IMG/VR virus record: IMGVR_UViG_3300022843_000001
Span: 62,001-126,000 of that record
Length of the DNA stretch: 64,000 bases
Strand: one strand, 5' to 3'
DNA from: a virus
The position numbers and the translations under genes were made by a program. Positions 1 to 64,000 of this stretch are shown in pieces; positions within the stretch are counted from its first letter, which is position 1, and each line of letters begins with the position of its first letter. Under the pieces are notes generated by a model. It had not been told where the DNA came from, did no database searches, and saw nothing but the letters and a program-made list of their open reading frames with translations.

Positions 1-19
1 ATCACTAATTCTATCATTA

Positions 20-310
20 TTATACACCTTTGATGCCGAAAAGATAAGATATCGACAAAATAATTGCCGTACCCGCGATTGATACCCCTAACCATTTTAT
101 AGCAGAGCCAATTAAAACTTGACTTACCATTTCTAACTCAAGCTTTCTAATTCTATCTAGCACATCTTCTTCTTTAAAGTGTGCTAGATGTATAGATAGT
201 TTGTCTACTGCTCTTTCTAATTTACTAGCTATGTCAGATGCTCGTTCCTCTTGAATTTCTAGCTGACGAAGTCTATGCAATACATCATTATTATTATTAT
301 CATCCGACAT
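20..310 (-). CDS. Small coiled-coil protein with C-terminal membrane anchor (XhlA-like)
   Basis: The 96-residue product has a polar Asn/Asp start, a heptad-like charged region at about 10-60, and one hydrophobic segment at about 68-92 followed by a short tail. That layout resembles the XhlA haemolysin-related family, which works with phage holins, but I see no diagnostic motif. The start is supported by a strong AAGGAG site 7 bases upstream and a late promoter (TATAAATA) about 30 bases upstream, so it is a late gene. A second protein with the same layout lies at 16579-16857. A lysis or inner-membrane role is inference. Confidence 0.75.
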   Translation of the reverse strand: MSDDNNNNDVLHRLRQLEIQEERASDIASKLERAVDKLSIHLAHFKEEDVLDRIRKLELEMVSQVLIGSAIKWLGVSIAGTAIILSISYLFGIKGV

Positions 311-340
311 AAAGTGCTCCTTGTCTTATGTAAATGATTA

Positions 341-348
341 TATTTATA
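341..348 (-). promoter_or_regulatory. Late promoter TATAAATA
   Basis: The minus strand reads TATAAATA, the T4 late promoter recognised by gp55, 30 bases upstream of the small membrane protein at 20-310. Confidence 0.75.
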
Positions 349-359
349 AGACTTAAATT

Positions 360-1676
360 CTATTTAAAATTTAAGTCCCAAAGGAATTCATCTTTGGTCG
401 TGGTGGATTTCCAATATTCACCTTCAGCTTTTATGTTTTCTATCTGGGTTTTCAATTCATCTACCATCTCTTTGGTTAAAGTCATGATATTAAGACGCAG
501 CAATTTGTCGCAGTCGTCGTCGGATGCCTTCATGAATGATTGAATTTGTTTGACAACCTTTGCTTTAGTGCTACCTTTAAACTTAACCTCGTCGGCAAGC
601 ACAGCATTTATAAAAGCGCGTTTAATAAGCAACCATCGCATTTGTTCCTGCAATTTTTCAATCTTAGTTTTGATACGCAGATCAAGCACACCCATCTTGA
701 ATTCAATAAAATCCTTTATTAAATCCCGCTCGTCAGTATATTCTTTAAGATTCCCTTCTGCATCAATCACAGTAATATTCTCTGCATATGATTTTTCAAG
801 TTTAAACATCTTCTGAATCTTTGCATCAGTGTCTAAAGTTTTGGCAACCTTGTTGCTTAGGTGAATTTCAAACTGAAAACCATGTGTAGAACACTGATCT
901 GAATATCTAACTATATTGCCATCATCTTCGATCTTATCAAGTATTTTGATATATGTCTCACGATCATAGCCGTATGGAATTTCAGTGATAATAAGTTTGG
1001 TAGAAGATGGGCGTTTGAATATCCCGTAAGATAAGAACCGGTCAGAAATAGGGTCGTATGATGTAGCACCTTCAAAGTCTGGAAATGTAATAGGCAAACG
1101 ATTAGTTATCTTTCCTTTGGAGATATATTCTTTACATGCTTTTATTATGTCTTTCTCGCTGCGCGGTAGTATATTGGTCGCAAATCCTGTCGCAATACCC
1201 TTTATGCCATTGGTCAAGACCAGTGGTATAACTGGAAGGTAATATTGAGGAGGAAGATGCTCTGGGTCTTCATGCTCTGGAGACAAGTCAATATCCTTGA
1301 TGTATTTGTTGAAGTTTGCGTGTAGTCGTGTGTAGACATAGCGAGCTGCGCCTGCCGCCTGTATCTGACGAGTACCAAACGAACCTCTACCTTCGATCAA
1401 ACAAATATTGTTGTTCCAATTGGCAGCCATCAACTGCCCTGCGCCTGCAGCAGAAGTTTCGCCGTGATTATAACCATAATCAGATATGATGCCCGATATA
1501 GCAGAGACCTTTTTGAACTCTTTGGATGAGTTCACAATCGACGAATAGAGATAGAAGCGCTGCACTGGTTTTAAACCATCCACAGCACTTGGAATTGCTC
1601 GATTCTCGATTGTGTACTTTGCAAAGTCTTTCATTTCATTATTTGCAATGTCTGTCAGAGAGTATATATTAATCAT
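360..1676 (-). CDS. 52: DNA topoisomerase II medium subunit (T4 gp52, GyrA/ParC-like)
   Basis: The 438-residue protein is the DNA cleavage and rejoining subunit of the phage type II topoisomerase. It aligns with the GyrA N-terminal breakage-reunion domain: an opening with Ala-Val-Asp-Gly-Leu-Lys-Pro-Val-Gln-Arg (31-40), a His-Gly-Glu stretch near 71, and the catalytic region Ala-Arg-Tyr-Val-Tyr-Thr-Arg at 111-117, where one of the two tyrosines forms the DNA bond. It lacks the GyrA C-terminal wrapping domain, as T4 gp52 does. The ATG directly follows the TAA of the phosphoesterase gene, and the ATPase subunit is at 2886-4718, so both subunits sit in the same leftward unit. Confidence 0.96.
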   Translation of the reverse strand: MINIYSLTDIANNEMKDFAKYTIENRAIPSAVDGLKPVQRFYLYSSIVNSSKEFKKVSAISGIISDYGYNHGETSAAGAGQLMAANWNNNICLIEGRGSFGTRQIQAAGAARYVYTRLHANFNKYIKDIDLSPEHEDPEHLPPQYYLPVIPLVLTNGIKGIATGFATNILPRSEKDIIKACKEYISKGKITNRLPITFPDFEGATSYDPISDRFLSYGIFKRPSSTKLIITEIPYGYDRETYIKILDKIEDDGNIVRYSDQCSTHGFQFEIHLSNKVAKTLDTDAKIQKMFKLEKSYAENITVIDAEGNLKEYTDERDLIKDFIEFKMGVLDLRIKTKIEKLQEQMRWLLIKRAFINAVLADEVKFKGSTKAKVVKQIQSFMKASDDDCDKLLRLNIMTLTKEMVDELKTQIENIKAEGEYWKSTTTKDEFLWDLNFK

Positions 1677-2477
1677 TTATAGTTCCACCGTAAAAGATGC
1701 ATCAAAATCTGGATTTAAATCAGTAGGATAATATCCTCGAGGATTACATATCACCCGAGTATTTCCAATTTGATAGTCGCTTGTGTTGTGTAAATGCCCA
1801 TGAACCCAGAGCTCTGGTTGTGCTTCTCCCAAATCTATTACATGTTCGAATAGCTCAGTGCAATAGGCACCATTCAAAGAACTATTTTTGTAGTTATCAG
1901 ATACAGATTGAAACGATGGCGCCATATGTGTTACTACCACCACCTTGTTTCCTTTTTCTTTTTCAATCTTTATTAGTTCCATAATATAGATTTTAGAAGA
2001 CATATGATCTTGTATTGTATCTATTGGTGTCAACTTACGCTTCCAAGGTTCGTCCAAGGTGCCTGTCCTTATAGTGCTATAATCATTCATACCGCACTGT
2101 GCATCATGCATAGTCATTACATTGTGGCCATCCATATCAGACCACAAAGTTGCACCAATAAATGCAACATCTTCTAGCCGCGTGACGCCCTTTTCTAAAA
2201 CACTCACATTATCAAATTCTATTAGTTCGTTTGATATGCGATTATGTGTAGTTGGAAAGTTTGTCCCGTAATGCTCATGATTTCCAAGCACAAATATAAC
2301 TTCTTTGAAGCGATAAGACATTTCTTCGATGAAATATCTATAGGACGATTTACGTTTAGCAAGGCCAATATCTCCTGCAAGAACAAGAACCGTATCTTTG
2401 TCTTGAGGTAGATCGGGGATTTCCATATCGCCTTGACTAAACTCAAGATGTAAATCTGACATTATTCTAATTTTCAT
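1677..2477 (-). CDS. Calcineurin-like metallophosphoesterase
   Basis: This 266-residue enzyme carries all the metallophosphoesterase motifs in order: Ser-Asp-Leu-His at 7-10, Ala-Gly-Asp at about 34-36, Gly-Asn-His-Glu at about 65-68, Thr-His-Met-Ala-Pro at about 183, and Val-His-Gly-His-Leu-His at about 225-230. These bind two metal ions and hydrolyse phosphomono- or diesters. It is distinct from gp47, which lies at 48318-49379. The substrate is unknown. It lies between a zinc-ribbon gene (11-base overlap) and gp52 (no gap), so it is expressed with the topoisomerase subunit from the operator-bearing early promoter at 2812-2840. Confidence 0.9.
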   Translation of the reverse strand: MKIRIMSDLHLEFSQGDMEIPDLPQDKDTVLVLAGDIGLAKRKSSYRYFIEEMSYRFKEVIFVLGNHEHYGTNFPTTHNRISNELIEFDNVSVLEKGVTRLEDVAFIGATLWSDMDGHNVMTMHDAQCGMNDYSTIRTGTLDEPWKRKLTPIDTIQDHMSSKIYIMELIKIEKEKGNKVVVVTHMAPSFQSVSDNYKNSSLNGAYCTELFEHVIDLGEAQPELWVHGHLHNTSDYQIGNTRVICNPRGYYPTDLNPDFDASFTVEL

Positions 2478-2781
2478 TTTTTACAGTCCCATCATCTTGT
2501 AACAAAACTAAGAAAGGAGCAAGGTCACCTGTCCATTTGCTTTCATGACCGCATTGGCCGCACGAACAAACATAATAAGATAATTCATTCATGTTTACAG
2601 GATCATAAAATCTTTTTTTGTGTTTATATTTAACTCCTGAAACACTGAACCACTCGTTACAGCTAGGACATTTAATGTCTGTCCCTGTTCTTTTTAAATG
2701 CCGTTTGGTTACTTGATCATAGAAATAGGAATATAAGCGCGTATGCAGCTTGTCTATTATATTTTGAGGCTTCACATTCAT
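2467..2781 (-). CDS. Hypothetical zinc-ribbon protein
   Basis: The 104-residue product has two Cys pairs: Cys-Pro-Ser-Cys near 42-45 and Cys-Ser-Cys-Gly-Gln-Cys near 77-82, consistent with a zinc ribbon. The rest is basic and unrecognised. I use the internal ATG at 2781 because the longer in-frame start lies inside the -10 region of the early promoter at 2812-2840 and would precede the transcript. An AAGGA site lies about 12 bases upstream. It is the first gene after that promoter and is followed by the phosphoesterase and gp52. Confidence 0.75.
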   Translation of the reverse strand: MNVKPQNIIDKLHTRLYSYFYDQVTKRHLKRTGTDIKCPSCNEWFSVSGVKYKHKKRFYDPVNMNELSYYVCSCGQCGHESKWTGDLAPFLVLLQDDGTVKNEN

Positions 2782-2811
2782 ATCGTCACAATCCTTAATT
2801 TCTATACATGT

Positions 2812-2840
2812 ATTATACCATAGTCGCGGCACAATGTCAA
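2812..2840 (-). promoter_or_regulatory. Early sigma70 promoter for zinc-ribbon protein, phosphoesterase and gp52
   Basis: The minus strand has TTGACA (2840-2835), a 17-bp spacer and TATAAT (2817-2812), a consensus host promoter. Confidence 0.92.
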
Positions 2841-2870
2841 TAACTAATTTCAGTTTAGTTAGAATTAGTT

Positions 2871-2886
2871 GTTATATCGATATAAC
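2871..2886. promoter_or_regulatory. 16-bp palindromic box GTTATATCGATATAAC
   Basis: A perfect inverted repeat, separated by 30 bp from the -35 hexamer of the promoter at 2812-2840, so centred near -73.5. Related boxes lie at the same place upstream of five other early promoters. It also overlaps the stop codon of the topoisomerase gene by one base. Confidence 0.75.
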
Positions 2887-4718
2887 TATTGTGTTAACCA
2901 AACCTTTCTTAATGCAGGGTCAGCGCCAAACATTATTTCAAATTGATTTTCGTCATCAATAGATATAGTTGAAAATTCTGGTTTGTTGATTATATCGTAA
3001 TATTCCTCCTCGGTTAATGAAGCAAGACCTTTTATATATCTGTGATGATACCCAGCACTAGACTTGTTTGATTTGAATTCTTTGGCATCCTTATAAGAAT
3101 AGAACCAAGAAGCGGTCTTCTTATTAGAAGAAATCATAATAGGTGTTCGAGTAAGATGCACTCGCTTTTCGTCGTATAACCGCGGCCAGAATTTGTAGAA
3201 GAATGCAATTAGCAATCCACCGATATGGTTGCCGTCATGGTCTGCGTCTGCAAGTATGGCAATATTCCGGTAGGTCATATCATCAATGCTGTCTGGGTCG
3301 TTGATATTTAAACCAAGAACCGCGACCAATTCGCCTAACTCTTTATTCTTTAGAACATCGGCAGGTTTCATGTTCCAAGTATTCATTACAACACCGCGCA
3401 ATGGAAAACCACCTACAGTCTTGGGATTACGAACCTTTAACAAATAACCAATCGCGGAGTCACCTTCACATAGAAATAAGGTACCTGTAGTACCTGAAGC
3501 TGCAATGTGTTTCGGCACCTTAATCTTTCTAAGTTTCTTTTGTGCAAGTGTTGCCGCTCTATTATCAGCCGCCAGCTTCTTGGCCAACTGCGCTTCAACG
3601 ATAGGTCCAATAATATCATCTGAACCCATTATTTTCTTAGCAATCTTTTCGAAATCAATAACACCTGTTTTGTTGTAGTGTTCCTTAACTCCGGTTATAT
3701 TCGACGTTAGACGTTCCTTTGTCTGTGAATCGTAGTTAGGGTCGGTAAAATTGCGGGCAAACATGACAAAGGTAAGACCATTCTTGATCGTAGATTTGGT
3801 CACATCAATTTTAAATTTGCGTTTCACCAACTTGGCCAATATCTCCACAATCTCATTTATGATGTAATCAACATAAGTACCACCCATGCGAGTATTAACA
3901 CCATTGATATATGACGTAGTCTTGAACCCGTCTTCAGACGAAGTGATGAAATAGGTCAAATCGGTTGTCACGTTGAAAACTGTGCTTGCATCAGGGTCAG
4001 TCTGAAACAACTGAGCATATTTCTTTATATTAGATTCTTTAATACGAGTCTTGTTGAATTTGAATTTGATTTCAGGGAATGCAATCTGTAGGCTCGTTAA
4101 TCGATCTTGAATCAACTCCTCAGTATTAACGTCTGATATGTTATCAATACCGAACAATGCAAAGTCAGGGGTAAATGTAACTCTAGTACCGCTACCTTCC
4201 TTAGTTGAGTTAGAAACATCAATACTATTTGCACCATCCTTGCATTGCACTTTAACAAGATTTTTCTTCTGCCATGTTTCACCAATGAATTTCGAAGACA
4301 TAAAATTGGTACATGCAGAACCTACACCGTTGGCGCCAATCGTGGTACGTTCATCATCAAACGATGTACCCGCGTTAGTTTTTGTCCATGCAGCAACAGG
4401 CCTGACTACTTTATCACCAGTATGGTCTGTTACCATCTCTTGAGGTATACCGCGACCATTATCTTCGATAGTGATTGCATTACCTTTAACTGACACTGAA
4501 ATTTGGTTGGCGTGTTTGAATTTGGTCCGGATGGATTCATCAATTGCATTATCAATGATCTCGTCTACCATCTTGTTTAAGGCAGGAACATAATTAATAG
4601 ACTTCCATTTGCCCACGACAAAGCGCTCAAGACTTTCAGATGCAGTAGAACCAAGATACATCCCAGGCCTAGTGCGTACATGTTCGCGAGGGGATAATAT
4701 TTTAAACTCTTCTTTCAT
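2886..4718 (-). CDS. 39: DNA topoisomerase II large subunit (T4 gp39 plus gp60, GyrB-like)
   Basis: The 610-residue protein is the ATPase and TOPRIM subunit of the phage topoisomerase. The GHKL ATPase has its N-box at about residues 54-60 (Asp-Asn-Ala-Ile-Asp-Glu) and Glu-Asp-Asn-Gly-Arg-Gly-Ile-Pro near 85-92. The TOPRIM part shows Leu-Cys-Glu-Gly-Asp-Ser near 418 and Ala-Asp-Ala-Asp-His-Asp-Gly near 490. In T4 the subunit is split between genes 39 and 60; here one frame encodes both parts with no interruption. The start overlaps the preceding 98-codon gene by 4 bases (ATGA). Confidence 0.96.
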   Translation of the reverse strand: MKEEFKILSPREHVRTRPGMYLGSTASESLERFVVGKWKSINYVPALNKMVDEIIDNAIDESIRTKFKHANQISVSVKGNAITIEDNGRGIPQEMVTDHTGDKVVRPVAAWTKTNAGTSFDDERTTIGANGVGSACTNFMSSKFIGETWQKKNLVKVQCKDGANSIDVSNSTKEGSGTRVTFTPDFALFGIDNISDVNTEELIQDRLTSLQIAFPEIKFKFNKTRIKESNIKKYAQLFQTDPDASTVFNVTTDLTYFITSSEDGFKTTSYINGVNTRMGGTYVDYIINEIVEILAKLVKRKFKIDVTKSTIKNGLTFVMFARNFTDPNYDSQTKERLTSNITGVKEHYNKTGVIDFEKIAKKIMGSDDIIGPIVEAQLAKKLAADNRAATLAQKKLRKIKVPKHIAASGTTGTLFLCEGDSAIGYLLKVRNPKTVGGFPLRGVVMNTWNMKPADVLKNKELGELVAVLGLNINDPDSIDDMTYRNIAILADADHDGNHIGGLLIAFFYKFWPRLYDEKRVHLTRTPIMISSNKKTASWFYSYKDAKEFKSNKSSAGYHHRYIKGLASLTEEEYYDIINKPEFSTISIDDENQFEIMFGADPALRKVWLTQ

Positions 4719-5011
4719 AGAGAAACAACCGGCAGTTTTGAAAACATAACAAAAGCAGTATCGTTTATAGTAGGGGTTGTGGAATTATACATTTCAGCAT
4801 CCCATAGTGATTGGGGTCGATCAATCGAACCTTCTGCGATACGGGTCATGTTGAGGGTGTCTTGTTCGTATCGCAATGCTGCGCGTTCTGCGGTTATACG
4901 AGAAGGATAAACACCAACTATTGAATCTTCTGTTGTTTTAACTGTAAACATAGTTTCAAAATCTAGCATTGTGTCTTTCATTTCTTGTTTTGTCATATTA
5001 AATCGGTTCAT
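4715..5011 (-). CDS. Hypothetical protein upstream of topoisomerase
   Basis: A 98-residue protein of unknown function, without membrane segments or recognisable motifs. It begins with a charged helical stretch and ends with a hydrophobic segment. The start is supported by AAGGTG about 8 bases upstream. It is the first gene after the early promoter at 5045-5072 and overlaps the topoisomerase gene by four bases, so the two are probably translated together. Confidence 0.75.
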   Translation of the reverse strand: MNRFNMTKQEMKDTMLDFETMFTVKTTEDSIVGVYPSRITAERAALRYEQDTLNMTRIAEGSIDRPQSLWDAEMYNSTTPTINDTAFVMFSKLPVVSL

Positions 5012-5044
5012 TATATTTCACCTTGTTTATTAATTTATATATGT

Positions 5045-5072
5045 ATTATATCATAACCCATGAGTATGTCAA
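5045..5072 (-). promoter_or_regulatory. Early sigma70 promoter for the topoisomerase ATPase unit
   Basis: TTGACA (5072-5067), a 16-bp spacer and TATAAT (5050-5045) on the minus strand. This is the only one of the set with a 16-bp spacer. Confidence 0.85.
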
Positions 5073-5102
5073 CAACTAATTGAACTAATTGTCACAAATA
5101 TT

Positions 5103-5118
5103 TTTATATGGGTATAAA
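5103..5118. promoter_or_regulatory. Degenerate palindromic box upstream of the topoisomerase promoter
   Basis: TTTATATGGGTATAAA has matching TTTATA/TATAAA arms and lies exactly 30 bp from the -35 hexamer, the position taken by the perfect boxes elsewhere. The centre is not symmetric, so this is a weaker member of the group. Confidence 0.45.
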
Positions 5119-5137
5119 CTTAGTTAATAACGTTTTA

Positions 5138-5413
5138 TTATGCAGTTTTCGTATACGAATTCATCATATTAATAATAATGGCGTCACATTGTATCGTACT
5201 ATCGATAATGTCTGCCAATATACAGTCGACTGGGTAGTATGCATTTTCTATCTGTTTAGAAATGGCATAGTCTATATATTCATTCAAGTGGGTCACCGGC
5301 TTGTCTGATGAAAAATTCCAATGGCCTGCATGATCGCGAAAAAGTGGGTCACCGTCGACCCAGTGATTAGGTTTGTATCTTGCAGGAAATTTGTCTATTT
5401 TTGGGTTTTTCAT
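5138..5413 (-). CDS. Hypothetical protein
   Basis: A 91-residue protein with no recognised family. It has an aromatic N-terminal half (Trp and His rich, around residues 17-35) and a helical C-terminal half. The start codon overlaps the stop of the ClpP-like gene in ATGA, which suggests coupled translation. It is the last gene before the early promoter and leader at 5045-5118. Confidence 0.7.
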   Translation of the reverse strand: MKNPKIDKFPARYKPNHWVDGDPLFRDHAGHWNFSSDKPVTHLNEYIDYAISKQIENAYYPVDCILADIIDSTIQCDAIIINMMNSYTKTA

Positions 5414-6024
5414 GTCAATTCTTCATTCTCGATATCTGCTTCTGAATCACCATCCCATTCGTCTTCCACCACATCTTCAACCTCTTTTTCTTTAAGCATA
5501 TTTTGTAATCTTTCGATCACTTCTTCGCTAGTCATCCAAAGATCTTTGTTGTCTAACATTGACTGAATCTCTCTTTCCGTCAAAAAACTTCTATAAATAT
5601 CATACAAAAAGTTTTCAGACCATCGCCGCTCATATATGATATTATCATACATTTCACCACCTTTACCCGAAGTGCCGCCACTGTAATTATGAAACATAAA
5701 CATAGAGTGCTCTGCAACTTCATAAGAGTCAGCACATAACATTATAATGGTAGCGGCCGACATACAAGAACCTTCAATAGAAACCATAACATATGCCTTG
5801 GTCTCTTTAAGTGATCGAGCAAATTGAATAGCAGTATATAAATTGCCTCCATCGGAATTTATATAGATCTTTATAACGTCTTGTTCTGATGCTTTTCGTA
5901 TCACATCAAACCAATTTATATATTGTTCTGGTGCTTCTATGTTACCGGACAAATAAAACTCATATAGATGTCCTATCGGAGTTTTTACAAAGGTGTCAGT
6001 TTCTATTAAATCGCTTATATTCAT
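5410..6024 (-). CDS. ClpP-like serine protease
   Basis: The 204-residue protein has the ClpP/crotonase fold signature. The nucleophile lies in Gly-Ser-Cys-Met-Ser-Ala-Ala (about residues 94-100), the His in Met-Phe-Met-Phe-His-Asn-Tyr-Ser-Gly (about 118-126), and an Asp candidate in Asp-Leu-Trp-Met-Thr-Ser-Glu-Glu near 170. The first third has the usual Gly-Gly-Asn-Leu-Tyr-Thr-Ala-Ile motif after the second strand. The C-terminus is a strongly acidic tail of about 25 residues not found in bacterial ClpP. An AAGGT site precedes the ATG. It may pair with a host Clp ATPase; its target is unknown. It is not the prohead protease, which is gp21 at 57022-57666. Confidence 0.88.
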   Translation of the reverse strand: MNISDLIETDTFVKTPIGHLYEFYLSGNIEAPEQYINWFDVIRKASEQDVIKIYINSDGGNLYTAIQFARSLKETKAYVMVSIEGSCMSAATIIMLCADSYEVAEHSMFMFHNYSGGTSGKGGEMYDNIIYERRWSENFLYDIYRSFLTEREIQSMLDNKDLWMTSEEVIERLQNMLKEKEVEDVVEDEWDGDSEADIENEELT

Positions 6025-6664
6025 TTCGTACCTTAATTAATTTAGGGATCCATTTATAAATCGGCTCTATAAAAATCTGGGGTTTTTGGTAATCAACCCC
6101 GATTGCTATAACAGACTGTTCGGGTACTAATCCAGTTTGTTCATATAAAGCCGCACCGTAAAATGCACATTGCATAAAATAACTTTCTATCCATTCTATT
6201 TTCTTAGGTTTTGCCGACGTTTTAAAATCAATAATCGATAACTTACCATTCCAGTTTGCTATACAATCAACGCGTCCTGCTATTTGTAACTTGTCGGAAT
6301 ATAACGCAACTTCCTGAGCATATATATCACCCACAGCAAGATCAAGCACAGGTTTTAGTGATGAAAATAAACTCGTCACAATTGGCATATAACCAGCAGA
6401 ATAATGCTCCTTGTTTGCCAAATAGTCTTCTGCTATTTGATGAAGTGCAGTTCCTCTAGTTGCCGCATGTCTTGATGTTCTATCTGCTTCGTCTTGACCA
6501 ACGTTTTTCTTCCATTGGTCAATAGCATCTTTGGACAACATAGACAAAATTGTGGTGATAGAAGGATATCTATCACCAGCGGGGGTAGTATACAAACGCT
6601 CGCCATCCACCATCTCTGCGAGCAGATCTTTATAGATTAATGGCAAGCCGACGTGGTTAAACAT
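5996..6664 (-). CDS. PD-(D/E)XK exonuclease-like protein (RecB/Cas4 nuclease superfamily)
   Basis: The 222-residue protein has the RecB-type nuclease core: His in Ala-Leu-His-Gln-Ile-Ala-Glu near 80, Gly-Arg-Val-Asp-Cys-Ile near 132, Leu-Ser-Ile-Ile-Asp-Phe-Lys-Thr-Ser near 145-153, and the Gln-Cys-Ala-Phe-Tyr-Gly-Ala motif near 170. These are the catalytic Asp, Asp-x-Lys and the Gln-Tyr helix of this superfamily. The ATG at 6664 overlaps the stop of phoH in TAATG, so translation is coupled. It probably trims or degrades DNA; a role in host DNA breakdown or recombination is inference. Confidence 0.85.
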   Translation of the reverse strand: MFNHVGLPLIYKDLLAEMVDGERLYTTPAGDRYPSITTILSMLSKDAIDQWKKNVGQDEADRTSRHAATRGTALHQIAEDYLANKEHYSAGYMPIVTSLFSSLKPVLDLAVGDIYAQEVALYSDKLQIAGRVDCIANWNGKLSIIDFKTSAKPKKIEWIESYFMQCAFYGAALYEQTGLVPEQSVIAIGVDYQKPQIFIEPIYKWIPKLIKVRNEYKRFNRN

Positions 6665-7356
6665 TACCAATCAACACCTAGTTTCATGTGTTCCTTGGTC
6701 ATGATGTACTCACGAACTAGATCACTTCTCACAATGTCTTCCCAACCAAATTCCACGCTTTTAAACATCTTCATATTCGAAAGTATTTCGAGAAATGTAT
6801 TAATGTCTTCTTTGTCTTTTCTGGTTGTAAAATCAGATTGATGATAGTCACCACAAGCAATAAACTTGCAGTTATTACCTAATCGGGTGATAGTTGTATT
6901 CAGTTCTCTACCAGAAAGATTTTGCATTTCGTCAACAACTACAATTGCATTGTCTATAGTGATGCCTCGAAGGTATGAAGTTGAAACAAATTGTACATCA
7001 CCTGCCGCTTTTAAACTCTCCCATGCATTGCTCTTATTGAACAGATCGTTGCAGATACAAACATACGGTGCTTCATAAACTAATTTCTTTTCGTCTTCGT
7101 CGCCTGGGAGAAAACCTATATCTCTCGATGGAACAATTGATCTTACAATAATAAGTTGCTTATATTTAGTCTCCTTGTCTAATACATCAACCAACGCATT
7201 AGCTATGGCTATATAAGTTTTTCCTGTACCGGCAGAACCAGAAAGGATTAAATGATAATTATCATTGTATGCCTTAAAAACCTTTTCTTGATTTTTAGTT
7301 ATAGGCCCGAAATTTTTAAGGTCTTCTAAACGTAACTTTGTTGCTCTTGGCTTCAT
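6664..7356 (-). CDS. phoH: PhoH-like ATPase
   Basis: The 230-residue P-loop ATPase has Walker A Gly-Ser-Ala-Gly-Thr-Gly-Lys-Thr near 39-46, Walker B Val-Val-Val-Asp-Glu-Met-Gln-Asn near 136-143, and a PhoH-type Leu-Gly-Asn-Asn-Cys-Lys-Phe-Ile-Ala-Cys-Gly-Asp motif near 157-168. PhoH is widespread in marine phages; it is predicted to have RNA helicase or RNA-related activity, and its link to phosphate stress is not settled. It overlaps the downstream nuclease gene and directly follows a small FmdB-like gene. Confidence 0.93.
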   Translation of the reverse strand: MKPRATKLRLEDLKNFGPITKNQEKVFKAYNDNYHLILSGSAGTGKTYIAIANALVDVLDKETKYKQLIIVRSIVPSRDIGFLPGDEDEKKLVYEAPYVCICNDLFNKSNAWESLKAAGDVQFVSTSYLRGITIDNAIVVVDEMQNLSGRELNTTITRLGNNCKFIACGDYHQSDFTTRKDKEDINTFLEILSNMKMFKSVEFGWEDIVRSDLVREYIMTKEHMKLGVDW

Positions 7357-7358
7357 AT

Positions 7359-7589
7359 TTAATAGTCTGGTATGTTGTTAACTTTACACGTTTCCTTGAC
7401 TTTAGATATCATTTCTCGGAATCCGTCATCTACTTTTATATTGGTGCCAACACCACTAACGATTTTGGGTGAACCGACGATCTGCTTTATATGTGGGTTG
7501 TCTGTTAAGAAGACTCCCATAGAGGCATAACTCATTAGTTGCTCAAATCGTTCTTCAGTTTTAGTGTTTTCAAAATCGTATAATGGCAT
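7359..7589 (-). CDS. FmdB-like small protein
   Basis: The 76-residue product opens Met-Pro-Leu-Tyr-Asp-Phe-Glu-Asn and continues with a Glu-Arg-Phe-Glu segment, the start typical of the FmdB/zinc-ribbon regulators. The zinc cysteines are missing; the only Cys is near the end. Similar Cys-less relatives occur in marine T4-like phages. I use the ATG at 7589 because AAGAGAAG sits just upstream, and the longer start would overlap the preceding small gene. The function is unknown. Confidence 0.7.
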   Translation of the reverse strand: MPLYDFENTKTEERFEQLMSYASMGVFLTDNPHIKQIVGSPKIVSGVGTNIKVDDGFREMISKVKETCKVNNIPDY

Positions 7590-7602
7590 TTGCTTCTCTT
7601 GG

Positions 7603-7764
7603 TTAGTATTTCGATTCTTGTATGTCAACGATCTTCGAGTTAAGAAACTCTAACTTCGTCTGTATTTTGTGCGCCTGTTTGTGGTTGCCCTCCTTTTCTA
7701 ATCGATAAAGATAATGCTTCAATTCCTTTGAATCCTTTTTAAGACGTTCTATTTGTGGAGACAT
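7603..7764 (-). CDS. Small charged coiled-coil protein
   Basis: This 53-residue reading frame is short but has a good AGAGGT site 6 bases before its ATG. The sequence is a run of Lys/Glu-rich heptads (residues 5-50), predicted to be a single long helix. It overlaps no other gene in its strand and lies just after a strong terminator, so expression may depend on read-through. I do not recognise a family. Confidence 0.6.
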   Translation of the reverse strand: MSPQIERLKKDSKELKHYLYRLEKEGNHKQAHKIQTKLEFLNSKIVDIQESKY

Positions 7765-7778
7765 ACTTACCTCTTTTA

Positions 7779-7817
7779 TAAAAAAAGGCTGGTGTCGACT
7801 TTACTTCAACACCAGCC
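7779..7817 (-). terminator. Rho-independent terminator
   Basis: A 9-bp perfect stem (GGCTGGTGT and its complement) with a 13-base loop, followed on the minus strand by seven T residues. It ends the transcript of the gene at 7851-8297. Confidence 0.9.
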
Positions 7818-7850
7818 GCTAGTGTACGTGATCAACAATCACAAAACTAT

Positions 7851-8297
7851 TTATAAAAGGTCTTTGCTCGCAATAAGATGCGGAAACTCTGCAGTGATAA
7901 CCTTTACGGTCAGCCCTTTAACCACACCAGCCATCTTTTTGTCTTTCATCAATACTAAATATTCGGCATCAAGTGGGTGTATTTTTTCCAACATACTGAT
8001 AAATGCCGCCTCTTTCATAATGGGAGTCATTGAAGTTCTTTCTCCTACAACAAAATTGGCAAGTTGTGAAGATAATTTATCTAGGTTGATAGGCACCATC
8101 TTTTCTTCATTTTCAAGATAAAACGGAGTATAAGGAACTTCGCCCTTAGGTATAGACCACTGAATGGTGTCATCAAATGACCCTTTGAGAAAATCTCGCA
8201 GACCTAATGAGTTATGTAGTCTTAGTAGTTTAGATTTGTTAGCTGCACCTGTTGTTTCATGTACTTCTGCAAGCACTTCATGTAAATATTTCTTCAT
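7851..8297 (-). CDS. Conserved T4-like phage protein of unknown function (DUF6433-like)
   Basis: The 148-residue protein begins Met-Lys-Lys-Tyr-Leu-His-Glu-Val and is soluble and mostly helical. I recall similar sequences from marine T4-like phages, always next to the RNase H gene, assigned to an uncharacterised family (DUF6433); that assignment is from memory. The start at 8297 overlaps the stop of rnh in ATGA and has GGGAG upstream. A strong terminator follows, so it is the last gene of the rnh unit. Confidence 0.75.
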   Translation of the reverse strand: MKKYLHEVLAEVHETTGAANKSKLLRLHNSLGLRDFLKGSFDDTIQWSIPKGEVPYTPFYLENEEKMVPINLDKLSSQLANFVVGERTSMTPIMKEAAFISMLEKIHPLDAEYLVLMKDKKMAGVVKGLTVKVITAEFPHLIASKDLL

Positions 8298-9166
8298 AAA
8301 AATTCTCCCACACACTCAATTAAGAGGCGCATTCTGTTAGTTATTAAATAATTGAGCACTTTGTTGTTGCCCTTCGCAATCTTCGCCATCTCGTCATCGT
8401 GAGTTTTATATATATTTTCCATAATGTCTTCTGGTGTATAAGATAAGTCTACAAGAGTTCGGTTTCTGATATAGTTGCGCCATTGGTCTTTGGTTAAATG
8501 CTTCTCTAATTCATCCTCGGTCATATTGGTAAGAGGTTCAATAAAAGATTTAAGAATTGGTTTCTGTCTACCACCTTCAACAAAGATCTTATCGTGACTG
8601 TGCATACTAGGAACACCATCCCCTTTGTCTCCACGTATAATATGTTCCCGCAGATATTTTACAGGGTCTGCATCCTTAACCTGCTTCTTTTGTACAGGGG
8701 CAAATTGTTTAACATTTGAATGGCGGTGCAACTGAATAAAGTCGTGATCACCAGAAACAATCATTACCTTTTCGCCTTGGCCAAATTCCTGAGTACGTTC
8801 GACAAGACCGCCAATTATATCGTCTGCCTCAGCACCTTCCACATAAACAACACTATATGGAAAATTGTTCTGTAGATCTTCGCGAACACCATTAATGATT
8901 TCGAATAGTTGTTCCCAATCAATTCCTTTTGCTACTGCCTTATCTCTGTCTTCTTTTCGTTTAAATTTGTATTCAGGAAAATAAGATCTGCGCCACGAGG
9001 TTGCGTCACAGCAGATTACCATGGTACCATATTCTTTGCGAAATTTAAGATTATACATTCTAATCGAATTTAAAATCTGGTGCTTGATGATATCGGCGCG
9101 GGTGTGATCGAGATTGTTTACCATAATATTTGCAATGGCGATTGCATTATAATCTATAAGTATCAC
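8294..9166 (-). CDS. rnh: RNase H / 5'-3' exonuclease (T4 Rnh, FEN1-like)
   Basis: The 290-residue protein is the T4-type RNase H, which removes RNA primers from lagging strands. The FEN/5'-nuclease acidic residues are visible: Asp in Leu-Ile-Asp-Tyr-Asn near 4, Asp near 54 (Cys-Cys-Asp-Ala), Glu-Ala-Asp-Asp near 111-114, and Ser-Gly-Asp-His-Asp-Phe near 138-143, followed by Gly-Asp-Lys-Gly-Asp-Gly-Val-Pro-Ser (helix-hairpin-helix side) near 180. Translation seems to begin at GTG (9166), with GGAAAA 5 bases upstream. It is driven by the early promoter at 9197-9225. Confidence 0.93.
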   Translation of the reverse strand: MILIDYNAIAIANIMVNNLDHTRADIIKHQILNSIRMYNLKFRKEYGTMVICCDATSWRRSYFPEYKFKRKEDRDKAVAKGIDWEQLFEIINGVREDLQNNFPYSVVYVEGAEADDIIGGLVERTQEFGQGEKVMIVSGDHDFIQLHRHSNVKQFAPVQKKQVKDADPVKYLREHIIRGDKGDGVPSMHSHDKIFVEGGRQKPILKSFIEPLTNMTEDELEKHLTKDQWRNYIRNRTLVDLSYTPEDIMENIYKTHDDEMAKIAKGNNKVLNYLITNRMRLLIECVGEFL

Positions 9167-9196
9167 TTGTTTTCCTATTTGTTAATCATTTCATGT

Positions 9197-9225
9197 ATTA
9201 TATCATGGCTAGATGCTGTTGTCAA
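9197..9225 (-). promoter_or_regulatory. Early sigma70 promoter for rnh
   Basis: TTGACA is replaced by TTGACA-equivalent TTGACA (9225-9220) with a 17-bp spacer and TATAAT (9202-9197) on the minus strand, 31 bases before the rnh start. No palindromic box is present upstream. Confidence 0.9.
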
Positions 9226-9226
9226 C

Positions 9227-9643
9227 CTATTTAAAAAGAGTTTTAACATGTTTTCGGTGAATTCGGCACCCAATGAAGGCATTATAATAATCTTCTGGCC
9301 TAAGCAACACCTCAAGATCAAATTGCAGCTTTGCCTCCATATAGTTCATTTCGCCTTTAGTCATGCAGAGCTCGAGTATCTCTCGTTGGAATCTGTCTTG
9401 TCCAAATTCCTCAACAAGAGACTTTACTAACTCACTGCTTCCATAATACTTTTGCCAGTCAGTTTCGACAATCTTTTTTCGTTTGCGGGTTTTGCCTTTG
9501 AGGGGTGGCAATTTACGGATAGACATAAGAGTCTTCTTGCCGACATATTTCATACCATTTGTGGTATCTGTTATGCAGTATATAAAACCTTTCCATTCAC
9601 CAATATCAGCAGAGGTAAACTCTTTACCTTTATAAATCCACAT
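9227..9643 (-). CDS. GIY-YIG-like nuclease domain protein
   Basis: The 138-residue protein has a GIY-YIG core near 17-37: Gly-Phe-Ile-Tyr, a Thr-Asn-Gly turn, and Lys-Tyr-Val-Gly-Lys-Lys. After this come a basic segment, Trp-Gln-Lys-Tyr-Tyr-Gly-Ser-Ser near 75-82 and a conserved Glu in Tyr-Met-Glu-Ala-Lys near 111. Free-standing proteins of this form are common in T4-like phages and are not obviously homing enzymes. The ATG lies inside the end of the 58-codon gene upstream (14-base overlap) and lacks a good ribosome site, so translational coupling is likely. Confidence 0.75.
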   Translation of the reverse strand: MWIYKGKEFTSADIGEWKGFIYCITDTTNGMKYVGKKTLMSIRKLPPLKGKTRKRKKIVETDWQKYYGSSELVKSLVEEFGQDRFQREILELCMTKGEMNYMEAKLQFDLEVLLRPEDYYNAFIGCRIHRKHVKTLFK

Positions 9644-9806
9644 TTTGAGGAATCCCTTTTTTGTGGTTATCCAGAATGCTGCAAGTCTGCATCTCACATT
9701 CCATGCCATCAATATGGGTACATCCATTTTCAAGATAGTAATCACAGGCCCATACTGGGTCGTTCGGGTGCAAAATTCTGCCTATGAACCCTTCATAATC
9801 AAACAT
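9630..9806 (-). CDS. Small hypothetical protein, late
   Basis: A 58-residue frame with four Cys and several His residues, possibly a small metal-binding protein. It has AGGAAA 8 bases before the ATG and a late promoter 25 bases upstream. Its 3' end overlaps the GIY-YIG-like gene. I do not recognise a family. Confidence 0.65.
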   Translation of the reverse strand: MFDYEGFIGRILHPNDPVWACDYYLENGCTHIDGMECEMQTCSILDNHKKGIPQNVDL

Positions 9807-9830
9807 AAAAATATTTCCTAATCAAACAAT

Positions 9831-9838
9831 TATTTATA
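9831..9838 (-). promoter_or_regulatory. Late promoter TATAAATA
   Basis: Exact TATAAATA on the minus strand, 25 bases upstream of the gene at 9630-9806, between it and nrdA. Confidence 0.7.
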
Positions 9839-9873
9839 TGTGTGGCCAAGGAAGACCACACATATAAATTATA

Positions 9874-10899
9874 TCAGCCCTCGCATGCTTCACAAGAGCC
9901 ACTTGATGCTTTTACCCCCGATTCAGATCGTATATAATACAAAGATTTTATGAAAGGATCTTTGAATGCCATTTCATGTATTTTTGAAATTACTTCTTCT
10001 TTCTCGTCAGCACTAAAAAATAAGTTAATAGATTGTGCCTGATCGATATGTCTTTGACGCGCCGATGCCAATCGAATAATCGATTCTTGGTTGATTTCAA
10101 ACGCCGTCTTGAAAACTTCTTTCTGGTGATCATCAAGCCATTCAACATCCTGAACTGAACCGTTATCATCTATAATAGCATTTATAGTCTTCGGATTAAA
10201 AACACCTTTCTCTTTCATAACTGCTATGAGTACCGGATTGATTCTGTCAACTTCGCCAGCACTAGTTCTTTGCACGTATGCATTTTTGTATATAGGTTCA
10301 ATTCCTTGAGATACAGAGCCACATAAAATTGCCGAGGACAAATTAGGGGCAATTGCCATGCGGTGAGTGTTACGCAAACCGTAACCAACGCACCATTCCG
10401 GTTCACCTAGGGTTTCTGCTAACCAACGGCTAGCACGCTCTGAAGCTGTTGCCAGTTGTTTAAAAATTGAGTTGTTGATCATATGCGCTTCCATACTTTC
10501 AAAAGCAATGTTTTTCTGTTGTAAATAAGTATGAAAACCTAATGTACCTAAACCTAACGCTCTACTCTTTTCTGTGAAGCGAACTGCCTTTTCTAATCCA
10601 CGAATCTTTTTGCCTTCTTGGATAAATTCTTCGGCCACGCAGTCAAGAAAAACGGTTGCGTCAAATATAACTTCGTCTGGGTCTTTCATATTATCATATT
10701 GAGATAGGTTGATTGACGAAAGAACACAAGTAAAAGTAACATCATCAAAGCCTTCTCCTGTATCACTAGAAGTTGCATTCAATGTAATTTCAGTACAATT
10801 GTGTACTAATATATCATTTGCAAAGAAGTTATGATTATTCTCTACTGTAAGATCAAACACCGCTTCTTTATTATCTAAATATTCTATTGTTAAACTCAT
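9874..10899 (-). CDS. nrdA: Split-intein C-half fused to NrdA C-terminal part
   Basis: The 341-residue precursor begins with a 34-residue intein C-part: Val-Phe-Asp-Leu-Thr-Val-Glu-Asn near 14-21 (block F) and Asn-Asp-Ile-Leu-Val-His-Asn (block G) ending at 34. The next residue is Cys, the +1 splicing nucleophile and also the thiyl-radical cysteine of class I ribonucleotide reductase (the Asn-Leu-Cys-x-Glu motif, rebuilt from the two halves). The remaining 307 residues are NrdA: Thr-Cys-Val-Leu-Ser-Ser-Ile-Asn-Leu (redox Cys) near 53-61 and the C-terminal redox pair Cys-Glu-Ala-Cys at 336-339. The start overlaps the HNH gene stop in ATGA. Active reductase requires trans-splicing with the product of 11724-12863. 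Confidence 0.95.
   Translation of the reverse strand: MSLTIEYLDNKEAVFDLTVENNHNFFANDILVHNCTEITLNATSSDTGEGFDDVTFTCVLSSINLSQYDNMKDPDEVIFDATVFLDCVAEEFIQEGKKIRGLEKAVRFTEKSRALGLGTLGFHTYLQQKNIAFESMEAHMINNSIFKQLATASERASRWLAETLGEPEWCVGYGLRNTHRMAIAPNLSSAILCGSVSQGIEPIYKNAYVQRTSAGEVDRINPVLIAVMKEKGVFNPKTINAIIDDNGSVQDVEWLDDHQKEVFKTAFEINQESIIRLASARQRHIDQAQSINLFFSADEKEEVISKIHEMAFKDPFIKSLYYIRSESGVKASSGSCEACEG
10798..10899 (-). other. Split-intein C-terminal fragment
   Basis: These 34 codons encode the C-intein, with its own ATG. The ending Phe-Ala-Asn-Asp-Ile-Leu-Val-His-Asn matches the NrdJ-1 type of split intein. The penultimate His and last Asn are those needed for cyclisation. Confidence 0.93.
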
Positions 10900-11654
10900 A
10901 TTTTCTTATTCCTATGATTATTGCCGTCAAGCAAGGTTAAATCTGTTATTTTAAATGTTTCTATTAGCAACGTTTGTATATTTTCGTTCCATACCGGTTC
11001 TCTATATTTTCCTTTCAAACTCTTAGGTAGCGGTTGACCATAGACTTCGACAAAGTATCTTTTAGTCATGGCCATACTCCATCTTCCATATTTTTTAAAT
11101 ATTATTTTACAGGCCTCGAGTATATCTTCATTTGATATACCAGTAAATCTTGGGTTTTTTTCACCAGTGACAGAAGCACCAGTTTTTAATTTCCATTCAT
11201 CCGATCTTTTCATTCCTACATGAAAAAACACCCATTTACCAGATAGTACATGTGGATGATCTTTTTTAACTCGACCAATTCGAACTCCAGTAATAGAATC
11301 TTTTACAATTAAAGTTCCGGTGTGTCGTTTCGAAACTTCTGCTGCAATGATCTTGCGAGCTGCAGAATACGCTCTAGATGATAATCTTTTTCCCTTTGAC
11401 ACAACTCTACCCATATTGATCAAAGCCTGGTTTGCTTTATATCTGCCCTGCCCTGTTGCTAATTTAGCGAGCAATACATGAGCAATCCAATGTTCTTTTT
11501 GTGTCAGAAGTATCATATTAAAACTTTCATCTGTACCGCCAAATGATCTTGGTAGTATGTGATGATTTTCGTATTTAAAATCGCGATCTTTTTTAGATCG
11601 ACCTAGGTTTCGTCTGCTTTCTATTAAATTATTGTACAAGTTCAGATAGTTCAT
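10896..11654 (-). CDS. HNH homing endonuclease between the nrdA halves
   Basis: The 252-residue protein has an HNH core near 29-60: Glu-Asn-His-His-Ile-Leu-Pro-Arg-Ser-Phe-Gly-Gly, then Asn46 and a His in Gln-Lys-Glu-His-Trp-Ile-Ala-His. The rest is basic with repeated Arg/Lys segments, probably for DNA binding. It is closely related to the HNH protein inside uvsW (51791-52639), which has the same Asn-His-His-Ile-Leu-Pro and Glu-His-x-x-Ala-His-Val-Leu-Leu blocks. It lies between the two intein halves, where it would spread the insertion by cutting intein-free nrdA. Its AGGA ribosome site is inside a hairpin arm (see 11661-11691). Confidence 0.92.
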   Translation of the reverse strand: MNYLNLYNNLIESRRNLGRSKKDRDFKYENHHILPRSFGGTDESFNMILLTQKEHWIAHVLLAKLATGQGRYKANQALINMGRVVSKGKRLSSRAYSAARKIIAAEVSKRHTGTLIVKDSITGVRIGRVKKDHPHVLSGKWVFFHVGMKRSDEWKLKTGASVTGEKNPRFTGISNEDILEACKIIFKKYGRWSMAMTKRYFVEVYGQPLPKSLKGKYREPVWNENIQTLLIETFKITDLTLLDGNNHRNKKI

Positions 11655-11660
11655 TTTTAA

Positions 11661-11691
11661 TCCTGTTTAGTACTATTTATACTAAACAGGA
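11661..11691 (-). promoter_or_regulatory. Hairpin with late promoter in loop; sequesters HNH ribosome site
   Basis: A perfect 12-bp stem with a 7-base loop. On the minus strand the second arm ends in the AGGA ribosome site, 6 bases before the HNH ATG. TATAAATA (11681-11674) spans the loop and its edges. Long transcripts can form the hairpin, whereas late transcripts starting just after the loop lack the first arm. This matches the control known for T4 I-TevI. Confidence 0.8.
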
Positions 11692-11723
11692 TTTCCAAAC
11701 ATAAAGATGTTAATGAATAGAGA

Positions 11724-12863
11724 TTACCCTATTACAAGTTCGTCATCTTCAAGCAATTCTTTCGCCATAACATATCCACGATTTTTTGTAAATATTTTAT
11801 GATCTGGAGTACATTTAATAGATTTTCCAGTTTCATCATCCGTGATTTTCATAATAGTAGCGTTAGGGTTTGTTTCCGCACCATCAGTAATTGTTTCCCA
11901 ATTGCCCAATTTATTCTCAACATCATACGACCAGATTTTCCAATCATCGAGATTATTGTTATAATGATTTTCAATGAAATGTTGCAAGGTACAAGATTTA
12001 ACACCAGAAACATCTCCTTTAACTGTTATAATAGTATCTCCAGTCATACATAAATTTGATGCATATACTTGCAGACCGCGATCCTTGTACATTGCTGGGC
12101 TTTGTCTGTTTACTTTATCAACAAAGAAGAAATATCCCTTACCTGTCAACATTTTAATCTTCAATGCTTTCTGATATCGGGCAACTGCATCTTCCTCACC
12201 TTTGTCTAAACGTTCGATAAAATCGTCACTTATATTCCAACCAACATTCACATCGTCAGGCATTGTTTCTACGTGCTGACACATCTCCCAAAAATCACCG
12301 CTTTCGATAGGAATATATCCTGCCCATGAACCCCGTCTAGTACTTCCTTGAGAAACGTCTCGAGACATCTGCACAAAGTCCTTGAATACAGGTACAACAC
12401 CACTTGCGGCGCCACCACCTTTGATATGCGTACCTCGTTCACGAATAGCGCCAAGATACGAACTTGTACCAAAACCGTTCTTTGAAAGGAGAGCACCTTC
12501 TTTCTGGGCTTCATAGAAATTATACACCGAATCACCAACGTAACTTCCAGAACACGATACAGGCATACCACGAGTCGTTCCCATATTTGCCATTACTGGT
12601 GTACTTGGAGCAAGAAAACCATTCCACATCAAATCGAAGAATTTAGTATTCCATTCTTCGCTCGATTCGCCCATGTGCTTCGAGGCGGTTTTTGCGATAC
12701 GTTCAAACGTCGACCGAACATCCGGTTCAGATTCCGTTTGATATTTTTCCTTAAACATTTGCCACCCAGGAGTGGTGTAGTAATCGGGAATTCTGCCAGA
12801 CGCCTGTAACTTCTTACGTTCCCTGCCCAGCTCTTTATAAATTGATACGTGTTCTTCTACCAT
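11724..12863 (-). CDS. nrdA: NrdA N-terminal part fused to split-intein N-half
   Basis: The 379-residue precursor holds about 271 residues of ribonucleotide reductase large subunit and then a 108-residue intein N-part. The reductase part has Pro-Val-Ser-Cys-Ser-Gly-Ser (first redox Cys) near 101-107 and ends Ala-Ser-Asn-Leu, directly before the missing radical Cys. It has no room for the usual N-terminal ATP cone. The intein part starts with Cys272 (Cys-Met-Thr-Gly-Asp-Thr, block A) and has Cys-Thr-Pro-Asp-His (block B) near 351-355. The frame ends soon after, so this is a true split intein. The ATG at 12863 overlaps the nrdB stop in TAATG, which sets the start. Confidence 0.95.
   Translation of the reverse strand: MVEEHVSIYKELGRERKKLQASGRIPDYYTTPGWQMFKEKYQTESEPDVRSTFERIAKTASKHMGESSEEWNTKFFDLMWNGFLAPSTPVMANMGTTRGMPVSCSGSYVGDSVYNFYEAQKEGALLSKNGFGTSSYLGAIRERGTHIKGGGAASGVVPVFKDFVQMSRDVSQGSTRRGSWAGYIPIESGDFWEMCQHVETMPDDVNVGWNISDDFIERLDKGEEDAVARYQKALKIKMLTGKGYFFFVDKVNRQSPAMYKDRGLQVYASNLCMTGDTIITVKGDVSGVKSCTLQHFIENHYNNNLDDWKIWSYDVENKLGNWETITDGAETNPNATIMKITDDETGKSIKCTPDHKIFTKNRGYVMAKELLEDDELVIG
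11727..12050 (-). other. Split-intein N-terminal fragment
   Basis: These 108 codons run from the catalytic Cys to the stop. Block A (Cys-Met-Thr-Gly-Asp-Thr-Ile-Ile) and block B (Lys-Cys-Thr-Pro-Asp-His) are intact. The end, Thr-Lys-Asn-Arg-Gly-Tyr-Val, is very like NrdJ-1. Confidence 0.93.
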
Positions 12864-13864
12864 TATACTTGTCCCCATATGAAGTTAGTTTCTTTCCAGT
12901 CTCTGTTATATTCTGATCCAGTTGATATAAAGAAGTCATGAAGCTTTGATGAATTGATATTACGATAAAACCATTTCTCTATAGGATTGTATGTAGGTTT
13001 ATATAGCTTTTGATAACCAAGTTGTTCAAGACACAAATCAATTCTTGACTGTACGAACATGTCTAGCTGATGTTCTGTAATGCCACGAATGTTTCCTTTC
13101 TCAAAAATCATCTTGATAATTTCTTTTTCATGCTCGTAAGTTTTTGTAGCTACCTTAATAATATCCTTCTCTAAAGTTTCAAGTTCTTTCTTGGTTAAAT
13201 TGGCTTCTCTCATTAAGGTCTTGAACAACCAAGCATCTGCCATTGCGTGTAGATTTTCATCCTTAACTGAGAAGTTAATACCAGCAATTAGGTTTGTCAG
13301 TTTGTTTTTGCCTTCGGCTTGAAAGTGTTTTAGAAAGGCGAAGTTTGCATATAACACAGCACCTTCAACAAAGGAAAACGCGCCAAGACTTCTTAACAAA
13401 TCCATGTTGTTGTCACTTGGTGACAACAACACATCTCCAATCCACGATATACGATCACTCAATACTTTGTTTTCTTTGTAAGAGTTGTAAAATTCGTTGG
13501 TTGCAAGACCAAGAATTTCGTTTATCTTTGAATAGAAAGGTGCATGAACATTTATTTCCACATAGGCGAACATATTTGCCATTCGCTGAATGTCTGGCCG
13601 AGGAAATGATTTTGCAACACGAGCTGACCAATATTCATTGCCAACATTTAGTTCATATTCTGTGAACAGTTGTAGTACAGTTGTAACGCCGTGTAGTTCT
13701 GCTTCGTCGAGGTTGTTCTTGAGATCATGAAGATCTTTCTCCATCGATATCTCGCGTTCTGTCCATAATATATCTTGTTGTTCTTCCGAAAATGCTATTG
13801 CTTCAGGATAGTCAAACGTATATTCGGATTTTTTGGTTCTTATTCTTGGTAATTCCTCGCTCAT
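12863..13864 (-). CDS. nrdB: Ribonucleotide reductase small subunit NrdB
   Basis: The 333-residue protein is the radical-bearing beta subunit of class I ribonucleotide reductase, partner of the spliced NrdA. Iron ligands are visible in order: Glu in Leu-Asn-Val-Gly-Asn-Glu-Tyr-Trp near 78, Glu-Ile-Asn-Val-His near 104-108 with a Tyr four residues later, Phe-Val-Glu-Gly near 166, and Lys-Asp-Glu-Asn-Leu-His near 202-207. It is shorter than T4 NrdB (about 388). The early promoter at 13906-13934 lies 42 bases upstream, and nrdA follows with a TAATG overlap. Confidence 0.95.
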   Translation of the reverse strand: MSEELPRIRTKKSEYTFDYPEAIAFSEEQQDILWTEREISMEKDLHDLKNNLDEAELHGVTTVLQLFTEYELNVGNEYWSARVAKSFPRPDIQRMANMFAYVEINVHAPFYSKINEILGLATNEFYNSYKENKVLSDRISWIGDVLLSPSDNNMDLLRSLGAFSFVEGAVLYANFAFLKHFQAEGKNKLTNLIAGINFSVKDENLHAMADAWLFKTLMREANLTKKELETLEKDIIKVATKTYEHEKEIIKMIFEKGNIRGITEHQLDMFVQSRIDLCLEQLGYQKLYKPTYNPIEKWFYRNINSSKLHDFFISTGSEYNRDWKETNFIWGQV

Positions 13865-13905
13865 TCGTTGTATTCCTATAGTTCAATGTTTAATTTCGTA
13901 AGACT

Positions 13906-13934
13906 ATTATACATCATTCAGGTGCACTTGTCAA
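13906..13934 (-). promoter_or_regulatory. Early sigma70 promoter for nrdB-nrdA
   Basis: TTGACA (13934-13929), a 17-bp spacer and TATAAT (13911-13906). It is divergent from the plus-strand promoter at 13958-13986, with 23 bp between the two -35 boxes. Confidence 0.9.
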
Positions 13935-13957
13935 CCCAAAGCTAGAATTATTTGGTA

Positions 13958-13986
13958 TTGACAAATAGTTGGTTATGTGTTATAAT
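13958..13986 (+). promoter_or_regulatory. Plus-strand sigma70 promoter of conserved element, copy 1
   Basis: TTGACA, 17 bp, TATAAT on the plus strand, opposite to all surrounding genes. Initiation is expected near 13993. Confidence 0.88.
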
Positions 13987-13992
13987 AACTAA

Positions 13993-14103
13993 GTTGTGCC
14001 GGGGCAGGTTGGTATACACAATATACTAATTTATGCTGGCAGAGTTATTTATAAGACTGGATTACCGAGATAGGGGGGAATCAACGGTAATCCAGTATTT
14101 ATT
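13993..14103 (+). ncRNA. Candidate small plus-strand RNA, copy 1
   Basis: From the expected start, a G-rich leader (GTGCCGGGGCAGGTTGG) is followed by a spacer and a perfect 12-bp hairpin (14056-14067 with 14085-14096) then ATTTATTT, which could end the transcript after about 105 bases. Positions 13976-14019 match 50495-50538 at 42 of 44 bases. No convincing ribosome site or shared reading frame is present. The 3' end is antisense to the tail of the holin-like gene. Confidence 0.6.
14046..14053 (-). promoter_or_regulatory. Possible late promoter TATAAATA
   Basis: An exact TATAAATA on the minus strand, but 180 bases from the nearest downstream start (nrdB) and inside the plus-strand RNA candidate. 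It might give late nrdB transcription or be a chance match. Confidence 0.4.
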
Positions 14104-14627
14104 TAACGATTCTTTGCTTCTGGCATAGCCATGGCTCTTTCACCAAACCACCACATAGTAGCTGTTGATGCGGCAAACACAGTTGAATATAAAACGTATC
14201 TTACCAATTCCACAACTTCTGTTGCATTAAAAATAACTTGTTTGTCCATTGCAATGGATGCATAATCTGTTAATGTTCCATCTAATATCATTTTCAGTTG
14301 CACGATAACAAGTCCCCATAAAGTTAAAGTCAATATAGGACGGAATAATGTCTTCGCGGCAACAACCCATTTGTAATTTGGTTGACCGTTAAGTGCCACC
14401 TCACTCTGGTGGGTAACATTCATTGCTTCCCATGATGCTAAATTTGAGTCGCTGTTCATCTTAAGTACAAGAAGATCTTTCTGAAATTCTCGTTCAGCGG
14501 CTTGTTCTATTGCCTTTGCGGCCCGTTCTTTGTTTTTTACAAAAGCGCCTAATGCAGAACCAAGTATTCCCACAATACCGCCAGAACCTACCGACAGTGC
14601 TCCTCCTATTAATGTCATCCAATCCAT
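14103..14627 (-). CDS. Holin-like membrane protein (3-TM type)
   Basis: The 174-residue protein has a Gly-rich hydrophobic segment near 5-28, a charged middle, and two further hydrophobic segments near 96-116 and 133-155, ending with Trp-Trp-Phe-Gly-Glu-Arg and a polar tail. That pattern fits the three-segment holins of gene transfer agents and marine phages, which release endolysin through the inner membrane. The ATG at 14627 overlaps the stop of the upstream 52-codon gene in TAATG. A hairpin follows the gene. No endolysin gene is in the window, so the role rests on topology and similarity. Confidence 0.65.
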   Translation of the reverse strand: MDWMTLIGGALSVGSGGIVGILGSALGAFVKNKERAAKAIEQAAEREFQKDLLVLKMNSDSNLASWEAMNVTHQSEVALNGQPNYKWVVAAKTLFRPILTLTLWGLVIVQLKMILDGTLTDYASIAMDKQVIFNATEVVELVRYVLYSTVFAASTATMWWFGERAMAMPEAKNR

Positions 14628-14785
14628 TACACAGACCACCTTTTTATAAATTCTTTAAAAGACTTCATGCGCTTTCGACGCATTATGTTCTTAGGGTTGT
14701 CAGAATACAGTCTCTGCTTCTTGGTAGGAGGCATTGATACATTGCCATCCCCTGCGTTATTAGTCGGAGCGTCTTCGGTTAACAT
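14627..14785 (-). CDS. Small basic protein with a capsid-targeting-like motif
   Basis: The 52-residue frame has AAGGAT 9 bases before its ATG, and its TAATG overlap with the holin-like gene supports it. The N-terminal half is Asn/Pro-rich and the C-terminal half is very basic, with Met-Lys-Ser-Phe-Lys-Glu-Phe-Ile at 40-47. That string resembles the T4 capsid-targeting peptide but is internal here. The function is unknown. Confidence 0.6.
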   Translation of the reverse strand: MLTEDAPTNNAGDGNVSMPPTKKQRLYSDNPKNIMRRKRMKSFKEFIKRWSV

Positions 14786-15363
14786 TTCTTTATATCCTTT
14801 CGTGTTATATAGAGCGCTTGTTTTGACATAAGATGCTTAATTTTATACACATCCATACCAAATATATTACCTACAGAATTACAATTAGATTCTATGATAA
14901 TTTTATTTCCTGTATGGCCTGTAACTATGCCTGTAATTGGAGATACAATGTCTCTATTGAGTTGATAGGTGCCTTCCATTAGACAACCGTCCTTTAAAAC
15001 AAACCATTCAAGATCTTCATTTATAGAAGAACCCTCGAATTGTAATTTTTCAACAATTTGATCGTGTTCGAAGTCGACTTCATGCTCTTTTAGCAAATAT
15101 AGTGCTGCAGCATAAGAAACTAATGCTGAACGGCCGAATGGTACTTTATTCATTATACGCTTAACATTAAACACAAGACGATTAAACACTGAATACGCTG
15201 CCTTTTCTTCTGTTGTATTCAGATCAGCAACTTTCTTTAGTGCTTTGCCTTCAGTGTCCACTATGCCCAACTTGAATGCATCAGTTGTGTTCCATTTTTG
15301 CGTTAGAAGACGCAAAAACTTAAAGGTATAGTATGTATTAATTGCTCCTGATATTAAACCCAT
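14779..15363 (-). CDS. Conserved marine T4-like protein of unknown function
   Basis: The 194-residue protein has an amphipathic or weakly hydrophobic N-terminus (Met-Gly-Leu-Ile-Ser-Gly-Ala-Ile-Asn-Thr-Tyr-Tyr), a central helical region and a beta-rich C-terminal domain near 130-185. I recall relatives in marine T4-like phages next to the following two genes, probably virion-associated. No catalytic motif is seen. It overlaps the start of the 52-codon gene by 7 bases. Confidence 0.7.
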   Translation of the reverse strand: MGLISGAINTYYTFKFLRLLTQKWNTTDAFKLGIVDTEGKALKKVADLNTTEEKAAYSVFNRLVFNVKRIMNKVPFGRSALVSYAAALYLLKEHEVDFEHDQIVEKLQFEGSSINEDLEWFVLKDGCLMEGTYQLNRDIVSPITGIVTGHTGNKIIIESNCNSVGNIFGMDVYKIKHLMSKQALYITRKDIKKC

Positions 15364-15370
15364 GGTGCCT

Positions 15371-15742
15371 CTATATTGATCTAAGTTTTTTTACGATAGT
15401 GGCATCAATCTTATATGTCACCAGCGCATCCTCTGTCAAATAATTCAAGTATATAAGAAACGTTTTTAATGTGTTCCAATACTCTCGTTTTATTTTAAAG
15501 AATGTAAGTTTATGTCCACCTTCGATACCAAACACATTATAGATTATAATCAAGTGATTAAGTATCAAGCGTTCCTGCAGATCTTCATTGTCGTCTGAAT
15601 ATCTTTTTAATAATCTGTTCAAATATTTAAATCTGTTCAAATCGTCACAAAACTCCTCAACATTGGAACATTGAGGGTTGTTGTATACATGAGACGCATA
15701 CATCACAAAATTGTCGCCATTCACGGTATCAAATATATGCAT
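15371..15742 (-). CDS. Conserved T4-like protein (DUF7207-like)
   Basis: A 123-residue helical protein with a Tyr-Leu-Asn-Arg-Leu-Leu-Lys-Arg-Tyr motif near 40 and Leu-Ile-Leu-Asn-His-Leu-Ile-Ile-Ile-Tyr-Asn-Val-Phe-Gly near 61-74. I associate this block with an uncharacterised T4-like family; the family name is from memory. It lies seven bases from the 194-residue gene and probably shares its expression. The function is unknown. Confidence 0.7.
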   Translation of the reverse strand: MHIFDTVNGDNFVMYASHVYNNPQCSNVEEFCDDLNRFKYLNRLLKRYSDDNEDLQERLILNHLIIIYNVFGIEGGHKLTFFKIKREYWNTLKTFLIYLNYLTEDALVTYKIDATIVKKLRSI

Positions 15743-15756
15743 AATATTTTTTGATC

Positions 15757-16101
15757 TTATCTTAAATTAAATGGGGTTTTAACACCACCAATCGCTGATT
15801 TGCCTTTTTTAGACCCTTTGCTTTTCTTAGTTGTAGTAGGTGATTCTTTTTCTACTTCAATACTAACAACATCGTCAACTATCACATCGTCAACTATCAC
15901 ATCGTCAACTATCACATCGTCAACTATCACATCGTCAACTATCACACAGGTTTCTTCATGGCCGCCTATCTTGGCAACACCATTCCATGCTGCACACTGT
16001 TCTTCAGTTAACTTTGCGCCTTTTAACTTCTCGCCACGTTTGGTGTAATAACCACTGACCTTGGCAATAGCGTTTTTGAATTGTCCTCTTTTTCTTTCCA
16101 T
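15757..16101 (-). CDS. Hypothetical protein with Val-Ile-Val-Asp-Asp repeats
   Basis: The 114-residue protein has a basic N-terminal domain of about 50 residues, then five tandem Val-Ile-Val-Asp-Asp repeats near 52-77, and a Lys/Ser/Thr-rich C-terminal tail. The repeats come from five exact 15-bp units (15871-15945), so copy number can change without breaking the frame. A GATAAATA late-like site lies 27 bases upstream of the start. A virion or cell-surface linker role is possible but unsupported. Confidence 0.7.
   Translation of the reverse strand: MERKRGQFKNAIAKVSGYYTKRGEKLKGAKLTEEQCAAWNGVAKIGGHEETCVIVDDVIVDDVIVDDVIVDDVIVDDVVSIEVEKESPTTTKKSKGSKKGKSAIGGVKTPFNLR
15871..15945. repeat. Five tandem 15-bp units
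   Basis: Five exact copies of ATCGTCAACTATCAC. In-frame in the gene at 15757-16101. Confidence 0.97.
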
Positions 16102-16126
16102 TACATTTCTCGTTTTGTTTATATGT

Positions 16127-16573
16127 TTATTTATCAGACTTAGAAAGAAGTCCTAAAAATTTAGATTCTTTCATTTCTGATTTTTCGTCGTCCCCTTTCC
16201 AGTTAGCATCAACGTAGTCGTAAAATTTCTTTTCGTCGTCTCCAGATAATTCACCTTGGCTTTTGACACCAAACTTCTTTAATGCAGCAGCGAAGAATTT
16301 TTTATATGCAGGGCCATCGTTTTTTGTGTCTTTATCTGCCCCTTCATTTTTTGTGTCGTCTTCGTCTTCGTCTTCTTCGTCGTCCTTTTTGGTAGCAGGA
16401 CCATTTGCGGCAGGGTCAGCTGTAACCTTTTCTTTGGGTTTTGGCTCGTCTCCATCAGTGTCAACGGGTGTGTCTTCTTCGTCTTCGACTTCAACTTTAA
16501 CTTCTGTCTTTGCTTTCGATGCTTCAATCATTGCACGATATACATTGACTAGATCTGATAGTTCTTCTTTCAT
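16127..16573 (-). CDS. Acidic protein with conserved C-terminal domain, probable head-associated
   Basis: The 148-residue product has a short helical start, a long Asp/Glu/Lys/Pro-rich disordered part near 20-85, and a C-terminal domain (about 86-128) with Phe-Phe-Ala-Ala-Ala-Leu-Lys-Lys-Phe-Gly-Val-Lys-Ser and Lys-Phe-Tyr-Asp-Tyr-Val-Asp-Ala-Asn-Trp. I recall this C-terminal block from structural-cluster proteins of T4-like marine phages. The acidic linker recalls scaffold or internal-core proteins. The role is inference. Confidence 0.7.
   Translation of the reverse strand: MKEELSDLVNVYRAMIEASKAKTEVKVEVEDEEDTPVDTDGDEPKPKEKVTADPAANGPATKKDDEEDEDEDDTKNEGADKDTKNDGPAYKKFFAAALKKFGVKSQGELSGDDEKKFYDYVDANWKGDDEKSEMKESKFLGLLSKSDK
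16128..16135 (-). promoter_or_regulatory. Variant late promoter GATAAATA
   Basis: One mismatch from TATAAATA, 27 bases upstream of the start at 16101. Confidence 0.35.
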
Positions 16574-16578
16574 TGTTA

Positions 16579-16857
16579 TTATCCTAATAATGGTAATGCT
16601 ATGTGAATTGCCGTACCGATGTATATAAAGCCGAGAGCGATGTATATAACGACAAGAGATTTTGTATGTTTTTGATTTGAATTAGACACAATGTTATTTT
16701 CTATGGACTTAATTCTATTATCATGATCATGCACTATATCATTTATAGATGCAATGGTGGTGTTCTGGGATATAATAATATCCAAGGATTTTAATAATAT
16801 TGTCGTATTATTCTCGATTCGATCCAATCGGCCGTCTAAAGACGTTTCTTCTTCCAT
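16579..16857 (-). CDS. Coiled-coil protein with C-terminal membrane segment (XhlA-like)
   Basis: The 92-residue protein has a hydrophilic heptad region at about 5-62 (repeated Ile-Glu-Asn and Ile spacing) and one hydrophobic segment at about 67-90 at the C-terminus. The layout equals that of the protein at 20-310 and of the XhlA family. It lies in a late cluster with a holin-like gene 2 kb downstream, which fits a lysis accessory role, but the sequence alone does not prove it. Confidence 0.7.
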   Translation of the reverse strand: MEEETSLDGRLDRIENNTTILLKSLDIIISQNTTIASINDIVHDHDNRIKSIENNIVSNSNQKHTKSLVVIYIALGFIYIGTAIHIALPLLG

Positions 16858-16859
16858 TA

Positions 16860-17075
16860 TTATCCAACCTTTACGATTTCTTTTGCTTGTTTTTCAGCGT
16901 TTCTTTTAGATTCGCCATACTTCACCAACAAAGCTGTCATTGTTTTAATGTCTTTCTTATCAGCAGCATCGTTAAATGCATCGGCATCCTTTCCGCTATA
17001 TATCTTAACTAGTGCGTCTTCTTCCAATGTGCCTTCTGTGTGCAAGTCTTCTTTGAATTGAAAATATGATTTCAT
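16860..17075 (-). CDS. Small protein, possible capsid-targeting N-terminus
   Basis: A 71-residue helical protein that begins Met-Lys-Ser-Tyr-Phe-Gln-Phe-Lys-Glu. This is a weaker version of the T4 capsid-targeting peptide (Met-Lys-Thr-Tyr-Gln-Glu-Phe-Ile-Ala-Glu). The rest is charged, with no known domain. It is followed by the XhlA-like gene and preceded by five genes with the same type of start. Confidence 0.65.
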   Translation of the reverse strand: MKSYFQFKEDLHTEGTLEEDALVKIYSGKDADAFNDAADKKDIKTMTALLVKYGESKRNAEKQAKEIVKVG

Positions 17076-17104
17076 GATAGTCCTTAATGTATATTAGTCT
17101 AAAG

Positions 17105-17923
17105 TTATTTGTTTATAATTGCAACGTCTGTTAACCATTTTCGGATTTTCTTGCCATTACTTTCTACGATCACGTAGTTAGAACCGGTCACGATTATCAG
17201 GCCGACTTGATCCGTATTATCAAGAAGCACGTAGTCTCCTTTCTCAAACAAGTTGCCTTCTATGTAGCTTTCTCTTGTTTCAGAAACTGATCTTAATTGA
17301 ATATGCTTTCGGAAAGTATAGGATTCTTTAAGTCCCATGCCTGAACGAACAGCATTGAATAATAATTTACCGTCTTTGAACGCCTTTGGCAGTCCTTTTT
17401 GAAACATTTCAAAATCGTTTGCTTCAGCGGCAGCACGCATCTTAGAGGCGGACATTCCACTTACTTCGTCGCTGTCAGGATCTCTATCACCAGCAGAAAC
17501 AACATTCAGTGTCTCGAAGTTATAAAATCCGTGCCGACCTTTTACGCCATTGTACTTATTTATGATTTTATCGAACTCTGCTACTCTGTCAGAACCAACA
17601 ACCATGGTTGCCTTAATGTATCCTTTATCAAACAAGAACACCATAACATCGAAGACATTTCGTATTTTCTTATCTAAAATGATGTTTCGTGCATGTTTTG
17701 GAAACATCTTCCTCATGAACTTTACTTTGGACACGTAGTCCAAAGGATTCTTCTTGGGATCATTAGAAGAAGACGCAAATACGAAATAATCCGCTTTACT
17801 ATTTACAGTTGACAACTTTTTAATAAGTTTTTCGTGCCCAGTTGTAGGTGGGTTAAACCTGCCAAAAGTAAAGACTGCTTCGTTCGTCTCTTCTGTGATG
17901 TATTGACTAAATGATTTAATCAT
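17105..17923 (-). CDS. Cytidylyltransferase-like nucleotidyltransferase with capsid-targeting N-terminus
   Basis: The 272-residue protein has a Met-Ile-Lys-Ser-Phe-Ser-Gln-Tyr-Ile-Thr-Glu start, then the HxGH-type motif Phe-Gly-Arg-Phe-Asn-Pro-Pro-Thr-Thr-Gly-His at 20-30 and a Ser-Gly-Met-Ser-Ala-Ser-Lys-Met-Arg motif near 148-156, the pair that marks nicotinamide-nucleotide and related adenylyltransferases. A C-terminal beta-rich segment near 225-268 may be an SH3-like domain. NMN adenylyltransferase is the best guess for the activity. The start resembles peptides that send T4 proteins into the prohead, with a gp21-like cleavage site Ile-Thr-Glu. It overlaps the upstream gene by 8 bases. 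Confidence 0.8.
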   Translation of the reverse strand: MIKSFSQYITEETNEAVFTFGRFNPPTTGHEKLIKKLSTVNSKADYFVFASSSNDPKKNPLDYVSKVKFMRKMFPKHARNIILDKKIRNVFDVMVFLFDKGYIKATMVVGSDRVAEFDKIINKYNGVKGRHGFYNFETLNVVSAGDRDPDSDEVSGMSASKMRAAAEANDFEMFQKGLPKAFKDGKLLFNAVRSGMGLKESYTFRKHIQLRSVSETRESYIEGNLFEKGDYVLLDNTDQVGLIIVTGSNYVIVESNGKKIRKWLTDVAIINK

Positions 17924-18320
17924 CTGACAAATCTTCCTTTTTTGTACTACGTTTGCCGCGTTCGGCTTGTTTTATTTTCGGCAATAGTTTTTTAGACAAT
18001 CTACTTATAGCAGCGCTCTTCTTGGCAACCTTCTTTTCTAAGGCACCTCGTGCAGCAAAGGAAAGATCACCCTTCGACTTATCTTTTAAAATCTTTTTCT
18101 CTATTTCTTTTCGAGCATGTTTATTAGCTCGACTTTTCAGTTTTTCAGGAGACGCTATACGATTTGCGGCACGTTTCTTACCCGCTTTAATTTTGGACTT
18201 ATTCTTTCTCATTGCGGCCCGCATCTTCATCCGCCCTCGAGCATCTAATGCTTCGTCGAAGTCATCTTCATCTTCGTCGAAGTCATCTTCATTGTTTACA
18301 TATTCCTTGAAGGATAACAT
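17916..18320 (-). CDS. Basic protein with acidic N-terminus, candidate internal head protein
   Basis: The 134-residue product starts Met-Leu-Ser-Phe-Lys-Glu-Tyr-Val and continues with an Asp/Glu run (residues 11-25), then an Ala-Leu-Asp-Ala-Arg-Gly-Arg-Met-Lys block and about 90 residues very rich in Lys, Arg and Ala. If gp21 removes the acidic start, the basic part could bind packaged DNA. This pattern fits internal head proteins, but the function is inferred. A variant late site (AATAAATA, 18408-18415) lies 88 bases upstream. Confidence 0.75.
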   Translation of the reverse strand: MLSFKEYVNNEDDFDEDEDDFDEALDARGRMKMRAAMRKNKSKIKAGKKRAANRIASPEKLKSRANKHARKEIEKKILKDKSKGDLSFAARGALEKKVAKKSAAISRLSKKLLPKIKQAERGKRSTKKEDLSDD

Positions 18321-18406
18321 ATTTGTACCTGTTAGTTATTTGCGCGCTGCAGCGCTTTGTGCCATTGTTGGCATATCCATGTTCTTTCTCCGAGCACGCC
18401 AGCCTT

Positions 18407-18802
18407 TTATTTATTTGATTCTTCTACAGTGCCTATTTTATCTTGCACCCAAGCAGAGGTGCCGAATTCAGCACCTCTCTTTTTTGCCAACGCGATTGCC
18501 GCTACTTTAGTCATGTTAGGTTGTATAACTTTATTGTCTTTGTATACAGTGTATTTGTCACCCACTTTGCGAGCTTCGTCAAGATCAAAAGCAGCATCAA
18601 CCGCTTTATTACCATGTCTATCACGAAGAATTTGTGAAATTGCACCTCCCTTATCAAAGCCTTGTACGTTTATAACTTTATTAGTAGATTGTATAATACC
18701 CCGAAGCTCCTTGACAGATTTCTTTTTCAGATCGGCATATTCTTTTTTTACTTTCTCAATACGCCCTTTGTTTTCAAGAATAAATTCTTTATATGTTTTC
18801 AT
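18407..18802 (-). CDS. Protein with T4-type capsid-targeting sequence
   Basis: The 131-residue protein starts Met-Lys-Thr-Tyr-Lys-Glu-Phe-Ile-Leu-Glu, which differs at only two positions from the T4 internal protein peptide, and Ile-Leu-Glu is a fitting gp21 cleavage site. The remainder is helical and basic, with no recognised domain. I chose the ATG at 18802 (TAGGTACAGAA upstream) rather than the longer frame, because it places this peptide at the N-terminus. This is the clearest candidate internal head protein of the cluster. Confidence 0.82.
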   Translation of the reverse strand: MKTYKEFILENKGRIEKVKKEYADLKKKSVKELRGIIQSTNKVINVQGFDKGGAISQILRDRHGNKAVDAAFDLDEARKVGDKYTVYKDNKVIQPNMTKVAAIALAKKRGAEFGTSAWVQDKIGTVEESNK

Positions 18803-18813
18803 TTCTGTACCTA

Positions 18814-20064
18814 TTATCTTGTGGGAGAATCCCATCCTTTGAGTATTTCGTCGCTAAAATTTGCGTAGGAGAAACTTAACTGATCGACCAACTTAAAAGC
18901 ATTACCTTTTGCGTGATCAATCGCTACAAAACCTTCATGACCAGTAACTTCAAATCCATTCTTCGTTCTTAGGAACGTGGACATATTGTCAATCTTATTC
19001 AACTTTCCAACTATGATCAATTTTACATCACCTAATAGATTTTGCAATTCAAAAAGATCGATAAGTTGTTTTTTGTTACTATCAGAGAAAAACTTCATAA
19101 AGTCGTCACGGGCAATGATCTTTCGTTCTTTACCTGCATCCGATTTTAATTTATCTATCTCTTTCTGATATTTATTATTTATATATGCAATTAGACCAGT
19201 AACATGCTTTTTAGGGTCGGAAGACATTGTTCCGCCGCGGATAAAACTGTTTGCATATGTCTCAATGGTCTGTGCAAGATTAGGGGTAGTTTCTATTTGT
19301 TTTAAAGTTTTGGATGATACTTTCTGAAACAACTTGCCGGCCTGACTCAACTTCTTGTCAATCGAATTAGTTTCTTTCTTGGTTAACGATACACTGCCAC
19401 TCAGATTCTTAACGTTAGCATCATCGAACCAAACGTTTTTCGTTTGAGTGAATTGTTTTGCATCAAGTTTAAAGGATGCATTAAGGTCAGCAAATGTACT
19501 ACCTTTGTATTCCGTATGAAGCACGATGCCCATCTTGGACCCTTGAATTTTCTTTGCAAGTTTAGAATCTGTTGGTACTGCATATAAAATTGTGTTTGGG
19601 TGAAATGTCAGATAATTCTCGCCATCTATCTTTTGTGTTTTCAAGTCGCTAGCGCTATACATCATATCGCCCTGAAAGATTCCTTTTGGATTTAACTTTG
19701 GAAGTTCTTTGAGCGCAATTTTCATTTTTACATTTAAGTCAGCACTTGATATGTCGGCATCAATGTCAGCGTCAGTCATATAAAACTTAGGAGTTTTTGC
19801 AAATATACCTTTCTTTGCCACGAAGAATTTTCCAGCATCAGGTTCGCCGCTTGGTACTTGACCAAAGAATATGGCAGGGGCGCCGTCCCATTTCATCGTC
19901 ACATCTATTTTAGATGTAGATGTTCCAGCCAAGGTGTTTCTTAAATCTCGCAGAGATTCTATTGCTTGTCTTGTACCTTTAACACCTTTATACAGAACTA
20001 GATTCTGTATGTGCTGCATGTGAGCATTAACTTCTTCGGTTACATAAGATTTGAAGGATATCAT
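18814..20064 (-). CDS. Ligase-like nucleotidyltransferase with capsid-targeting N-terminus
   Basis: The 416-residue protein begins Met-Ile-Ser-Phe-Lys-Ser-Tyr-Val-Thr-Glu-Glu. It shows covalent nucleotidyltransferase motifs: Lys-Trp-Asp-Gly at 58-61 (motif I, KxDG), Phe-Val-Ala-Lys-Lys-Gly near 81, Ile-Phe-Gln-Gly-Asp near 129-133 (motif III position), Glu-Gly-Phe-Val near 377-380 (motif IV) and Phe-Lys-Leu-Val near 390 (motif V). That order is as in DNA or RNA ligases and capping enzymes, although the gap between motifs III and IV is long. Relatives in marine phages are uncharacterised as far as I know. It overlaps the upstream 426-codon gene by 4 bases (ATGA). Confidence 0.75.
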   Translation of the reverse strand: MISFKSYVTEEVNAHMQHIQNLVLYKGVKGTRQAIESLRDLRNTLAGTSTSKIDVTMKWDGAPAIFFGQVPSGEPDAGKFFVAKKGIFAKTPKFYMTDADIDADISSADLNVKMKIALKELPKLNPKGIFQGDMMYSASDLKTQKIDGENYLTFHPNTILYAVPTDSKLAKKIQGSKMGIVLHTEYKGSTFADLNASFKLDAKQFTQTKNVWFDDANVKNLSGSVSLTKKETNSIDKKLSQAGKLFQKVSSKTLKQIETTPNLAQTIETYANSFIRGGTMSSDPKKHVTGLIAYINNKYQKEIDKLKSDAGKERKIIARDDFMKFFSDSNKKQLIDLFELQNLLGDVKLIIVGKLNKIDNMSTFLRTKNGFEVTGHEGFVAIDHAKGNAFKLVDQLSFSYANFSDEILKGWDSPTR

Positions 20065-21341
20065 GAGGCCTTCACATAAGCAGCAGACATTTCGGATTCA
20101 GAGGCAGCGTAACCAATCATAGCCGTTATAACTTTTGTTTTCATTGTTTTTGATAATTTATTAAATTGAAAAAGAAGTTGAGCTCCCATTATCTTGGACA
20201 TAAAAAATGTTGCGTCCTTTTCGTCTACCTTCTTTTTAAAGTCGGAATACTTGATAGAAGGTTCCCCCAATGTTGTGTAATAATCGTAAAACTTGCGAAG
20301 ATTATCTTCTGTTTTTATGCCCAAGGTTTTTTGTGGCATAAATAATGATCGGCCGATATTTTTCATCAAAACGGCAACAGGTCCGCCTGAAATCTTTCCT
20401 TGATTGGCAAACTTACCTTTTATCTCACCTTGCCATGTTGACCCAAATGTTCGGAATTGAATTTCACCACCGTCATATTGAATGTATACATCGTTAGATT
20501 GAAAAAATGATCTCTTTCCTGTCGTGAACTTGGTAAATTGGTATTCTTTTCGTTTCTCCGTAAAGTTCTTCTTTTCTAAAGAAACCTTACCTTGTGCCTG
20601 CTTCAAAGAAACACCAACAAGAATGCCTTCATTTCCTGCATTCAAAATTAAGTTGTTTAATTCTAATATACTTTGAGTACCTTCAATATCGAGCGCTTCT
20701 GCTTTACTTGTTGCCATCCAAATATCAGCAGGGGTCCATTTGTTTAAGTTAGTAAAGAGTTTTTCAATTTTGTTCAGCTTTTTGAATTGATTGTCTATTC
20801 GTGCAATAAAAGCAGAACCTCTATGAAATATATATTTCTTACCTTTATATAAACTTTCTTTGTGAAGTTTCTCCGCGGTAAGTATACATGAATCTCTCCA
20901 AACATCGTCAAGATTATCTACGATATTATTAATTGGCTCGTCAACGTTGACACTATTAGCTGCACCATGTAGGGATTCGGCACTATATTTGCCGCCTTTA
21001 TACCATCTGTCTGCTAAATACAGACATTGCGCGGATTCTGTTAATTTTGTAACAGCTGCACCTGCGCCACTACCACCGCCTGCTGTTTTTGCGACAATAG
21101 TTATCTTGTCGGATAGTTGAGTTTCGCCTACTGAAGATTTGTTCGATATGGGTTGAAAATTGCCGCCAAGTTGTGTTGCAATGTCTTTCAGTGCTTTAAC
21201 TCGTTCGGAGTTACTGTCTACCATTATTGCAATAATTCGGCCCTGTACTTTCTTAATTTTAGAATAACCTATATCGTTTAATAGTGTTATTACTGAGTCG
21301 GTTACAGCATACTCAATTAAGAAGCTTTTAAAACTTTGCAT
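20061..21341 (-). CDS. Large protein with capsid-targeting N-terminus and PD-(D/E)XK-like motifs
   Basis: The 426-residue protein starts Met-Gln-Ser-Phe-Lys-Ser-Phe-Leu-Ile-Glu. Near 202-208 it has Trp-Thr-Pro-Ala-Asp-Ile-Trp and near 240-248 Ile-Leu-Val-Gly-Val-Ser-Leu-Lys-Gln, a spacing and style seen in PD-(D/E)XK nucleases (Asp...Ser-x-Lys). A Gly/Ala-rich stretch lies at about 85-97. I do not recognise the full protein; nuclease activity is a hypothesis. A late promoter is 40 bases upstream. It is the first gene of a five-gene run whose products share this N-terminal peptide. Confidence 0.72.
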   Translation of the reverse strand: MQSFKSFLIEYAVTDSVITLLNDIGYSKIKKVQGRIIAIMVDSNSERVKALKDIATQLGGNFQPISNKSSVGETQLSDKITIVAKTAGGGSGAGAAVTKLTESAQCLYLADRWYKGGKYSAESLHGAANSVNVDEPINNIVDNLDDVWRDSCILTAEKLHKESLYKGKKYIFHRGSAFIARIDNQFKKLNKIEKLFTNLNKWTPADIWMATSKAEALDIEGTQSILELNNLILNAGNEGILVGVSLKQAQGKVSLEKKNFTEKRKEYQFTKFTTGKRSFFQSNDVYIQYDGGEIQFRTFGSTWQGEIKGKFANQGKISGGPVAVLMKNIGRSLFMPQKTLGIKTEDNLRKFYDYYTTLGEPSIKYSDFKKKVDEKDATFFMSKIMGAQLLFQFNKLSKTMKTKVITAMIGYAASESEMSAAYVKAS

Positions 21342-21366
21342 TATTCGACATTCCCATACAATATAG

Positions 21367-21879
21367 TTAGTTATTAATGTTATTTATAACATCTTTTACC
21401 TCGCGACCCGTAGAAACTATAAACTTATTATACAATATTTCTTCCCATTCGTCAGCTTCTATCTCCCAAGGAAAATTCCAAGGACAGTCGATATAGTCTT
21501 GATCGTCGTATACATTAACTTCTTTCCATATACGATAATGTTTATCATTATATCTTTCCTTCAACTCTCCAGAGGCCATTTGTTTAACATGGACCATTTC
21601 ATGAAAAAGAGTTAACATCATTGTCTTTTTATCTATATTAGTAACAAGAAGTTGAAATTCTCGAGGCCTGATATTAGAATCCATCCATTCAGCACTCCCA
21701 AAGTCACCATTTTTGAGCCGACCGATCTCTACATTTATAAAAAGACTACGGTATCTTGGCATCAATACGCGTTTGGCAAATGAGATACATTCCTGTATTA
21801 GCAATCTTTGTTCTTTGTTGCCGCCTTTCACATAAATATGTGTGTTATCTACTCTGGTTAATATATCGTTCTGACTCAT
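21367..21879 (-). CDS. SprT-like zinc metallopeptidase
   Basis: The 170-residue protein has a HExxH zinc motif (His-Glu-Met-Val-His) near 102-106 preceded by Met-Leu-Thr-Leu-Phe, and a later acidic segment with Glu-Ile-Glu-Ala-Asp-Glu near 145-150 that could give the third ligand. The helix and spacing match the SprT/WLM type of proteases. Such proteins in phages may act on DNA-bound proteins; the target is unknown. It overlaps the upstream 69-codon gene by four bases. Confidence 0.78.
   Translation of the reverse strand: MSQNDILTRVDNTHIYVKGGNKEQRLLIQECISFAKRVLMPRYRSLFINVEIGRLKNGDFGSAEWMDSNIRPREFQLLVTNIDKKTMMLTLFHEMVHVKQMASGELKERYNDKHYRIWKEVNVYDDQDYIDCPWNFPWEIEADEWEEILYNKFIVSTGREVKDVINNINN
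21381..21388 (-). promoter_or_regulatory. Late promoter TATAAATA for the capsid-targeted cluster
   Basis: Exact TATAAATA inside the 3' end of the SprT-like gene, 40 bases upstream of the start at 21341. Confidence 0.72.
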
Positions 21880-22085
21880 AGATCTTTTTTAGAGTGCTTA
21901 ACAAGATCACCAGATTTCGATATTTTGAGATAACCTTCTGCTTCAAGATATTCCATTGTAGTTGAAATGATAGTATTAGTATGTTTTTCCTGCTGCTTAG
22001 CGCTAATGTTTGCGTTTTGCATCAAAAGTGAGAATGCCCAACATCCTAATAGTACTAATATTTCCCAAGATTCAAATGTATACAT
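21876..22085 (-). CDS. Small membrane-anchored protein
   Basis: The 69-residue protein has one hydrophobic segment at about 6-22 and a hydrophilic helical remainder with Lys-rich end. It overlaps both neighbours by one to four bases (thyX upstream, SprT-like downstream), so the three are translated as a unit. I do not recognise the family. Confidence 0.68.
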   Translation of the reverse strand: MYTFESWEILVLLGCWAFSLLMQNANISAKQQEKHTNTIISTTMEYLEAEGYLKISKSGDLVKHSKKDL

Positions 22086-22873
22086 TATACATCCATGTCA
22101 ATATATTTGCTCATTGGGAATAATCTGCTAATCGCAAGAGCAATAGCTTTAGCAAGTTCCATATGTTCTTTTTGAGTACCGTTGCTCATTCTCAATTCGC
22201 AATAATGAATCCAACTTCGTATAGTACCATTTACATATAAACGAGATTTAGTTAAACCTTCAGGCAAAACAACTCTTGCTTGTTCCTTTGCAATTCCATG
22301 TTCAATCGCCCATTCATAAACATTTTTAGTGTAAGTCATTAGTTCGGCCTGAGCTTTATACCAATATGCGGCAACTTCCATGGCGTCAGAGTCTTCAGGA
22401 TCAAGATTTACAGAGTTCTGCCTATTTTTATTGTCTTGAAAACGACACTCTCGCGGTTCTACAAACATACCTTCCATGTCAGTAGGATCGGCATATCGTT
22501 GACTAAATTCCTGAAAGGAGAATGATCGGTGGCGCAGCAGTTGTCGAGCAATGTCTCTCGTTGTATCGACCTCAATTGTTGCAGACACCATCTCGAAAGG
22601 CGAGAAGTGTTTATGCTTTATAAGATAACGAAGCAATTTATCATTAGTTTCTACGTTCATTTGTCCAGCAGGGTTTGATACCCGGGCACAATAAGCAATC
22701 AATTCTTCAAGGCCTGTTCTTACTTCTTCATCACCGTGGAAGTTAACTTGAGGGGTTACACCTAGGTTTGATACCCGGGCACAATAAGCAATCAATTCTT
22801 CAAGGCCTGTTCTTACTTCTTCATCACCGTGGAAGTTAACTTGAGTGGTTACACCTACTAATCTTGCGTTCAT
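22085..22873 (-). CDS. thyX: Flavin-dependent thymidylate synthase ThyX with duplicated N-terminus
   Basis: The 262-residue enzyme methylates dUMP with FAD and folate. The ThyX signature Arg-His-Arg-Ser-Phe-Ser-Phe-Gln-Glu-Phe-Ser-Gln-Arg is at about 117-129, and Arg in Pro-Glu-Gly-Leu-Thr-Lys-Ser-Arg is near 206. The first about 62 residues contain two tandem copies of a 31-residue unit (Gly-Val-Thr-x-Gln-Val-Asn-Phe-His-Gly...Ala-Arg-Val-Ser-Asn), coded by 93-bp repeats with one base difference. One copy would be the normal first strand and helix of ThyX. I place the start at the second ATG (22873), with GGTG upstream. Confidence 0.93.
   Translation of the reverse strand: MNARLVGVTTQVNFHGDEEVRTGLEELIAYCARVSNLGVTPQVNFHGDEEVRTGLEELIAYCARVSNPAGQMNVETNDKLLRYLIKHKHFSPFEMVSATIEVDTTRDIARQLLRHRSFSFQEFSQRYADPTDMEGMFVEPRECRFQDNKNRQNSVNLDPEDSDAMEVAAYWYKAQAELMTYTKNVYEWAIEHGIAKEQARVVLPEGLTKSRLYVNGTIRSWIHYCELRMSNGTQKEHMELAKAIALAISRLFPMSKYIDMDV
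22672..22857. repeat. Two tandem 93-bp repeats inside thyX
   Basis: Units 22672-22764 and 22765-22857 differ at one base only. The length is a multiple of three, so the reading frame is kept. Confidence 0.97.
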
Positions 22874-22878
22874 ATTTT

Positions 22879-23112
22879 TCACCATTTTAAAGAGTTAATG
22901 AGATCGTGAGTTAATGCACGAGCTGTTTGAAAACCTACTTTTCCAAAGAGCAGCCGATCTTTGTGTGTAGAATTATTGAATCCAAATTCCATAATTGATA
23001 TAAAAATCTCTCCAATACAAAGCAAAATTGCTAGGACTAATACTACGGGAACTAACACAATCATTATCAAGACTCGAATCAACCATTTTACAGTTCTAAT
23101 TATTTGTTTCAT
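22879..23112 (-). CDS. Small membrane protein
   Basis: The 77-residue product has a basic start, a long hydrophobic region at about 11-45 (one or two transmembrane segments) and a soluble C-terminus. TAAGGAAAG lies about 8 bases before the ATG. It overlaps the longer possible thyX start. There is no recognised family. Confidence 0.7.
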   Translation of the reverse strand: MKQIIRTVKWLIRVLIMIVLVPVVLVLAILLCIGEIFISIMEFGFNNSTHKDRLLFGKVGFQTARALTHDLINSLKW

Positions 23113-23197
23113 TATTTAATCTTTCCTTATTTTCTTCGTTTAGTAAATCTTGACCATTCTTCGTTAATCCAACAAAGGTCTTGATTCATAATATATT

Positions 23198-24586
23198 CTA
23201 CATCTTAAAGTTTGTAAATTCAGGTTTGTCTCTATTACCAAAACTATTTATGGGTGCGTCAGTTGTCCCTGGACTAGTTTCTATCAGACTTTGAGCACCT
23301 TCTTCAACATCATACAACTTCATTTTAGGTCTGTCAACACCTATAACAAATCGTTTATAAGTACTCAAATCTGCATAACGATTCTTAAGTTGTTTAACCA
23401 TAATCTGATTAAGTTTTTCTAGTTCGTCATTAGTTATTAGTGCGAACATAAAATCAGCCGTGGCGGGTAAACCCCATGATTCACTTGTGTTTGTAAGATC
23501 AACATCTGAATTGTTAGCGCCATCACGATTTGACTGTGTTGCCGTAACGACAGGTAGATTATTTTCCACCGCAAGTCCTCGCAATTCTTCAGCAATAGAT
23601 TTTACCAAGGTATAGCTATTAATACTTCCGCCAATTCCTTTCATTCTTGAGGATGAACATATGTTTAGATAATCAATAAAGATAATCGTCGGCACGAAGT
23701 TCTTCTTCAACTTAAGTTCATCCAACAATGCTCGGAAATGGCCGGCGTGTGCTGCCCCTGTTGGATATTCCTTGATGATTAACTTACCATTAGTTTTTGC
23801 CTGTATTTTGTCAACCTTCGACATATACATATCTGAACTTAGATTAGTAATTTGATCTAGTGGCACATTAAAAAGATTTGCGTCTATACGCTCCGCAATT
23901 CTTTCTTCTGCCATTTCCATAGTAATATATAGTACATTTTTCTGTTGAGCAAGAGATGCCGCGGCCATGTGACACATAAACAAACTCTTACCAACACCTG
24001 TGCTTGCAAGTATTACATTCAGAGTTTTGTTTGGAAGACCTCCTTTAGTAATTCTGTTGAAGTAATCTAGATCAAAAGGAGTTCGAACCTCTTTTTGGTG
24101 ATAAAAATCATAGCGATCTGAAGCATTTTCGAAATAGTCATGACCTACACTGGCATCAAATGTAACCGCAAGTGCTCGTTGTAACAAGTCAGGTAATGAG
24201 TTTTTGCTAAGATTGTCATGAGTGCCATCAATGATAGTAATTGATTCCATGATTGCAAGATAAATAGCTCGATCTTGGCACCACTTTTCTGTATTTTCAT
24301 ATAACCACTCAGGGTTAACATCTTCAACCTTGTCCAACTCATTCAACACAATAAGTGCATCTGAATATTGGTGTTCAGTTATATCACTATTCTGTAATTC
24401 AATAGATATCGCTTCAATATTTGGCAGATTATTATATTTACTAACAAAGGAAACTATTGTTTCGAACACCGACCGATGGATTCCTTCAAAGTAATCTTTT
24501 TTAAGAAAAGGTATTACTTTTCGAGTAAACGAGTCATTTGCTAATAGATTTCGCAAAATAGTAGTTTGTATAGACGCTGTACCCAT
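23198..24586 (-). CDS. 41: Replicative DNA helicase (T4 gp41, DnaB-like)
   Basis: The 462-residue protein is the hexameric 5'-3' helicase that unwinds the fork. The helical N-terminal domain covers about 1-150 and the RecA-like domain follows. Walker A is Ala-Ser-Thr-Gly-Val-Gly-Lys-Ser near 197-204, Walker B Ile-Ile-Phe-Ile-Asp-Tyr-Leu-Asn near 305-312, and a Thr-Ala-Thr-Gln-Ser-Asn-Arg motif H3 near 350-356. The length is close to T4 gp41 (475). The start overlaps the upstream gene stop in TAATG. The gap 23113-23197 before the next gene holds only a 20-codon frame without ribosome site. Confidence 0.95.
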   Translation of the reverse strand: MGTASIQTTILRNLLANDSFTRKVIPFLKKDYFEGIHRSVFETIVSFVSKYNNLPNIEAISIELQNSDITEHQYSDALIVLNELDKVEDVNPEWLYENTEKWCQDRAIYLAIMESITIIDGTHDNLSKNSLPDLLQRALAVTFDASVGHDYFENASDRYDFYHQKEVRTPFDLDYFNRITKGGLPNKTLNVILASTGVGKSLFMCHMAAASLAQQKNVLYITMEMAEERIAERIDANLFNVPLDQITNLSSDMYMSKVDKIQAKTNGKLIIKEYPTGAAHAGHFRALLDELKLKKNFVPTIIFIDYLNICSSSRMKGIGGSINSYTLVKSIAEELRGLAVENNLPVVTATQSNRDGANNSDVDLTNTSESWGLPATADFMFALITNDELEKLNQIMVKQLKNRYADLSTYKRFVIGVDRPKMKLYDVEEGAQSLIETSPGTTDAPINSFGNRDKPEFTNFKM

Positions 24587-24912
24587 TATTCAGAAGGCTC
24601 GTCTTTGGTTTTCTCGGCTGGCATTTCACCTATCTTTGCTTCTAATGAATCTGTTATAACATGAGTCAACAAATCGCCGATGTAATTCTGAAAATAAGAA
24701 TCATGTTCTAATGAGGGGTCACCTTCGATCAACTTCCAGTCAAAAGAAACTTTAAGTCCCTCAACATCATTCGAATCTTCTTCATGAACCTGAACTTGGC
24801 CAAACTGAAATTTTGTATCTGTCCACTGGCCGGTAGTCAAATGAATTGTATAATGGTCGTCTTCAGGTCTTTCGACAAATTTGAAATCGTCGTTTGATAT
24901 AATATGAGGCAT
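24586..24912 (-). CDS. Hypothetical protein between uvsX and gene 41
   Basis: The 108-residue acidic protein has no known domain. It is beta-rich in the middle (Tyr-Thr-Ile-His-Leu-Thr-Thr-Gly near 20) and Glu/Lys-rich at the end. I use the ATG at 24912 because the longer frame begins within the -10 box of the promoter at 24941-24969. TAATG overlap with gene 41 suggests a replication-linked role, as do its neighbours, but this is inference. Confidence 0.72.
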   Translation of the reverse strand: MPHIISNDDFKFVERPEDDHYTIHLTTGQWTDTKFQFGQVQVHEEDSNDVEGLKVSFDWKLIEGDPSLEHDSYFQNYIGDLLTHVITDSLEAKIGEMPAEKTKDEPSE

Positions 24913-24940
24913 ATAGTTTCCATAATTAAGTTTATAATAC

Positions 24941-24969
24941 ATTGTATCATAAAAGGGGTTGTTTGTCAA
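24941..24969 (-). promoter_or_regulatory. Early promoter for the 108-residue protein and gene 41
   Basis: TTGACA (24969-24964), 17 bp, TACAAT (24946-24941). Confidence 0.82.
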
Positions 24970-24980
24970 CCCCCATCAGA

Positions 24981-26030
24981 TTATTCTTCCATTTCAGCAA
25001 TGAACTCGTCGGACCACACCGCAGCTGCGCCGATGGTATATTGTCCTTCCACAAATTTCTGAAACTTCACGTCTTCGAGAATAGGGTTCCAGAATTCAGA
25101 ATTCATGATTTCTTTCAGACGTTTGTTGCCACCAATTTCACCTGTCTCCTGATTTACAGGAGCATACCAACCATTCTTAGGTTTGACAACATGACCAGAT
25201 TCCATAGCGACTTCAAGTAAACCACTGTACTTTTCGATGCCACCTTCCCAAGAGACACTAACAGGTATTTTAGACTTCTCTTTAACGAATCGAGATTTTT
25301 CCACATTAATCACAAAATCATAACCAGTAACTTCTGTTCCAGTTTTTGTTTGACGACGGCCGATAATCCAAATGGTGTTCGCACTATAATAGATACCCGT
25401 ACCACCAGATACAATCGCTCTACTAAACATTTCCATAGATTGGTAGGTATGATTAATCGCTAGCATAGGAATGGCTTTCATAGCAAGATAAGGTGTACAC
25501 ATTCGAAATAAACCTTTTAATGCTTTTGCTCGAGTCATATCAGCAACCGACTTTTCGTTAATCGCATCATCCACTTCTTTCTTGCTAGCAAGGTTGCCGA
25601 TAGAGTCAATTACTATAATAACTTTATCCTGTACTTCGATTTCTTCGAGTTGACTAACGATATCAAACTTTAGTTCTTCTACGTTGGTGATCGGTGTATG
25701 TAATACCCTACTAGTATCAATTCCGAAAGTTTCAAAATATGCCTGAGGCGAGCCAAATTCACTATCATAAAATAGTATAACTGCATCGGCATGCTTTTTT
25801 AAATACGCGGCCGCCATTAGCAATGCGAAAGATGTTTTGAAGTGCTTCGAAGGTCCGGCCAACACCGTAAGTCCAGCGGTAAGACCGCCTTCTAATTTTC
25901 CTGATAATGCCACATTGATCATCGGCACATCAGTCTTTATTGTCTCGATGTTGCTAAACAACTTTGACTCAGAAAGAACCGCGGCCTGTTTCACCTTGGA
26001 GTTCTTCTTTAATTTATCCATCACGCTCAT
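24981..26030 (-). CDS. uvsX: RecA-like recombinase UvsX
   Basis: The 349-residue strand-exchange protein has Walker A Ala-Gly-Pro-Ser-Lys-His-Phe-Lys-Thr-Ser near 58-67, Walker B Val-Ile-Ile-Val-Ile-Asp-Ser near 138-144, and an Asn-His-Thr-Tyr region near 195. The Gly-Pro-Ser-Lys-x-x-Lys-Thr loop is typical of T4-like UvsX rather than bacterial RecA. It acts with UvsY (53392-53838) and the split UvsW. AGGT precedes the ATG, and it has its own early promoter at 26064-26092. Confidence 0.95.
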   Translation of the reverse strand: MSVMDKLKKNSKVKQAAVLSESKLFSNIETIKTDVPMINVALSGKLEGGLTAGLTVLAGPSKHFKTSFALLMAAAYLKKHADAVILFYDSEFGSPQAYFETFGIDTSRVLHTPITNVEELKFDIVSQLEEIEVQDKVIIVIDSIGNLASKKEVDDAINEKSVADMTRAKALKGLFRMCTPYLAMKAIPMLAINHTYQSMEMFSRAIVSGGTGIYYSANTIWIIGRRQTKTGTEVTGYDFVINVEKSRFVKEKSKIPVSVSWEGGIEKYSGLLEVAMESGHVVKPKNGWYAPVNQETGEIGGNKRLKEIMNSEFWNPILEDVKFQKFVEGQYTIGAAAVWSDEFIAEMEE

Positions 26031-26063
26031 ATATTTTTACCTGTAAATTGTTTGTTAAATGAT

Positions 26064-26092
26064 ATTATAACACAAACTGACAGGGTTGTCAA
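26064..26092 (-). promoter_or_regulatory. Early sigma70 promoter for uvsX
   Basis: TTGACA (26092-26087), 17 bp, TATAAT (26069-26064). Confidence 0.9.
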
Positions 26093-26096
26093 CCTA

Positions 26097-27572
26097 TTAA
26101 TATCCATTAATTTCTTTATAAAGCGCAAAAGACATACTACCCATAGCGATGTTGTGTTTAGCCGAGATCATTACAAGATTCGAAAATTCTGTCTTTCCAC
26201 CCCTAGAGTGAGCAACAAGGTGACCGCCGTGAGCATCTTCCATTTTTAATGGTTTTCCATCTACTGCACATTTATAACCTTGTTCCGCCAGTTTGGATTC
26301 TCGCATTGTCTTCGAAAAGAATCGTCTTGTGTCTTTGATTGTAATCAATTGGGTAAAATCAAGATATTGTGTAAACCAACCCAAACATGTTTTCATTCTT
26401 TCGGCATCATCATATTCACCCAATGTATCTTTGAACTGAAGACCTATTGTCTTGTTTTGATTGTAAGGAGATACCTGATTCTCAGGCTCTTCCATATCAG
26501 CAACAGGTTTGAAGAATTTTTCATCCATTACTTTTTTCAATGCATCAAAATACGCCGCATCATCGATTATTTTGAATGAGCCGAACTCCTTTTCCATGTA
26601 CATCCAAACCCTCTTAAACAACTCAAATTCTCTTTTACCAAGACCGCTATTCAATTTCATCTTTTTGACTTCAGCCATTCTTTTGACATGATCCAAGGTC
26701 TTATGTACCTTTTTCTTTAAATTATCAACCTTTTTAAAGTCCAAATCTTCATCAGAATACATCTCTAAAAGTTGTTTCTCAGCGGCTAAACCAATACCTC
26801 CTTTATCATCACTGTGATATCTATAGTATATTCTAGCAACAATTTCATCTATTTTGAGTCGGCTTGGGTCGAATGTCAACCAAGCCAGATTCTTAACACT
26901 ATAATCGAAAAGTGGGTGACACGTTGAGTTAATGCCCGCAACCAATCGCGCAGTTTCTCTAACCGCGTTGGCGATTGCAATGTCTCCATAAGAGTTAAGA
27001 GTTTCTTGTCTGTTAACTGGAGTCGTCTTATTCAATGTTCTGAATATATCACCAATTTCACTTGGGGTTAAGTTAACATATACGGCAAAAAGCAAAGGAT
27101 ACTTCAAGAAATCATCTCTTTCTTCGTCTGAATAATCCACCCAAAGTTTTCCATCAACATGAAACTGGTTATTCACAAAAGCATAAATATATCTTTTTCT
27201 GTTGCCGCCATCAATACTTGCGAATGTGTAAGAATCAGCCGGAACTAGACCAGTACCCTTCTGAGAGATTCTCTTTCCATCGAACTGATAAGGTTTAAGC
27301 GCGGATTTTTTTGGAATTTTGTGAATAGTGATCTGACCGATATCATAACCTTTCATCATCGTAGAGATAATACCTTGCGCCTTCGAAGGTGTTTTTTCGG
27401 TACCTTCCAATTTCGGAGCAACGTCTAAACGCTGACCAACAGGTTGAGTATCGATAATGTTATACAGTAATAAGTATTCTTTAACCGTGATGGTTTCACG
27501 AAAGAACTTAAGTCCTCTTTTTACATAAGGTTTGTTTTTACCCATTCCTAATAATTTATTCACATCAGACAT
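26097..27572 (-). CDS. DUF262-like and HNH nuclease protein
   Basis: The 491-residue protein has an N-terminal DUF262/ParB-like part with Ser-Ile-Asp-Gly-Gly-Asn-Arg-Lys-Arg at 119-127, the motif equivalent to the nucleotide-binding Asp-Gly-Gln-Gln-Arg of GmrS-like proteins, a helical middle, and a C-terminal HNH-type domain: Cys435, Asp446-Ala-His448-Gly-Gly-His451, Asn465, His473. DUF262-HNH fusions include modification-dependent type IV restriction enzymes of the GmrSD/BrxU kind. In a phage it could exclude rival phages or degrade modified DNA, provided its own DNA is protected. It has an early promoter with the palindromic box. Confidence 0.8.
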   Translation of the reverse strand: MSDVNKLLGMGKNKPYVKRGLKFFRETITVKEYLLLYNIIDTQPVGQRLDVAPKLEGTEKTPSKAQGIISTMMKGYDIGQITIHKIPKKSALKPYQFDGKRISQKGTGLVPADSYTFASIDGGNRKRYIYAFVNNQFHVDGKLWVDYSDEERDDFLKYPLLFAVYVNLTPSEIGDIFRTLNKTTPVNRQETLNSYGDIAIANAVRETARLVAGINSTCHPLFDYSVKNLAWLTFDPSRLKIDEIVARIYYRYHSDDKGGIGLAAEKQLLEMYSDEDLDFKKVDNLKKKVHKTLDHVKRMAEVKKMKLNSGLGKREFELFKRVWMYMEKEFGSFKIIDDAAYFDALKKVMDEKFFKPVADMEEPENQVSPYNQNKTIGLQFKDTLGEYDDAERMKTCLGWFTQYLDFTQLITIKDTRRFFSKTMRESKLAEQGYKCAVDGKPLKMEDAHGGHLVAHSRGGKTEFSNLVMISAKHNIAMGSMSFALYKEINGY

Positions 27573-27603
27573 AATATAGACTCTTCAATTAATTTATACA
27601 TGT

Positions 27604-27632
27604 ATTATACCATAGGTGTGGTATAATGTCAA
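27604..27632 (-). promoter_or_regulatory. Early sigma70 promoter for the DUF262-HNH gene
   Basis: TTGACA (27632-27627), 17 bp, TATAAT (27609-27604). The leader resembles those at 2797 and 42701. Confidence 0.92.
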
Positions 27633-27662
27633 CAACTGATTTCAGTTTTCTTATAACTTGTG

Positions 27663-27678
27663 GTTGTATCGATATAAC
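27663..27678. promoter_or_regulatory. Palindromic box, one mismatch (GTTGTATCGATATAAC)
   Basis: 15 of 16 positions fit the symmetric box, 30 bp upstream of the -35 hexamer. Confidence 0.65.
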
Positions 27679-28619
27679 TAATAGTTATTACGGTAAATGT
27701 ATTCTATTGCTCTTTCTGCTTCCAATTCAAAAGGTCTTTGGCCGTACCAGTTTCCAGTCTCTAGATCGATTTGACGGCATAATTGTGCAATTTCATGTGA
27801 TGTTATAGGGTACTCCATTCGTACAGCATTCGCGGCTATCTGAACCATTAAGGAATACATTTTGTGATACCAGCCAGTCCCTGATATTTCCTTGTATTGA
27901 TCAATCATGTACTTCTTGACGAACTTGCAGTCATGAAAAGACGTCCAAGACACTTTAGTTTGTTCCTGATTGTCCTTTCGTTGTTGTATAATCATTTCCT
28001 GCATAGCAGCAGGTAAGCGCTCGAAGAAGTTGCCACCGACTTTTCGTTCTGTAGGCGGCATAGGGTGTTTCTTTATAAGTTCGTCAACATCGAGTACAGC
28101 GCCAGTGTTTGTAAAGATAAAATTATTAGCACCATCATAACACGCAGGAATATAGTACATACGACTAAAATCTTTAACTTGTTGATCTCCCATTGAACCG
28201 AAAGTGGTGTTGAGAGCATACCAAAAGTCTCTAATGTTTTCCGTCTTGATGATATTTTTAACAGGAAACACCAACCTGAATTTAGGTTTGTCTTTAGTAC
28301 TTGAAGCTGTGCTATAACAAATATAGTAATAAGCACCAAATCTATTATGAAGTTCATCTTTTAAGTCTCCTTTACATTCATGATCATCTATGTCGAGCGC
28401 GGCCCATGCGCCCCATCCGGTAACATTTTTGTTCGCTCTTGTTGTTCCTTCAATATAAGTAGCAGGAGATATCAAACAAGCATTTTTCTTTCCAGCACAC
28501 GGTACCTTACTTAAACCATACAACAGCGACTCAAATTCAGCAAAGGTTTTAAACTCTGCCAATTTGTGAGTCTTGTTGTCATATAAATCATTAAATATGG
28601 TGAATGCAGTATCAGACAT
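27678..28619 (-). CDS. Primase-like protein (AEP superfamily candidate)
   Basis: The 313-residue protein has [10 protein letters not shown] near 71-80 (the acidic hhDhD motif of archaeo-eukaryotic primases) and [10 protein letters not shown] near 109-118, a block common in phage and plasmid AEP-type primases. A helical C-terminal domain (about 215-310) has Cys/Trp conserved-looking residues. The TOPRIM-type primase gp61 of T4 is not in this window, so this might replace it. It overlaps the epimerase gene by 8 bases. Confidence 0.65.
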
Positions 28620-29568
28620 ATAGCTTGAAATATTCTATAGTTTTCTCAAGGCCCTGATGTAAACTTACTTTTGGTTCCCAATCTAATTCTTTCTTAGCTT
28701 TAGTTATATCTGGGCAGCGTTGCTTAGGATCATCGAGAGGAAGGGGTTTATTTACGATTTTAGATTTAGTGTCAGTCATCGCAATTACCACCTCGGCCAG
28801 TTCACGTATTGTAAATTCTACAGGATTGCCAAGATTAAAACAAGGGTTGTTTAAATTTACATTTGTATTCATTAAACTAACAAGACCGTCAACCAAATCA
28901 TCAACATATTGGAATGATCTTGTTTGAGTACCATCTCCATATATTGTAATGTCTTCACCACGAAGTGCCTGCATTATAAAGTTTGACACCACTCGCCCAT
29001 CAAGTGGGTCCATTTGTGGCCCGTAGGTGTTGAATATTCTAGCAATCTTCACCTCAGTCCCGTATGATCTGTTATAATCCAAACATAAAGATTCTGCGGC
29101 ACGTTTACCTTCGTCATAACAACTACGAATACCATTTGGATTTACATTACCAAAATATGATTCTGGTTGCGGAGTGATGCTTGGGTCTCCATAAACTTCA
29201 CTGGTAGATGCCTGAATTATAGGACATTTATTTGACCGAGCTATTTCTAGGACATTTATCATGCCGTAGACATTCGTTTTCATTGTGTGTACAGGATCGT
29301 TTTGATATGCTGGAGGTGAAGCAGCACAGGCTAAGTTGAATATCATATCAACAGACATCATAGAATAAGGGTTTATAATATCGTGTTCAACCACAGTGAA
29401 GGGCATACCTTTCGCTGTATCCGAGTTTGGATTCAAATGCTTGATATTAACCATTCTGCCGGTTTGAAAATTGTCTAGACAAATGACCTCATGACCGGCG
29501 CCCAACAATCTTTTACAAAGATGGCCGCCTATAAATCCTGCGCCGCCTGTTACCAGTATTTTACTCAT
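28612..29568 (-). CDS. NAD-dependent sugar-nucleotide epimerase/decarboxylase (UXS-like)
   Basis: The 318-residue short-chain dehydrogenase has the Rossmann Gly-Gly-Ala-Gly-Phe-Ile-Gly motif at 8-14, Thr-Ser-Glu-Val-Tyr-Gly near 122-127 and the catalytic Tyr-Asp-Glu-Gly-Lys near 150-154. Arg-Ser-Cys-Tyr-Asp-Glu-Gly-Lys-Arg is characteristic of UDP-glucuronate decarboxylases (UDP-xylose synthases) and close epimerases. It may supply the sugar donor for the glycosyltransferase at 29924-30775, or alter a host surface sugar; the first reading fits the gene order better. Confidence 0.87.
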
Positions 29569-29857
29569 CTTCTACATCCACGTAGCGTAGCAGAGTATCT
29601 TCAAATCGATCAAGTTGTGGAAACCAAATAGACTTAGTTTTATGTGTCATAGGTTGTTCCATTCTTTCTGCAAATAATTGATAGTCTTCTTCACATCTAA
29701 AACGTACCCTTACTATACGATGCACTCCGGCCTCGTCTCGTTTACCACTAGAATCATGAACATACTCAGGCATGCCATCCCAATCTAATGGCATGGATTC
29801 TTCTTCTTGTCCAGTATTGACAAATAAACTGTTTACTACAGGTCTTTTAACGGCCAT
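29561..29857 (-). CDS. Conserved small phage protein of unknown function
   Basis: The 98-residue protein has [13 protein letters not shown] near 50-62 and Thr-Lys-Ser-Ile-Trp-Phe-Pro near 72-80. I recall this block in small proteins from many phages, often near nucleotide or DNA modification genes. It has its own early promoter (29893-29921) and overlaps the epimerase by 8 bases. No function can be assigned. Confidence 0.72.
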
Positions 29858-29892
29858 GGCCTGATATTCCTCATTTAATTAGATTATAATCT

Positions 29893-29921
29893 ATTATAAC
29901 ACAAAGAGATGGTGTTGTCAA
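29893..29921 (-). promoter_or_regulatory. Early sigma70 promoter for 98-residue protein and epimerase
   Basis: TTGACA (29921-29916), 17 bp, TATAAT (29898-29893). Confidence 0.9.
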
Positions 29922-29923
29922 CC

Positions 29924-30775
29924 TTAATCAACCTTCGGTTCTTCTAGTCTGGTTAATTCCATTCCGTAGTTATCAACACCTTTTTTAATGTTAAGGCCTT
30001 CTTTCTTGATTAATCGGTTATTCTCGAAAGATCGATAGTCCACATGATGATGCCACCGGCCGTATTTTTCCACAATCTCTACAACATCTGGGTGTTGATC
30101 ATACAAAGACTTGGCAAACTTGAATCGATTGTCTTTGTCAGCGCCATAGACTTCATCGGTATTACCACCTTTCATGCTCAGAGTACCTGTTTTACCGCAA
30201 AGAAAAGCATTGAACAATATAGTACAATCCCCGTCTTTCAACACTCTAAGACTTAGATCAGTGTCCTCATTATATTTGCCGCGCCACCGGTGAACAGTAT
30301 CGTTGGCAATTAACAAACAACTGTAGACGCGAGTGTTTGCCAGATATGCTGGACGAGTAGTAGATCGCTTTGGTATAAAATAGAAATATTGCATTCCCGC
30401 AATCTTGACATTTTCATATCGATCTGTAAAATCCTCTGCGGCACGAAAAGTTGTGCCAGAAGTTACACGGACTCGTTTGTTCTTGTTGAATCGATAAAAA
30501 CATTTAATGTTGTCGTCAAGAATCCAGTGGCGTTCATGGCCTTCAGATATACTGTGATCCCAAACCCAATTTCTAGCAGGTATACTTCCTTGCCCTAGAT
30601 TGCTGAACGGCAACACCAATATTTTAGCAGGGTCAATAACCGCAGCATATTCATCATACTCCTGAGGCTCGATTACAATCCTGTAGGGAACCTTCATCAG
30701 TTCCAAAGCATCTGAAGTCTGGCGAGATTCCCACCGACCCTTCGATATAATATAGACAGGATATTTCGGGTTCAT
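29924..30775 (-). CDS. TET-associated-type glycosyltransferase
   Basis: The 283-residue protein starts with Tyr-Pro-Val-Tyr-Ile-Ile-Ser-Lys-Gly-Arg-Trp and continues with Leu-Gly-Gln-Gly-Ser-Ile-Pro-Ala-Arg-Asn near 60-69 and Trp-Ile-Leu-Asp-Asp-Asn-Ile near 84-90 (the metal-binding DxD-like site). A Glu-Asp-Thr-Asp-Leu-Ser-Leu-Arg motif near 168-175 completes a GT-A fold. This set matches the family found with TET/JBP oxygenases and proposed to glycosylate modified bases in phage DNA. No base oxidase or hydroxymethylase is visible in the window, so the acceptor base is unknown. It overlaps MazG in ATGA. Confidence 0.85.
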   Translation of the reverse strand: MNPKYPVYIISKGRWESRQTSDALELMKVPYRIVIEPQEYDEYAAVIDPAKILVLPFSNLGQGSIPARNWVWDHSISEGHERHWILDDNIKCFYRFNKNKRVRVTSGTTFRAAEDFTDRYENVKIAGMQYFYFIPKRSTTRPAYLANTRVYSCLLIANDTVHRWRGKYNEDTDLSLRVLKDGDCTILFNAFLCGKTGTLSMKGGNTDEVYGADKDNRFKFAKSLYDQHPDVVEIVEKYGRWHHHVDYRSFENNRLIKKEGLNIKKGVDNYGMELTRLEEPKVD

Positions 30776-31164
30776 TTATAATCGCCCAATAAAGGTAACA
30801 GATTTGGTTCAGAATAATCCTCTCCTTTCAAAATCTTACCATCACTTCGATATATAGGATTGCCGAATTGATCCAATTTTGACATATTAGAACGTTGAAC
30901 TTCATTAAAGGTTAAGTCTAGAGGTATACCGTAGGTATGGCCTGCACCGTATGTCACATACAGAATATCAGTTAAGGCATCCGCTATCTCAACCATATCG
31001 TCATCGAGCACCGCCGCCTCTAATTCTAAGAGTTCTTCCCGTATCAATTCGATGCGAAGCAAGGCCTCGGCTTTAGTTGGAAAAGCCGGAAATGTTCGTA
31101 CAGGTTGCCCAAAGGTTTCCATGAAACGCCCTACTTTTGCAAAGTTACTTTCAGAATTACTCAT
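30772..31164 (-). CDS. MazG-like nucleotide pyrophosphohydrolase
   Basis: The 130-residue protein has the all-alpha NTP pyrophosphatase motif Arg-Glu-Glu-Leu-Leu-Glu-Leu-Glu near 41-48 and Glu-Ile-Ala-Asp-Ala-Leu-Thr-Asp-Ile-Leu near 58-67, which bind Mg. It probably hydrolyses nucleoside triphosphates to monophosphates, for nucleotide-pool or (p)ppGpp control. I set the start at 31164 (AGGAAAAG upstream) because the longer frame begins where the transcript from 31191-31219 would start. It is the first gene of the glycosyltransferase unit. Confidence 0.88.
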   Translation of the reverse strand: MSNSESNFAKVGRFMETFGQPVRTFPAFPTKAEALLRIELIREELLELEAAVLDDDMVEIADALTDILYVTYGAGHTYGIPLDLTFNEVQRSNMSKLDQFGNPIYRSDGKILKGEDYSEPNLLPLLGDYK

Positions 31165-31190
31165 AATTATCTTTTCCTGTTTATACATGT

Positions 31191-31219
31191 ATTATACACT
31201 AATTATTAGTGTTTGTCAA
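31191..31219 (-). promoter_or_regulatory. Early sigma70 promoter for mazG and glycosyltransferase
   Basis: TTGACA (31219-31214), 17 bp, TATAAT (31196-31191). Confidence 0.92.
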
Positions 31220-31226
31220 CAACTAT

Positions 31227-33728
31227 TTACATAAAGTCAAGAAGACTCGTGGTTGGTTCGATTTCCCAACCTATGGCTGTCAATATAGGCAATATGGCGT
31301 TTGTAAATGATTTTTCAAACTGCGTATTATAATCTATGTGTCTATTCAACTGAAGTTCTGGTGGCAAATAATCAGGATATGATATCACATTTTCTCTGAT
31401 AGGATTAGGCACCTTTAGATAACAGAACTTTATCTTTTCACCATTCTTGGCCAGATCGTATTCTTTTAATCCGCGGTCATTAATATGGTGATTATAAAGC
31501 AAAGCACCTCTGACATGGATAGGAGTTCTTTTTCCGTATATCGTAAGATTGTTCTGAAACTTGCCGATATCACTTAATCCACGAGGAAAAGAAATGTCTT
31601 CAATAGGCAGGGTGAAGAATTTCGTCTTGAACTCCGCAATTGATTTTTGTGTTTTTTCTTCTGATCCAGATATAATGACCTTGAACATAGATTTTAGCGC
31701 TTCACGACAAACCGCAGGAGTGCTTGATTTAATTGCCTCGATACCCATAATTTTCATCTTAGGTTCTGCATATTGAACACCTTCGCTGTTGTGTACATTC
31801 AGTATATAGCGTTTCTTCGCAGTCCATATACCAATATCGGCAATAACTTCTCTTTCCATAACCATACGATTTTCATAAGCATCAGCATTGGTTGCCATTC
31901 TAGCATATGATTGTGCTATCATAGGTTCAAATTGATCTTTGCACATTTTATCAATCAACTCAACAGTCTTTGCTTTATCTTCACCTAAACCAAGTTTCTT
32001 AACTAAAGGCCCGAAGTTTAAATAATTAGAATCTGTATCAGCGGCCACAACATAGTCAACATCAACAGAATCTACAATCCGATTCATAAACTTATTGAAT
32101 GCTTTATCGGCCCAACGAACTGCAAGTTGACCAGACAAAGTAATTGCTTCTGCTATACGAACATCGTAATGTCTGAAATGTCGATTACCCATAGCACCAT
32201 ACAAACTGTTCATAAGTATCTTGATTGACATTTGCTGATTGTCTAAAATAGAGATAGCTTTTTCTAATCTAAACACTTCCTGTTTATCCGCTTTATCTAC
32301 ATTCTGCAATAATTGCTGATTGGCCAACATCGCCTTCTTGATTTCTTTTCGCTGTGCATAATAATCTACGATGATCTCTGGGATTATACCTCTTGAATCC
32401 TTGGTAAAATGAGCACCGTTAACTGCCATAGAAGTGTTTGGGTGTACATTAATAGGTTGTTGTTCGTCCAAAAATAGATCAACATCACAACCTCTGGTCG
32501 TTGGGTCAAGAATAGTCTCGGGAGACATATTAAACTGTGTGATAATAAGAGGATAAAGTGAAGCCAAATCGAATGAAACAATCCAATTGTGAAGTCCAAC
32601 TTGCACAGGTTTGACATAACCACCAACAAAGGGAATCTTCGCTTTGCTTGTCTTGGGTTGCAGTACAATGTTTCTATCATGGAGCTTTCTGTATATAATA
32701 GCATCCCAAATTGCTGTTGTACCCATTGTGTCCTGATAATTCACACCGCCTCGATAGGCCATGGTCATTGCAAGCGAGATCAATCCTAATTTATCTTCAA
32801 TGCGGTTAACAAGTTCAACGTCTTTGATGTTGTAGTCAATAAACAACTGAAAGTTTTCCGTATAAAGACCATGCAAACCTTTGTATTCCTCATAAGAGAT
32901 CTTTCGTTCACCAAGAACAACCGACGCAATATGATCTAACTTATAAGATTCCTGAGCGCCAAGAGTATTCAATGTGAACTTTTTAAATAGCTCTAGATAA
33001 TCTAAGGATGCTACACCTGTAATCTCCCAAGTTTGTTGCTTCTTGCCAAATATATTTACATCTCTTGGAGATATAAGACCCCAAGGAGATAATTTCTTGG
33101 CAAATTCTTCACCAAGTACTCGCGTTATCCTGTTAACCAAATATGGTATATCATAAAACCGAGTGTTCCAACCAGTAATAACATCCGGTGTATTAATTGG
33201 AGACGACCAATGTGAAACGAATCTCATTAGCATATTTGCTTCGTCTGAGCATTGGTGATACTCTACGTCTTTACGTCTATTATCATATGCTTTCATGCCC
33301 CAGACATAATATCTATCTTTTTGCCATAATGCAATAGATATAATTCGATTCGCCGCTGTGTCTGGCGCTGACCACCCATCATCATATTCAGTTTCAATGT
33401 CGATATTAGCAACATTTATCTCGTCCCGATTGAATGATGTTTTGCCTGGGTATTGTTCCTGAATGTGTTGAACAATATAGTTTTGATTGCCGTATACTTC
33501 GAAGTTAGGGACGTCCTTGTATTGATCAACAAAATCCTTTGCTTCTCGCATGGAGTCGAATTTAATAGGGGAAACGTCGATCCCATGAAGTGATTTGTGA
33601 GAACCGTCACTGTCAGGGATATACAGTGTAGGTTTAAACTTTACTCGTTTCTGATCGCGGTGACCGTCTTTATAACCACGATAAAGCAGAGAATTGCCGT
33701 ATCTGGCTACGTTGGTGTAATATCTCAT
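31227..33728 (-). CDS. 43: DNA polymerase, family B (T4 gp43)
   Basis: The 833-residue replicative polymerase has the 3'-5' exonuclease motif Asn-Ile-Asp-Ile-Glu-Thr-Glu near 107-113, an exonuclease III-type Tyr-Asn-Ile-Lys-Asp near 297-301, and polymerase motifs Asp-Leu-Ala-Ser-Leu-Tyr-Pro near 387-393, Met-Asn-Ser-Leu-Tyr-Gly near 508, and Ala-Asp-Thr-Asp-Ser near 566 (in place of Tyr-x-Asp-Thr-Asp-Ser). It is 65 residues shorter than T4 gp43. No intein or intron is inserted. The early promoter lies 29 bases upstream. Confidence 0.97.
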   Translation of the reverse strand: MRYYTNVARYGNSLLYRGYKDGHRDQKRVKFKPTLYIPDSDGSHKSLHGIDVSPIKFDSMREAKDFVDQYKDVPNFEVYGNQNYIVQHIQEQYPGKTSFNRDEINVANIDIETEYDDGWSAPDTAANRIISIALWQKDRYYVWGMKAYDNRRKDVEYHQCSDEANMLMRFVSHWSSPINTPDVITGWNTRFYDIPYLVNRITRVLGEEFAKKLSPWGLISPRDVNIFGKKQQTWEITGVASLDYLELFKKFTLNTLGAQESYKLDHIASVVLGERKISYEEYKGLHGLYTENFQLFIDYNIKDVELVNRIEDKLGLISLAMTMAYRGGVNYQDTMGTTAIWDAIIYRKLHDRNIVLQPKTSKAKIPFVGGYVKPVQVGLHNWIVSFDLASLYPLIITQFNMSPETILDPTTRGCDVDLFLDEQQPINVHPNTSMAVNGAHFTKDSRGIIPEIIVDYYAQRKEIKKAMLANQQLLQNVDKADKQEVFRLEKAISILDNQQMSIKILMNSLYGAMGNRHFRHYDVRIAEAITLSGQLAVRWADKAFNKFMNRIVDSVDVDYVVAADTDSNYLNFGPLVKKLGLGEDKAKTVELIDKMCKDQFEPMIAQSYARMATNADAYENRMVMEREVIADIGIWTAKKRYILNVHNSEGVQYAEPKMKIMGIEAIKSSTPAVCREALKSMFKVIISGSEEKTQKSIAEFKTKFFTLPIEDISFPRGLSDIGKFQNNLTIYGKRTPIHVRGALLYNHHINDRGLKEYDLAKNGEKIKFCYLKVPNPIRENVISYPDYLPPELQLNRHIDYNTQFEKSFTNAILPILTAIGWEIEPTTSLLDFM

Positions 33729-33756
33729 ATGAATCCATAATTAAGTGGGTAAACCC

Positions 33757-33785
33757 ATTATATCATAATAATGGGTACTTGTCAA
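33757..33785 (-). promoter_or_regulatory. Early sigma70 promoter for gene 43
   Basis: TTGACA-type hexamer TTGACA (33785-33780), 17 bp, TATAAT (33762-33757). Confidence 0.88.
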
Positions 33786-33788
33786 TGT

Positions 33789-34088
33789 TTAATAAACTAT
33801 TTTGGATTCTGGCGTAATGATTTGTTGAGTTTCGGGAAAAATGCTTCTATAATGGGCCAACAATTCCGCATTAGGTTCAGTCATGAACAATATTGCCTCT
33901 ACGTTCAGATCTAGACCTTCGTCCAAATCTGCGTAAGGCATAAATCTGCCGACAGCAAGACCTTCATCAGTCGGTATGATTATGGAAATGTCGTTTATAG
34001 TCATTTTACCAAGTGTGTACGATGCTGTGATTTCTGCCAGAAGTTCTTCACCTGAAGTCAATCTTATTAAACTTATTTTATTCGTCAT
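33789..34088 (-). CDS. LSm-like small protein
   Basis: The 99-residue protein starts with an Sm-like strand pattern (Ile-Arg-Leu-Thr-Ser-Gly-Glu-Glu-Leu-Leu-Ala-Glu-Ile) and ends with Thr-Glu-Pro-Asn-Ala-Glu-Leu-x-x-x-Tyr-Arg-Ser-Ile. The protein at 50546-50902 has the same plan (Leu-Ala-Thr-Gly-Glu-Phe-Ile-Val-Gly...Ala-Glu-Pro-Asn-Ala-Glu). Both may bind RNA in the manner of Hfq/LSm, but only fold-level similarity is seen. It lies between regA and gene 43. Confidence 0.7.
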   Translation of the reverse strand: MTNKISLIRLTSGEELLAEITASYTLGKMTINDISIIIPTDEGLAVGRFMPYADLDEGLDLNVEAILFMTEPNAELLAHYRSIFPETQQIITPESKIVY

Positions 34089-34115
34089 AATGTATATTCT
34101 CTTTAATGTAGTTTG

Positions 34116-34490
34116 TTAGCTAGCAGTACCTATATTGTATTTGGGTATAAGTTCCCATTTATATTTGTCTTTATGTGAAATGATTTTAATTTGTTTCAGA
34201 GGAGCAACATCTGCGGCCTGATCTTCATTTAGTATCGTAATCAATCCCCAATCAGACAATAATGTCGTAATGCTATTTCTTCTCTGAATATCATTTTCAA
34301 ACAAGTTAGACGATTTTCCATCTAATAAAAACAGTTCTTTAAAATGTACTATAAAATAGTGTCCTTGTTTGTGTAATATATGGCATGATTGAAATAGTCT
34401 ATTTTCTTTTTTCGAAGCAACACCCATACGCGTAAGAGTTTCTCTTACCTTTAAAAAATCGTCTGGAGCACTAAGAGAGACTTCTAGCAT
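34116..34490 (-). CDS. regA: Translational repressor RegA
   Basis: The 124-residue protein is the T4 RegA, which binds the initiation region of early mRNAs. Ala-Pro-Asp-Asp-Phe-Leu-Lys-Val-Arg-Glu-Thr-Leu-Thr-Arg-Met-Gly near 8-23 and Ser-Cys-His-Ile-Leu-His-Lys-Gln-Gly near 35-43 are nearly the T4 sequence. I set the start at 34490, which matches the T4 N-terminus. A GTG at 34538 with an upstream AAGG would add 16 residues that have no counterpart in T4 and overlap gene 62. As in T4 it lies between genes 62 and 43. Confidence 0.93.
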   Translation of the reverse strand: MLEVSLSAPDDFLKVRETLTRMGVASKKENRLFQSCHILHKQGHYFIVHFKELFLLDGKSSNLFENDIQRRNSITTLLSDWGLITILNEDQAADVAPLKQIKIISHKDKYKWELIPKYNIGTAS

Positions 34491-34506
34491 ACAAGCCGGA
34501 GTCCAT

Positions 34507-34911
34507 TCAATTACTACGTTTTCGTTTTCCTGTTCCACCTTGGCACACCCTTTTGGATAGTTTTATCACTTGTTCATTAGATAATATTTTCAAAACTTGG
34601 CGAGCCTTTTCGTTACTATAGCCATAATATGTTTTGATCACATCGATATCGCTTGATTCCTCAGCTTTAAACCACTTGGAGAATCGTTTGCGTTTCCTTA
34701 AAGTATTTATATAAAAGTGAAACTGCAATTTAGAATCAAGGTGATATGCTCTATTCATTTCATTTGCAAAGAGTATGCTATCTTCAAAATATGAAAGACC
34801 TCGATTGACAACAAACGGAGCATATGCTTTTTCGTCTATGTCATCAACCATAATATCCTGCTTAGTTGTGTTTATAGCATTCAGATAATCGAAGGGCGAC
34901 AGTGCACTCAT
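34507..34911 (-). CDS. 62: Clamp loader small subunit (T4 gp62)
   Basis: The 134-residue protein opens with Ser-Pro-Phe-Asp-Tyr-Leu-Asn-Ala-Ile-Asn and has the helical body of T4 gp62. With gp44 it loads the gp45 clamp. It is shorter than T4 gp62 (187). Identification rests on the pattern and on its position between the exonuclease (TAATG overlap) and regA. Confidence 0.85.
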   Translation of the reverse strand: MSALSPFDYLNAINTTKQDIMVDDIDEKAYAPFVVNRGLSYFEDSILFANEMNRAYHLDSKLQFHFYINTLRKRKRFSKWFKAEESSDIDVIKTYYGYSNEKARQVLKILSNEQVIKLSKRVCQGGTGKRKRSN

Positions 34912-35498
34912 TAAGATATAGCTATGATTAGTTGTTGCATACGAAGAACGTCTACGACAATATCGTGCTCCGGGTCATGTTTTTTAAACTTTTTTCCCAA
35001 TCCGTCGGGCATAAAGCTATTTTTGATATCAGAACCATAAGATAAACCTTCAATAAAAGATCTTGTGTCTCGTACAGTCCAGAAGTTATGCGGTTCGGGG
35101 TAACCTAATTGCTTTGCCCATGCAGTTGTAATCATTGGGTCAAATGTATTTCCACGAGTAAAGACTCGGGTCACACCAGCCGCTTCATTTTTAATGATTC
35201 CGATAAGATTAGTAATAGATTGATCTACTCCTGGATTAGGAACCAATTGAGTATTTCTTACGGCTGCAGGCAGCGCTTCCCACCATGCTACAGTTTCTAA
35301 ATTAATCTTTCGTTTATAGGTTTTTACCTGTTCTGCCACGTCAAATTTGAAGAATTTAGTTGCATCTAGCAACTCTTGAAATGTGTATGGATTTGTTGTG
35401 AATCTTTCTGGTTCATATCGCATCGTGGCGATAGATAATACAGGCAAGGTAACCACGTCAGTGTCTAGTGTTTCGTAATCGTATATTAAGTTAGTCAT
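34911..35498 (-). CDS. 3'-5' exonuclease (DEDD, DexA/RNase T-like)
   Basis: The 195-residue protein has the DEDD pattern: Tyr-Asp-Tyr-Glu-Thr near 5-9 (Asp, Glu), an Asn-Thr-Phe-Asp-Pro near 117-121, and the end His-Asp-Pro-Glu-His-Asp-Ile-Val-Val-Asp near 176-185. DexA in T4 degrades single-stranded DNA. The start at 35498 overlaps the gene 44 stop in TAATG. Here it is inserted between the two clamp-loader genes, so its expression is tied to replication. Confidence 0.8.
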   Translation of the reverse strand: MTNLIYDYETLDTDVVTLPVLSIATMRYEPERFTTNPYTFQELLDATKFFKFDVAEQVKTYKRKINLETVAWWEALPAAVRNTQLVPNPGVDQSITNLIGIIKNEAAGVTRVFTRGNTFDPMITTAWAKQLGYPEPHNFWTVRDTRSFIEGLSYGSDIKNSFMPDGLGKKFKKHDPEHDIVVDVLRMQQLIIAIS

Positions 35499-36433
35499 TA
35501 TTTGAACTCCGTTGAGGACATTATTTCTGTCAAACATGCCACGACATTAATCTCTTTGTCAGCACAAAATGCATCGCGAAATTGATAATCAGCAATGATA
35601 AGTACGACAGTTGGTATTGATGATGGCGCGATTGAATCTGACATTGAATCATATATGCGTCTAAATATTACATGAGACTCTGTATCGATATTGTCTGCAA
35701 CCCATTTTCTCATTAACTTGAAGTTTTTATCCTTCAAATAAGCAAGAAGATTATTAAAGCTTTCATCACCTAGATTGACCAGAATGCCTGTATCAATTTT
35801 ACCCGATATAGAGTATCGCTGACATTCGTTTAATATACGGCGAAAATCTGGAAAGTATCTCTGTACAAGTTCAGCAAGGACTTTCTTGTCGTATTCGATG
35901 CCTTCCTTATCAAGGATGCCTGCGGTACGTTTGAAGATGCCATTCGCAATGGCAGGTTTTTGTGCTGAAGGTATAGAAAAATCATAGACCGAACATCTCG
36001 AATGAAGCGGCTCGATAATACGATTGCGGAAGTTGCACGTTAGAATGAACCGACAGTTGTTGGAAAATTCTTCGATGAAACCGCGAAGCGCAGGTTGGGT
36101 AGATTGTGGATTTAGATAATCTGCTTCATCTAGAATCACAACTTTATAACCACCTTGAAGTGATACAGTAGAAGCAAATTGCTTTATAGTTGTTCGCAGA
36201 GTATCAATATTGCCATTTTCCGACCCGTTTATAATAAGATAATCAAGATCAAGTTCTTTACAAAGCGCTTTGGCAACGGTCGTTTTACCAACACCTGCAG
36301 TACCAGCAAACAACATATTTGGCACTTCACCTGATTTGATGATTTCAGAAAATGTCTTCTTTAGATCACTGGTGAGAATAGTATCATTAATTGTTACCGG
36401 CCGGTACTTTTCGACAAATAGAAATTCACTCAT
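35498..36433 (-). CDS. 44: Clamp loader large subunit (T4 gp44)
   Basis: The 311-residue AAA+ ATPase has Walker A Ala-Gly-Thr-Ala-Gly-Val-Gly-Lys-Thr-Thr near 43-52, Walker B Val-Val-Ile-Leu-Asp-Glu-Ala-Asp near 98-105, and the Ser-Arg-Cys arginine-finger motif near 154-156. It forms the 4:1 complex with gp62. Lengths agree with T4 gp44 (319). The gene before it is a 61-codon unknown. Confidence 0.95.
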   Translation of the reverse strand: MSEFLFVEKYRPVTINDTILTSDLKKTFSEIIKSGEVPNMLFAGTAGVGKTTVAKALCKELDLDYLIINGSENGNIDTLRTTIKQFASTVSLQGGYKVVILDEADYLNPQSTQPALRGFIEEFSNNCRFILTCNFRNRIIEPLHSRCSVYDFSIPSAQKPAIANGIFKRTAGILDKEGIEYDKKVLAELVQRYFPDFRRILNECQRYSISGKIDTGILVNLGDESFNNLLAYLKDKNFKLMRKWVADNIDTESHVIFRRIYDSMSDSIAPSSIPTVVLIIADYQFRDAFCADKEINVVACLTEIMSSTEFK

Positions 36434-36437
36434 AATA

Positions 36438-36623
36438 TTAATTCACACACACGGCTGAAATATACTCACCACGAACTTCAAATTTGCCCCAGAAAGGGGT
36501 AAAGCATATGTTATTATAATCATTGCCTTCGTCATCACACGAAGTAACGACCTCTGAGGTCAACAGTTGAGGATTGTCTTTTCCAAATTTAATAAGACCG
36601 TTCGTGTATTCTTCTAATGTCAT
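36438..36623 (-). CDS. Small hypothetical protein
   Basis: The 61-residue protein contains Thr-Leu-Glu-Glu-Tyr-Thr-Asn-Gly-Leu at its start and Pro-Phe-Trp-Gly-Lys-Phe near 43. It has no recognised family. The start at 36623 has GAGAAA upstream; an earlier ATG (36635) adds four residues but lacks a ribosome site. It is driven by the promoter within repeat copy A. Confidence 0.65.
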   Translation of the reverse strand: MTLEEYTNGLIKFGKDNPQLLTSEVVTSCDDEGNDYNNICFTPFWGKFEVRGEYISAVCVN

Positions 36624-36626
36624 TTC

Positions 36627-36699
36627 ATTTCTCATTATGTAATTGAAGCACCATTATATCACAAATGGTGCTTCGTGTCAACCATTTTTAATGTTATTT
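36627..36699. repeat. 73-bp promoter repeat, copy A (copy B 37090-37161)
   Basis: The two copies differ by one substitution and one T in a T-run. Each contains an early promoter and the ATGAGAAAT leader of the gene downstream. Confidence 0.95.
36653..36681 (-). promoter_or_regulatory. Early sigma70 promoter, copy A
   Basis: TTGACA (36681-36676), 17 bp, TATAAT (36658-36653). Confidence 0.9.
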
Positions 36700-37086
36700 A
36701 ATTAATGGAAGGTTGGCTACGTATTCTACTAACCAGACTTTTGGTGCTAAATAGATTTGCAACCATGTTAGATTTAAACATACAGTGTAAATTGTGGACC
36801 AGACTATAACTCTTATAATTGTGCCAAGTCCTACATACCCTATCCAAAAATCGTCAGACGGGTTTTTATTGTAAGTTGATAAACCTATTTTTATGTCTAT
36901 TAACAATGATATTGTTAATCCAATCAAACCAATGATAAACATGATTAAACTATAGGTGCCATACCATAAAATCAATTGTTCTAAATATACTGGTAACTCA
37001 CCTGCTAAAAATTCTTTTGCTTCACTAGCGTTATCTAAAACGCCTGTGACTAGTTGAGTCAATGCTGTTTCAAGTGCTTGGTTCAT
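36694..37086 (-). CDS. Membrane protein, three hydrophobic segments
   Basis: The 130-residue protein has hydrophobic segments at about 38-62 (with Leu-Trp-Tyr-Gly), 80-100 and 103-120, and a short C-terminus. It is of unknown function. The start at 37086 has GAGAAA upstream, and an alternative ATG lies 12 bases earlier. Its last 14 codons are duplicated 634 bp upstream at 37344-37383, where they form a remnant. The early promoter in repeat copy B drives it. Confidence 0.7.
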   Translation of the reverse strand: MNQALETALTQLVTGVLDNASEAKEFLAGELPVYLEQLILWYGTYSLIMFIIGLIGLTISLLIDIKIGLSTYNKNPSDDFWIGYVGLGTIIRVIVWSTIYTVCLNLTWLQIYLAPKVWLVEYVANLPLIK

Positions 37087-37089
37087 GTT

Positions 37090-37161
37090 ATTTCTCATTT
37101 TGTAATTGAAGCACCATTATATCACAAATGGTGCTTCGTGTCAACCATTTTAATGTTATTT
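37090..37161. repeat. 72-bp promoter repeat, copy B
   Basis: Partner of 36627-36699, described there. Confidence 0.95.
37116..37144 (-). promoter_or_regulatory. Early sigma70 promoter, copy B
   Basis: TTGACA (37144-37139), 17 bp, TATAAT (37121-37116). Confidence 0.9.
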
Positions 37162-37294
37162 TGTCAAACTTGATTCGAAGTCAATGTCTGGAATTATTGA
37201 TTGAGGTTTAAAAATTACTCTGTAATGATATATACTGACACCTTTGCTTTCTAACTGCTCGGCAGAATAATTTTAATAATTTTACGTTTTTCAT
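37156..37294 (-). pseudogene. Probable frameshifted small gene
   Basis: A strong AAGGAG site 6 bases before the ATG at 37294 starts a frame that stops after 28 codons (37208). One frame over, protein-like sequence (Tyr-Ser-Ala-Glu-Gln-Leu-Glu-Ser-Lys-Gly-Val...Tyr-Arg-Val) runs on to a stop at 37156. The whole span is one base off a multiple of three, as expected after a single-base indel. Either a decayed gene of about 46 codons, or a 28-residue peptide. Confidence 0.5.
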
Positions 37295-37327
37295 TACATA
37301 CTCCTTGTTGCTTATGATAGGTGCTTT

Positions 37328-37389
37328 TTATTTAATCAAAGGCAGGTTGGCTACGTATTCTACTAACCAGACTTTTGGTGCTATTGCGA
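37328..37389 (-). pseudogene. C-terminal remnant of a paralogous membrane protein gene
   Basis: Reads Ala-Pro-Lys-Val-Trp-Leu-Val-Glu-Tyr-Val-Ala-Asn-Leu-Pro-Leu-Ile-Lys then stop, identical to the end of the protein at 36694-37086. Forty bases (37344-37383) are identical to 36710-36749. No start codon or upstream body remains. Confidence 0.8.
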
Positions 37390-37392
37390 TCT

Positions 37393-37584
37393 TCAATCAT
37401 CATCGACAATCTCATAATCAGACTTATCAATTTCTGATATTTCGACATCTCGCCATTCGTAATGAGTTGAGTTGGATATTCCGTGAGCACTGAACACTTG
37501 CTGTAACTTAAGTCCCACTGGACCGTCATAATTAGATATAATCTTAGCAGGATCGCAGCCAGTGCATTTTTTAAGTCGAATCAT
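37393..37584 (-). CDS. Small hypothetical protein
   Basis: The 63-residue protein has Leu-Lys-Lys-Cys-Thr-Gly-Cys near 4-10, a Tyr-Asp-Gly-Pro-Val-Gly-Leu segment near 19, and an acidic C-terminus. The ATG has AAGGGG about 9 bases upstream. I do not recognise it. It foll­ows the 138-residue gene closely and ends just before the membrane-protein remnant. Confidence 0.65.
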   Translation of the reverse strand: MIRLKKCTGCDPAKIISNYDGPVGLKLQQVFSAHGISNSTHYEWRDVEISEIDKSDYEIVDDD

Positions 37585-37586
37585 TA

Positions 37587-38003
37587 TTAATGCCCCTTAG
37601 ATTTTAGGAAATCTACCATTGCCATCATGTCGATCTTCCAAGCTTTTGGGCTTTCTTGGTACGGTGTTACTCTAAAGTAATCGGATAGAATGTTGGTTTT
37701 ATGTATACCCATCTCATGTAGACCTAGTATTATATCTCCTAAGCGAAATGCGTCTAACGCCGCTAACTTATTATAGTTTTTACCAAAATCGTGAGGATCT
37801 AGAACCTCACGAAAATTTGATCTTAGCGTTCCAGCCATTACAGCTCCAGCAAAACACGCGTAACAGATTTGGTCAACATCACAATAATCGTGCCATCGGG
37901 TCATATTGACTATATAATTAGGGTTTTTTTCTATCAACTCTAAATCGTTCAAGGCCAAAAGTATGAGTTCTGACGGTACGTCTGGTAGCTTTAATTTTTT
38001 CAT
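37587..38003 (-). CDS. Conserved phage protein of unknown function
   Basis: The 138-residue protein has Leu-Ile-Leu-Leu-Ala-Leu-Asn-Asp-Leu-Glu near 14-23, Met-Thr-Arg-Trp-His near 34-38, and Cys-Tyr-Ala-Cys-Phe-Ala-Gly-Ala-Val-Met-Ala near 47-57. I recall this pattern from small proteins of many phages, without known function. The ribosome site is weak. Upstream (38004-38120) there is no gene, only a short 5-bp hairpin near 38036-38054. Confidence 0.7.
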   Translation of the reverse strand: MKKLKLPDVPSELILLALNDLELIEKNPNYIVNMTRWHDYCDVDQICYACFAGAVMAGTLRSNFREVLDPHDFGKNYNKLAALDAFRLGDIILGLHEMGIHKTNILSDYFRVTPYQESPKAWKIDMMAMVDFLKSKGH

Positions 38004-38120
38004 AATATATATACTTTTTGTTTAAAATTAGTAAGGCTGGTTACGTTATCCAGCAATGCAGCGCGATCAGTTCGGCATTCGCAGTTTTTTAGATCATCTC
38101 ATTGTTATTTTGTGTTGCTG

Positions 38121-38369
38121 TTACCCCGTAGTAATAGATTCATACAACTCAACAATATCTTCCTGTTCTTGTTGAATCTCGGTAAAATTTTGCTTGTGGT
38201 AGATTGCAGCAATCTTTTTTACGTTTTTCTTGTCAAGATCAAGTTCGTCAGCAATTCTTGCCACCGCTTCTTTCTGGAAATCCCTTTCGGCGTCATTACG
38301 AGTCATACTGTTTGATATTTCAGTAATGGCATCTTTTAACTTTTTTACATCTGCAGGATTGCTTAACAT
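38121..38369 (-). CDS. dsbA: DsbA-like late transcription regulator
   Basis: The 82-residue helical protein has Glu-Ile-Ser-Asn-Ser-Met-Thr-Arg-Asn-Asp-Ala-Glu near 17-28 and Ile-Tyr-His-Lys-Gln-Asn-Phe-Thr-Glu near 55-63, the pattern of the T4 double-stranded DNA-binding protein DsbA that acts at late promoters. The ATG overlaps the upstream gene stop in TAATG. It is unrelated to the disulfide oxidoreductase of the same name. With gp55 and gp45, it completes much of the late transcription set. Confidence 0.75.
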   Translation of the reverse strand: MLSNPADVKKLKDAITEISNSMTRNDAERDFQKEAVARIADELDLDKKNVKKIAAIYHKQNFTEIQQEQEDIVELYESITTG

Positions 38370-38641
38370 TATTTAGTACCTTCAGTTAGAAATTGTGGCT
38401 TGTTGTCTGATGCAGATTCTTCTACTTCTTTAGCTTGAGGAGCAACCGACTTGATGAAGGTCACTACTCGGGTTCTTAGAGCGCCGACAGTTTCCATTTC
38501 GGCGCCTTCAAATGCTCCTCGTTTTGAACAGTTGTCAATAATGCCAATCATTCCTACAAGATCATTTAACTGCAGTTGTTCAGCAGCACCTTCGGTTTCA
38601 ACAGTAGGTGTTACTTTGGTTGATGTATCAGATTCGTTCAT
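38369..38641 (-). CDS. Conserved hypothetical protein
   Basis: The 90-residue protein has a disordered Thr/Glu-rich start, a conserved-looking core Leu-Gln-Leu-Asn-Asp-Leu-Val-Gly-Met-Ile-Gly-Ile-Ile-Asp near 23-36 with Lys-Arg-Gly-Ala-Phe near 40-44, and a disordered C-terminus. I recall the core from small marine T4-like proteins located near dsbA. T4 has gp33 in this neighbourhood, but I cannot support that assignment. It has its own early promoter at 38689-38717. Confidence 0.68.
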   Translation of the reverse strand: MNESDTSTKVTPTVETEGAAEQLQLNDLVGMIGIIDNCSKRGAFEGAEMETVGALRTRVVTFIKSVAPQAKEVEESASDNKPQFLTEGTK

Positions 38642-38688
38642 ATTATTTGTCTCAAATTTTACGTTGCATTATATTTTAATGTGTAACC

Positions 38689-38717
38689 ATTATACACCAT
38701 TTTAATGTGTTTGTCAA
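38689..38717 (-). promoter_or_regulatory. Early sigma70 promoter for the 90-residue protein and dsbA
   Basis: TTGACA (38717-38712), 17 bp, TATAAT (38694-38689). Confidence 0.88.
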
Positions 38718-38728
38718 TACCTAATTTA

Positions 38729-38736
38729 TATAAATA
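38729..38736 (+). promoter_or_regulatory. Plus-strand late promoter TATAAATA
   Basis: An exact late promoter on the plus strand, 68 bases upstream of the GIY-YIG fragment. It is the only plus-strand TATAAATA I noticed that lies before a plus-strand frame. Confidence 0.6.
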
Positions 38737-38773
38737 ATAAAAACAAACCGGTTGGCGTTTTCAGCACCAACCG
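38735..38773 (-). terminator. Rho-independent terminator after gene 45
   Basis: A 7-bp stem (CGGTTGG with CCAACCG) and an 11-base loop, followed on the minus strand by GTTTGTTTTTATT. It would end the gene 45 transcript. Confidence 0.72.
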
Positions 38774-38803
38774 ATTCTAACATCACAATACGGACATATT
38801 GCA

Positions 38804-38974
38804 ATGCCTACAATCTATTTATATCTAAAAACCCATAACATCACTGGGTTAAAATACCTCGGCAAAACTACCCAAGAACCGCACAAATATTGGGGTTCTG
38901 GAATAGATTGGCTGTTACATATCAAGAAATATGGTTATAATGTAACACGGTCTGGTTGGTCTATCCAAAGCTAG
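38804..38974 (+). pseudogene. GIY-YIG nuclease fragment on the plus strand
   Basis: A 56-codon frame that opens Thr-Ile-Tyr-Leu-Tyr-Leu-Lys-Thr near 3-10 and has Leu-Lys-Tyr-Leu-Gly-Lys-Thr near 16-22 and His-Lys-Tyr-Trp-Gly-Ser-Gly near 27-33. This is the first half of a GIY-YIG domain of the kind found in homing endonucleases. The frame then stops inside the 3' end of gene 45, and the catalytic Arg and Glu parts are missing. It seems to be the remnant of a mobile endonuclease gene that once sat here in the opposite orientation, with its own late promoter at 38729-38736. Confidence 0.75.
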
Positions 38975-39650
38975 AAGACTTCTCCAAAGCAACCCAATAC
39001 TCGATGGCGCCAGAATCATTTACAAAATGTGAGATTAACTTTGAGGATATTGATACCTCGTAATTACCTGACATAAACTTATAGTTTCCAATATTGAACA
39101 CGAAAGAAAACGGTACATCAGGACGAGTACTCGTATCAGCCGTGATATCAATAGAATAGGAATTTGCTGTATTGTTTTTAACTTCACCTATAACTGCGGT
39201 GATAGGTGAATTTTTGTCACCATCGCCTGATATGGTCATATCAGTAGAGCCAAGTGTTGCCGCGGCTTTCCTAAGTGCATTAATGTCAGAATCAGACATG
39301 GTAAACTTAAGATCGATGTTTGGCATATTTACATCTTTTTCGGGCTTTGTAAGAAACGAGGCATCTGAAAAGAAATATTTAACCGATTGACGACCACTTG
39401 ATATTCTGGCAAACATTGCGTCTGAACTCAAAGCAATTTCTGGTTCTTCAAACATGCCATGCACACCAAGGAATTCGTTCAGATCATATATACCGAATGA
39501 TGTATCGAATTCTTCTTGGATAGTGGCTTTTGCGAGGATATTCTTACCTTCAGATATAGTTCGGATTACTGAACCTACATCGAGCACGATATTAGAATTG
39601 ATGGATGCCAAATTTTTTAAAATACTGACTGTGTTTGCACTAAGTTTCAT
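38961..39650 (-). CDS. 45: Sliding clamp (T4 gp45)
   Basis: The 229-residue protein matches T4 gp45 (228) in length and in pattern: Phe-Gly-Ile-Tyr-Asp-Leu-Asn-Glu-Phe-Leu near 51-60, a repeated two-domain beta structure, and Glu-Tyr-Trp-Val-Ala-Leu-Glu near 217-223 at the C-terminus. It tethers gp43 and activates late transcription with gp55. The plus-strand GIY-YIG remnant overlaps its last 14 bases, and a terminator follows. Confidence 0.93.
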   Translation of the reverse strand: MKLSANTVSILKNLASINSNIVLDVGSVIRTISEGKNILAKATIQEEFDTSFGIYDLNEFLGVHGMFEEPEIALSSDAMFARISSGRQSVKYFFSDASFLTKPEKDVNMPNIDLKFTMSDSDINALRKAAATLGSTDMTISGDGDKNSPITAVIGEVKNNTANSYSIDITADTSTRPDVPFSFVFNIGNYKFMSGNYEVSISSKLISHFVNDSGAIEYWVALEKSSSFG

Positions 39651-39692
39651 AATTAATCTTTCTCACTTGTTGTAATTGTAAATAGTATGACT

Positions 39693-39721
39693 ATTATATC
39701 ATACTAAATTGGGTTTGTCAA
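39693..39721 (-). promoter_or_regulatory. Early sigma70 promoter for gene 45
   Basis: TTGACA (39721-39716), 17 bp, TATAAT (39698-39693). Confidence 0.9.
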
Positions 39722-39739
39722 CCTTTTAGTACACAATAA

Positions 39740-40735
39740 TTAAAGAATTTCTTGTTGGAAAAACCAAGCTCGCGCCTTAGCACTGGTACCTTTGCTTATA
39801 TCCCTCATCTCTAAGGAGTTATCCTTAATCACGTCTGATTCTTCTTTTGCGATATCATTATTCACCCATTGAATAAAGGCGCTTAAGTATTGTCGATCAA
39901 AATCTAATAAGTTATCTGTCTGGGCAAGTTTATGGTGCGGCACATTAGGTAAAATCTCTGCTGCAGCCTGATTTAATCGATTTTCAGTTACCGCGTATTC
40001 GATAAATTCCATAATAGAGTTTAACTTTTCTACATCAACAGGGGCCAAAGTTTTTACTTTAGATATGCTGTGTTTTTCACCTTTAATTTTAAAAGATAAA
40101 AGTTCACCGCTATCTGAAATATGTTCCCATACAACACCCTCGCCTATACCTAAATTACCAAAGAACTTGCCTACTGGGCACTCAGCTTCGATTTTTTCTG
40201 TAATATCAATCAGCTGATTTTGCACTTTCTCTGGATTAGCAAAATCGATTTCAATTGATTGCGACCAGATTGTCAGACAATCAGTAATACAGTCAAGGCT
40301 CGACTTAAACTCTGGACGATTGTCGATCCATTTGCTATCGTCTCCATTCACCAATTTTACACCAAACGTGTAAAAGAACTTTGGTAAACCAGAAACGGCA
40401 ACATTTGGGGATATTTGCTGGCCAGCAAACTCGCCGTATATGACAACCGTATCATTGCTGCCTACAAGATTTGAACTGATAAGATCTTGTTTATATCTTA
40501 AAAACTCGTATTCATAAAGACTGGCCCAGGCGGCAAATCCTTGATTATCATCACCAATCCTAATTTCCTTGTTTCTCGATTGCAGAATTATATCATCATT
40601 GGGTGCAATGACCACGGAAGCATTGGTGCCATGAAGTTTAACAGTGCCTTTAAACGTAAGCAATGGCATTGCACCGTGTCTGGTAACTTCTCTTATAGTA
40701 TTTCTATATTGGGATACAGATGGATATTTAATCAT
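39740..40735 (-). CDS. rnlB: RNA ligase 2 (T4 RnlB/Rnl2)
   Basis: The 331-residue protein has the Rnl2 motifs: Lys33 in Val-Lys-Leu-His-Gly-Thr-Asn-Ala-Ser (motif I), Val-Ile-Tyr-Gly-Glu-Phe-Ala-Gly near 98-105 (III), Glu-Gly-Val-Val-Trp-Glu near 198-203 (IV), and Ser-Phe-Lys-Ile-Lys-Gly near 214-219 (V). Length equals T4 Rnl2 (334). It seals nicks in duplex RNA. The start overlaps the dNMP kinase stop by 8 bases. It is unlike the ligase-like protein at 18814-20064, which has KxDG rather than KxHG. Confidence 0.94.
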   Translation of the reverse strand: MIKYPSVSQYRNTIREVTRHGAMPLLTFKGTVKLHGTNASVVIAPNDDIILQSRNKEIRIGDDNQGFAAWASLYEYEFLRYKQDLISSNLVGSNDTVVIYGEFAGQQISPNVAVSGLPKFFYTFGVKLVNGDDSKWIDNRPEFKSSLDCITDCLTIWSQSIEIDFANPEKVQNQLIDITEKIEAECPVGKFFGNLGIGEGVVWEHISDSGELLSFKIKGEKHSISKVKTLAPVDVEKLNSIMEFIEYAVTENRLNQAAAEILPNVPHHKLAQTDNLLDFDRQYLSAFIQWVNNDIAKEESDVIKDNSLEMRDISKGTSAKARAWFFQQEIL

Positions 40736-41393
40736 GTAATAAATCTCTAATGTTGGATTTTAAGTCTTGAATGTCACCATGATTGCTAATAGTGCATTTC
40801 GGGCTACAACCTATCCAAGCCCATTCACTTTCATGGACATGTTCAAGCATTTTTGGTTTTTCCTCTGGGTATTTAATTTGGTCGATTTCAGTGTTCCAAA
40901 TCTTTGCAGAAGTGAACCACACAGGTCGCACTCCACGCTCTATCATCCACAAATCACCATTAGTTTTTAACCAAGCAATTTCGTTAGGGAATCTAACGTC
41001 TGTGACGACTACATTACCCAACTTTGCAATTTTGCTCTCCAAAATATTCAACCAAATATCTGAATGAAAGTTGTTGCGAAGAACCTCAGTACCTAAAGTC
41101 TGCAGAGCAGTTCTTGGGGACCAAGGTTTACCCAACTTTTGTGACCAAAAGACGTCTGGGGTATCTCTTTGACTTCTTGATTCATCGGTAAGACCTTCCA
41201 ACATCTCACGGTCCCAATCAAACAAGATAGCAACTACATCCTTTAACGATTCAGCAAAGCTTAGACGAGTATAACCATAATCTGAAACCAGAATGTCTCC
41301 AGCCGTGTCTTTGCCTGAACCGATAGAGCCACATAAACCTATAAGATCAGGTAGATTGGATTTATTTTTTTCGGTTAATTTACAAGTTTTCAT
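40728..41393 (-). CDS. 1: Deoxynucleoside monophosphate kinase (T4 gp1-like)
   Basis: The 221-residue P-loop kinase has Gly-Ser-Ile-Gly-Ser-Gly-Lys-Asp-Thr-Ala near 22-31, Ser-Phe-Ala-Glu-Ser-Leu-Lys near 45-51, a conserved Arg-Thr-Ala-Leu-Gln-Thr-Leu-Gly-Thr-Glu near 93-102, and Val-Val-Val-Thr-Asp-Val-Arg-Phe-Pro-Asn-Glu near 128-138. This is the T4 gp1-type kinase, which phosphorylates dGMP, dTMP and the modified dCMP in T4. Whether a modified base is a substrate here is unknown. Confidence 0.88.
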   Translation of the reverse strand: MKTCKLTEKNKSNLPDLIGLCGSIGSGKDTAGDILVSDYGYTRLSFAESLKDVVAILFDWDREMLEGLTDESRSQRDTPDVFWSQKLGKPWSPRTALQTLGTEVLRNNFHSDIWLNILESKIAKLGNVVVTDVRFPNEIAWLKTNGDLWMIERGVRPVWFTSAKIWNTEIDQIKYPEEKPKMLEHVHESEWAWIGCSPKCTISNHGDIQDLKSNIRDLLHD

Positions 41394-41410
41394 AATTTTT
41401 CCTAGAGCCG

Positions 41411-42679
41411 TTATAGATATGGTGCGTCATCACTATTAGATTCAGCATCAATATCAATATCAATATCAGCATCGACCTTAGTGTAAAGATCAAGAAACGC
41501 TTCTTTAGTTTCTTCATCAAAGCGATTAACACATAACTGAATGGATTTCATTTTATCCTTAAAGATTGAATGTGTTTGGACAATATGACACAAACGTCTA
41601 GTCGAAATAATCTCATCAATTGCATCCATTGCAAATGTATCACGAATTGTTTTTGACCAGTTCGTAAGATTATCTGCAAATTTATCATCAACTTCACCTG
41701 AGTAAAGTTGCATATGTTTTAGGACGATTCGTTTTTCAACAGATGGCGATGGATATGGTTGTTCCAACGTAATAGCGAAGCGTTCAAGAAATGCCTCGTC
41801 TATAATTGTCGCCGCGGCAAAACGGCCATCGTCTGAACCTTTGCCTTTAGTATTAGCAGTAGCAACAACATTGAATCCTTCGGCAGGACGAATGATCTCA
41901 CCTGTCTTTTTAAGTAAAACAGGTTTGCCTTCTAAAATCGCCTGAAGACACATAATCTTGTTAGTACCACGGTCAATTTCGTCAAGCAACAAAATATCGC
42001 CGTTTTCCATTGCCTGAATAACAGGGCCTTTCTGGAAAACAGTATCACCATTAATCAAACGAAAACCACCTAGCAAATCATCTTCATCTGTTTCTGGTGA
42101 GATTTGAACTCGAACACAAGAACGTTTCAGCTTTGCACAAGCCTGTTCTATCATAAGAGTTTTACCGTTTCCAGAAAGACCAGAAGTAAACATAGGGTAG
42201 AACATTTTTGATTTTATAATTTTAACCACATCCCGAAAATGTCCCCATTCGACATAGGTGTCTAAAACTTCAGGTATGAATGTTTCCATTAAAGTCGAAG
42301 TGGGCGCAGGTCCCTTGTCTTCCTTGGTAAAAGAGATCACATTTTCAACAACAGGAATGGCGTCGGTATTTTTAACAGAAAACAGACTTGCAATCTCTGA
42401 AAGATCGTAAAGACCATTTTCAAGTTTAGGTTGGGCAACGGCGATTTGTCGCCCGAAGTTATGTGAGTAACCTAGGTCACGTGCCGCGTCGGCAACGTCA
42501 TCAGCTCGAAATTCTGTCTTTGAGGGATATTGATTAAAGATAGATCTTGCAACCTCGACGATCTTAGCAACCGTAGTGTCTGTGACCTTCATCGAAGGTT
42601 TATCCATAACAGACATACGGCGTTTAAATATTTTAGCAACAGCAACGGTAGTGCCAACAACGGTAGTAGCATCTTTCAT
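41411..42679 (-). CDS. CobS-like/MoxR-type AAA+ ATPase
   Basis: The 422-residue protein has an N-terminal helical part (about 1-130), then an AAA+ domain with Walker A Gly-Leu-Ser-Gly-Asn-Gly-Lys-Thr near 169-176, Walker B Ile-Leu-Leu-Leu-Asp-Glu-Ile-Asp-Arg near 232-240, and Thr-Ala-Asn-Thr-Lys-Gly near 275 (sensor 1). The family is CobS/MoxR, common in marine myoviruses under the name CobS. Its operon partner is a VWA protein (42805-45039), the standard MoxR pair. No CobN or cobalamin genes are seen, so a chaperone-like role is more likely than cobalt insertion. Confidence 0.9.
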   Translation of the reverse strand: MKDATTVVGTTVAVAKIFKRRMSVMDKPSMKVTDTTVAKIVEVARSIFNQYPSKTEFRADDVADAARDLGYSHNFGRQIAVAQPKLENGLYDLSEIASLFSVKNTDAIPVVENVISFTKEDKGPAPTSTLMETFIPEVLDTYVEWGHFRDVVKIIKSKMFYPMFTSGLSGNGKTLMIEQACAKLKRSCVRVQISPETDEDDLLGGFRLINGDTVFQKGPVIQAMENGDILLLDEIDRGTNKIMCLQAILEGKPVLLKKTGEIIRPAEGFNVVATANTKGKGSDDGRFAAATIIDEAFLERFAITLEQPYPSPSVEKRIVLKHMQLYSGEVDDKFADNLTNWSKTIRDTFAMDAIDEIISTRRLCHIVQTHSIFKDKMKSIQLCVNRFDEETKEAFLDLYTKVDADIDIDIDAESNSDDAPYL

Positions 42680-42715
42680 AATATAAGTCTCTTATTTCTC
42701 AATTTCTATACATGT

Positions 42716-42744
42716 ATTATACCATAGTCGCGGCACAATGTCAA
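42716..42744 (-). promoter_or_regulatory. Early sigma70 promoter for the CobS-like gene
   Basis: TTGACA (42744-42739), 17 bp, TATAAT (42721-42716), 36 bases before the start. Confidence 0.92.
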
Positions 42745-42774
42745 TAACTAATTTCAGTTTAGTTAGAATTAGTT

Positions 42775-42790
42775 GTTATATTAATATAAC
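42775..42790. promoter_or_regulatory. 16-bp palindromic box GTTATATTAATATAAC
   Basis: Perfect inverted repeat 30 bp upstream of the -35 hexamer. Confidence 0.75.
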
Positions 42791-42804
42791 TTTTAATTAT
42801 AACG

Positions 42805-45039
42805 TTATGCAATCATTTCGATAAACTTGGTAGCAAACAATCGGGTAGATTTTTTACCAACGCTGTGTTTCTTAAATGCGCTACGTATCTGAGTCGCGGT
42901 GGCATTTTCCTGAACTTCAAATTCTTTCTTTTCAGCATTAAGATCTTTGGTATTCATAAAAAACAGACGGTTATAGCCTAGAACGTTATCGACAGGAACA
43001 AAATGATTTTTTCTAAATTCCTTGTTCATAGAGTATATATCAAAGGGCTTTTTATATCCACAAAACGCTGCATAATTCATTTTTTTTTCCATTTGTCTTT
43101 TATTTGTCGCTACAAAGTAACCAATAACATTAAATTCAGTCTGAAGATATTCAAACATATCTTTTTGCAGATTTTTATATCGATCTTCTCGAGTATTATA
43201 TGTGTATATTTTACCATCAATTTCTACTTTATAATGTTGTGGCAACCGGCCGAACTGCCGGTTGAAGTACGCTGGGTCTACTCGATGAGCATTCATACTA
43301 GGGTCTAGGTGATGATTTACATCACCGCCGTCCCCGTCAGTCAAAAATATCGCGGTTACCTTTTGCACATTATTTAATCTCTTAAAATCCCGAATTATAT
43401 GTCTAGCCATCATGATGGTTTCGACCAGAGGTGTGCCACCTAATCGATAATCTTGTATAGGATAGTTCCTGCGAATTAAATCACCATAAGGTCCTTCAAT
43501 AGCTAATTCCAAAAGAAAATGATAACTTGAAGTGTATTCATCTTTATTCATCCGTGATGATAGTATATGTCTAATAATACTATCGCTAACGTCAATATCT
43601 TGATCTTGAAGTGTATGAGTGATCCCTATCACTTTCTCCCTATGTTTTGATTCATTAGAAGAAGAACACGTAAAAGTATAAATATCAAAGGGTATATAAG
43701 CTCGTTTACAAAATGCGGCCAGTATCAAACTCTGCTTAATAACATCTCCTAAATCACCGTTCATAGAGCCAGAAGCGTCGATAAACATAACCATTCCATG
43801 GCTCTTAGCATCCGCCAAATTAGTAACAGATTTGAAAACATCGTCGTCATATTTGTAAGAAAACATGCGGTTAACGTCAAGCACACCTTTAGAAGAAGTC
43901 GTGGCCCGTTGATATTGAAAAGCATGTTTTTTTAAGTCAAATTCCTTAATCATCAACGATACAGAAGATTTAGACGTTTCCATAAAATCATCATATTTTT
44001 TTTTGTTGTGTGTAGACATCTCCTTAAAAGTAATCTTTTTTTCGATTAAAGCGGTTTCTTGATAGTTCTTTCGATTATCAAGAACTTCTTTATAACCAAC
44101 AACACAAGTTTTAGTAGTCTTTTTCGAAACAGCTTTAATATAATGAATGAACTCGCCACCGTTTTGAGTTAGATCGCCATTCTTTTCGTGTTCACGAAAC
44201 GCCGAATCTGTAAAAGGTTCGGGTGGAGTTTCAAAATCATCTTTCTTTGACATATCCACATCATGCGAACCTTTTTTGCCCATTGATCCGGCAGAATCCT
44301 CATCGGCTTGATCACTTGGCTCATCACCACCAGAATCTTCCTCGGCTTCCTCGGCTTGATCACTTGGCTCATCACTGACAGAATCCTCAGCGACTTCATC
44401 ACTGGCAGAATCCTCAGCGACTTCATCACTTGGCTCTTCATCTTCAAGATTGTCGATCAAATCTTTCATTTCCTTTTCCTTTTCCTTTTGTCTTTCTTTT
44501 AGCTCGTCGGCATAACCACCAAGCATTCTACAAACTCTAAGAGTGTCTTCCCAAGTTTCAACCGCCATTGCAGCTTTAAGCAAAGGTTGTTCTTCATCTG
44601 TAAAGTTGATATCTAACAAATTACGAACCTTGGCTTTAATGTTTAGTCGATCTATAAAATGTAGAGAGTTAACATCTTTGTCGTCAATACCGAAGAAGTT
44701 TCTATTTAACAAATCCATATAACCGCGTTTGAAACAAAGAACAAGTCCTGGATAGGTTCTAATCACCAACTTTTCAATTCTAATGTCTTCAATTATATTA
44801 ATAAACGATCTTGGTATGCCAGGGACTTCTTCTTTAGCATCATGCCAACCTTGTGTTGGAGTGTAAAGAGCATGGCCAACTTCGTGGCCAATCATCAGGT
44901 CATTAAGATGTTTAGATTCAGAGGTCCACAAAGGAAGACCAAGAGTACGAGTTTTAGGAACAAAGAAGGCTGTTTTGTAGTTTCCAACTTGAACCGTAAT
45001 ATCTTCTTTGGCTAGTAGATTAACAATGAGTTTATTCAT
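42805..45039 (-). CDS. CobT-like VWA protein with HExxH motif
   Basis: The 744-residue protein has a zinc-peptidase-type His-Glu-Val-Gly-His at 52-56 with a later Glu-Asp-Ile-Arg helix near 84, an acidic repetitive linker near 190-265 (Asp-Glu-Val-Ala-Glu-Asp-Ser and similar), and a VWA domain with MIDAS Phe-Ile-Asp-Ala-Ser-Gly-Ser near 424-430 and Phe-Leu-Thr-Asp-Gly-Asp near 555. It pairs with the AAA+ ATPase downstream. CobT of cobalt chelatase has the same acidic linker and VWA order. The HExxH end suggests protease or metal-binding activity. Two tandem early promoters, each with a palindromic box, lie upstream. Confidence 0.88.
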   Translation of the reverse strand: MNKLIVNLLAKEDITVQVGNYKTAFFVPKTRTLGLPLWTSESKHLNDLMIGHEVGHALYTPTQGWHDAKEEVPGIPRSFINIIEDIRIEKLVIRTYPGLVLCFKRGYMDLLNRNFFGIDDKDVNSLHFIDRLNIKAKVRNLLDINFTDEEQPLLKAAMAVETWEDTLRVCRMLGGYADELKERQKEKEKEMKDLIDNLEDEEPSDEVAEDSASDEVAEDSVSDEPSDQAEEAEEDSGGDEPSDQADEDSAGSMGKKGSHDVDMSKKDDFETPPEPFTDSAFREHEKNGDLTQNGGEFIHYIKAVSKKTTKTCVVGYKEVLDNRKNYQETALIEKKITFKEMSTHNKKKYDDFMETSKSSVSLMIKEFDLKKHAFQYQRATTSSKGVLDVNRMFSYKYDDDVFKSVTNLADAKSHGMVMFIDASGSMNGDLGDVIKQSLILAAFCKRAYIPFDIYTFTCSSSNESKHREKVIGITHTLQDQDIDVSDSIIRHILSSRMNKDEYTSSYHFLLELAIEGPYGDLIRRNYPIQDYRLGGTPLVETIMMARHIIRDFKRLNNVQKVTAIFLTDGDGGDVNHHLDPSMNAHRVDPAYFNRQFGRLPQHYKVEIDGKIYTYNTREDRYKNLQKDMFEYLQTEFNVIGYFVATNKRQMEKKMNYAAFCGYKKPFDIYSMNKEFRKNHFVPVDNVLGYNRLFFMNTKDLNAEKKEFEVQENATATQIRSAFKKHSVGKKSTRLFATKFIEMIA

Positions 45040-45068
45040 TTCTTCAATTCCTTAATTTCTATACATGT

Positions 45069-45097
45069 ATTATACCATAACCCAAGTACAATGTCAA
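45069..45097 (-). promoter_or_regulatory. Early sigma70 promoter, proximal, for the VWA gene
   Basis: TTGACA (45097-45092), 17 bp, TATAAT (45074-45069). Confidence 0.9.
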
Positions 45098-45117
45098 TAA
45101 CAATTTGCAAACTTGTA

Positions 45118-45133
45118 GTTATAACGATATAAC
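45118..45133. promoter_or_regulatory. Palindromic box, one mismatch (GTTATAACGATATAAC)
   Basis: Separated by 20 bp, not 30, from the -35 hexamer, so one helical turn closer (centre near -63.5). A further half-site GTTATATCG follows at 45139-45147. Confidence 0.65.
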
Positions 45134-45188
45134 TAAATGTTATATCGGTAAGATTATTTGGTGTAGGTGTTTTCCAATTCATACGACC

Positions 45189-45217
45189 ATTATATAGGGA
45201 TTTCAGTATAATGTCAA
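45189..45217 (-). promoter_or_regulatory. Early sigma70 promoter, distal, for the VWA gene
   Basis: TTGACA (45217-45212), 17 bp, TATAAT (45194-45189), 120 bp upstream of the proximal promoter. Confidence 0.88.
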
Positions 45218-45247
45218 CAACTATTTTTGATTTAGACAGAACTTGGA

Positions 45248-45263
45248 GTTATAACGTTATAAC
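45248..45263. promoter_or_regulatory. 16-bp palindromic box GTTATAACGTTATAAC
   Basis: Perfect inverted repeat 30 bp upstream of the -35 hexamer at 45212-45217. The rest of the gap up to 45347 holds no gene. Confidence 0.75.
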
Positions 45264-45347
45264 ATTTAGTTATATAAGATACGCTGAGTACGCTGCATGC
45301 TTTTAGAGTTGCTTGGTGATTACCGTGAAGGATTCAAGCCAGATATG

Positions 45348-45390
45348 TAAAAAATGTTCTAGTACCGACACATTACGAAGGTACTAGAAC
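45348..45390 (-). terminator. Rho-independent terminator after gene 46
   Basis: An 11-bp perfect stem (GTTCTAGTACC and complement), 13-base loop, then ATTTTTT on the minus strand. Confidence 0.92.
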
Positions 45391-45397
45391 GTTTCTA

Positions 45398-47113
45398 TTA
45401 TTTTATGACACTAAAGTTACGAGACTTGACGAATTCTATCTTAGATCGAAACTTATCCGCGAGCATATCGCCTTTGTGAGATATGATAAAGGTGTTGCTT
45501 TCGGTGCCCAGAGTGTCCATTATCTTCATAAGGTTATCAACTGAGTCCTGATCAAGACTAGAGTCAAATGTTTCATCCAATATCAACAAGTTGGTGCTAG
45601 CGCTGTTCTTTAACTTCGCGATCTGTCGCCACGCAAATAACAAGGAAATATCAATCTTCATCTTCTCCCCTTCACTGAATGAGGAATAGCTGAAAGCATC
45701 TCTATATCTTGATCTGATGGTCTCGTTAAAGTTTTCATCGATGTTGAAGTCCACAAAGAAGTCAAGAATCTGTAAATACTTATTTACAATAATATTCATG
45801 ACAGGAAGATACTCTTTTATGATTTTTGTCTTTATGCCTGTGTCCTTCAACATCTCATTACAAGCATTAAAATACGTTTGCTCTTCATTAAGTTTAGATT
45901 TAGTTTCAACCATAATGTCTCTTTGATTTATAAGATCATTTAGATTTTCGGTTGCTACACCAATATCTCCATCCTGATTACTTAATTTAATGAGACCAGC
46001 ATTCTTATTATTGATAATACTATTCAGTCTTTTGATAACAGACATGTTATTTCGAATGGTCCCTTTATGATCATTCATTTTGTCCATCTCTTGCTGTAGT
46101 TCAGTCATGGCCAATTTGTTTGAATTTGAAGTATCTTCAAGAGTTGCCATTGCCTGTTGCAACTCTGTTGCTTTTGATTCACACGATCTGATATTATGAT
46201 TCTTGGTATTTTCCTCAATTTGAATACCACACGAAGGACAATGATCATTGTCCGTGTAGAACTTAGCATCCTTTACTATATCATTCATTTTTTGTTTGAA
46301 TTGTGCGGCGTATTCAACCAACTTAAGATTTTGATCGTTAGATTTATTCAATTCTTTTAATACCACATCAAACCTTGTATCGATCTCTGACTGTAAGTCG
46401 CTGTTGTGTTGATCATACTTAGTTATGTCTGCTGCAAGGCTTTCAACTTCTGTCTGTATACCAACCAAAGTGTTCTGATTAAGTACTGCTACTTTGTCTA
46501 TATGACCTTTCTGCATATCTATCTTGTCTTTAAGAAGATCGTTCTGATAGACAACTTCTTTTAGATGATCTTTATTCTTATTAAGTCGATCTTTCATGAT
46601 ACTATTCATTTTAGAAAATATGTTTATATCTAAAAGATCTTCTATTACTTCGCGCCGATGACCAGCAGGCAGCTGCATAAACGGAATAAAAGAACTAGAA
46701 CCTAAAACTACAATCTGATGAAACGATTTGTGGTTCATCTTAATTATGTTGAGTTCAAGAAACTTCTGATAATCCCTTGCTTTTGCATCTTGGTTGATTA
46801 ATGTATCATTCTGATATATTTCAAAACGAGCAGGCTTGATGCCTCGTATAATAAGAAAAGATTGCTTTCCTATATTAAATTCAACTTCCGCTACACAATT
46901 CTTTCCGTTAATAGAGTTTATCAGTTGTGGCTTTGTGATGTTTCTATGAGGTTTGCCAAATAGTGCAAATGACAAAGCATCTGTCATAGTAGACTTTCCA
47001 GAACCATTCTTGCCTACAACTAGTGTAGTTTGAGATCGATCAAGAGCAATCTCAGTAAAAGCATCGCCCGTACTGAGAAAGTTTTTATATCGAAGTTTAG
47101 TAAAGTGTATAAT
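45398..47113 (-). CDS. 46: Recombination endonuclease subunit gp46 (Rad50-like), start disrupted
   Basis: The full frame is about 571 residues, close to T4 gp46 (560): Val-Gly-Lys-Asn-Gly-Ser-Gly-Lys-Ser-Thr (Walker A), coiled coil with Cys-Pro-Ser-Cys zinc hook, Phe-Ser-Glu-Gly-Glu-Lys signature and Leu-Ile-Leu-Asp-Glu Walker B. The first in-frame ATG (46987) is after the Walker A Lys and would give a dead protein. Homology extends upstream to 47113, where ATT stands in the place of the ATG; an in-frame TGA precedes it at 47129-47131. No GTG or TTG is available. Expression needs AUU initiation, another recoding event, or the sequence is defective. An HNH gene lies directly upstream. Confidence 0.85.
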   Translation of the reverse strand: MIHFTKLRYKNFLSTGDAFTEIALDRSQTTLVVGKNGSGKSTMTDALSFALFGKPHRNITKPQLINSINGKNCVAEVEFNIGKQSFLIIRGIKPARFEIYQNDTLINQDAKARDYQKFLELNIIKMNHKSFHQIVVLGSSSFIPFMQLPAGHRREVIEDLLDINIFSKMNSIMKDRLNKNKDHLKEVVYQNDLLKDKIDMQKGHIDKVAVLNQNTLVGIQTEVESLAADITKYDQHNSDLQSEIDTRFDVVLKELNKSNDQNLKLVEYAAQFKQKMNDIVKDAKFYTDNDHCPSCGIQIEENTKNHNIRSCESKATELQQAMATLEDTSNSNKLAMTELQQEMDKMNDHKGTIRNNMSVIKRLNSIINNKNAGLIKLSNQDGDIGVATENLNDLINQRDIMVETKSKLNEEQTYFNACNEMLKDTGIKTKIIKEYLPVMNIIVNKYLQILDFFVDFNIDENFNETIRSRYRDAFSYSSFSEGEKMKIDISLLFAWRQIAKLKNSASTNLLILDETFDSSLDQDSVDNLMKIMDTLGTESNTFIISHKGDMLADKFRSKIEFVKSRNFSVIK

Positions 47114-47151
47114 AGGTAGTACCCCAATTCATTATGTAATTTTGCATTAAG

Positions 47152-47748
47152 TTATTTCTCATACCAATTTCTCATCAGATTGTCTTTCCAAGGTAACATC
47201 CTTAAGTTATCTTTTTGAGACAATTCCTCAGCTGAAAGGCCGTTTTCAAATCCGAATTTAATCGTTATAATATGGTCCAGTTGGTATCCGCCATCAACAC
47301 CACATATAGTTCGGGGATGATCGTTCGGATTAATTTCCTCTTTGTACATTTCATATATTTTCTGTGTAAGTCGATGCACTCTACCTCCAAATTTTTTAAA
47401 TTCTGGCGTAGTGTCTTTGCTTTGAGCCTTACTGAATGACTCAGTCTGCGTATATGATCTATCAATATTTCGTACTTTAGTTAGATATTCCTCATTTATA
47501 TGCATACATGATCTAGAACAATATTTACGATTGCTAGATGGAACGACTAACATTAACACTCCACACTCCCCGCAAATTTTGTTATTTTTTGGCCCGTGTT
47601 TTGGTCCACTTCCAACTTGGCGCTTTGCACATATTTGATAATGCTTTAATAATCTGCTTACTGTAGGTCTAGATATATTAAAGTTCTTCATAATTTCATC
47701 ATAGGTATGGTCTTTAACCCATAATATATCTTCTTCTGATAAACGCAT
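47152..47748 (-). CDS. HNH homing endonuclease inserted at gene 46 start
   Basis: The 198-residue protein has an N-terminal helix-turn-helix (about 1-45: Asp-Glu-Ile-Met-Lys-Asn-Phe-Asn-Ile-Ser-Arg-Pro-Thr-Val), a zinc finger (Cys-Gly-Glu-Cys near 60 and Cys-Ser-Arg-Ser-Cys near 77), and a C-terminal HNH-like domain with Tyr-Gln-Leu-Asp-His-Ile-Ile-Thr-Ile-Lys-Phe-Gly-Phe-Glu-Asn near 154-168 and Asn-Leu-Arg-Met-Leu-Pro-Trp. The same C-terminal domain occurs in the protein at 60664-61317. A late promoter lies 22 bases upstream. It separates the original start of gene 46 from its body. Confidence 0.9.
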   Translation of the reverse strand: MRLSEEDILWVKDHTYDEIMKNFNISRPTVSRLLKHYQICAKRQVGSGPKHGPKNNKICGECGVLMLVVPSSNRKYCSRSCMHINEEYLTKVRNIDRSYTQTESFSKAQSKDTTPEFKKFGGRVHRLTQKIYEMYKEEINPNDHPRTICGVDGGYQLDHIITIKFGFENGLSAEELSQKDNLRMLPWKDNLMRNWYEK

Positions 47749-47770
47749 ATTAATCTCTTTTGTATGGAGT

Positions 47771-47778
47771 TATTTATA
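47771..47778 (-). promoter_or_regulatory. Late promoter TATAAATA for HNH gene
   Basis: Exact match, 22 bases upstream of the HNH start and overlapping the displaced start of gene 46. Confidence 0.72.
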
Positions 47779-47818
47779 CATTTCCATTTTTCCATTTCAG
47801 TTTAGTAAAACTTATCAT
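47774..47818 (-). pseudogene. 46: Displaced original start of gene 46
   Basis: Two bases after the RNase H-like gene there is GGAAG and an ATG frame Met-Ile-Ser-Phe-Thr-Lys-Leu-Lys-Trp-Lys-Asn then unrelated residues and a stop after 14 codons. This matches the start of gp46 (x-Ile-His-Phe-Thr-Lys-Leu-Arg-Tyr-Lys-Asn) at 47113-47081. DNA identity is 8 of 8 over TTTACTAA and partial around it. Confidence 0.82.
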
Positions 47819-47819
47819 A

Positions 47820-48314
47820 TTAGTGCTTCCAAGTTACCGCCTGATGACCTTTATGTTTAACCATCCAGTCTGCGCAGTAACTTGCAGCAAAAGCATCTGG
47901 TTTCGCCTTGGCTTTCATGCCAGTCATACCCATTACATAACCAGTCGCTTCGTTAATAACGATACTGGAGTTATGCTTTTTATTAGGGTTAATGTCAAGG
48001 TGGATTTCACATTCAAAGTTTTCTAATTCTTCTGCTAATTCCATATACAAACCAACGACCTTATACGACTCATTCATAAGACGCATTCTAGGTTTTGCTT
48101 TGTTTGGGTCATAATCCCGTTCAGTATCGCTGTAACCAAATACTCTACAACCATGGCGGCCGCTAAGATGAATTACCACCACGGTAGTATATCTGGCATA
48201 CCACGTATTGCCTTTCTTATACTTAACGGAGTCACAACCTAAATAGATCTTTGAGTCGTCCTCTACTGTGGTAAGGAATTCTTTAATTTCTTCAATTTCA
48301 ATCTGATTAAACAT
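47820..48314 (-). CDS. RNase H-like protein (DUF458 type)
   Basis: The 164-residue protein has a first strand Ile-Tyr-Leu-Gly-Cys-Asp-Ser near 23-29, Tyr-Thr-Thr-Val-Val-Val-Ile-His-Leu near 43-51, Ile-His-Leu-Asp-Ile-Asn near 103-108, and a late Lys-Pro-Asp-Ala-Phe-Ala-Ala-Ser-Tyr-Ala/Cys-Ala-Asp near 137-148. These give the three or four acidic residues of an RNase H fold and match the YkuK/DUF458 group. The substrate is unknown. It lies between genes 47 and 46, with GAGGT before its ATG. Confidence 0.78.
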   Translation of the reverse strand: MFNQIEIEEIKEFLTTVEDDSKIYLGCDSVKYKKGNTWYARYTTVVVIHLSGRHGCRVFGYSDTERDYDPNKAKPRMRLMNESYKVVGLYMELAEELENFECEIHLDINPNKKHNSSIVINEATGYVMGMTGMKAKAKPDAFAASYCADWMVKHKGHQAVTWKH

Positions 48315-48317
48315 TAT

Positions 48318-49379
48318 TTAAACTACCTCTAAATTTAAAGCCTCAATGTAGACTTCTTGCATCAATTGCTTGATTCTTTCTTTATTCAAATCCGTTTCTA
48401 CATTCATCACGTAACCATCCAATAACTCCGTGGTATCTTCTACCGTAATGTTATTGTCTGAGGTGTTCATCCCTGCAAATTCATCGAACGATTCCGCGAT
48501 CTTTAGATCATGGACGCCCACATCATTAATCCTATCAACAAACTTATCAAAAGAGTAAGGGTCGGATTTATGTACAACCACGATCTTTATAAATTTGTCT
48601 GTGAACTTTTGCACATCAACTGTGCTATAGTCGGTGGTCTTATCATCATATATTATCTTCTCAAATAGAGTCACCGAATTATGTACTGGACTCATGATTC
48701 GAGTATCTGTATCAAATATATGGAAATACTTAGGATCATGAGCATCAGCCCATGTAAATTCAAGTTGTGACCCAAGATATGTTATATTGCCCTGAGAAGA
48801 CTTTGTATGAAAGTGCCCAGACCACACCTGTTCAAAGCGCTTGAATGCCTCCATACCCATACCATGCTGGTTTTTAATACCTTTCATCATATCAAAACCC
48901 ACCAACTCTAGGTGTGCTCCAAGAAAGTCTGCTTTACAGTTCTGCACAAAGTTCATGCTTTCTTTATAGTTATAGTTATTAATCCACGGCAACAGGGCAA
49001 TATTGCAACCGTCATAGTTCATAACCCGTGGCTCCATTACTATATTTATCTCGTTCATGTAATGACCTAGCAACTCTTTTAGTGAACAAAGATCGTTGTC
49101 ATTCTTATAAAAAACATCATGATTCCCAGGTATGATATCCATAGTGATACCAAACTTCTTTAGGTTGTCTAGAAAGTGCTTACGATTTTCGTGAAGTGCT
49201 TTAAAGTTTATAAACTTTCGGTGGTCGTAATAGTCACCCAGATGAATAATTGTAGTGATGCCATGTTTAACTAAATAAGGAAAAAACACATTCTCATAAA
49301 AGTCGGCCTGATACCTAATAAAGATCTCAGACGAGTTTCGTATACCACAATGAGTATCATTTAAAAATGCAATTTTCAT
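48318..49379 (-). CDS. 47: Recombination nuclease subunit gp47 (Mre11-like)
   Basis: The 353-residue protein has Mre11-type phosphoesterase motifs: Asn-Asp-Thr-His at 7-10, Leu-Gly-Asp-Tyr-Tyr-Asp-His near 46-52, Pro-Gly-Asn-His-Asp near 84-88, a Gly-Ala-His-Leu-Glu near 153, and Ser-Gly-His-Phe-His near 191-195. With gp46 it resects DNA ends for recombination-dependent replication. T4 gp47 is 339 residues. It overlaps the preceding small gene in ATGA. Confidence 0.94.
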   Translation of the reverse strand: MKIAFLNDTHCGIRNSSEIFIRYQADFYENVFFPYLVKHGITTIIHLGDYYDHRKFINFKALHENRKHFLDNLKKFGITMDIIPGNHDVFYKNDNDLCSLKELLGHYMNEINIVMEPRVMNYDGCNIALLPWINNYNYKESMNFVQNCKADFLGAHLELVGFDMMKGIKNQHGMGMEAFKRFEQVWSGHFHTKSSQGNITYLGSQLEFTWADAHDPKYFHIFDTDTRIMSPVHNSVTLFEKIIYDDKTTDYSTVDVQKFTDKFIKIVVVHKSDPYSFDKFVDRINDVGVHDLKIAESFDEFAGMNTSDNNITVEDTTELLDGYVMNVETDLNKERIKQLMQEVYIEALNLEVV

Positions 49380-49597
49380 GATAGATCTTTACTTTCAGGC
49401 CAGTTTCTGAGTCCTTTGCTTTTCAATTCAAGATCAGTCATTATCTTAATAACATAATCTGACGCGTTATTAAGATTTAGTCGAATTGAATATTCATCAA
49501 CATTGTGGCCAAATGGCTGGTCATTTCTTACTAGCATTTCAAATGCTTCTGTATATCTATTAGAAGATAATAGATATGTTTTGTATTTTGCCTTCAT
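49376..49597 (-). CDS. Small hypothetical protein before gene 47
   Basis: The 73-residue protein is basic at the start (Met-Lys-Ala-Lys-Tyr-Lys-Thr-Tyr-Leu-Leu) and mixed alpha/beta afterwards. I start it at the ATG 49597; a TTG five codons earlier is possible. The ribosome site is weak. It overlaps gene 47 in ATGA. No family is recognised. Confidence 0.62.
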   Translation of the reverse strand: MKAKYKTYLLSSNRYTEAFEMLVRNDQPFGHNVDEYSIRLNLNNASDYVIKIMTDLELKSKGLRNWPESKDLS

Positions 49598-49623
49598 AAA
49601 AATGTTGCTCAAATTAAAGTTTG

Positions 49624-49791
49624 TTAGTTATCATTGTCGCTAATATCCCAATCCTGTCGTTCCGAATCCATTCGAGAATCATTAAATGCCGTCATATATT
49701 TTGTAGATACCAATTCAGTTTTTACTGCTGAATCTGATTTTACTACCACAACCTCTTGAAGTTTTACGTTATCTTCGGGTGTATAAAACAT
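49624..49791 (-). CDS. Small acidic hypothetical protein
   Basis: A 55-residue frame with AGGTAG 6 bases before its ATG, directly after gene 55. The product is Val/Lys in the first half and Asp-rich at the end. No family is recognised. In T4, small regulators lie near gene 55, but I see no specific match. Confidence 0.58.
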   Translation of the reverse strand: MFYTPEDNVKLQEVVVVKSDSAVKTELVSTKYMTAFNDSRMDSERQDWDISDNDN

Positions 49792-49795
49792 ATTT

Positions 49796-50392
49796 CTACC
49801 TATTGAATGTGAATAATTCCAACCCTTCTTTTTTAGCTTTTTGTGCTTTCTTCTCAGCTTTTATCTTTTTCTTGGTAAACCCATCGTCTTCCTTTACTCT
49901 TTGAATTCGTGATCTTAAATCATCGACAAAGGTATGATCAATGCTACTTAAATGGTTTAGTTCTTCATCATTTAGATACATAAAATCATCGTAACCAGAT
50001 CTTTCTATGAATTTAAATTTAATATCTTGTTGCTTCTTCTCCTTTGCTATTCGACGCAAAAATGCAAAATAGCTAATTTGAGTAAAGTACGAAAAGGCAT
50101 TTGGATTACCCGTTCGAGTTGCTGCTTCAATGTTATAGTTAACTATGGCTCGTAAGTTGTTTTCTACTGCATCCATTACCATCTCATCTCGATATGTATA
50201 TCTAATGAAGTTTGATTTGTAGGACAACCCTTCTGCTATTTTTAGAAAGCATCTGGCAATATATTCTGGAACAACTGGCACCACGGTTTCATTTTCTTTG
50301 GCCGTGTTTGCAATCTTAACATAATCACAAACTGCTTGTGAGAAGTTTTTATTGTTCACGTAATGCGGTTTATCTTTAGGTTTAATCTTCAT
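49796..50392 (-). CDS. 55: Late promoter sigma factor gp55
   Basis: The 198-residue protein is the phage sigma-like factor that directs RNA polymerase to TATAAATA. It has a region 2-like core, Asp-Ala-Val-Glu-Asn-Asn-Leu-Arg-Ala-Ile-Val-Asn-Tyr near 73-85 and Phe-Ser-Tyr-Phe-Thr-Gln-Ile-Ser-Tyr-Phe-Ala-Phe-Leu-Arg-Arg-Ile near 98-113, and a basic tail that ends Leu-Glu-Leu-Phe-Thr-Phe, a likely gp45-binding hydrophobic end. AAGGAAAC precedes the ATG. It has an early promoter, as expected for a late activator. Confidence 0.93.
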   Translation of the reverse strand: MKIKPKDKPHYVNNKNFSQAVCDYVKIANTAKENETVVPVVPEYIARCFLKIAEGLSYKSNFIRYTYRDEMVMDAVENNLRAIVNYNIEAATRTGNPNAFSYFTQISYFAFLRRIAKEKKQQDIKFKFIERSGYDDFMYLNDEELNHLSSIDHTFVDDLRSRIQRVKEDDGFTKKKIKAEKKAQKAKKEGLELFTFNR

Positions 50393-50413
50393 TGTTTGTT
50401 TCCTTTATAATGT

Positions 50414-50442
50414 ATTATACACCATCTTGGCGTATTTGTCAA
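50414..50442 (-). promoter_or_regulatory. Early sigma70 promoter for gene 55
   Basis: TTGACA-type TTGACA (50442-50437), 17 bp, TATAAT (50419-50414). Divergent from the plus-strand promoter at 50477-50505, with 34 bp between the -35 boxes. Confidence 0.9.
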
Positions 50443-50476
50443 TAACTATTTAATATTAAACTTATTCACAAAATGG

Positions 50477-50505
50477 TTGACAAACTTGTGTAGTTGTGTT
50501 ATAAT
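50477..50505 (+). promoter_or_regulatory. Plus-strand sigma70 promoter of conserved element, copy 2
   Basis: TTGACA, 17 bp, TATAAT on the plus strand, opposite to the genes on both sides. Confidence 0.88.
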
Positions 50506-50538
50506 AACTAAGTCGTGCCGGGGCAGGTTGGTGTACAC
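50495..50538 (+). ncRNA. Conserved 44-bp plus-strand element, copy 2
   Basis: Matches 13976-14019 at 42 of 44 positions, including the -10 box, AACTAAG, and the G-rich leader GTGCCGGGGCAGGTTGG. Downstream the transcript would run antisense into the 3' end of the LSm-like gene. No strong terminator is seen here, so the length of the RNA is unknown. Confidence 0.55.
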
Positions 50539-50545
50539 TAAATAT

Positions 50546-50902
50546 CTAATGTAAGGTCAACCCTTCGGGATTGCCCTCCTGCGGTTCTTCTTCCTGCAAG
50601 GCATCCTTTAATTCCTGTCCTACGATTTTACTTAATGCATCCACGTAAAAGTTACACATTTCTGCATTAGGCTCTGCTATAACAATTCCAGTCTTCATAA
50701 TTGTCACGGTGTTGTTCTCTGCAAAGTTCATGAAGTCCTTCATATAATAAGTATACTTATCTTCTTCTGAATTGCTTTTAACTACTTCAAGACTGTCTTG
50801 CATTTCAATATAGACATCATTTTGGAATGTAACATTACCTACAATAAACTCTCCAGTGGCAAGTTTTATATACAATAATTGTACTTCATTTATAGCTCTC
50901 AT
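50546..50902 (-). CDS. LSm-like small protein, second copy
   Basis: The 118-residue protein has a beta-rich first half with Leu-Ala-Thr-Gly-Glu-Phe-Ile-Val-Gly-Asn near 13-22 and a conserved Ala-Glu-Pro-Asn-Ala-Glu near 75-80, the same pattern as the protein at 33789-34088. The last about 20 residues are Glu/Gly/Pro-rich. It may be a homolog with an Sm-like fold. It overlaps the uvsW C-terminal gene in ATGA. Confidence 0.7.
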   Translation of the reverse strand: MRAINEVQLLYIKLATGEFIVGNVTFQNDVYIEMQDSLEVVKSNSEEDKYTYYMKDFMNFAENNTVTIMKTGIVIAEPNAEMCNFYVDALSKIVGQELKDALQEEEPQEGNPEGLTLH

Positions 50903-51813
50903 TTTAAAGGTACCTCATAAACTTTATAATCAAATTCTTGTTGACTGTATATCTTAATTCTTTCTGCTGCATGATTTAATGCATAATTTTTATGTGATTT
51001 CCAATGCAAGTCGTCTGCAATGTCATACACGGTTGTAATTCTTCCATCATCAGATTTTCTCAAACCACGTCCTATCGATTGTAAAATCTTAATTTGGCTC
51101 TTCGACGGAGATGCAAAGACAATATTGTGTAGGTTCCTAATATTTATACCTGTAGAAAATACACCTAAACTAGCAACAATAATCGCATTCTTTTGTGTTT
51201 CAGTTAGTTTCCGTACATACTCTCTGGTATCGGCATCAGTCTTACCAGACACATAAAAGATCTTTCTTCTTTCGTGAGCATGCTTTTCTATAAGAGCATG
51301 TAGTGGTATACCATGCTTTTCCACAAACTGAAACAAGATTAAAGTATTACCATCTAGATCAAGAGCAAGATTTTTGATAAAGTTGTTACGTTTTTCGTGC
51401 CGAACAATAAAATCAATCTCGTCAGGATACTTCATCTTCTTAACTAACTTACATTCTTCATCTCTAAACTTCAACAATAGAATGTTAATATTCAGGCCAG
51501 CGAGAGTTCCATCATCAATAAGTTTCTTGGTTGTTGTCACGTAATGTGCTTTACCAAAGTGACCTTCAAGCTGCAATCTATGGCTCTTTGCAGAGCTGTC
51601 TTTGATAGTACCGGTAGTGCCAAATCTATATGCTGCTTCTGATAAGTTGGACATAATAGAGGTCAGAGACTTTGCTGTAGCGAGGTGCGCTTCATCCACT
51701 ACGACACAACCATACCTTTCAAACCAACTCTTATTGAGCTTGTATATAGACTGCCATGTTGATATTACAATTCTGGGTGTTGTAGTTTTTCTAGTTATTT
51801 TTTTTATTTTCAT
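50899..51813 (-). CDS. uvsW: UvsW helicase, C-terminal piece
   Basis: The 304-residue piece begins with about 9 unrelated residues (Met-Lys-Ile-Lys-Lys-Ile-Thr-Arg-Lys) and then enters UvsW at Thr-Thr-Thr-Pro-Arg-Ile-Val-Ile-Ser-Thr-Trp. It carries the Asp-Glu-Ala-His box (40-43), Gly-Thr-Thr-Gly-Thr near 66-70 (motif III), and the whole second RecA domain with Ser-Ile-Gly-Arg-Gly-Leu-Arg near 262-268 (motif VI). It has no intein C-terminal blocks and no His-Asn before the junction. Without Walker A (in the other piece) it cannot be active alone. The ATG lies within the end of the HNH gene and lacks a ribosome site. Confidence 0.88.
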   Translation of the reverse strand: MKIKKITRKTTTPRIVISTWQSIYKLNKSWFERYGCVVVDEAHLATAKSLTSIMSNLSEAAYRFGTTGTIKDSSAKSHRLQLEGHFGKAHYVTTTKKLIDDGTLAGLNINILLLKFRDEECKLVKKMKYPDEIDFIVRHEKRNNFIKNLALDLDGNTLILFQFVEKHGIPLHALIEKHAHERRKIFYVSGKTDADTREYVRKLTETQKNAIIVASLGVFSTGINIRNLHNIVFASPSKSQIKILQSIGRGLRKSDDGRITTVYDIADDLHWKSHKNYALNHAAERIKIYSQQEFDYKVYEVPLK

Positions 51814-52639
51814 GATATGATCTTATATGTTTAGGGATGCAATGTGCCGCCATAGCTCTATCACAATATTCACATTTGATTTTGGGTTTTGATCGACCCT
51901 TCGCTTTAGTTGTAGTACCCTTATTGTGACCTTGTTGGATCCAATCATCTCCGGGCTTTTCGTTTGCTTGAGTACGTTCATAGGTTACAGTATTATACCA
52001 ACACTTTCTACCTTTCATATCAGGCATAGAATCAAGTTTTTTCTGAACAAAAACAGGATTTTGCATAGGATTGTTAGTATTCCACACATTCGTTTTATTT
52101 TTAGTACGAGTTTCTATAGACTTCTTATGAGTTTCCTCATCATTGAAGGGACTGTGCTCTTTCATAAACTCGCGTTGATTTTCTCTTTTCCCCGAATTCC
52201 ATTCAGCAACCATCATCTCAGATTGAGTGATGGCGTCCCTTCGCCCATCTTTGTAACTAGCTTTCATATCTTCGGACATCATGGCTGCAAGGTCTCTTTT
52301 TAGACTTTCGTATACCCTATTGGTTACACGACTTTCTGTGTTATTTGATTTCATAGACATTGCTGTATATGCCCTTAACATAGAATATCGACCTTTGTCC
52401 GTTATAAATTTAGGCAACAGCACGTGTGCTAAATAATGTTCCCTTGCTGTTAATCTTACCATATTATTTTTTGCATTACAACCACCAAGAGATTTAGGTA
52501 ATATGTGATGGTTTTCGGTGTAATTGTCTCTATCTACAGGATTAGCTAACCGGTTAGCTATTATATTACAATACCAATTATAATATTTGTTTATGTTCTT
52601 GCCCTTGTAGCCATTTATCGTCAATTTCGTGAGATTCAT
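51791..52639 (-). CDS. HNH homing endonuclease inside uvsW
   Basis: The 282-residue protein has Glu-Asn-His-His-Ile-Leu-Pro-Lys-Ser-Leu-Gly-Gly near 42-53, an Asn near 59 and Arg-Glu-His-Tyr-Leu-Ala-His-Val-Leu-Leu near 66-75, the same HNH block as the nrdA-associated enzyme. The C-terminus has a zinc finger Cys-Glu-Tyr-Cys...His-x-x-x-x-x-His near 254-275. It overlaps the tail of the uvsW N-piece by 62 bases and the C-piece by 23 bases, so it is placed exactly in the break of uvsW. The true start may be an internal codon nearer to the HNH block. Confidence 0.9.
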   Translation of the reverse strand: MNLTKLTINGYKGKNINKYYNWYCNIIANRLANPVDRDNYTENHHILPKSLGGCNAKNNMVRLTAREHYLAHVLLPKFITDKGRYSMLRAYTAMSMKSNNTESRVTNRVYESLKRDLAAMMSEDMKASYKDGRRDAITQSEMMVAEWNSGKRENQREFMKEHSPFNDEETHKKSIETRTKNKTNVWNTNNPMQNPVFVQKKLDSMPDMKGRKCWYNTVTYERTQANEKPGDDWIQQGHNKGTTTKAKGRSKPKIKCEYCDRAMAAHCIPKHIRSYHENKKNN

Positions 52640-53390
52640 TTAGTTCGTCTGCTCTTATTTTACATTTCTTATTGTTATTTATAATATCTATAAACGCATT
52701 GCCTAAAAATCTATACAATTTACCATCAATCGTCTCTATTTCTATGTATACTTTTGTGGGTGGTACCTTATCTTGCCCCGAGTATATAATATGGCAAAGA
52801 TCATCAGACATAAACCCGTCGTCAAATTCTGAATAATCCGCGAAGTCACTATTCATTTGTTTTACAAGTGAGGTTGTTGGCACTACAATTAGTATATCTT
52901 TTTCGTTGTTGTCAAGATAATAACGAAGTATAGAATATATAATAAAAGATTTGCCAGACGCAGTTGGAGATATAACCAAAGAGTTTCTATTCTCTAGGCA
53001 ATGCTCTACCGCGGCTAATTGATAGTCGTGATGCTTTATAGGTGCGCCGCGAGAAGTAAAAGTGCAGTCATTGATCCATTCCATATCATAAGAGTGTAGA
53101 GTCCCAGGCATGCCATAATAGTTATTGTGCTCTACTTCGATCTTGTAATCTCGAGTTTTGGCAAATTCTTCAACATAAGTATAGAGCCCAATAGGCAGCT
53201 GTCTATCTCTCGAGTTAAAAATGCGAATGTAGCCGTCCCATTGCTTGTTCTTATATGAGGGCATGAACTGATATCCCTCAGGTTGAAAAGCAAAGAAGTC
53301 AGTTAACTCATTGAGTATAGAAGGCTCGGCATCAACATGCAAAAACGCTTGGTTCTTCTTTTTTAAGGTTATTGTATTCCATTCTTTCAT
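52578..53390 (-). CDS. uvsW: UvsW helicase, N-terminal piece with intein-like tail
   Basis: The 270-residue piece is UvsW up to about residue 208: an N-terminal wedge domain, His-Asp-Tyr-Gln near 121-124 (Q motif), Walker A Ser-Pro-Thr-Ala-Ser-Gly-Lys-Ser at 141-148 and Val-Val-Pro-Thr-Thr-Ser-Leu near 169-175 (motif Ia). Residues 209-270 are unlike UvsW. They read Val-Tyr-Ile-Glu-Ile-Glu-Thr-Ile-Asp-Gly-Lys and Lys-Ile-Arg-Ala-Asp-Glu-Leu, which resembles the last part of a Hint (intein N) domain, but the initial Cys, block A and the block B Thr-x-x-His are absent. I start it at 53390, two bases after the uvsY stop. Confidence 0.88.
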   Translation of the reverse strand: MKEWNTITLKKKNQAFLHVDAEPSILNELTDFFAFQPEGYQFMPSYKNKQWDGYIRIFNSRDRQLPIGLYTYVEEFAKTRDYKIEVEHNNYYGMPGTLHSYDMEWINDCTFTSRGAPIKHHDYQLAAVEHCLENRNSLVISPTASGKSFIIYSILRYYLDNNEKDILIVVPTTSLVKQMNSDFADYSEFDDGFMSDDLCHIIYSGQDKVPPTKVYIEIETIDGKLYRFLGNAFIDIINNNKKCKIRADELNESHEIDDKWLQGQEHKQIL

Positions 53391-53391
53391 A

Positions 53392-53838
53392 TCACATCCC
53401 ACTTGTAAATTGACGCCATTTTATAGCATTGCCGATAGTTTGGTGTCTCCATTTTATCGACTCCATTATCTCTTTCAGTACATCTACCACGTTTTTGGTG
53501 TATTCGATTCTTGCTAGTGCTGATTGTATGTGTTCATCCGCATCATAAAAATAATGCATCTCACCTTTCATGATCTTTAAACCTTGGAGTGCATCGTAAT
53601 CCCAGCCCAGCTTATCTATTGCATCTTTGGACATTTTGCCATTATACCATAGATATTTATTTTTTAGGAGTACTTGTAGTTCTGCTTCGCGCTTTTTGAG
53701 AGTAAGTCTATACATCGACCAGATCTCTATATATTTTGAATGAAGCTTAGCACCTTGGATAGATGCTGCGTCTAGATTCATCTCGTCGATGGGAGAATCG
53801 ACTTTCCACATAGCATAGATTGCTTCTAATGTTATCAT
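53392..53838 (-). CDS. uvsY: Recombination mediator UvsY
   Basis: The 148-residue all-helical protein loads UvsX on gp32-coated DNA. It matches T4 UvsY (137) in pattern: Ile-Tyr-Ala-Met-Trp near 7-11, Lys-Leu-His-Ser-Lys-Tyr near 31-36, Leu-Leu-Lys-Asn-Lys-Tyr-Leu-Trp-Tyr-Asn-Gly-Lys near 57-68 and Trp-Arg-x-Phe near 141 at the end. As in T4 it lies directly before uvsW and after gene 23-side genes. A late promoter is 34 bases upstream. Confidence 0.9.
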   Translation of the reverse strand: MITLEAIYAMWKVDSPIDEMNLDAASIQGAKLHSKYIEIWSMYRLTLKKREAELQVLLKNKYLWYNGKMSKDAIDKLGWDYDALQGLKIMKGEMHYFYDADEHIQSALARIEYTKNVVDVLKEIMESIKWRHQTIGNAIKWRQFTSGM

Positions 53839-53872
53839 TATAAAGAGCCTTCATATAATTAGTTTACATATG

Positions 53873-53880
53873 TATTTATA
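53873..53880 (-). promoter_or_regulatory. Late promoter TATAAATA for uvsY
   Basis: Exact match, 34 bases before the uvsY start. Confidence 0.7.
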
Positions 53881-53883
53881 CAG

Positions 53884-54393
53884 CTATAATATCTTGTAGT
53901 AGCTGTAATTAAACGTGACGTTTGCAGTCATATATTCAACGTCAGATGCAGTTGCATCAAAAGCAACGGCAGATAAATCTACTGGAAAAGCATCAATAAA
54001 CTGTATTTGCTTATTAACATTATTTGATGAAGACAATATTGATAATGTCATATCTCGGGTTTTCTTTATGTTGTCACTTTCAACAACCTGTGCCAGAATC
54101 CAATCATGTATTTCTTGATAGTTAATTAGATTCTCGTCAATAAGAAACGTGCAGTCAAATGGACTGTAATCAATCTTATCACCATGAAAGCCTAGTTGTC
54201 TTACAGGTGTTGCAAAGTTAGCGGGTGGTAGAGAAATAGTGGGCAATGTTGCATTTTGAATAAGAAACTGAGAGTTCTTAAATTTAAGATTGTCTATAAG
54301 TAAATGAAATCCCGTAGGCGACAAATAGGAAACGTCTTCCATCATAGAAACTTCGTCTGATGAAGATATGTTGGTTTTAATATTATACGGCAT
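53884..54393 (-). CDS. Tail-tube-like virion protein
   Basis: The 169-residue protein has Leu-Pro-Thr-Ile-Ser-Leu-Pro near 46-52, Phe-His-Gly-Asp-Lys-Ile near 68, Phe-Asp-Cys-Thr-Phe-Leu-Ile-Asp-Glu-Asn-Leu near 78-88 and an aromatic C-terminus. This order resembles the tail tube protein family (gp19, at 60137-60664), so it may be a tube paralog, tail terminator or baseplate-tube connector. It has a late promoter 27 bases upstream. Confidence 0.65.
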   Translation of the reverse strand: MPYNIKTNISSSDEVSMMEDVSYLSPTGFHLLIDNLKFKNSQFLIQNATLPTISLPPANFATPVRQLGFHGDKIDYSPFDCTFLIDENLINYQEIHDWILAQVVESDNIKKTRDMTLSILSSSNNVNKQIQFIDAFPVDLSAVAFDATASDVEYMTANVTFNYSYYKIL

Positions 54394-54420
54394 AACGTTC
54401 TCTATTTTCTTGTATGTTAC

Positions 54421-54428
54421 TATTTATA
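54421..54428 (-). promoter_or_regulatory. Late promoter TATAAATA
   Basis: Exact match, 27 bases before the tube-like gene. Confidence 0.75.
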
Positions 54429-54448
54429 ACATCTTTATCGGCGCCCAT

Positions 54449-54477
54449 AAAAAAAGGGTCGCAGCAATAGCGACCCT
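54449..54477 (-). terminator. Rho-independent terminator after gene 23
   Basis: An 8-bp stem (AGGGTCGC with GCGACCCT), 7-base loop and seven T residues on the minus strand. A terminator also follows gene 23 in T4. Confidence 0.92.
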
Positions 54478-54507
54478 TCCTATTATTTTCTAAAGATTAA
54501 TCAGGGA

Positions 54508-55854
54508 CTAAGCAGTAGAATCAATGATACCATTAACTTTAACAATTCTGTAATAAGTGTTTGTACGAACCGCACCTATTTCATTAGTACTGTCAACGAA
54601 TGGGTTTGCTACCATACCATAGCGAGTTTTGAAACCAATTTTAGGTTGGAATGTATTTTCACCAACAGCACGAACCATTGTTAAAGGAACATATGGGCAG
54701 TAGAAAAGACCTGCGTCATAAGCATTAGAACCTTTATAACCAATTGACATATAATCAACAGTGGCATATGGGTCAAGGATAACTTTCATGTTTCCGCCAA
54801 TTGTTCCTACAACAGTAGGACCAGTAACGTCATCACCAACAGTTAGACCATTCAAAGGTGAAGAATAATCAAGAAGACCAGCAGCATTCAATGAAGCAGC
54901 GATATCAGATGAAACGATAACGAAGTTACCTTTTCCACGGCGAGTATCGATTGCAATTTTGTTTGCTTCACGTTGGATGTGCAACATAAGCATCTTGATT
55001 TTTTCAATTGCCCAACGACCGTCAGCATCTGTAGAAAGGTCGTAAATACCAGCAGTTGTTAAACCAGCTTGTTGAGCACCAAGAACAGCACGTGAGTTAA
55101 CAGTACGAATTACTTCGCGGTTAACTTCAGCAAGAATTTCACCAGAAAGGATATTAGCCAATTCTGATTCAGCATCAAGACCATGTACAGCTTTAAGATC
55201 TTGTGCAAGTTCCATTGTGTATTCAGCTTTAAGAGCACGTGACTTTGCAGTTACAGTAGTCTTATCGATACTGAAAGACATTTCAGCAAAATGACCTTCG
55301 TTTGATTCACCGCTACCTAGAGCTTCAGAAGCAGCAGTAGTCATTGCTTGACCAACGCCGAAAGCGTCATTTACTGTGTCAGCAGGAGATGAGTCAGTTC
55401 CACCAAGTGAACTTGAATCAGCACCCATTGCAGAACCGGCACCGGTTAAATCACCAGCAGCGTTGTTTCCAGAGAAACCAGAGTTAGCTTCGCCAAATAA
55501 TGCTTCAGCACCACTTTGAGAAGTGTAACGAGATTTCATTGCAAAGATAAGTCCAGTAGGACCAGACATTGGCTGAACGCCAGCAATATCATATGCAATC
55601 AAATTAGGCATTGCGCGACGAACAAGAGAGATCAGAATTGGATCCCAGTTTGCCATTGGGCTTGCGCCACCAGCAGTAGCATTCGCAGCTTCGTTAAGAT
55701 AAGTGGATTGACCACGTTCTTCCATAAGAGCACGTTCAGTGTTCTCAAGAGCAACAGCAGTTACCGCGCGTTTTTGAGCATTACCAATAGTTTCAACGCC
55801 ATCAGCGTCGAGCATTGGTGCCCATTTTTCTAAAATTTCTTTTTGGTTTAGCAT
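54508..55854 (-). CDS. 23: Major capsid protein gp23
   Basis: The 448-residue protein is the HK97-fold hexamer subunit of the head. The N-terminal part (about 1-65) is the scaffold region that gp21 removes, then Pro-Asn-Leu-Ile-Ala-Tyr-Asp-Ile-Ala-Gly-Val-Gln-Pro-Met-Ser-Gly-Pro-Thr-Gly near 79-97 is strongly conserved in T4-like capsids. It is shorter than T4 gp23 (521) because of a reduced insertion domain near 110-180. GGAG lies upstream of the ATG. It is followed by a terminator. No gp24 paralog is present in the window. Confidence 0.97.
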   Translation of the reverse strand: MLNQKEILEKWAPMLDADGVETIGNAQKRAVTAVALENTERALMEERGQSTYLNEAANATAGGASPMANWDPILISLVRRAMPNLIAYDIAGVQPMSGPTGLIFAMKSRYTSQSGAEALFGEANSGFSGNNAAGDLTGAGSAMGADSSSLGGTDSSPADTVNDAFGVGQAMTTAASEALGSGESNEGHFAEMSFSIDKTTVTAKSRALKAEYTMELAQDLKAVHGLDAESELANILSGEILAEVNREVIRTVNSRAVLGAQQAGLTTAGIYDLSTDADGRWAIEKIKMLMLHIQREANKIAIDTRRGKGNFVIVSSDIAASLNAAGLLDYSSPLNGLTVGDDVTGPTVVGTIGGNMKVILDPYATVDYMSIGYKGSNAYDAGLFYCPYVPLTMVRAVGENTFQPKIGFKTRYGMVANPFVDSTNEIGAVRTNTYYRIVKVNGIIDSTA

Positions 55855-55872
55855 TTTGTTAATAACTCCGAG

Positions 55873-56871
55873 TTATTTATTATTTAACGCAGCAATATAC
55901 TGTGTCATTGAATTAGAAAGTGACTTAGTAACAGGGCCAGCTTCGTTTAATTCATCTTCATCAGCAGTAACTACAGTGGTTTTAAAGTAAGATTCTTTTA
56001 AAGTGGTTACTTTTGTAGTAAAAGTTTCAGCACTTTCAAAATCAATATCTTCGACTAAAGTTTTTAGTTTTTCAATTTCCGATTCAGACAACCCAATTGA
56101 AGACTCACGAATGATTTGTTGCTTAACAAGTTTCGCATTTTCTTCTTTAAGTTTGATGTTACGCGCAACTTCTGTATTATAATCTTCTTCAAGACCTGCA
56201 GCTTTATTGCTAAGTTCATCAACAAGATCAACCTTGCTTTCTGGAACTTCGACATAATGCTCATCGAATACAGTTTTCAGTGAACTAATAAATGATTCCG
56301 CGATTTCGGTACGAATGCCTTTTTCTACTTCGATTGTGTTATCTTCCATCCATGTTTCAACAACATAGTTTAAATAACCATCAACCTTTTCGACTAATGC
56401 TGATTGTATAGCATCAACTTCTTCGTTTAATTTTTCAGCATATTCTTCTTCTAAACGGTCAACAGTTTCATTGATTTTAGATGTAAGAGCTGCTTCAAAT
56501 ATAACAGAAGCCTTGGCACGAAATGCTTCAGATAAAGTAGATTCGCCTTCAACTAATGCGTCAAGATCTTTTTTGAATACTTCTTCTTTCTTCAATTTCT
56601 TGGCTTTTAGTTTTGCAGCAGACGCCTTAACAGCAGCGGCAGTAGCAGCGGCAGCTTCTTCGCCGTCATCTTCTACAGATTCGTCAACGTCATCTTCGTC
56701 TTCTTCGTCTTCTTCACCTTCCTTGAAAGGTTTAGCTTTTTTCTTTCCGAAGTTGTCTAGATTTTCATCTTGCTCATCTTCGTCTTCTTCTTCTTCGGTT
56801 TCCTCATCAAACTCTTCAATGTCTTCAACGAGTTCATCTTGGAGGTCATGCGGGTTTTTGTACTTTTTCAT
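55873..56871 (-). CDS. 22: Prohead scaffold core protein gp22
   Basis: The 332-residue protein has a very acidic N-terminus (Glu/Asp runs at about 15-75), an Ala/Lys segment near 75-95, and a long coiled-coil body, as expected of the T4 scaffold that gp21 digests. It is longer than T4 gp22 (269) because of the acidic extension. AGGAGC precedes the ATG, and the gene order gp21-gp22-gp23 confirms it. Confidence 0.9.
   Translation of the reverse strand: MKKYKNPHDLQDELVEDIEEFDEETEEEEDEDEQDENLDNFGKKKAKPFKEGEEDEEDEDDVDESVEDDGEEAAAATAAAVKASAAKLKAKKLKKEEVFKKDLDALVEGESTLSEAFRAKASVIFEAALTSKINETVDRLEEEYAEKLNEEVDAIQSALVEKVDGYLNYVVETWMEDNTIEVEKGIRTEIAESFISSLKTVFDEHYVEVPESKVDLVDELSNKAAGLEEDYNTEVARNIKLKEENAKLVKQQIIRESSIGLSESEIEKLKTLVEDIDFESAETFTTKVTTLKESYFKTTVVTADEDELNEAGPVTKSLSNSMTQYIAALNNK
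55874..55881 (-). promoter_or_regulatory. Variant late promoter AATAAATA for gene 23
   Basis: One mismatch from TATAAATA, 20 bases upstream of the gene 23 start and overlapping the gene 22 stop. Confidence 0.45.
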
Positions 56872-56990
56872 ATGTACAGTGCTCCTAAAATGTTAAAGTA
56901 TTGAGAGGAAATCACATGATGTAACTTCAGTCCCACTTAATCAAATAACCCATTATATAGTTAAAAACGATTATTTCAAATCATTAATTA

Positions 56991-56998
56991 TATTTATA
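56991..56998 (-). promoter_or_regulatory. Late promoter TATAAATA for gene 22
   Basis: Exact match, 120 bases upstream of gene 22, in the gap after gene 21. The rest of that gap (56872-57021) holds no gene. Confidence 0.7.
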
Positions 56999-57021
56999 CA
57001 AAAACGATCCTCTGGATCGAA

Positions 57022-57666
57022 TTATATCGTATTTAAGAAATCCTTAAATAATTTAAAAGATAGATCAGTATCCATCTTCTTATTTTTAAGAGTCTTTCTT
57101 TGTTCTTCCAATGTCTCCATTGCATAGACGCCATGCTTTTCATCATACAACCATTCAGCACCTTCTAAGATACCATTAACGAATGCTTCATGAGCAGAAG
57201 GGTCTTGTACAATATCAACAGTGTTAAGCATAAAATCTTCGCCTACCTGATTGATACCATTTTTTGTTACTAATGAACCCATACCCCGTGATGATACACC
57301 AAGCTGAACTCCTCCTTCAATTAAACCTTTCGCGATTAATCCCATAGGAGTATCAAGTAACTTCGCCTTTCCTAAAACATTATTTCCTTCCCAGGTCAGT
57401 TCTGTGATAAGATGAGATACTTTGTCAAGATTGATTGTAGGACCTTCTGGGTGGTTTAATTCACCAACCGATCGTCCTGCCGCTATTTGAGTTTTAGAAT
57501 ATGTCTCTACTGCCTTTTCCATGATCTTCTTTGGATATATACGGCCGTTTCGATTCTTTTTCTCTGACTGCATGAATATACCTTTTATATAGGTACTTTT
57601 CTTTTGGCCGTTAGATTCTGTGATATATTCAAGTTCTTGGCCGAAATCTTCACATATAAGTTTCAT
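57022..57666 (-). CDS. 21: Prohead maturation protease gp21
   Basis: The 214-residue serine protease is the T4 gp21 type. The catalytic His is in Gly-Glu-Leu-Asn-His-Pro-Glu-Gly near 69-76 and the Ser in Leu-Gly-Val-Ser-Ser-Arg-Gly-Met-Gly near 123-131. It cleaves after (Leu/Ile)-x-Glu in capsid, core and internal proteins. It is the expected processor of the capsid-targeting peptides at 16860-21341. The ATG overlaps the stop of the 50-codon core gene in TAATG. Confidence 0.94.
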   Translation of the reverse strand: MKLICEDFGQELEYITESNGQKKSTYIKGIFMQSEKKNRNGRIYPKKIMEKAVETYSKTQIAAGRSVGELNHPEGPTINLDKVSHLITELTWEGNNVLGKAKLLDTPMGLIAKGLIEGGVQLGVSSRGMGSLVTKNGINQVGEDFMLNTVDIVQDPSAHEAFVNGILEGAEWLYDEKHGVYAMETLEEQRKTLKNKKMDTDLSFKLFKDFLNTI

Positions 57667-57818
57667 TAGTCTTCCTGTTTATAGATCGACTTACCTATCT
57701 CTACTTTCTTTGCTTCAATAGCATCTGAGATACGAGCGCCAATCTCTTGTTTGAACATTGAATTAGCTTCTGGACTATCACCATCTGCTATTGATTTAAT
57801 CATTTTTTCTATTGACAT
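57666..57818 (-). CDS. Small prohead core protein (gp67/gp68-like)
   Basis: The 50-residue helical protein has a GGAG site 7 bases before its ATG and a TAATG overlap with gene 21. Its Ala-Arg-Ile-Ser-Asp-Ala-Ile-Glu-Ala-Lys-Lys-Val-Glu-Ile region near 28-41 is of the form found in small core proteins next to gene 21 in T4-like phages (T4 genes 67 and 68 occupy this position). The exact assignment cannot be made. Confidence 0.72.
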   Translation of the reverse strand: MSIEKMIKSIADGDSPEANSMFKQEIGARISDAIEAKKVEIGKSIYKQED

Positions 57819-57831
57819 AATATTTCTCCGT

Positions 57832-58308
57832 TTATCCTTTAGGATAAGTTATAGATGTAAGTCTTAACAGAGAACTACCTGCAAATAAACTCTGTGTTTG
57901 ATTTTTGTCCATTACTAATGAACCTGCAGCTTCTATTGACATAGAAGCAACCGCTCTGTCGAATTGAATAACCTCTGCCGTTCCTGAACCATCAATATCA
58001 TCGGTAAGATTATTATCCAATGTTATTGCGTTGCCTGCTATAGCAGTTATAACTGAACCGGTGTCAATGTTTGCTGCAGTTGCAACATCTCCAATTAATA
58101 ATCCAACAACATTATCTAATGTCAAAACAGATTGACCTGACGCATTGTTGACTGAAGTTGTTTGTGGATTATTATCTACAAGAGTAATAACATGAGAATT
58201 TGAGCTATCTGTATTAGTAATTCGAACTGCCTTACCTAAAGACACAGTCGATGCTGTTGCTTGTGAGGTAGGAGAAGATATTTCCAAAGTCAGTGGTTTG
58301 TAATACAT
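57832..58308 (-). CDS. Beta-rich virion protein, possible head decoration
   Basis: The 158-residue protein is Thr/Ser/Val/Asn-rich with alternating hydrophobic residues throughout, which suggests a beta-sandwich. It has no Cys or known motif. It lies within the capsid assembly genes and has its own late promoter 25 bases upstream, so high-level late synthesis is likely. A capsid surface role is inference. Confidence 0.7.
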   Translation of the reverse strand: MYYKPLTLEISSPTSQATASTVSLGKAVRITNTDSSNSHVITLVDNNPQTTSVNNASGQSVLTLDNVVGLLIGDVATAANIDTGSVITAIAGNAITLDNNLTDDIDGSGTAEVIQFDRAVASMSIEAAGSLVMDKNQTQSLFAGSSLLRLTSITYPKG

Positions 58309-58332
58309 AGTTTCTATCCTTTAATATGTTTA

Positions 58333-58340
58333 TATTTATA
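58333..58340 (-). promoter_or_regulatory. Late promoter TATAAATA
   Basis: Exact match, 25 bases upstream of the beta-rich virion protein. Between here and gene 20 (58341-58459), a 36-codon protein-like frame (ending ...Lys-Phe-Leu-Gly-Leu-Lys) has no ATG, GTG or TTG start, so I do not call it. Confidence 0.75.
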
Positions 58341-58459
58341 CAATCTATATCTAGACTATTTCAAACCTAGAAATTTGATAGTTGTTAGCAATTTGCCGAT
58401 TATTTTACCAAACGATCCCTCTTGTTCATTACTTATTCCTTCAATACAGAAGTCATCGA

Positions 58460-60067
58460 TTATATTAATAATTTATTCAGCTCATTAATTTCATCATCTG
58501 ATTTATCTGCCTTATCTTCTTCTAAGTCTAATGGTTTATCATCCACAACCAAATCTGTGGATTCACCAAAATCGTCGTCATCGTCTGGAGCCGCGTCCTT
58601 TTCGGCCTGTATTTGTTCGATGGTTAATGCGATATCTTCATCATTCTGCATTAAAATATTCTTTCTTACCCATTCAACGGAGTAGTATCTGCCAACGTAT
58701 TCGTCAACTTCTCTAAGAGTAAGGATTCTTTCCCTTAACAATTCCGCATTTTTCATTTCTGCGAAGTGAGAATCTTTAATAAAATTAACCGAAATATCGT
58801 GCTTGATTACTAACCATTCTTCTTCAGTTACAATACCTTTGAGTATTAACTGAGTATGAAGCATGTCTATGAAAAGATTTGAAAACTTTTTTCGTATACG
58901 TGAAACAAACTTTTGAAATTTAAGTTCTTCTCTTGTAGTTTCACTTGCACGACCTAACGAGATCATACCTGAGTTTTCAGTATCTAATCTAGATGCAGGT
59001 ACAGTTAATGCCTTGTATAGTTTCTTTTGAAAATATATAATATCGTCAATCTGTCCTAGATTGTCACCACCTGGGAGAGTTGATATTTCTGTTCCTCGAC
59101 CGCCTTCGCGTCTTGGTAACCAAAAATCTTCAAGCATAGACATATGTTTATTGTTGTCTTTAAGTTCACCAGTAGATGCATCGTAGACCATTTTGTTGCG
59201 ATACCGAGCCATGATATTTCTTAGATATTCCTCGGCTTTGCCTTTAGGTAGATTACCAACGTCTATATAAAATATACGTCTTTCAGGTGCCCGTGACATA
59301 CGGTAGACAACCAAGCTGTCTTCCATCATACGCAATTGATTAACCGCTTTCATTGCTTTGTGTAGATGAGAAAGCACTTGCGTTCTAGTAGGATCAAATA
59401 ATCCAGATGTTACATATGTAATAGAATCTGGAGCAACTTTAAGTCCTGTGTTGGCCGCGCCAATTCCACCAATTCCATTCTTTTCATAGATATAAAATTC
59501 GTTTGTTCCTGTAATTATCTCTGCTTTGGTTACAGGGTCAATTTCTTTTATTACTTCTTTTACCTTTCTGATCTTGGTTGAATCAATTGGTCGTACTTCA
59601 ATCAAACCTTTTTTAGGATTGTCTGGGTCTATAATTTTGTGGTAATATAACCTACCGTCAACGTACCAACGTCTAAATATATCATGACCTTGAAAATTCA
59701 TATTCAGCAATTCGCCGATATATTCAAATTCTTTTCTTATAATATTCTTTATTCTGTCTGGTTGTTTTAAATCGTCTAGCGTAATGCTAACAGGAGATGA
59801 AGAATCGTCTGACACGATTGCTTCGTTTACTATATCGTCTACAGCTGCATCACATTCAGCTTGCATTGCTATATCACGATACTTTATAATTAGTTCTTTA
59901 TCGTTTTGCGCTTGGCCGCCGTCTTGATCTAAATATGTTCCATAATGGCCGCCAGCGTCAACTACATAACCGCCGTCATCGTCATTTACCGCTGGAACAA
60001 ACGACTTATTTTCTTTGTTTTCCTTGCCTTTTCGTACTATTTCAAATCCAAAAAAATCTAATGCCAT
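58460..60067 (-). CDS. 20: Portal vertex protein gp20
   Basis: The 535-residue protein is the T4-type portal, about 524 in T4. Recognisable blocks are Asp-Ile-Val-Asn-Glu-Ala-Ile near 83-89, Ile-Arg-Lys-Glu-Phe near 112, Trp-Tyr-Val-Asp-Gly-Arg-Leu-Tyr-Tyr-His near 131-140 and Tyr-Phe-Gln-Lys-Lys-Leu-Tyr-Lys-Ala-Leu near 356-365. The C-terminus is an acidic tail of about 40 residues. AGAGGT precedes the ATG. A late promoter lies 58 bases upstream. Confidence 0.96.
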   Translation of the reverse strand: MALDFFGFEIVRKGKENKENKSFVPAVNDDDGGYVVDAGGHYGTYLDQDGGQAQNDKELIIKYRDIAMQAECDAAVDDIVNEAIVSDDSSSPVSITLDDLKQPDRIKNIIRKEFEYIGELLNMNFQGHDIFRRWYVDGRLYYHKIIDPDNPKKGLIEVRPIDSTKIRKVKEVIKEIDPVTKAEIITGTNEFYIYEKNGIGGIGAANTGLKVAPDSITYVTSGLFDPTRTQVLSHLHKAMKAVNQLRMMEDSLVVYRMSRAPERRIFYIDVGNLPKGKAEEYLRNIMARYRNKMVYDASTGELKDNNKHMSMLEDFWLPRREGGRGTEISTLPGGDNLGQIDDIIYFQKKLYKALTVPASRLDTENSGMISLGRASETTREELKFQKFVSRIRKKFSNLFIDMLHTQLILKGIVTEEEWLVIKHDISVNFIKDSHFAEMKNAELLRERILTLREVDEYVGRYYSVEWVRKNILMQNDEDIALTIEQIQAEKDAAPDDDDDFGESTDLVVDDKPLDLEEDKADKSDDEINELNKLLI

Positions 60068-60087
60068 TATACAATACCTCTTTATAT

Positions 60088-60112
60088 AGAAAGGGGAGAG
60101 CGTACCCTCCCC
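60088..60112 (-). terminator. Terminator-like hairpin after gene 19
   Basis: A 6-bp GC-rich stem (GGGGAG with CTCCCC) and 8-base loop, followed on the minus strand by TTTCTATAT. Weaker than the others. Confidence 0.55.
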
Positions 60113-60124
60113 ATATGTTTCTAT

Positions 60125-60132
60125 TATTTATA
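60125..60132 (-). promoter_or_regulatory. Late promoter TATAAATA for gene 20
   Basis: Exact match between genes 19 and 20. The hairpin at 60088-60112 lies in the resulting leader. Confidence 0.7.
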
Positions 60133-60136
60133 ACGC

Positions 60137-60664
60137 CTAGCTTGTTGAACTGGATTCCCAATATTGGATTTGTAATTCAACTGTAAATTCTTCAATTGTG
60201 TTTTCACTATCATAGTTAACATCGATAGCAGAAACATTTGAAGGCCAACATCCACGGATATTGTAAGTCTTAGTAACAACTCCTTCTTTGTTTAGTTGTT
60301 CAACAACCATATCAGCTGAATAATCGGTAGGATTGCTCAAACCTGTATTATTGTTATGTTGGTTGATACCATTCATCCATTGCTCAAACGAGTTACGAAC
60401 ACTCATCTCAACATCATTGATAACCGTCAAGGTCCAAGGTTCGAAAGTTCTATCGCCTGCAATTTGCAGTTGACGACCACGAAAAGGAATCATGATTGGT
60501 GCAATGATTGATGCTGGAAGTGAAGCACCTTTGATAAGGAAAGATGCAAGTTCGGGGTCACCGCCCGCATATCCTGGAAAGTTACAAGTAACTCGGAACA
60601 TATTAGCCCGAGCACCGCCACCTTTTAATTTCGACTTGAAGTCATCTACGCCTAAAGTTGCCAT
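60137..60664 (-). CDS. 19: Tail tube protein gp19
   Basis: The 175-residue protein matches the T4 tube subunit (163) with Asn-Met-Phe-Arg-Val near 21-25, Leu-Ile-Lys-Gly-Ala-Ser-Leu-Pro near 43-50, Pro-Phe-Arg-Gly-Arg near 60-64 and Ile-Gln-Tyr-Trp-Glu at the end. Its ATG overlaps the stop of the HNH gene in TAATG, with AGGAGAG upstream, so the mobile gene now sits inside the gp18-gp19 unit without breaking either. Confidence 0.95.
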   Translation of the reverse strand: MATLGVDDFKSKLKGGGARANMFRVTCNFPGYAGGDPELASFLIKGASLPASIIAPIMIPFRGRQLQIAGDRTFEPWTLTVINDVEMSVRNSFEQWMNGINQHNNNTGLSNPTDYSADMVVEQLNKEGVVTKTYNIRGCWPSNVSAIDVNYDSENTIEEFTVELQIQYWESSSTS

Positions 60665-61317
60665 TAATATATCTCTCCTATTTGAGTTTGTGTTGCAATG
60701 ATGTTACTCATAACTGATTTGATTTGTGTTTCGTTTATATTCATGTGTTTATTCCTATTCTCTTGCCAGGGTATAAATCTTAAGTTGTTTATATGACCTA
60801 ATAACTCGGGAGCAATATTATTATCAAAACCATATTTAATTGATATGATATGATCTAGTTGATAAGCCCCTTCTTGGCCACACAAACCTCGAGGTTTGTC
60901 ATAATTCTTCAAAGACGATAAGTCATTTAATCTTGTAACTCTCAGCACATTCGCATAATATGCTTTCTGGGCATCTTTGTTGGAATTCCAACGTGGATGA
61001 TTCGTCCCTTGCATATTAGGCATTATTCTGCCCTTATTAGCTCTACCAGCAACATTTCCCTTCATCTGAATGCTTTTGCGGCATGTGTAACAAGTATCAG
61101 TATTTCTACTATATCTTTGCGTATAAGTTTCTTCACATAGATCACATTTACATTCAACATCAACACACGAACCGCTCAGAAGTTCAGACACCAATACTTT
61201 AATTCTTGGTATGATTCCCCATCGCGGCGCTGGATTATCAAATGAATAACCCTTTGATTGCCAATATTTCATGTTACTGGATGAAATCTTCATTTCGATA
61301 TATTTCGTTATTATCAT
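60664..61317 (-). CDS. HNH homing endonuclease between genes 18 and 19
   Basis: The 217-residue protein has an N-terminal DNA-binding part, a zinc finger (Cys-Lys-Cys-Asp-Leu-Cys near 55-60, Cys-Tyr-Thr-Cys near 76-79) and a C-terminal HNH-like domain with Tyr-Gln-Leu-Asp-His-Ile-Ile-Ser-Ile-Lys-Tyr-Gly-Phe-Asp-Asn near 151-165 and Asn-Leu-Arg-Phe-Ile-Pro-Trp near 178-184. The same domain occurs in the gene 46 HNH protein. AAAGG precedes the ATG. It lies after a structured hairpin (61350-61404). Confidence 0.9.
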   Translation of the reverse strand: MIITKYIEMKISSSNMKYWQSKGYSFDNPAPRWGIIPRIKVLVSELLSGSCVDVECKCDLCEETYTQRYSRNTDTCYTCRKSIQMKGNVAGRANKGRIMPNMQGTNHPRWNSNKDAQKAYYANVLRVTRLNDLSSLKNYDKPRGLCGQEGAYQLDHIISIKYGFDNNIAPELLGHINNLRFIPWQENRNKHMNINETQIKSVMSNIIATQTQIGEIY

Positions 61318-61349
61318 CTTTGTTTACCTTTAACAAAACCTAAAAATGT

Positions 61350-61404
61350 GTTTATGCAGAACGATAGGTTATTCGTCTCTTCGGGTGGCCACCCTAGCAT
61401 AAAC
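61350..61404 (-). other. Structured RNA element after gene 18
   Basis: On the minus strand, GTTTATGC and GCATAAAC form an 8-bp closing stem around two further hairpins: GGGT-GGCC-ACCC and AGACGA with TCGTTCT (one bulge). ACATTTTT follows. It could be the gene 18 terminator, or a regulatory structure of the HNH gene. Confidence 0.6.
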
Positions 61405-61415
61405 ATAACTCTTAT

Positions 61416-63107
61416 TTACTGACCTGCTATTTCAGAGAATTCGACCCCCGTTCTAGTTGCAATAAAGTTCAATGTAATATAATTTATAGCTCGGGCAGGT
61501 TTGATATAAATATCAGCAACAAAGTTGTTGCTATCGATAACCTGACCCGTGTTATTAGTAGAATCACAAACAACTTTAAAGTCTGTTAAACCACGACGGC
61601 CTTTGATATCTCGTAAGAATGGTTCAACCATATTTCTGAATTGTGCGCGAGTAAACTCATCATTCAATTCAAAGAGTTGAAATTTAGATGCAGTTGCAAC
61701 AGCCTTCTCGAGGACGATAAACAGACGACGAACATTGATTCGATCAAACGCAGATGGGCGAGCCAACATAGTTTTATCACCGTAAAGAATAGTTCCTTCA
61801 CCTGGGAATGAAACGATAGGGTTAACGCGTGCCTTGTAAAGATCATCACGCTCCGCTTTTGTAGGATTATATGCAATCTTAACTGTGTTCAGAATCTGAC
61901 CACGATTAAATCCAGCAGGCGAGAACCATGCATCGGCAACACCATCTGTATAAGCACAAAGTCCTGCGGTATGTCCGTTAGCAGGAATCCAACGATAAAG
62001 ATCGTTGTATTTGTCGTAGATTTTAACAGCAGTAGAATCAGCAACAGAATATGAAGTAGATGCAAGTGCGTTAAAATATTCTAAAACGTTTGTAGCAGGA
62101 GTTGCAGCGTTAACTGTATCTGCGATTGGTGGTGATATAAAAGCAACACAATCCTTCCGGCCTTCAACCAAAGTAATTACTTTAGCGCCCAGGGTTGTTA
62201 CACCGTTAACGTCAACTGGAGCGATTAACAAGTTAATGTCAACAGTTTCAGCATCTGCAAACAGATCAAGTGCTATTGATAATTCACCAGCAGTAGCAGC
62301 AGAACCTTCAACACCACCATTAAGAGTAGTAACTTCGGTTGTACTTCCAGCAGTAAAATCAGTTATACTTGTAGTGCCAGCATCGACAGCAGTAGTGTGA
62401 TCAAGCCAGTAGATGTATTCTGATGTTGAAGCAATAACTTCAATATAGTAGTTAGAAGTACCATCAGTTTTCTTTGCATCAGAAGCAGCAGAAACATATG
62501 CGAATTTTTCTAAAACGTTTCCAGGTGTTCCTGAGATTGTACCCAATGTGTCTATAACGATAATGTGCATTTCATCAAGAGACCCACCACGAGCAACCGC
62601 GTAATCAGAAGAAGTAGGTTTAGAATCAAATTCTTTGTCGTATCGAGCAGCAGAACCTGTCCAAACTGCCCATGCGGCGTCTGACGCAGGACAAACTTCA
62701 ACTTTGATTCCGTTACCGATAGTTCCTGCAGCACGTGCGCCCCAGATACCAACAGAAGCTTCACCAGCCTTAAAATTGTCTTCGTAATGTGATAGATTTT
62801 TGATTAATAATCCAGTTCCAGAACCAGTTGCATTTACTTGTAATGCCTTTGCAGCACGAACAATTCTTAATGAATTTCCGTATTTTAGAAATGCTGCAGC
62901 TTGAAAGAATGGGGTGAAATTTGCGGTGGTTGGTTGACCGAACTTAGCAACCATATCTGTTTCTGATGAAACAGTAGTTACTTCGCCAATCGGGCCCGCC
63001 GAGAAGTCGCCAACCAAAGCACCTATCGATGTAGATACTGCGGGTACGACATTCGTTAAGTCAATTTCCTTGACTTGAACGCCTGCTGATACTTGAAATG
63101 CTGACAT
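61416..63107 (-). CDS. 18: Tail sheath protein gp18
   Basis: The 563-residue contractile sheath subunit has Gly-Val-Gln-Val-Lys-Glu-Ile-Asp-Leu-Thr near 9-18, Gly-Ala-Leu-Val-Gly-Asp-Phe near 28-34, a variable insertion with Ser/Thr/Gly-rich sequence, and the conserved C-terminal domain with Arg-Phe-Asn-Arg-Gly-type Pro-Ala-Gly-Phe-Asn-Arg-Gly near 401-407 and Ile-Asn-Val-Arg-Arg-Leu near 462-467. AAAGGA precedes the ATG, and a late promoter lies 60 bases upstream. Confidence 0.96.
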   Translation of the reverse strand: MSAFQVSAGVQVKEIDLTNVVPAVSTSIGALVGDFSAGPIGEVTTVSSETDMVAKFGQPTTANFTPFFQAAAFLKYGNSLRIVRAAKALQVNATGSGTGLLIKNLSHYEDNFKAGEASVGIWGARAAGTIGNGIKVEVCPASDAAWAVWTGSAARYDKEFDSKPTSSDYAVARGGSLDEMHIIVIDTLGTISGTPGNVLEKFAYVSAASDAKKTDGTSNYYIEVIASTSEYIYWLDHTTAVDAGTTSITDFTAGSTTEVTTLNGGVEGSAATAGELSIALDLFADAETVDINLLIAPVDVNGVTTLGAKVITLVEGRKDCVAFISPPIADTVNAATPATNVLEYFNALASTSYSVADSTAVKIYDKYNDLYRWIPANGHTAGLCAYTDGVADAWFSPAGFNRGQILNTVKIAYNPTKAERDDLYKARVNPIVSFPGEGTILYGDKTMLARPSAFDRINVRRLFIVLEKAVATASKFQLFELNDEFTRAQFRNMVEPFLRDIKGRRGLTDFKVVCDSTNNTGQVIDSNNFVADIYIKPARAINYITLNFIATRTGVEFSEIAGQ

Positions 63108-63166
63108 GTTTTTATCCTTTGTTAAAATAATAAGAAATCATAATAAGGTTGTATTCAATTTACATA

Positions 63167-63174
63167 TATTTATA
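63167..63174 (-). promoter_or_regulatory. Late promoter TATAAATA for gene 18
   Basis: Exact match, 60 bases upstream of gene 18, at the 3' end of the mobile endonuclease gene. Confidence 0.75.
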
Positions 63175-63826
63175 TCAAATGGTATCTGCGAATCTTTGAT
63201 TTAGATATTCCAGTGAGACGCCAAGCCTCAGATATAGAACTATACAGCTTATTGTCTATTGATACTTCTTTAGATTGTGTTTGTATATAGCCGTTCTCAT
63301 ATAACATTTTTAAACTCTTTGACATTTGATCTCTAACACGAATATCACTCATGGCTTTAATCTTTTTGTCGACAGTTTCGCTACTCTGTTTTACCCCCAT
63401 CTTGCTTTTTGATATCTTGCTTTTTGTTTCTTCAGATTTCCTTTTTCCGGTATTAGCAATCTTCAGCTTGAGTTTAAATGATTCAGATTTAGGCTTTCTT
63501 GCACCTTCTAATGCTGATTTCTCACTGATAGCAAAATTATCCGTTTTATTGAGGAATTTTAAATTTTCAACGACTCTCATTCGTTTTAAAACTACATTTT
63601 CCCATGCTATAGCATTTGAACTATTATCAAAGATTCTTCTTATATTGATAATGTCAGGTTCGCCATATTCCATTCTGAATGATTTGACGTGCTTAGAAGA
63701 AGTAAAGTAAGATACCCATAAATCATCGGGGGTACAGTTTTTGGCATATCTTACCCCATAATAATATTTGGCATATTTCGACCATCCTATAACATAAGTA
63801 TAAGGTTTATAACTAATGGTAGACAT
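63170..63826 (-). CDS. GIY-YIG-like homing endonuclease with NUMOD repeats
   Basis: The 218-residue protein has a degenerate GIY-YIG start (Tyr-Thr-Tyr-Val-Ile-Gly-Trp...Tyr-Tyr-Gly-Val-Arg-Tyr-Ala near 7-26), then a NUMOD3-type basic region near 118-155 (Ala-Arg-Lys-Pro-Lys-Ser-Glu, Gly-Lys-Arg-Lys-Ser-Glu-Glu-Thr-Lys) and a C-terminal helix-turn-helix near 195-215 (Ser-Ile-Ser-Glu-Ala-Trp-Arg-Leu-Thr-Gly-Ile-Ser-Lys). I prefer the ATG at 63826 with GAGGT upstream; a longer start at 63865 is possible. It lies between gene 17 and gene 18 and has a late promoter. Confidence 0.82.
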   Translation of the reverse strand: MSTISYKPYTYVIGWSKYAKYYYGVRYAKNCTPDDLWVSYFTSSKHVKSFRMEYGEPDIINIRRIFDNSSNAIAWENVVLKRMRVVENLKFLNKTDNFAISEKSALEGARKPKSESFKLKLKIANTGKRKSEETKSKISKSKMGVKQSSETVDKKIKAMSDIRVRDQMSKSLKMLYENGYIQTQSKEVSIDNKLYSSISEAWRLTGISKSKIRRYHLI

Positions 63827-63892
63827 GATAGCTAATACCTCATTTGAGTTTATAGTAAGATTCATAATACGATTATCTTCAATTTACCATTA

Positions 63893-63900
63893 TATTTATA
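63893..63900 (-). promoter_or_regulatory. Late promoter TATAAATA
   Basis: Exact match between the end of the probable gene 17 and the GIY-YIG-like gene. Confidence 0.7.
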
Positions 63901-63904
63901 ATAA

Positions 63905-64000
63905 TTACCAACTTGAAGATTTCATCGTTGTTGAATCGTCTATACCATATCCTCCGTCATCGATTCCGTCATCAACAAACCCAAAAGGTATAACATCATT
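63905..64000 (-). CDS. 17: C-terminal end of probable terminase large subunit gp17 (partial)
   Basis: Only the last 31 codons are in the window: an Asp/Gly-rich end with Pro-Phe-Gly-Phe-Val-Asp-Asp-Gly-Ile-Asp-Asp near 5-15 and a Ser-Ser-Ser-Trp terminus. Assignment to gp17 rests on the T4 gene order 17-18-19 and on the acidic end, not on motifs. Confidence 0.6.
   Translation of the reverse strand, partial: NDVIPFGFVDDGIDDGGYGIDDSTTMKSSSW

Follow-up and report, generated by a model that had tools for sequence, protein, structure and literature searches.

The window analysed here is a stretch of 64,000 nucleotides of viral DNA (IMG/VR record IMGVR_UViG_3300022843_000001) from a T4-like phage, in which nrdA, the gene for the large subunit of a class I ribonucleotide reductase (RNR), is broken by the two halves of an intein with an endonuclease gene between them. 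On the minus strand the genes run in the order nrdB, nrdA N-half, a 69-bp gap, HNH gene and nrdA C-half. The features of this locus, together with a sigma factor gene elsewhere in the window, are as follows:

12863-13864, minus strand: nrdB-like small subunit immediately upstream, an open reading frame that is R2-like by sequence resemblance
11724-12863, minus strand: nrdA N-half, consisting of N-extein and N-intein (Pfam PF00317/PF02867, TIGR02510)
12051-12863, minus strand: N-extein of NrdA, with C-terminal ...VYASNL, containing the C225 and N437 equivalents
11727-12050, minus strand: N-intein of 108 aa with Cys1 and a TPDH block B (TIGR01445; NrdJ-1 in the PDB), followed by a stop
11659-11693, minus strand: RNA hairpin with a 15-bp stem (z -5.1 to -6.7), in which the Shine-Dalgarno AGGA at 11661-11664 is paired
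11674-11681, minus strand: TATAAATA, a late promoter of T4 type located in the loop of this hairpin
10896-11654, minus strand: free-standing HNH homing endonuclease of 252 aa (phrog_655, E 2e-28)
9874-10899, minus strand: nrdA C-half, consisting of C-intein and C-extein, whose start overlaps the HNH stop as ATGA
10798-10899, minus strand: C-intein of 34 aa, ...NHNFFANDILVHN, above the cut-off of TIGR01443
9874-10797, minus strand: C-extein, with CTEI first (C439, E441), then C462, a Tyr-Tyr pair and a CEAC tail
10798-12050, minus strand: the entire insert of 1,253 bp, missing from the intact nrdA of four relatives (L007-L010)
49796-50392, minus strand: gp55-type late sigma factor (phrog_234, E 5e-49)

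The N-half reading frame is open up to 12878 and has its stop codon at 11724-11726; its start is probably the ATG at 12863, which overlaps the nrdB stop as TAATG and agrees with the end coordinate given in an earlier reading of the DNA made from its letters (hereafter the sequence-only reading). The N-intein (CMTGDT...DELVIG) comes directly after ...YASNL, and the C-half, which starts at 10899, 824 nt past the N-half stop, opens with the C-intein (MSLTIEY...NDILVHN) and then runs into the extein as CTEITLNA.... ORF coordinates and translations agree with the earlier description of a NrdA that ends in a 108-residue N-intein and resumes 0.8 kb on as a 34-residue C-intein fused to the remainder of the protein. 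The break falls exactly before the thiyl-radical cysteine (SNL/CTE, the slash marking the point of insertion), and the same cysteine is the +1 nucleophile, as that reading had proposed. Across the two halves the class I RNR catalytic set is complete (C225, N437, C439, E441, C462, Y730, Y731, C754 and C759, located as motifs and given in E. coli numbering).

The break is not a sequencing error, because identical DNA is present in two other contigs and nrdA is uninterrupted in close relatives. The 3,005-bp locus is matched exactly by the two IMG/VR contigs, which over about 11.15 kb are 100% and 99.87% identical to the window, and the four relatives (three at 91-92% amino-acid identity, one at 83-86%) have an nrdA that is continuous at exactly the same codon, which sets the bounds of the insert. 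Both nrdA halves are under strong purifying selection: dN/dS relative to L007 is about 0.05 and 0.03, synonymous changes far outnumbering amino-acid changes, and the window lineage has 18 unique amino-acid changes of 583 versus 20 in the intact relative. The sequence-only reading had itself raised the possibility that an error hides one continuous intein gene, and the coordinates do place the HNH gene in the reading frame of the N-half. However, the length of the insert is not a multiple of three, an additional stop between N-half and HNH gene brings the stops there to two, and the same layout is found in an isolated phage (Yersinia phage vB_YenM_TG1, see below); together with the replicate contigs, the empty alleles and the purifying selection, these observations refute an error or a pseudogene, to which we assign practically no probability. 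Restoration of nrdA by RNA splicing would find precedent in the group I introns that are frequent in phage RNR genes (PMC3653736), but the inserted ends encode intein motifs and are provided with start and stop codons, and a search for Rfam families in positions 9000-14100 gave no match up to E = 1; a group I or II intron thus deserves hardly any credence here.

The two ends have the properties of a naturally split intein. The N-part carries Cys1, the A and B block motifs, CTPDH and a terminal stop, and the C-part has its own start and ends in ...ILVHN/C, so that all splice residues (Cys1, block-B TPDH, penultimate His, terminal Asn and +1 Cys) are in place, in accord with the sequence-only reading. 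Both ends exceed the cut-offs of the curated NCBIfam intein models, the N-half scoring 26.0 bits against TIGR01445 (cut-off 24.5) and the C-half 35.9 bits against TIGR01443 (cut-off 15.6), while Pfam Intein_splicing matches both halves at scores under its full-length cut-off, as expected because each query is half an intein. The identification is further supported by the closest structure, the NrdJ-1 split intein (8ubs, E 1e-18, the best match in the PDB), which has the C-terminal stretch HNFFANDILVH in common with the window C-intein. NrdJ-1, however, sits in a class II RNR and has Ser as its +1 residue, whereas the window intein lies in a class I enzyme with a +1 Cys. We infer from these motifs that the halves of NrdA are probably ligated by trans-splicing. 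That no reductase is active before the two halves splice, as the sequence-only reading states, is a presumption that the Aeh1 case below qualifies.

Alternatively, the halves of NrdA might join non-covalently, the intein parts being relics. Aeromonas phage Aeh1, in which an HNH gene (mobE) likewise splits nrdA into nrdA-a and nrdA-b, provides a precedent, as its NrdA-a and NrdA-b are functional as two unspliced pieces (PMC3653736), and uvsW of the window's own phage is also split, what remains of its intein being degenerate. Yet the intein models that both window halves pass, with their splice residues intact, are failed by Aeh1 and by uvsW alike. In Aeh1 the break is about 25 residues further downstream than in the window, past the radical cysteine, and shows no intein motifs, and with its intein the window nrdA falls outside the Aeh1 type of gene split without one. 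Because the window break is at the active-site cysteine, an unspliced C-half would also burden the catalytic centre with 34 additional residues. Non-covalent joining is quite improbable in our judgement, and trans-splicing remains the preferred reading.

Fractured genes with split inteins, nrdA included, have already been described (Dassa et al., 2009, as cited in PMC3653736 and PMC7090010), so the window locus, in which the halves of a split intein divide a conserved enzyme gene and enclose a free-standing endonuclease gene, belongs to that known class. In ocean data, according to one of these articles, nrdA is interrupted by an intein in seven cases and nrdJ in two (PMC3653736); the other names an NrdA-2 intein (PMC7090010), for whose letters a text search gave no match. 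Inteins as a rule insert at conserved sites (PMC2814812). The window endonuclease is an HNH enzyme and not a Vsr-like one, the latter type not being what defines the class. About half of the fractured loci of the 2009 Dassa work reportedly have Vsr-like enzymes, and control elements are said to have been noted there as arriving with the endonuclease gene. To prior art the present analysis adds the control element, a recognition module, and an account of how large and how mobile the family is.

The sequence-only reading had placed the locus in a fractured-gene type known from marine metagenomes; the class stands, but the arrangement also occurs outside metagenomes, in two isolates. TG1 (KP202158) has N-half, HNH gene and C-half and passes both intein models, and Klebsiella phage KP13-7 has nrdA in several pieces together with a GIY-YIG gene. 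TG1 resembles the window in its insertion codon and in the succession of N-intein, HNH gene with a late promoter in the ribosome-site hairpin, and C-intein, whereas its intein is only about 40% and its HNH enzyme about 25% identical, and the latter is without the recognition module described below. An intact twin of TG1, phiR1-RT, has an uninterrupted nrdA at 96.7% amino-acid identity. The TG1 record annotates separate RNR genes and no split intein.

A search for pairs of N- and C-inteins at the same insertion point, which the sequence-only reading had suggested, was carried out by scanning IMG/VR with both intein ends followed by motif-based pairing. It returned no fewer than 34 distinct split inteins whose insertion point is exactly SNL/CxE and a few others at or near the codon, those of KP13-7 and L259 being inserted one codon later. 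Contiguous (cis) inteins occupy the same codon in L015, L064 and L076. Between the halves of 37 pairs, typed by motif and inspection, we found an HNH enzyme in 10, a GIY-YIG enzyme in 10, other content in four and no nuclease in 13, suggesting that nuclease loss is common. A known genomic oddity is thereby placed in a dense family, in which many phage lineages have split inteins at one catalytic codon, and the set is a source of numerous uncharacterised split inteins for use in protein engineering. Empty and intact states occur next to split ones, with a nuclease or without, and with TG1 and phiR1-RT as a cultured occupied/empty pair, the origin of the split intein and the homing cycle become directly testable.

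The histories of intein and host gene are discordant. Intein and C-extein identity correlate at r = 0.23 over 528 pairs; L012 and L138, for example, are 85% identical in the extein and 36% in the intein, while the window and L135 are 39% identical in the extein, 55% in the intein and 57% over 182 aa of the HNH enzyme. The nearest relative of the window HNH enzyme is that of L135, which occupies this site in a distant NrdA. On the intein tree, in which weak branches are numerous, nuclease type changes 19 times against a shuffled mean of 19.8, i.e. with no clustering. From this discordance and the scatter of nuclease types, it appears that the cassette has moved horizontally and that nucleases have been gained, lost and exchanged separately.

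The HNH gene is free-standing between the nrdA halves, as previously described, with its own intact ORF and His/Asn pattern. In addition to phrog_655 its product matches phrog_10088 and phrog_12434, and Pfam HNH_5 at only E 0.17. The protein is laid out as an HNH head (about residues 25-66), a middle module (about 110-145) and an RNR-site recognition module (from about 165). The head is predicted to be beta-beta-alpha, in an AlphaFold model (8 rows) that is poor overall (pLDDT 56), the head and middle module alone being usable. Among 6,576 ORFs, the middle module (KDxxTGxxIG...HPxVLSG) singles out the HNH enzymes of the NrdA site. Similar stretches occur in other phage endonucleases, and because of these and the nrdA bias of the ORF sample we claim no site-specificity for it.

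The recognition module, which the sequence-only reading missed, was found through the GIY-YIG enzymes at the NrdA site, which have in common an unannotated C-terminal stretch (EKNPxxSGxTDDEIL...PKSFSKxRFNG). A profile made from GIY-YIG enzymes only also matches HNH enzymes at the site (L135, L137, L138, L238/L244 and the window) and the HNH-bearing cis inteins L015 and L076, the window module scoring 32.8 bits (E 2e-8) as a diverged member. In an earlier and rougher profile test, the module was missing from the HNH enzymes of TG1, L012, L250 and L278, which shows that the site can be reached in other ways, and the rougher test did not detect it in RB16, K5, KEN37, PVA23, IG49, Aeh1 MobE or the HNH enzyme of the window uvsW. 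When all viral contigs in IMG/VR were scanned with the module only, 36 of the 37 confirmed loci lay at the NrdA intein site, and the 37th belonged to a class II enzyme, NrdJ, where a cis intein is inserted at the NPC of the active site. Among 50,697 phage records, the module occurs only in KP13-7 and in 22 nrdA genes of Dickeya and Salmonella phages, with the match in the nrdA region in all 23 records; two of the 22 genes were inspected, and both have a cis intein beginning SSNL/C. Inspection of 18 module matches outside the strict pairing pattern revealed an adjacent N- or C-intein of the NrdA site in all except L227, where neither motif was found next to the match. This distribution supports, without proving, a role of the module as a DNA-recognition domain for RNR active-site codons that would serve different nuclease heads. 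Phage homing enzymes are generally known to shuffle their domains (PMC10448857). We think it rather likely that RNR active sites have a targeting module of their own, common to HNH, GIY-YIG and cis-intein enzymes and guiding unrelated nuclease heads to the same catalytic-cysteine codons, with intein, recognition module and nuclease evolving as interchangeable parts of one gene drive at a single site. It would be a natural case of a single DNA-targeting domain used by different nuclease folds.

A second addition to the sequence-only reading concerns control of the HNH gene. The 69-bp gap contains AATCCTGTTTAGTATAAATAGTACTAAACAGGATT, which forms the hairpin, with the HNH Shine-Dalgarno AGGA in its 3' arm and TATAAATA in its loop; no other hairpin in the window with a stem of at least 11 bp contains TATAAATA. 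This octamer is seen 23 times in the window against 8.0 expected, 19 of the 23 on the coding strand, and several copies lie 20-60 bases ahead of genes such as those for portal and tail sheath. The gp55-type sigma factor in the same genome supports reading it as a late promoter. By the T4 rule alone, late transcription would begin at about 11668, so that the transcript would contain just the 3' arm, which by itself folds weakly. TG1 and L012 have the same scheme with unrelated stem sequences. Among the leaders of 17 non-redundant HNH and GIY-YIG genes at the NrdA site, 13 have a hairpin with z < -3, which is absent in the other four, against 5% for the leaders of 93 control genes at these loci; TATAAATA lies within 70 bases of the nuclease gene in nine, compared with 2% of controls. 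As described in PMC2988022, the ribosome site of I-TevI is sequestered in a stable hairpin whose 5' arm late transcripts do not include, and Aeh1 mobE is likewise controlled by a hairpin and late promoter. The window leader follows the I-TevI scheme, with the ribosome site in a stable hairpin and a late promoter whose predicted start would drop the 5' arm; the I-TevI gene, however, is in a group I intron, whereas this element lies between split-intein halves.

We consider it highly probable that the locus is a mobile cassette at the codon of the NrdA radical cysteine, with split-intein halves outside and a homing endonuclease gene inside, whose host protein is trans-spliced and whose late-expressed HNH enzyme mediates homing. 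Early and middle transcripts of a single operon would yield NrdA-N fused to the N-intein and the C-intein fused to NrdA-C; the intein halves would meet and splice in trans to a seamless NrdA, the +1 residue becoming the catalytic cysteine. On these transcripts the hairpin would mask the HNH ribosome site, and late transcripts, beginning in the loop and without the 5' arm, would allow the HNH protein to be produced late. It would then cut, in or close to the active-site codons, the nrdA of co-infecting relatives that have no intein, and the entire cassette would be copied into the cut gene during repair. The recognition module would anchor the nuclease on conserved DNA, so that heads (HNH, GIY-YIG) could be swapped or lost while site and intein stay. 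Trans-splicing might also work with an HNH gene that is carried along, having ceased to home or acting on a different target, a reading to which the nuclease-free inteins at the site (13 of 37) and the divergence of the window module lend some weight; but the intact ORF with its His/Asn pattern and predicted beta-beta-alpha head, the retained regulatory hairpin and promoter, and the closest HNH relative residing at the same site of a distant NrdA make it unlikely. With its degenerate intein remnant, uvsW appears as a second, decayed fractured gene in the window, one that the sequence-only reading had overlooked.

The gene for a UvsW-like helicase is a second fractured gene in the window (50899-53402), its halves separated by an HNH endonuclease gene of the same family as that at the nrdA locus. 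The three features are as follows:

52578-53402, UvsW-like helicase, N-half
51791-52639, HNH endonuclease between the halves
50899-51813, UvsW-like helicase, C-half

The tail of the N-half holds a stretch similar to a truncated N-intein, lacking Cys1, while no C-intein is present in the C-half and neither half passes the curated intein end models (TIGR01445 and TIGR01443). In the relatives L110 and L111 the UvsW-like gene is intact (SGQDKNTKKRITITTWQ). The window locus looks like a decayed fractured gene that remains as two pieces.

At three of the loci compared with the window, NrdA is apparently built from more than two pieces:

L013, 2839-5930, multi-piece NrdA
L094, 3858-5978, multi-piece NrdA
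L064, 134-2137, multi-piece NrdA

Each seems to carry, besides the split intein at the active site, another one on its upstream or downstream side; a small nuclease-like ORF lies inside the second break of the L013 NrdA, and the middle piece of the L094 NrdA has intein halves on both ends. The nrdA of the cultured Klebsiella phage KP13-7 (L103, 29849-36154) is in at least four pieces. Its first break comes directly after KSCSQG and precedes a small HNH-like ORF; next is a split intein, inserted one codon past the catalytic cysteine (SNLC|C) and accompanied by a GIY-YIG gene, and beyond it a further split-intein-like break with another ORF.

Elsewhere in the window, a 14-bp hairpin (9832-9869) follows the nrdA C-half and precedes a GIY-YIG-like gene (9227-9806 region), its 3' arm extending into TATAAATA (9831-9838). 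A homing endonuclease gene (phrog_314, 63170-63865) immediately upstream of the tail sheath gene has its own TATAAATA (63893-63900). Two identical hairpins with an 11-bp stem (GAAGCACCATTTGTGATATAATGGTGCTTC) occur at 36645-36674 and 37108-37137, spaced 463 bases apart. Two tail-tube paralogues (phrog_45; 53884-54393 and 60137-60664) flank the head genes, one on each side. Finally, the ORF at 15757-16101 contains a perfect short repeat (VIVDDVIVDDVIVDD...), possibly a hypervariable or slippage-prone stretch.
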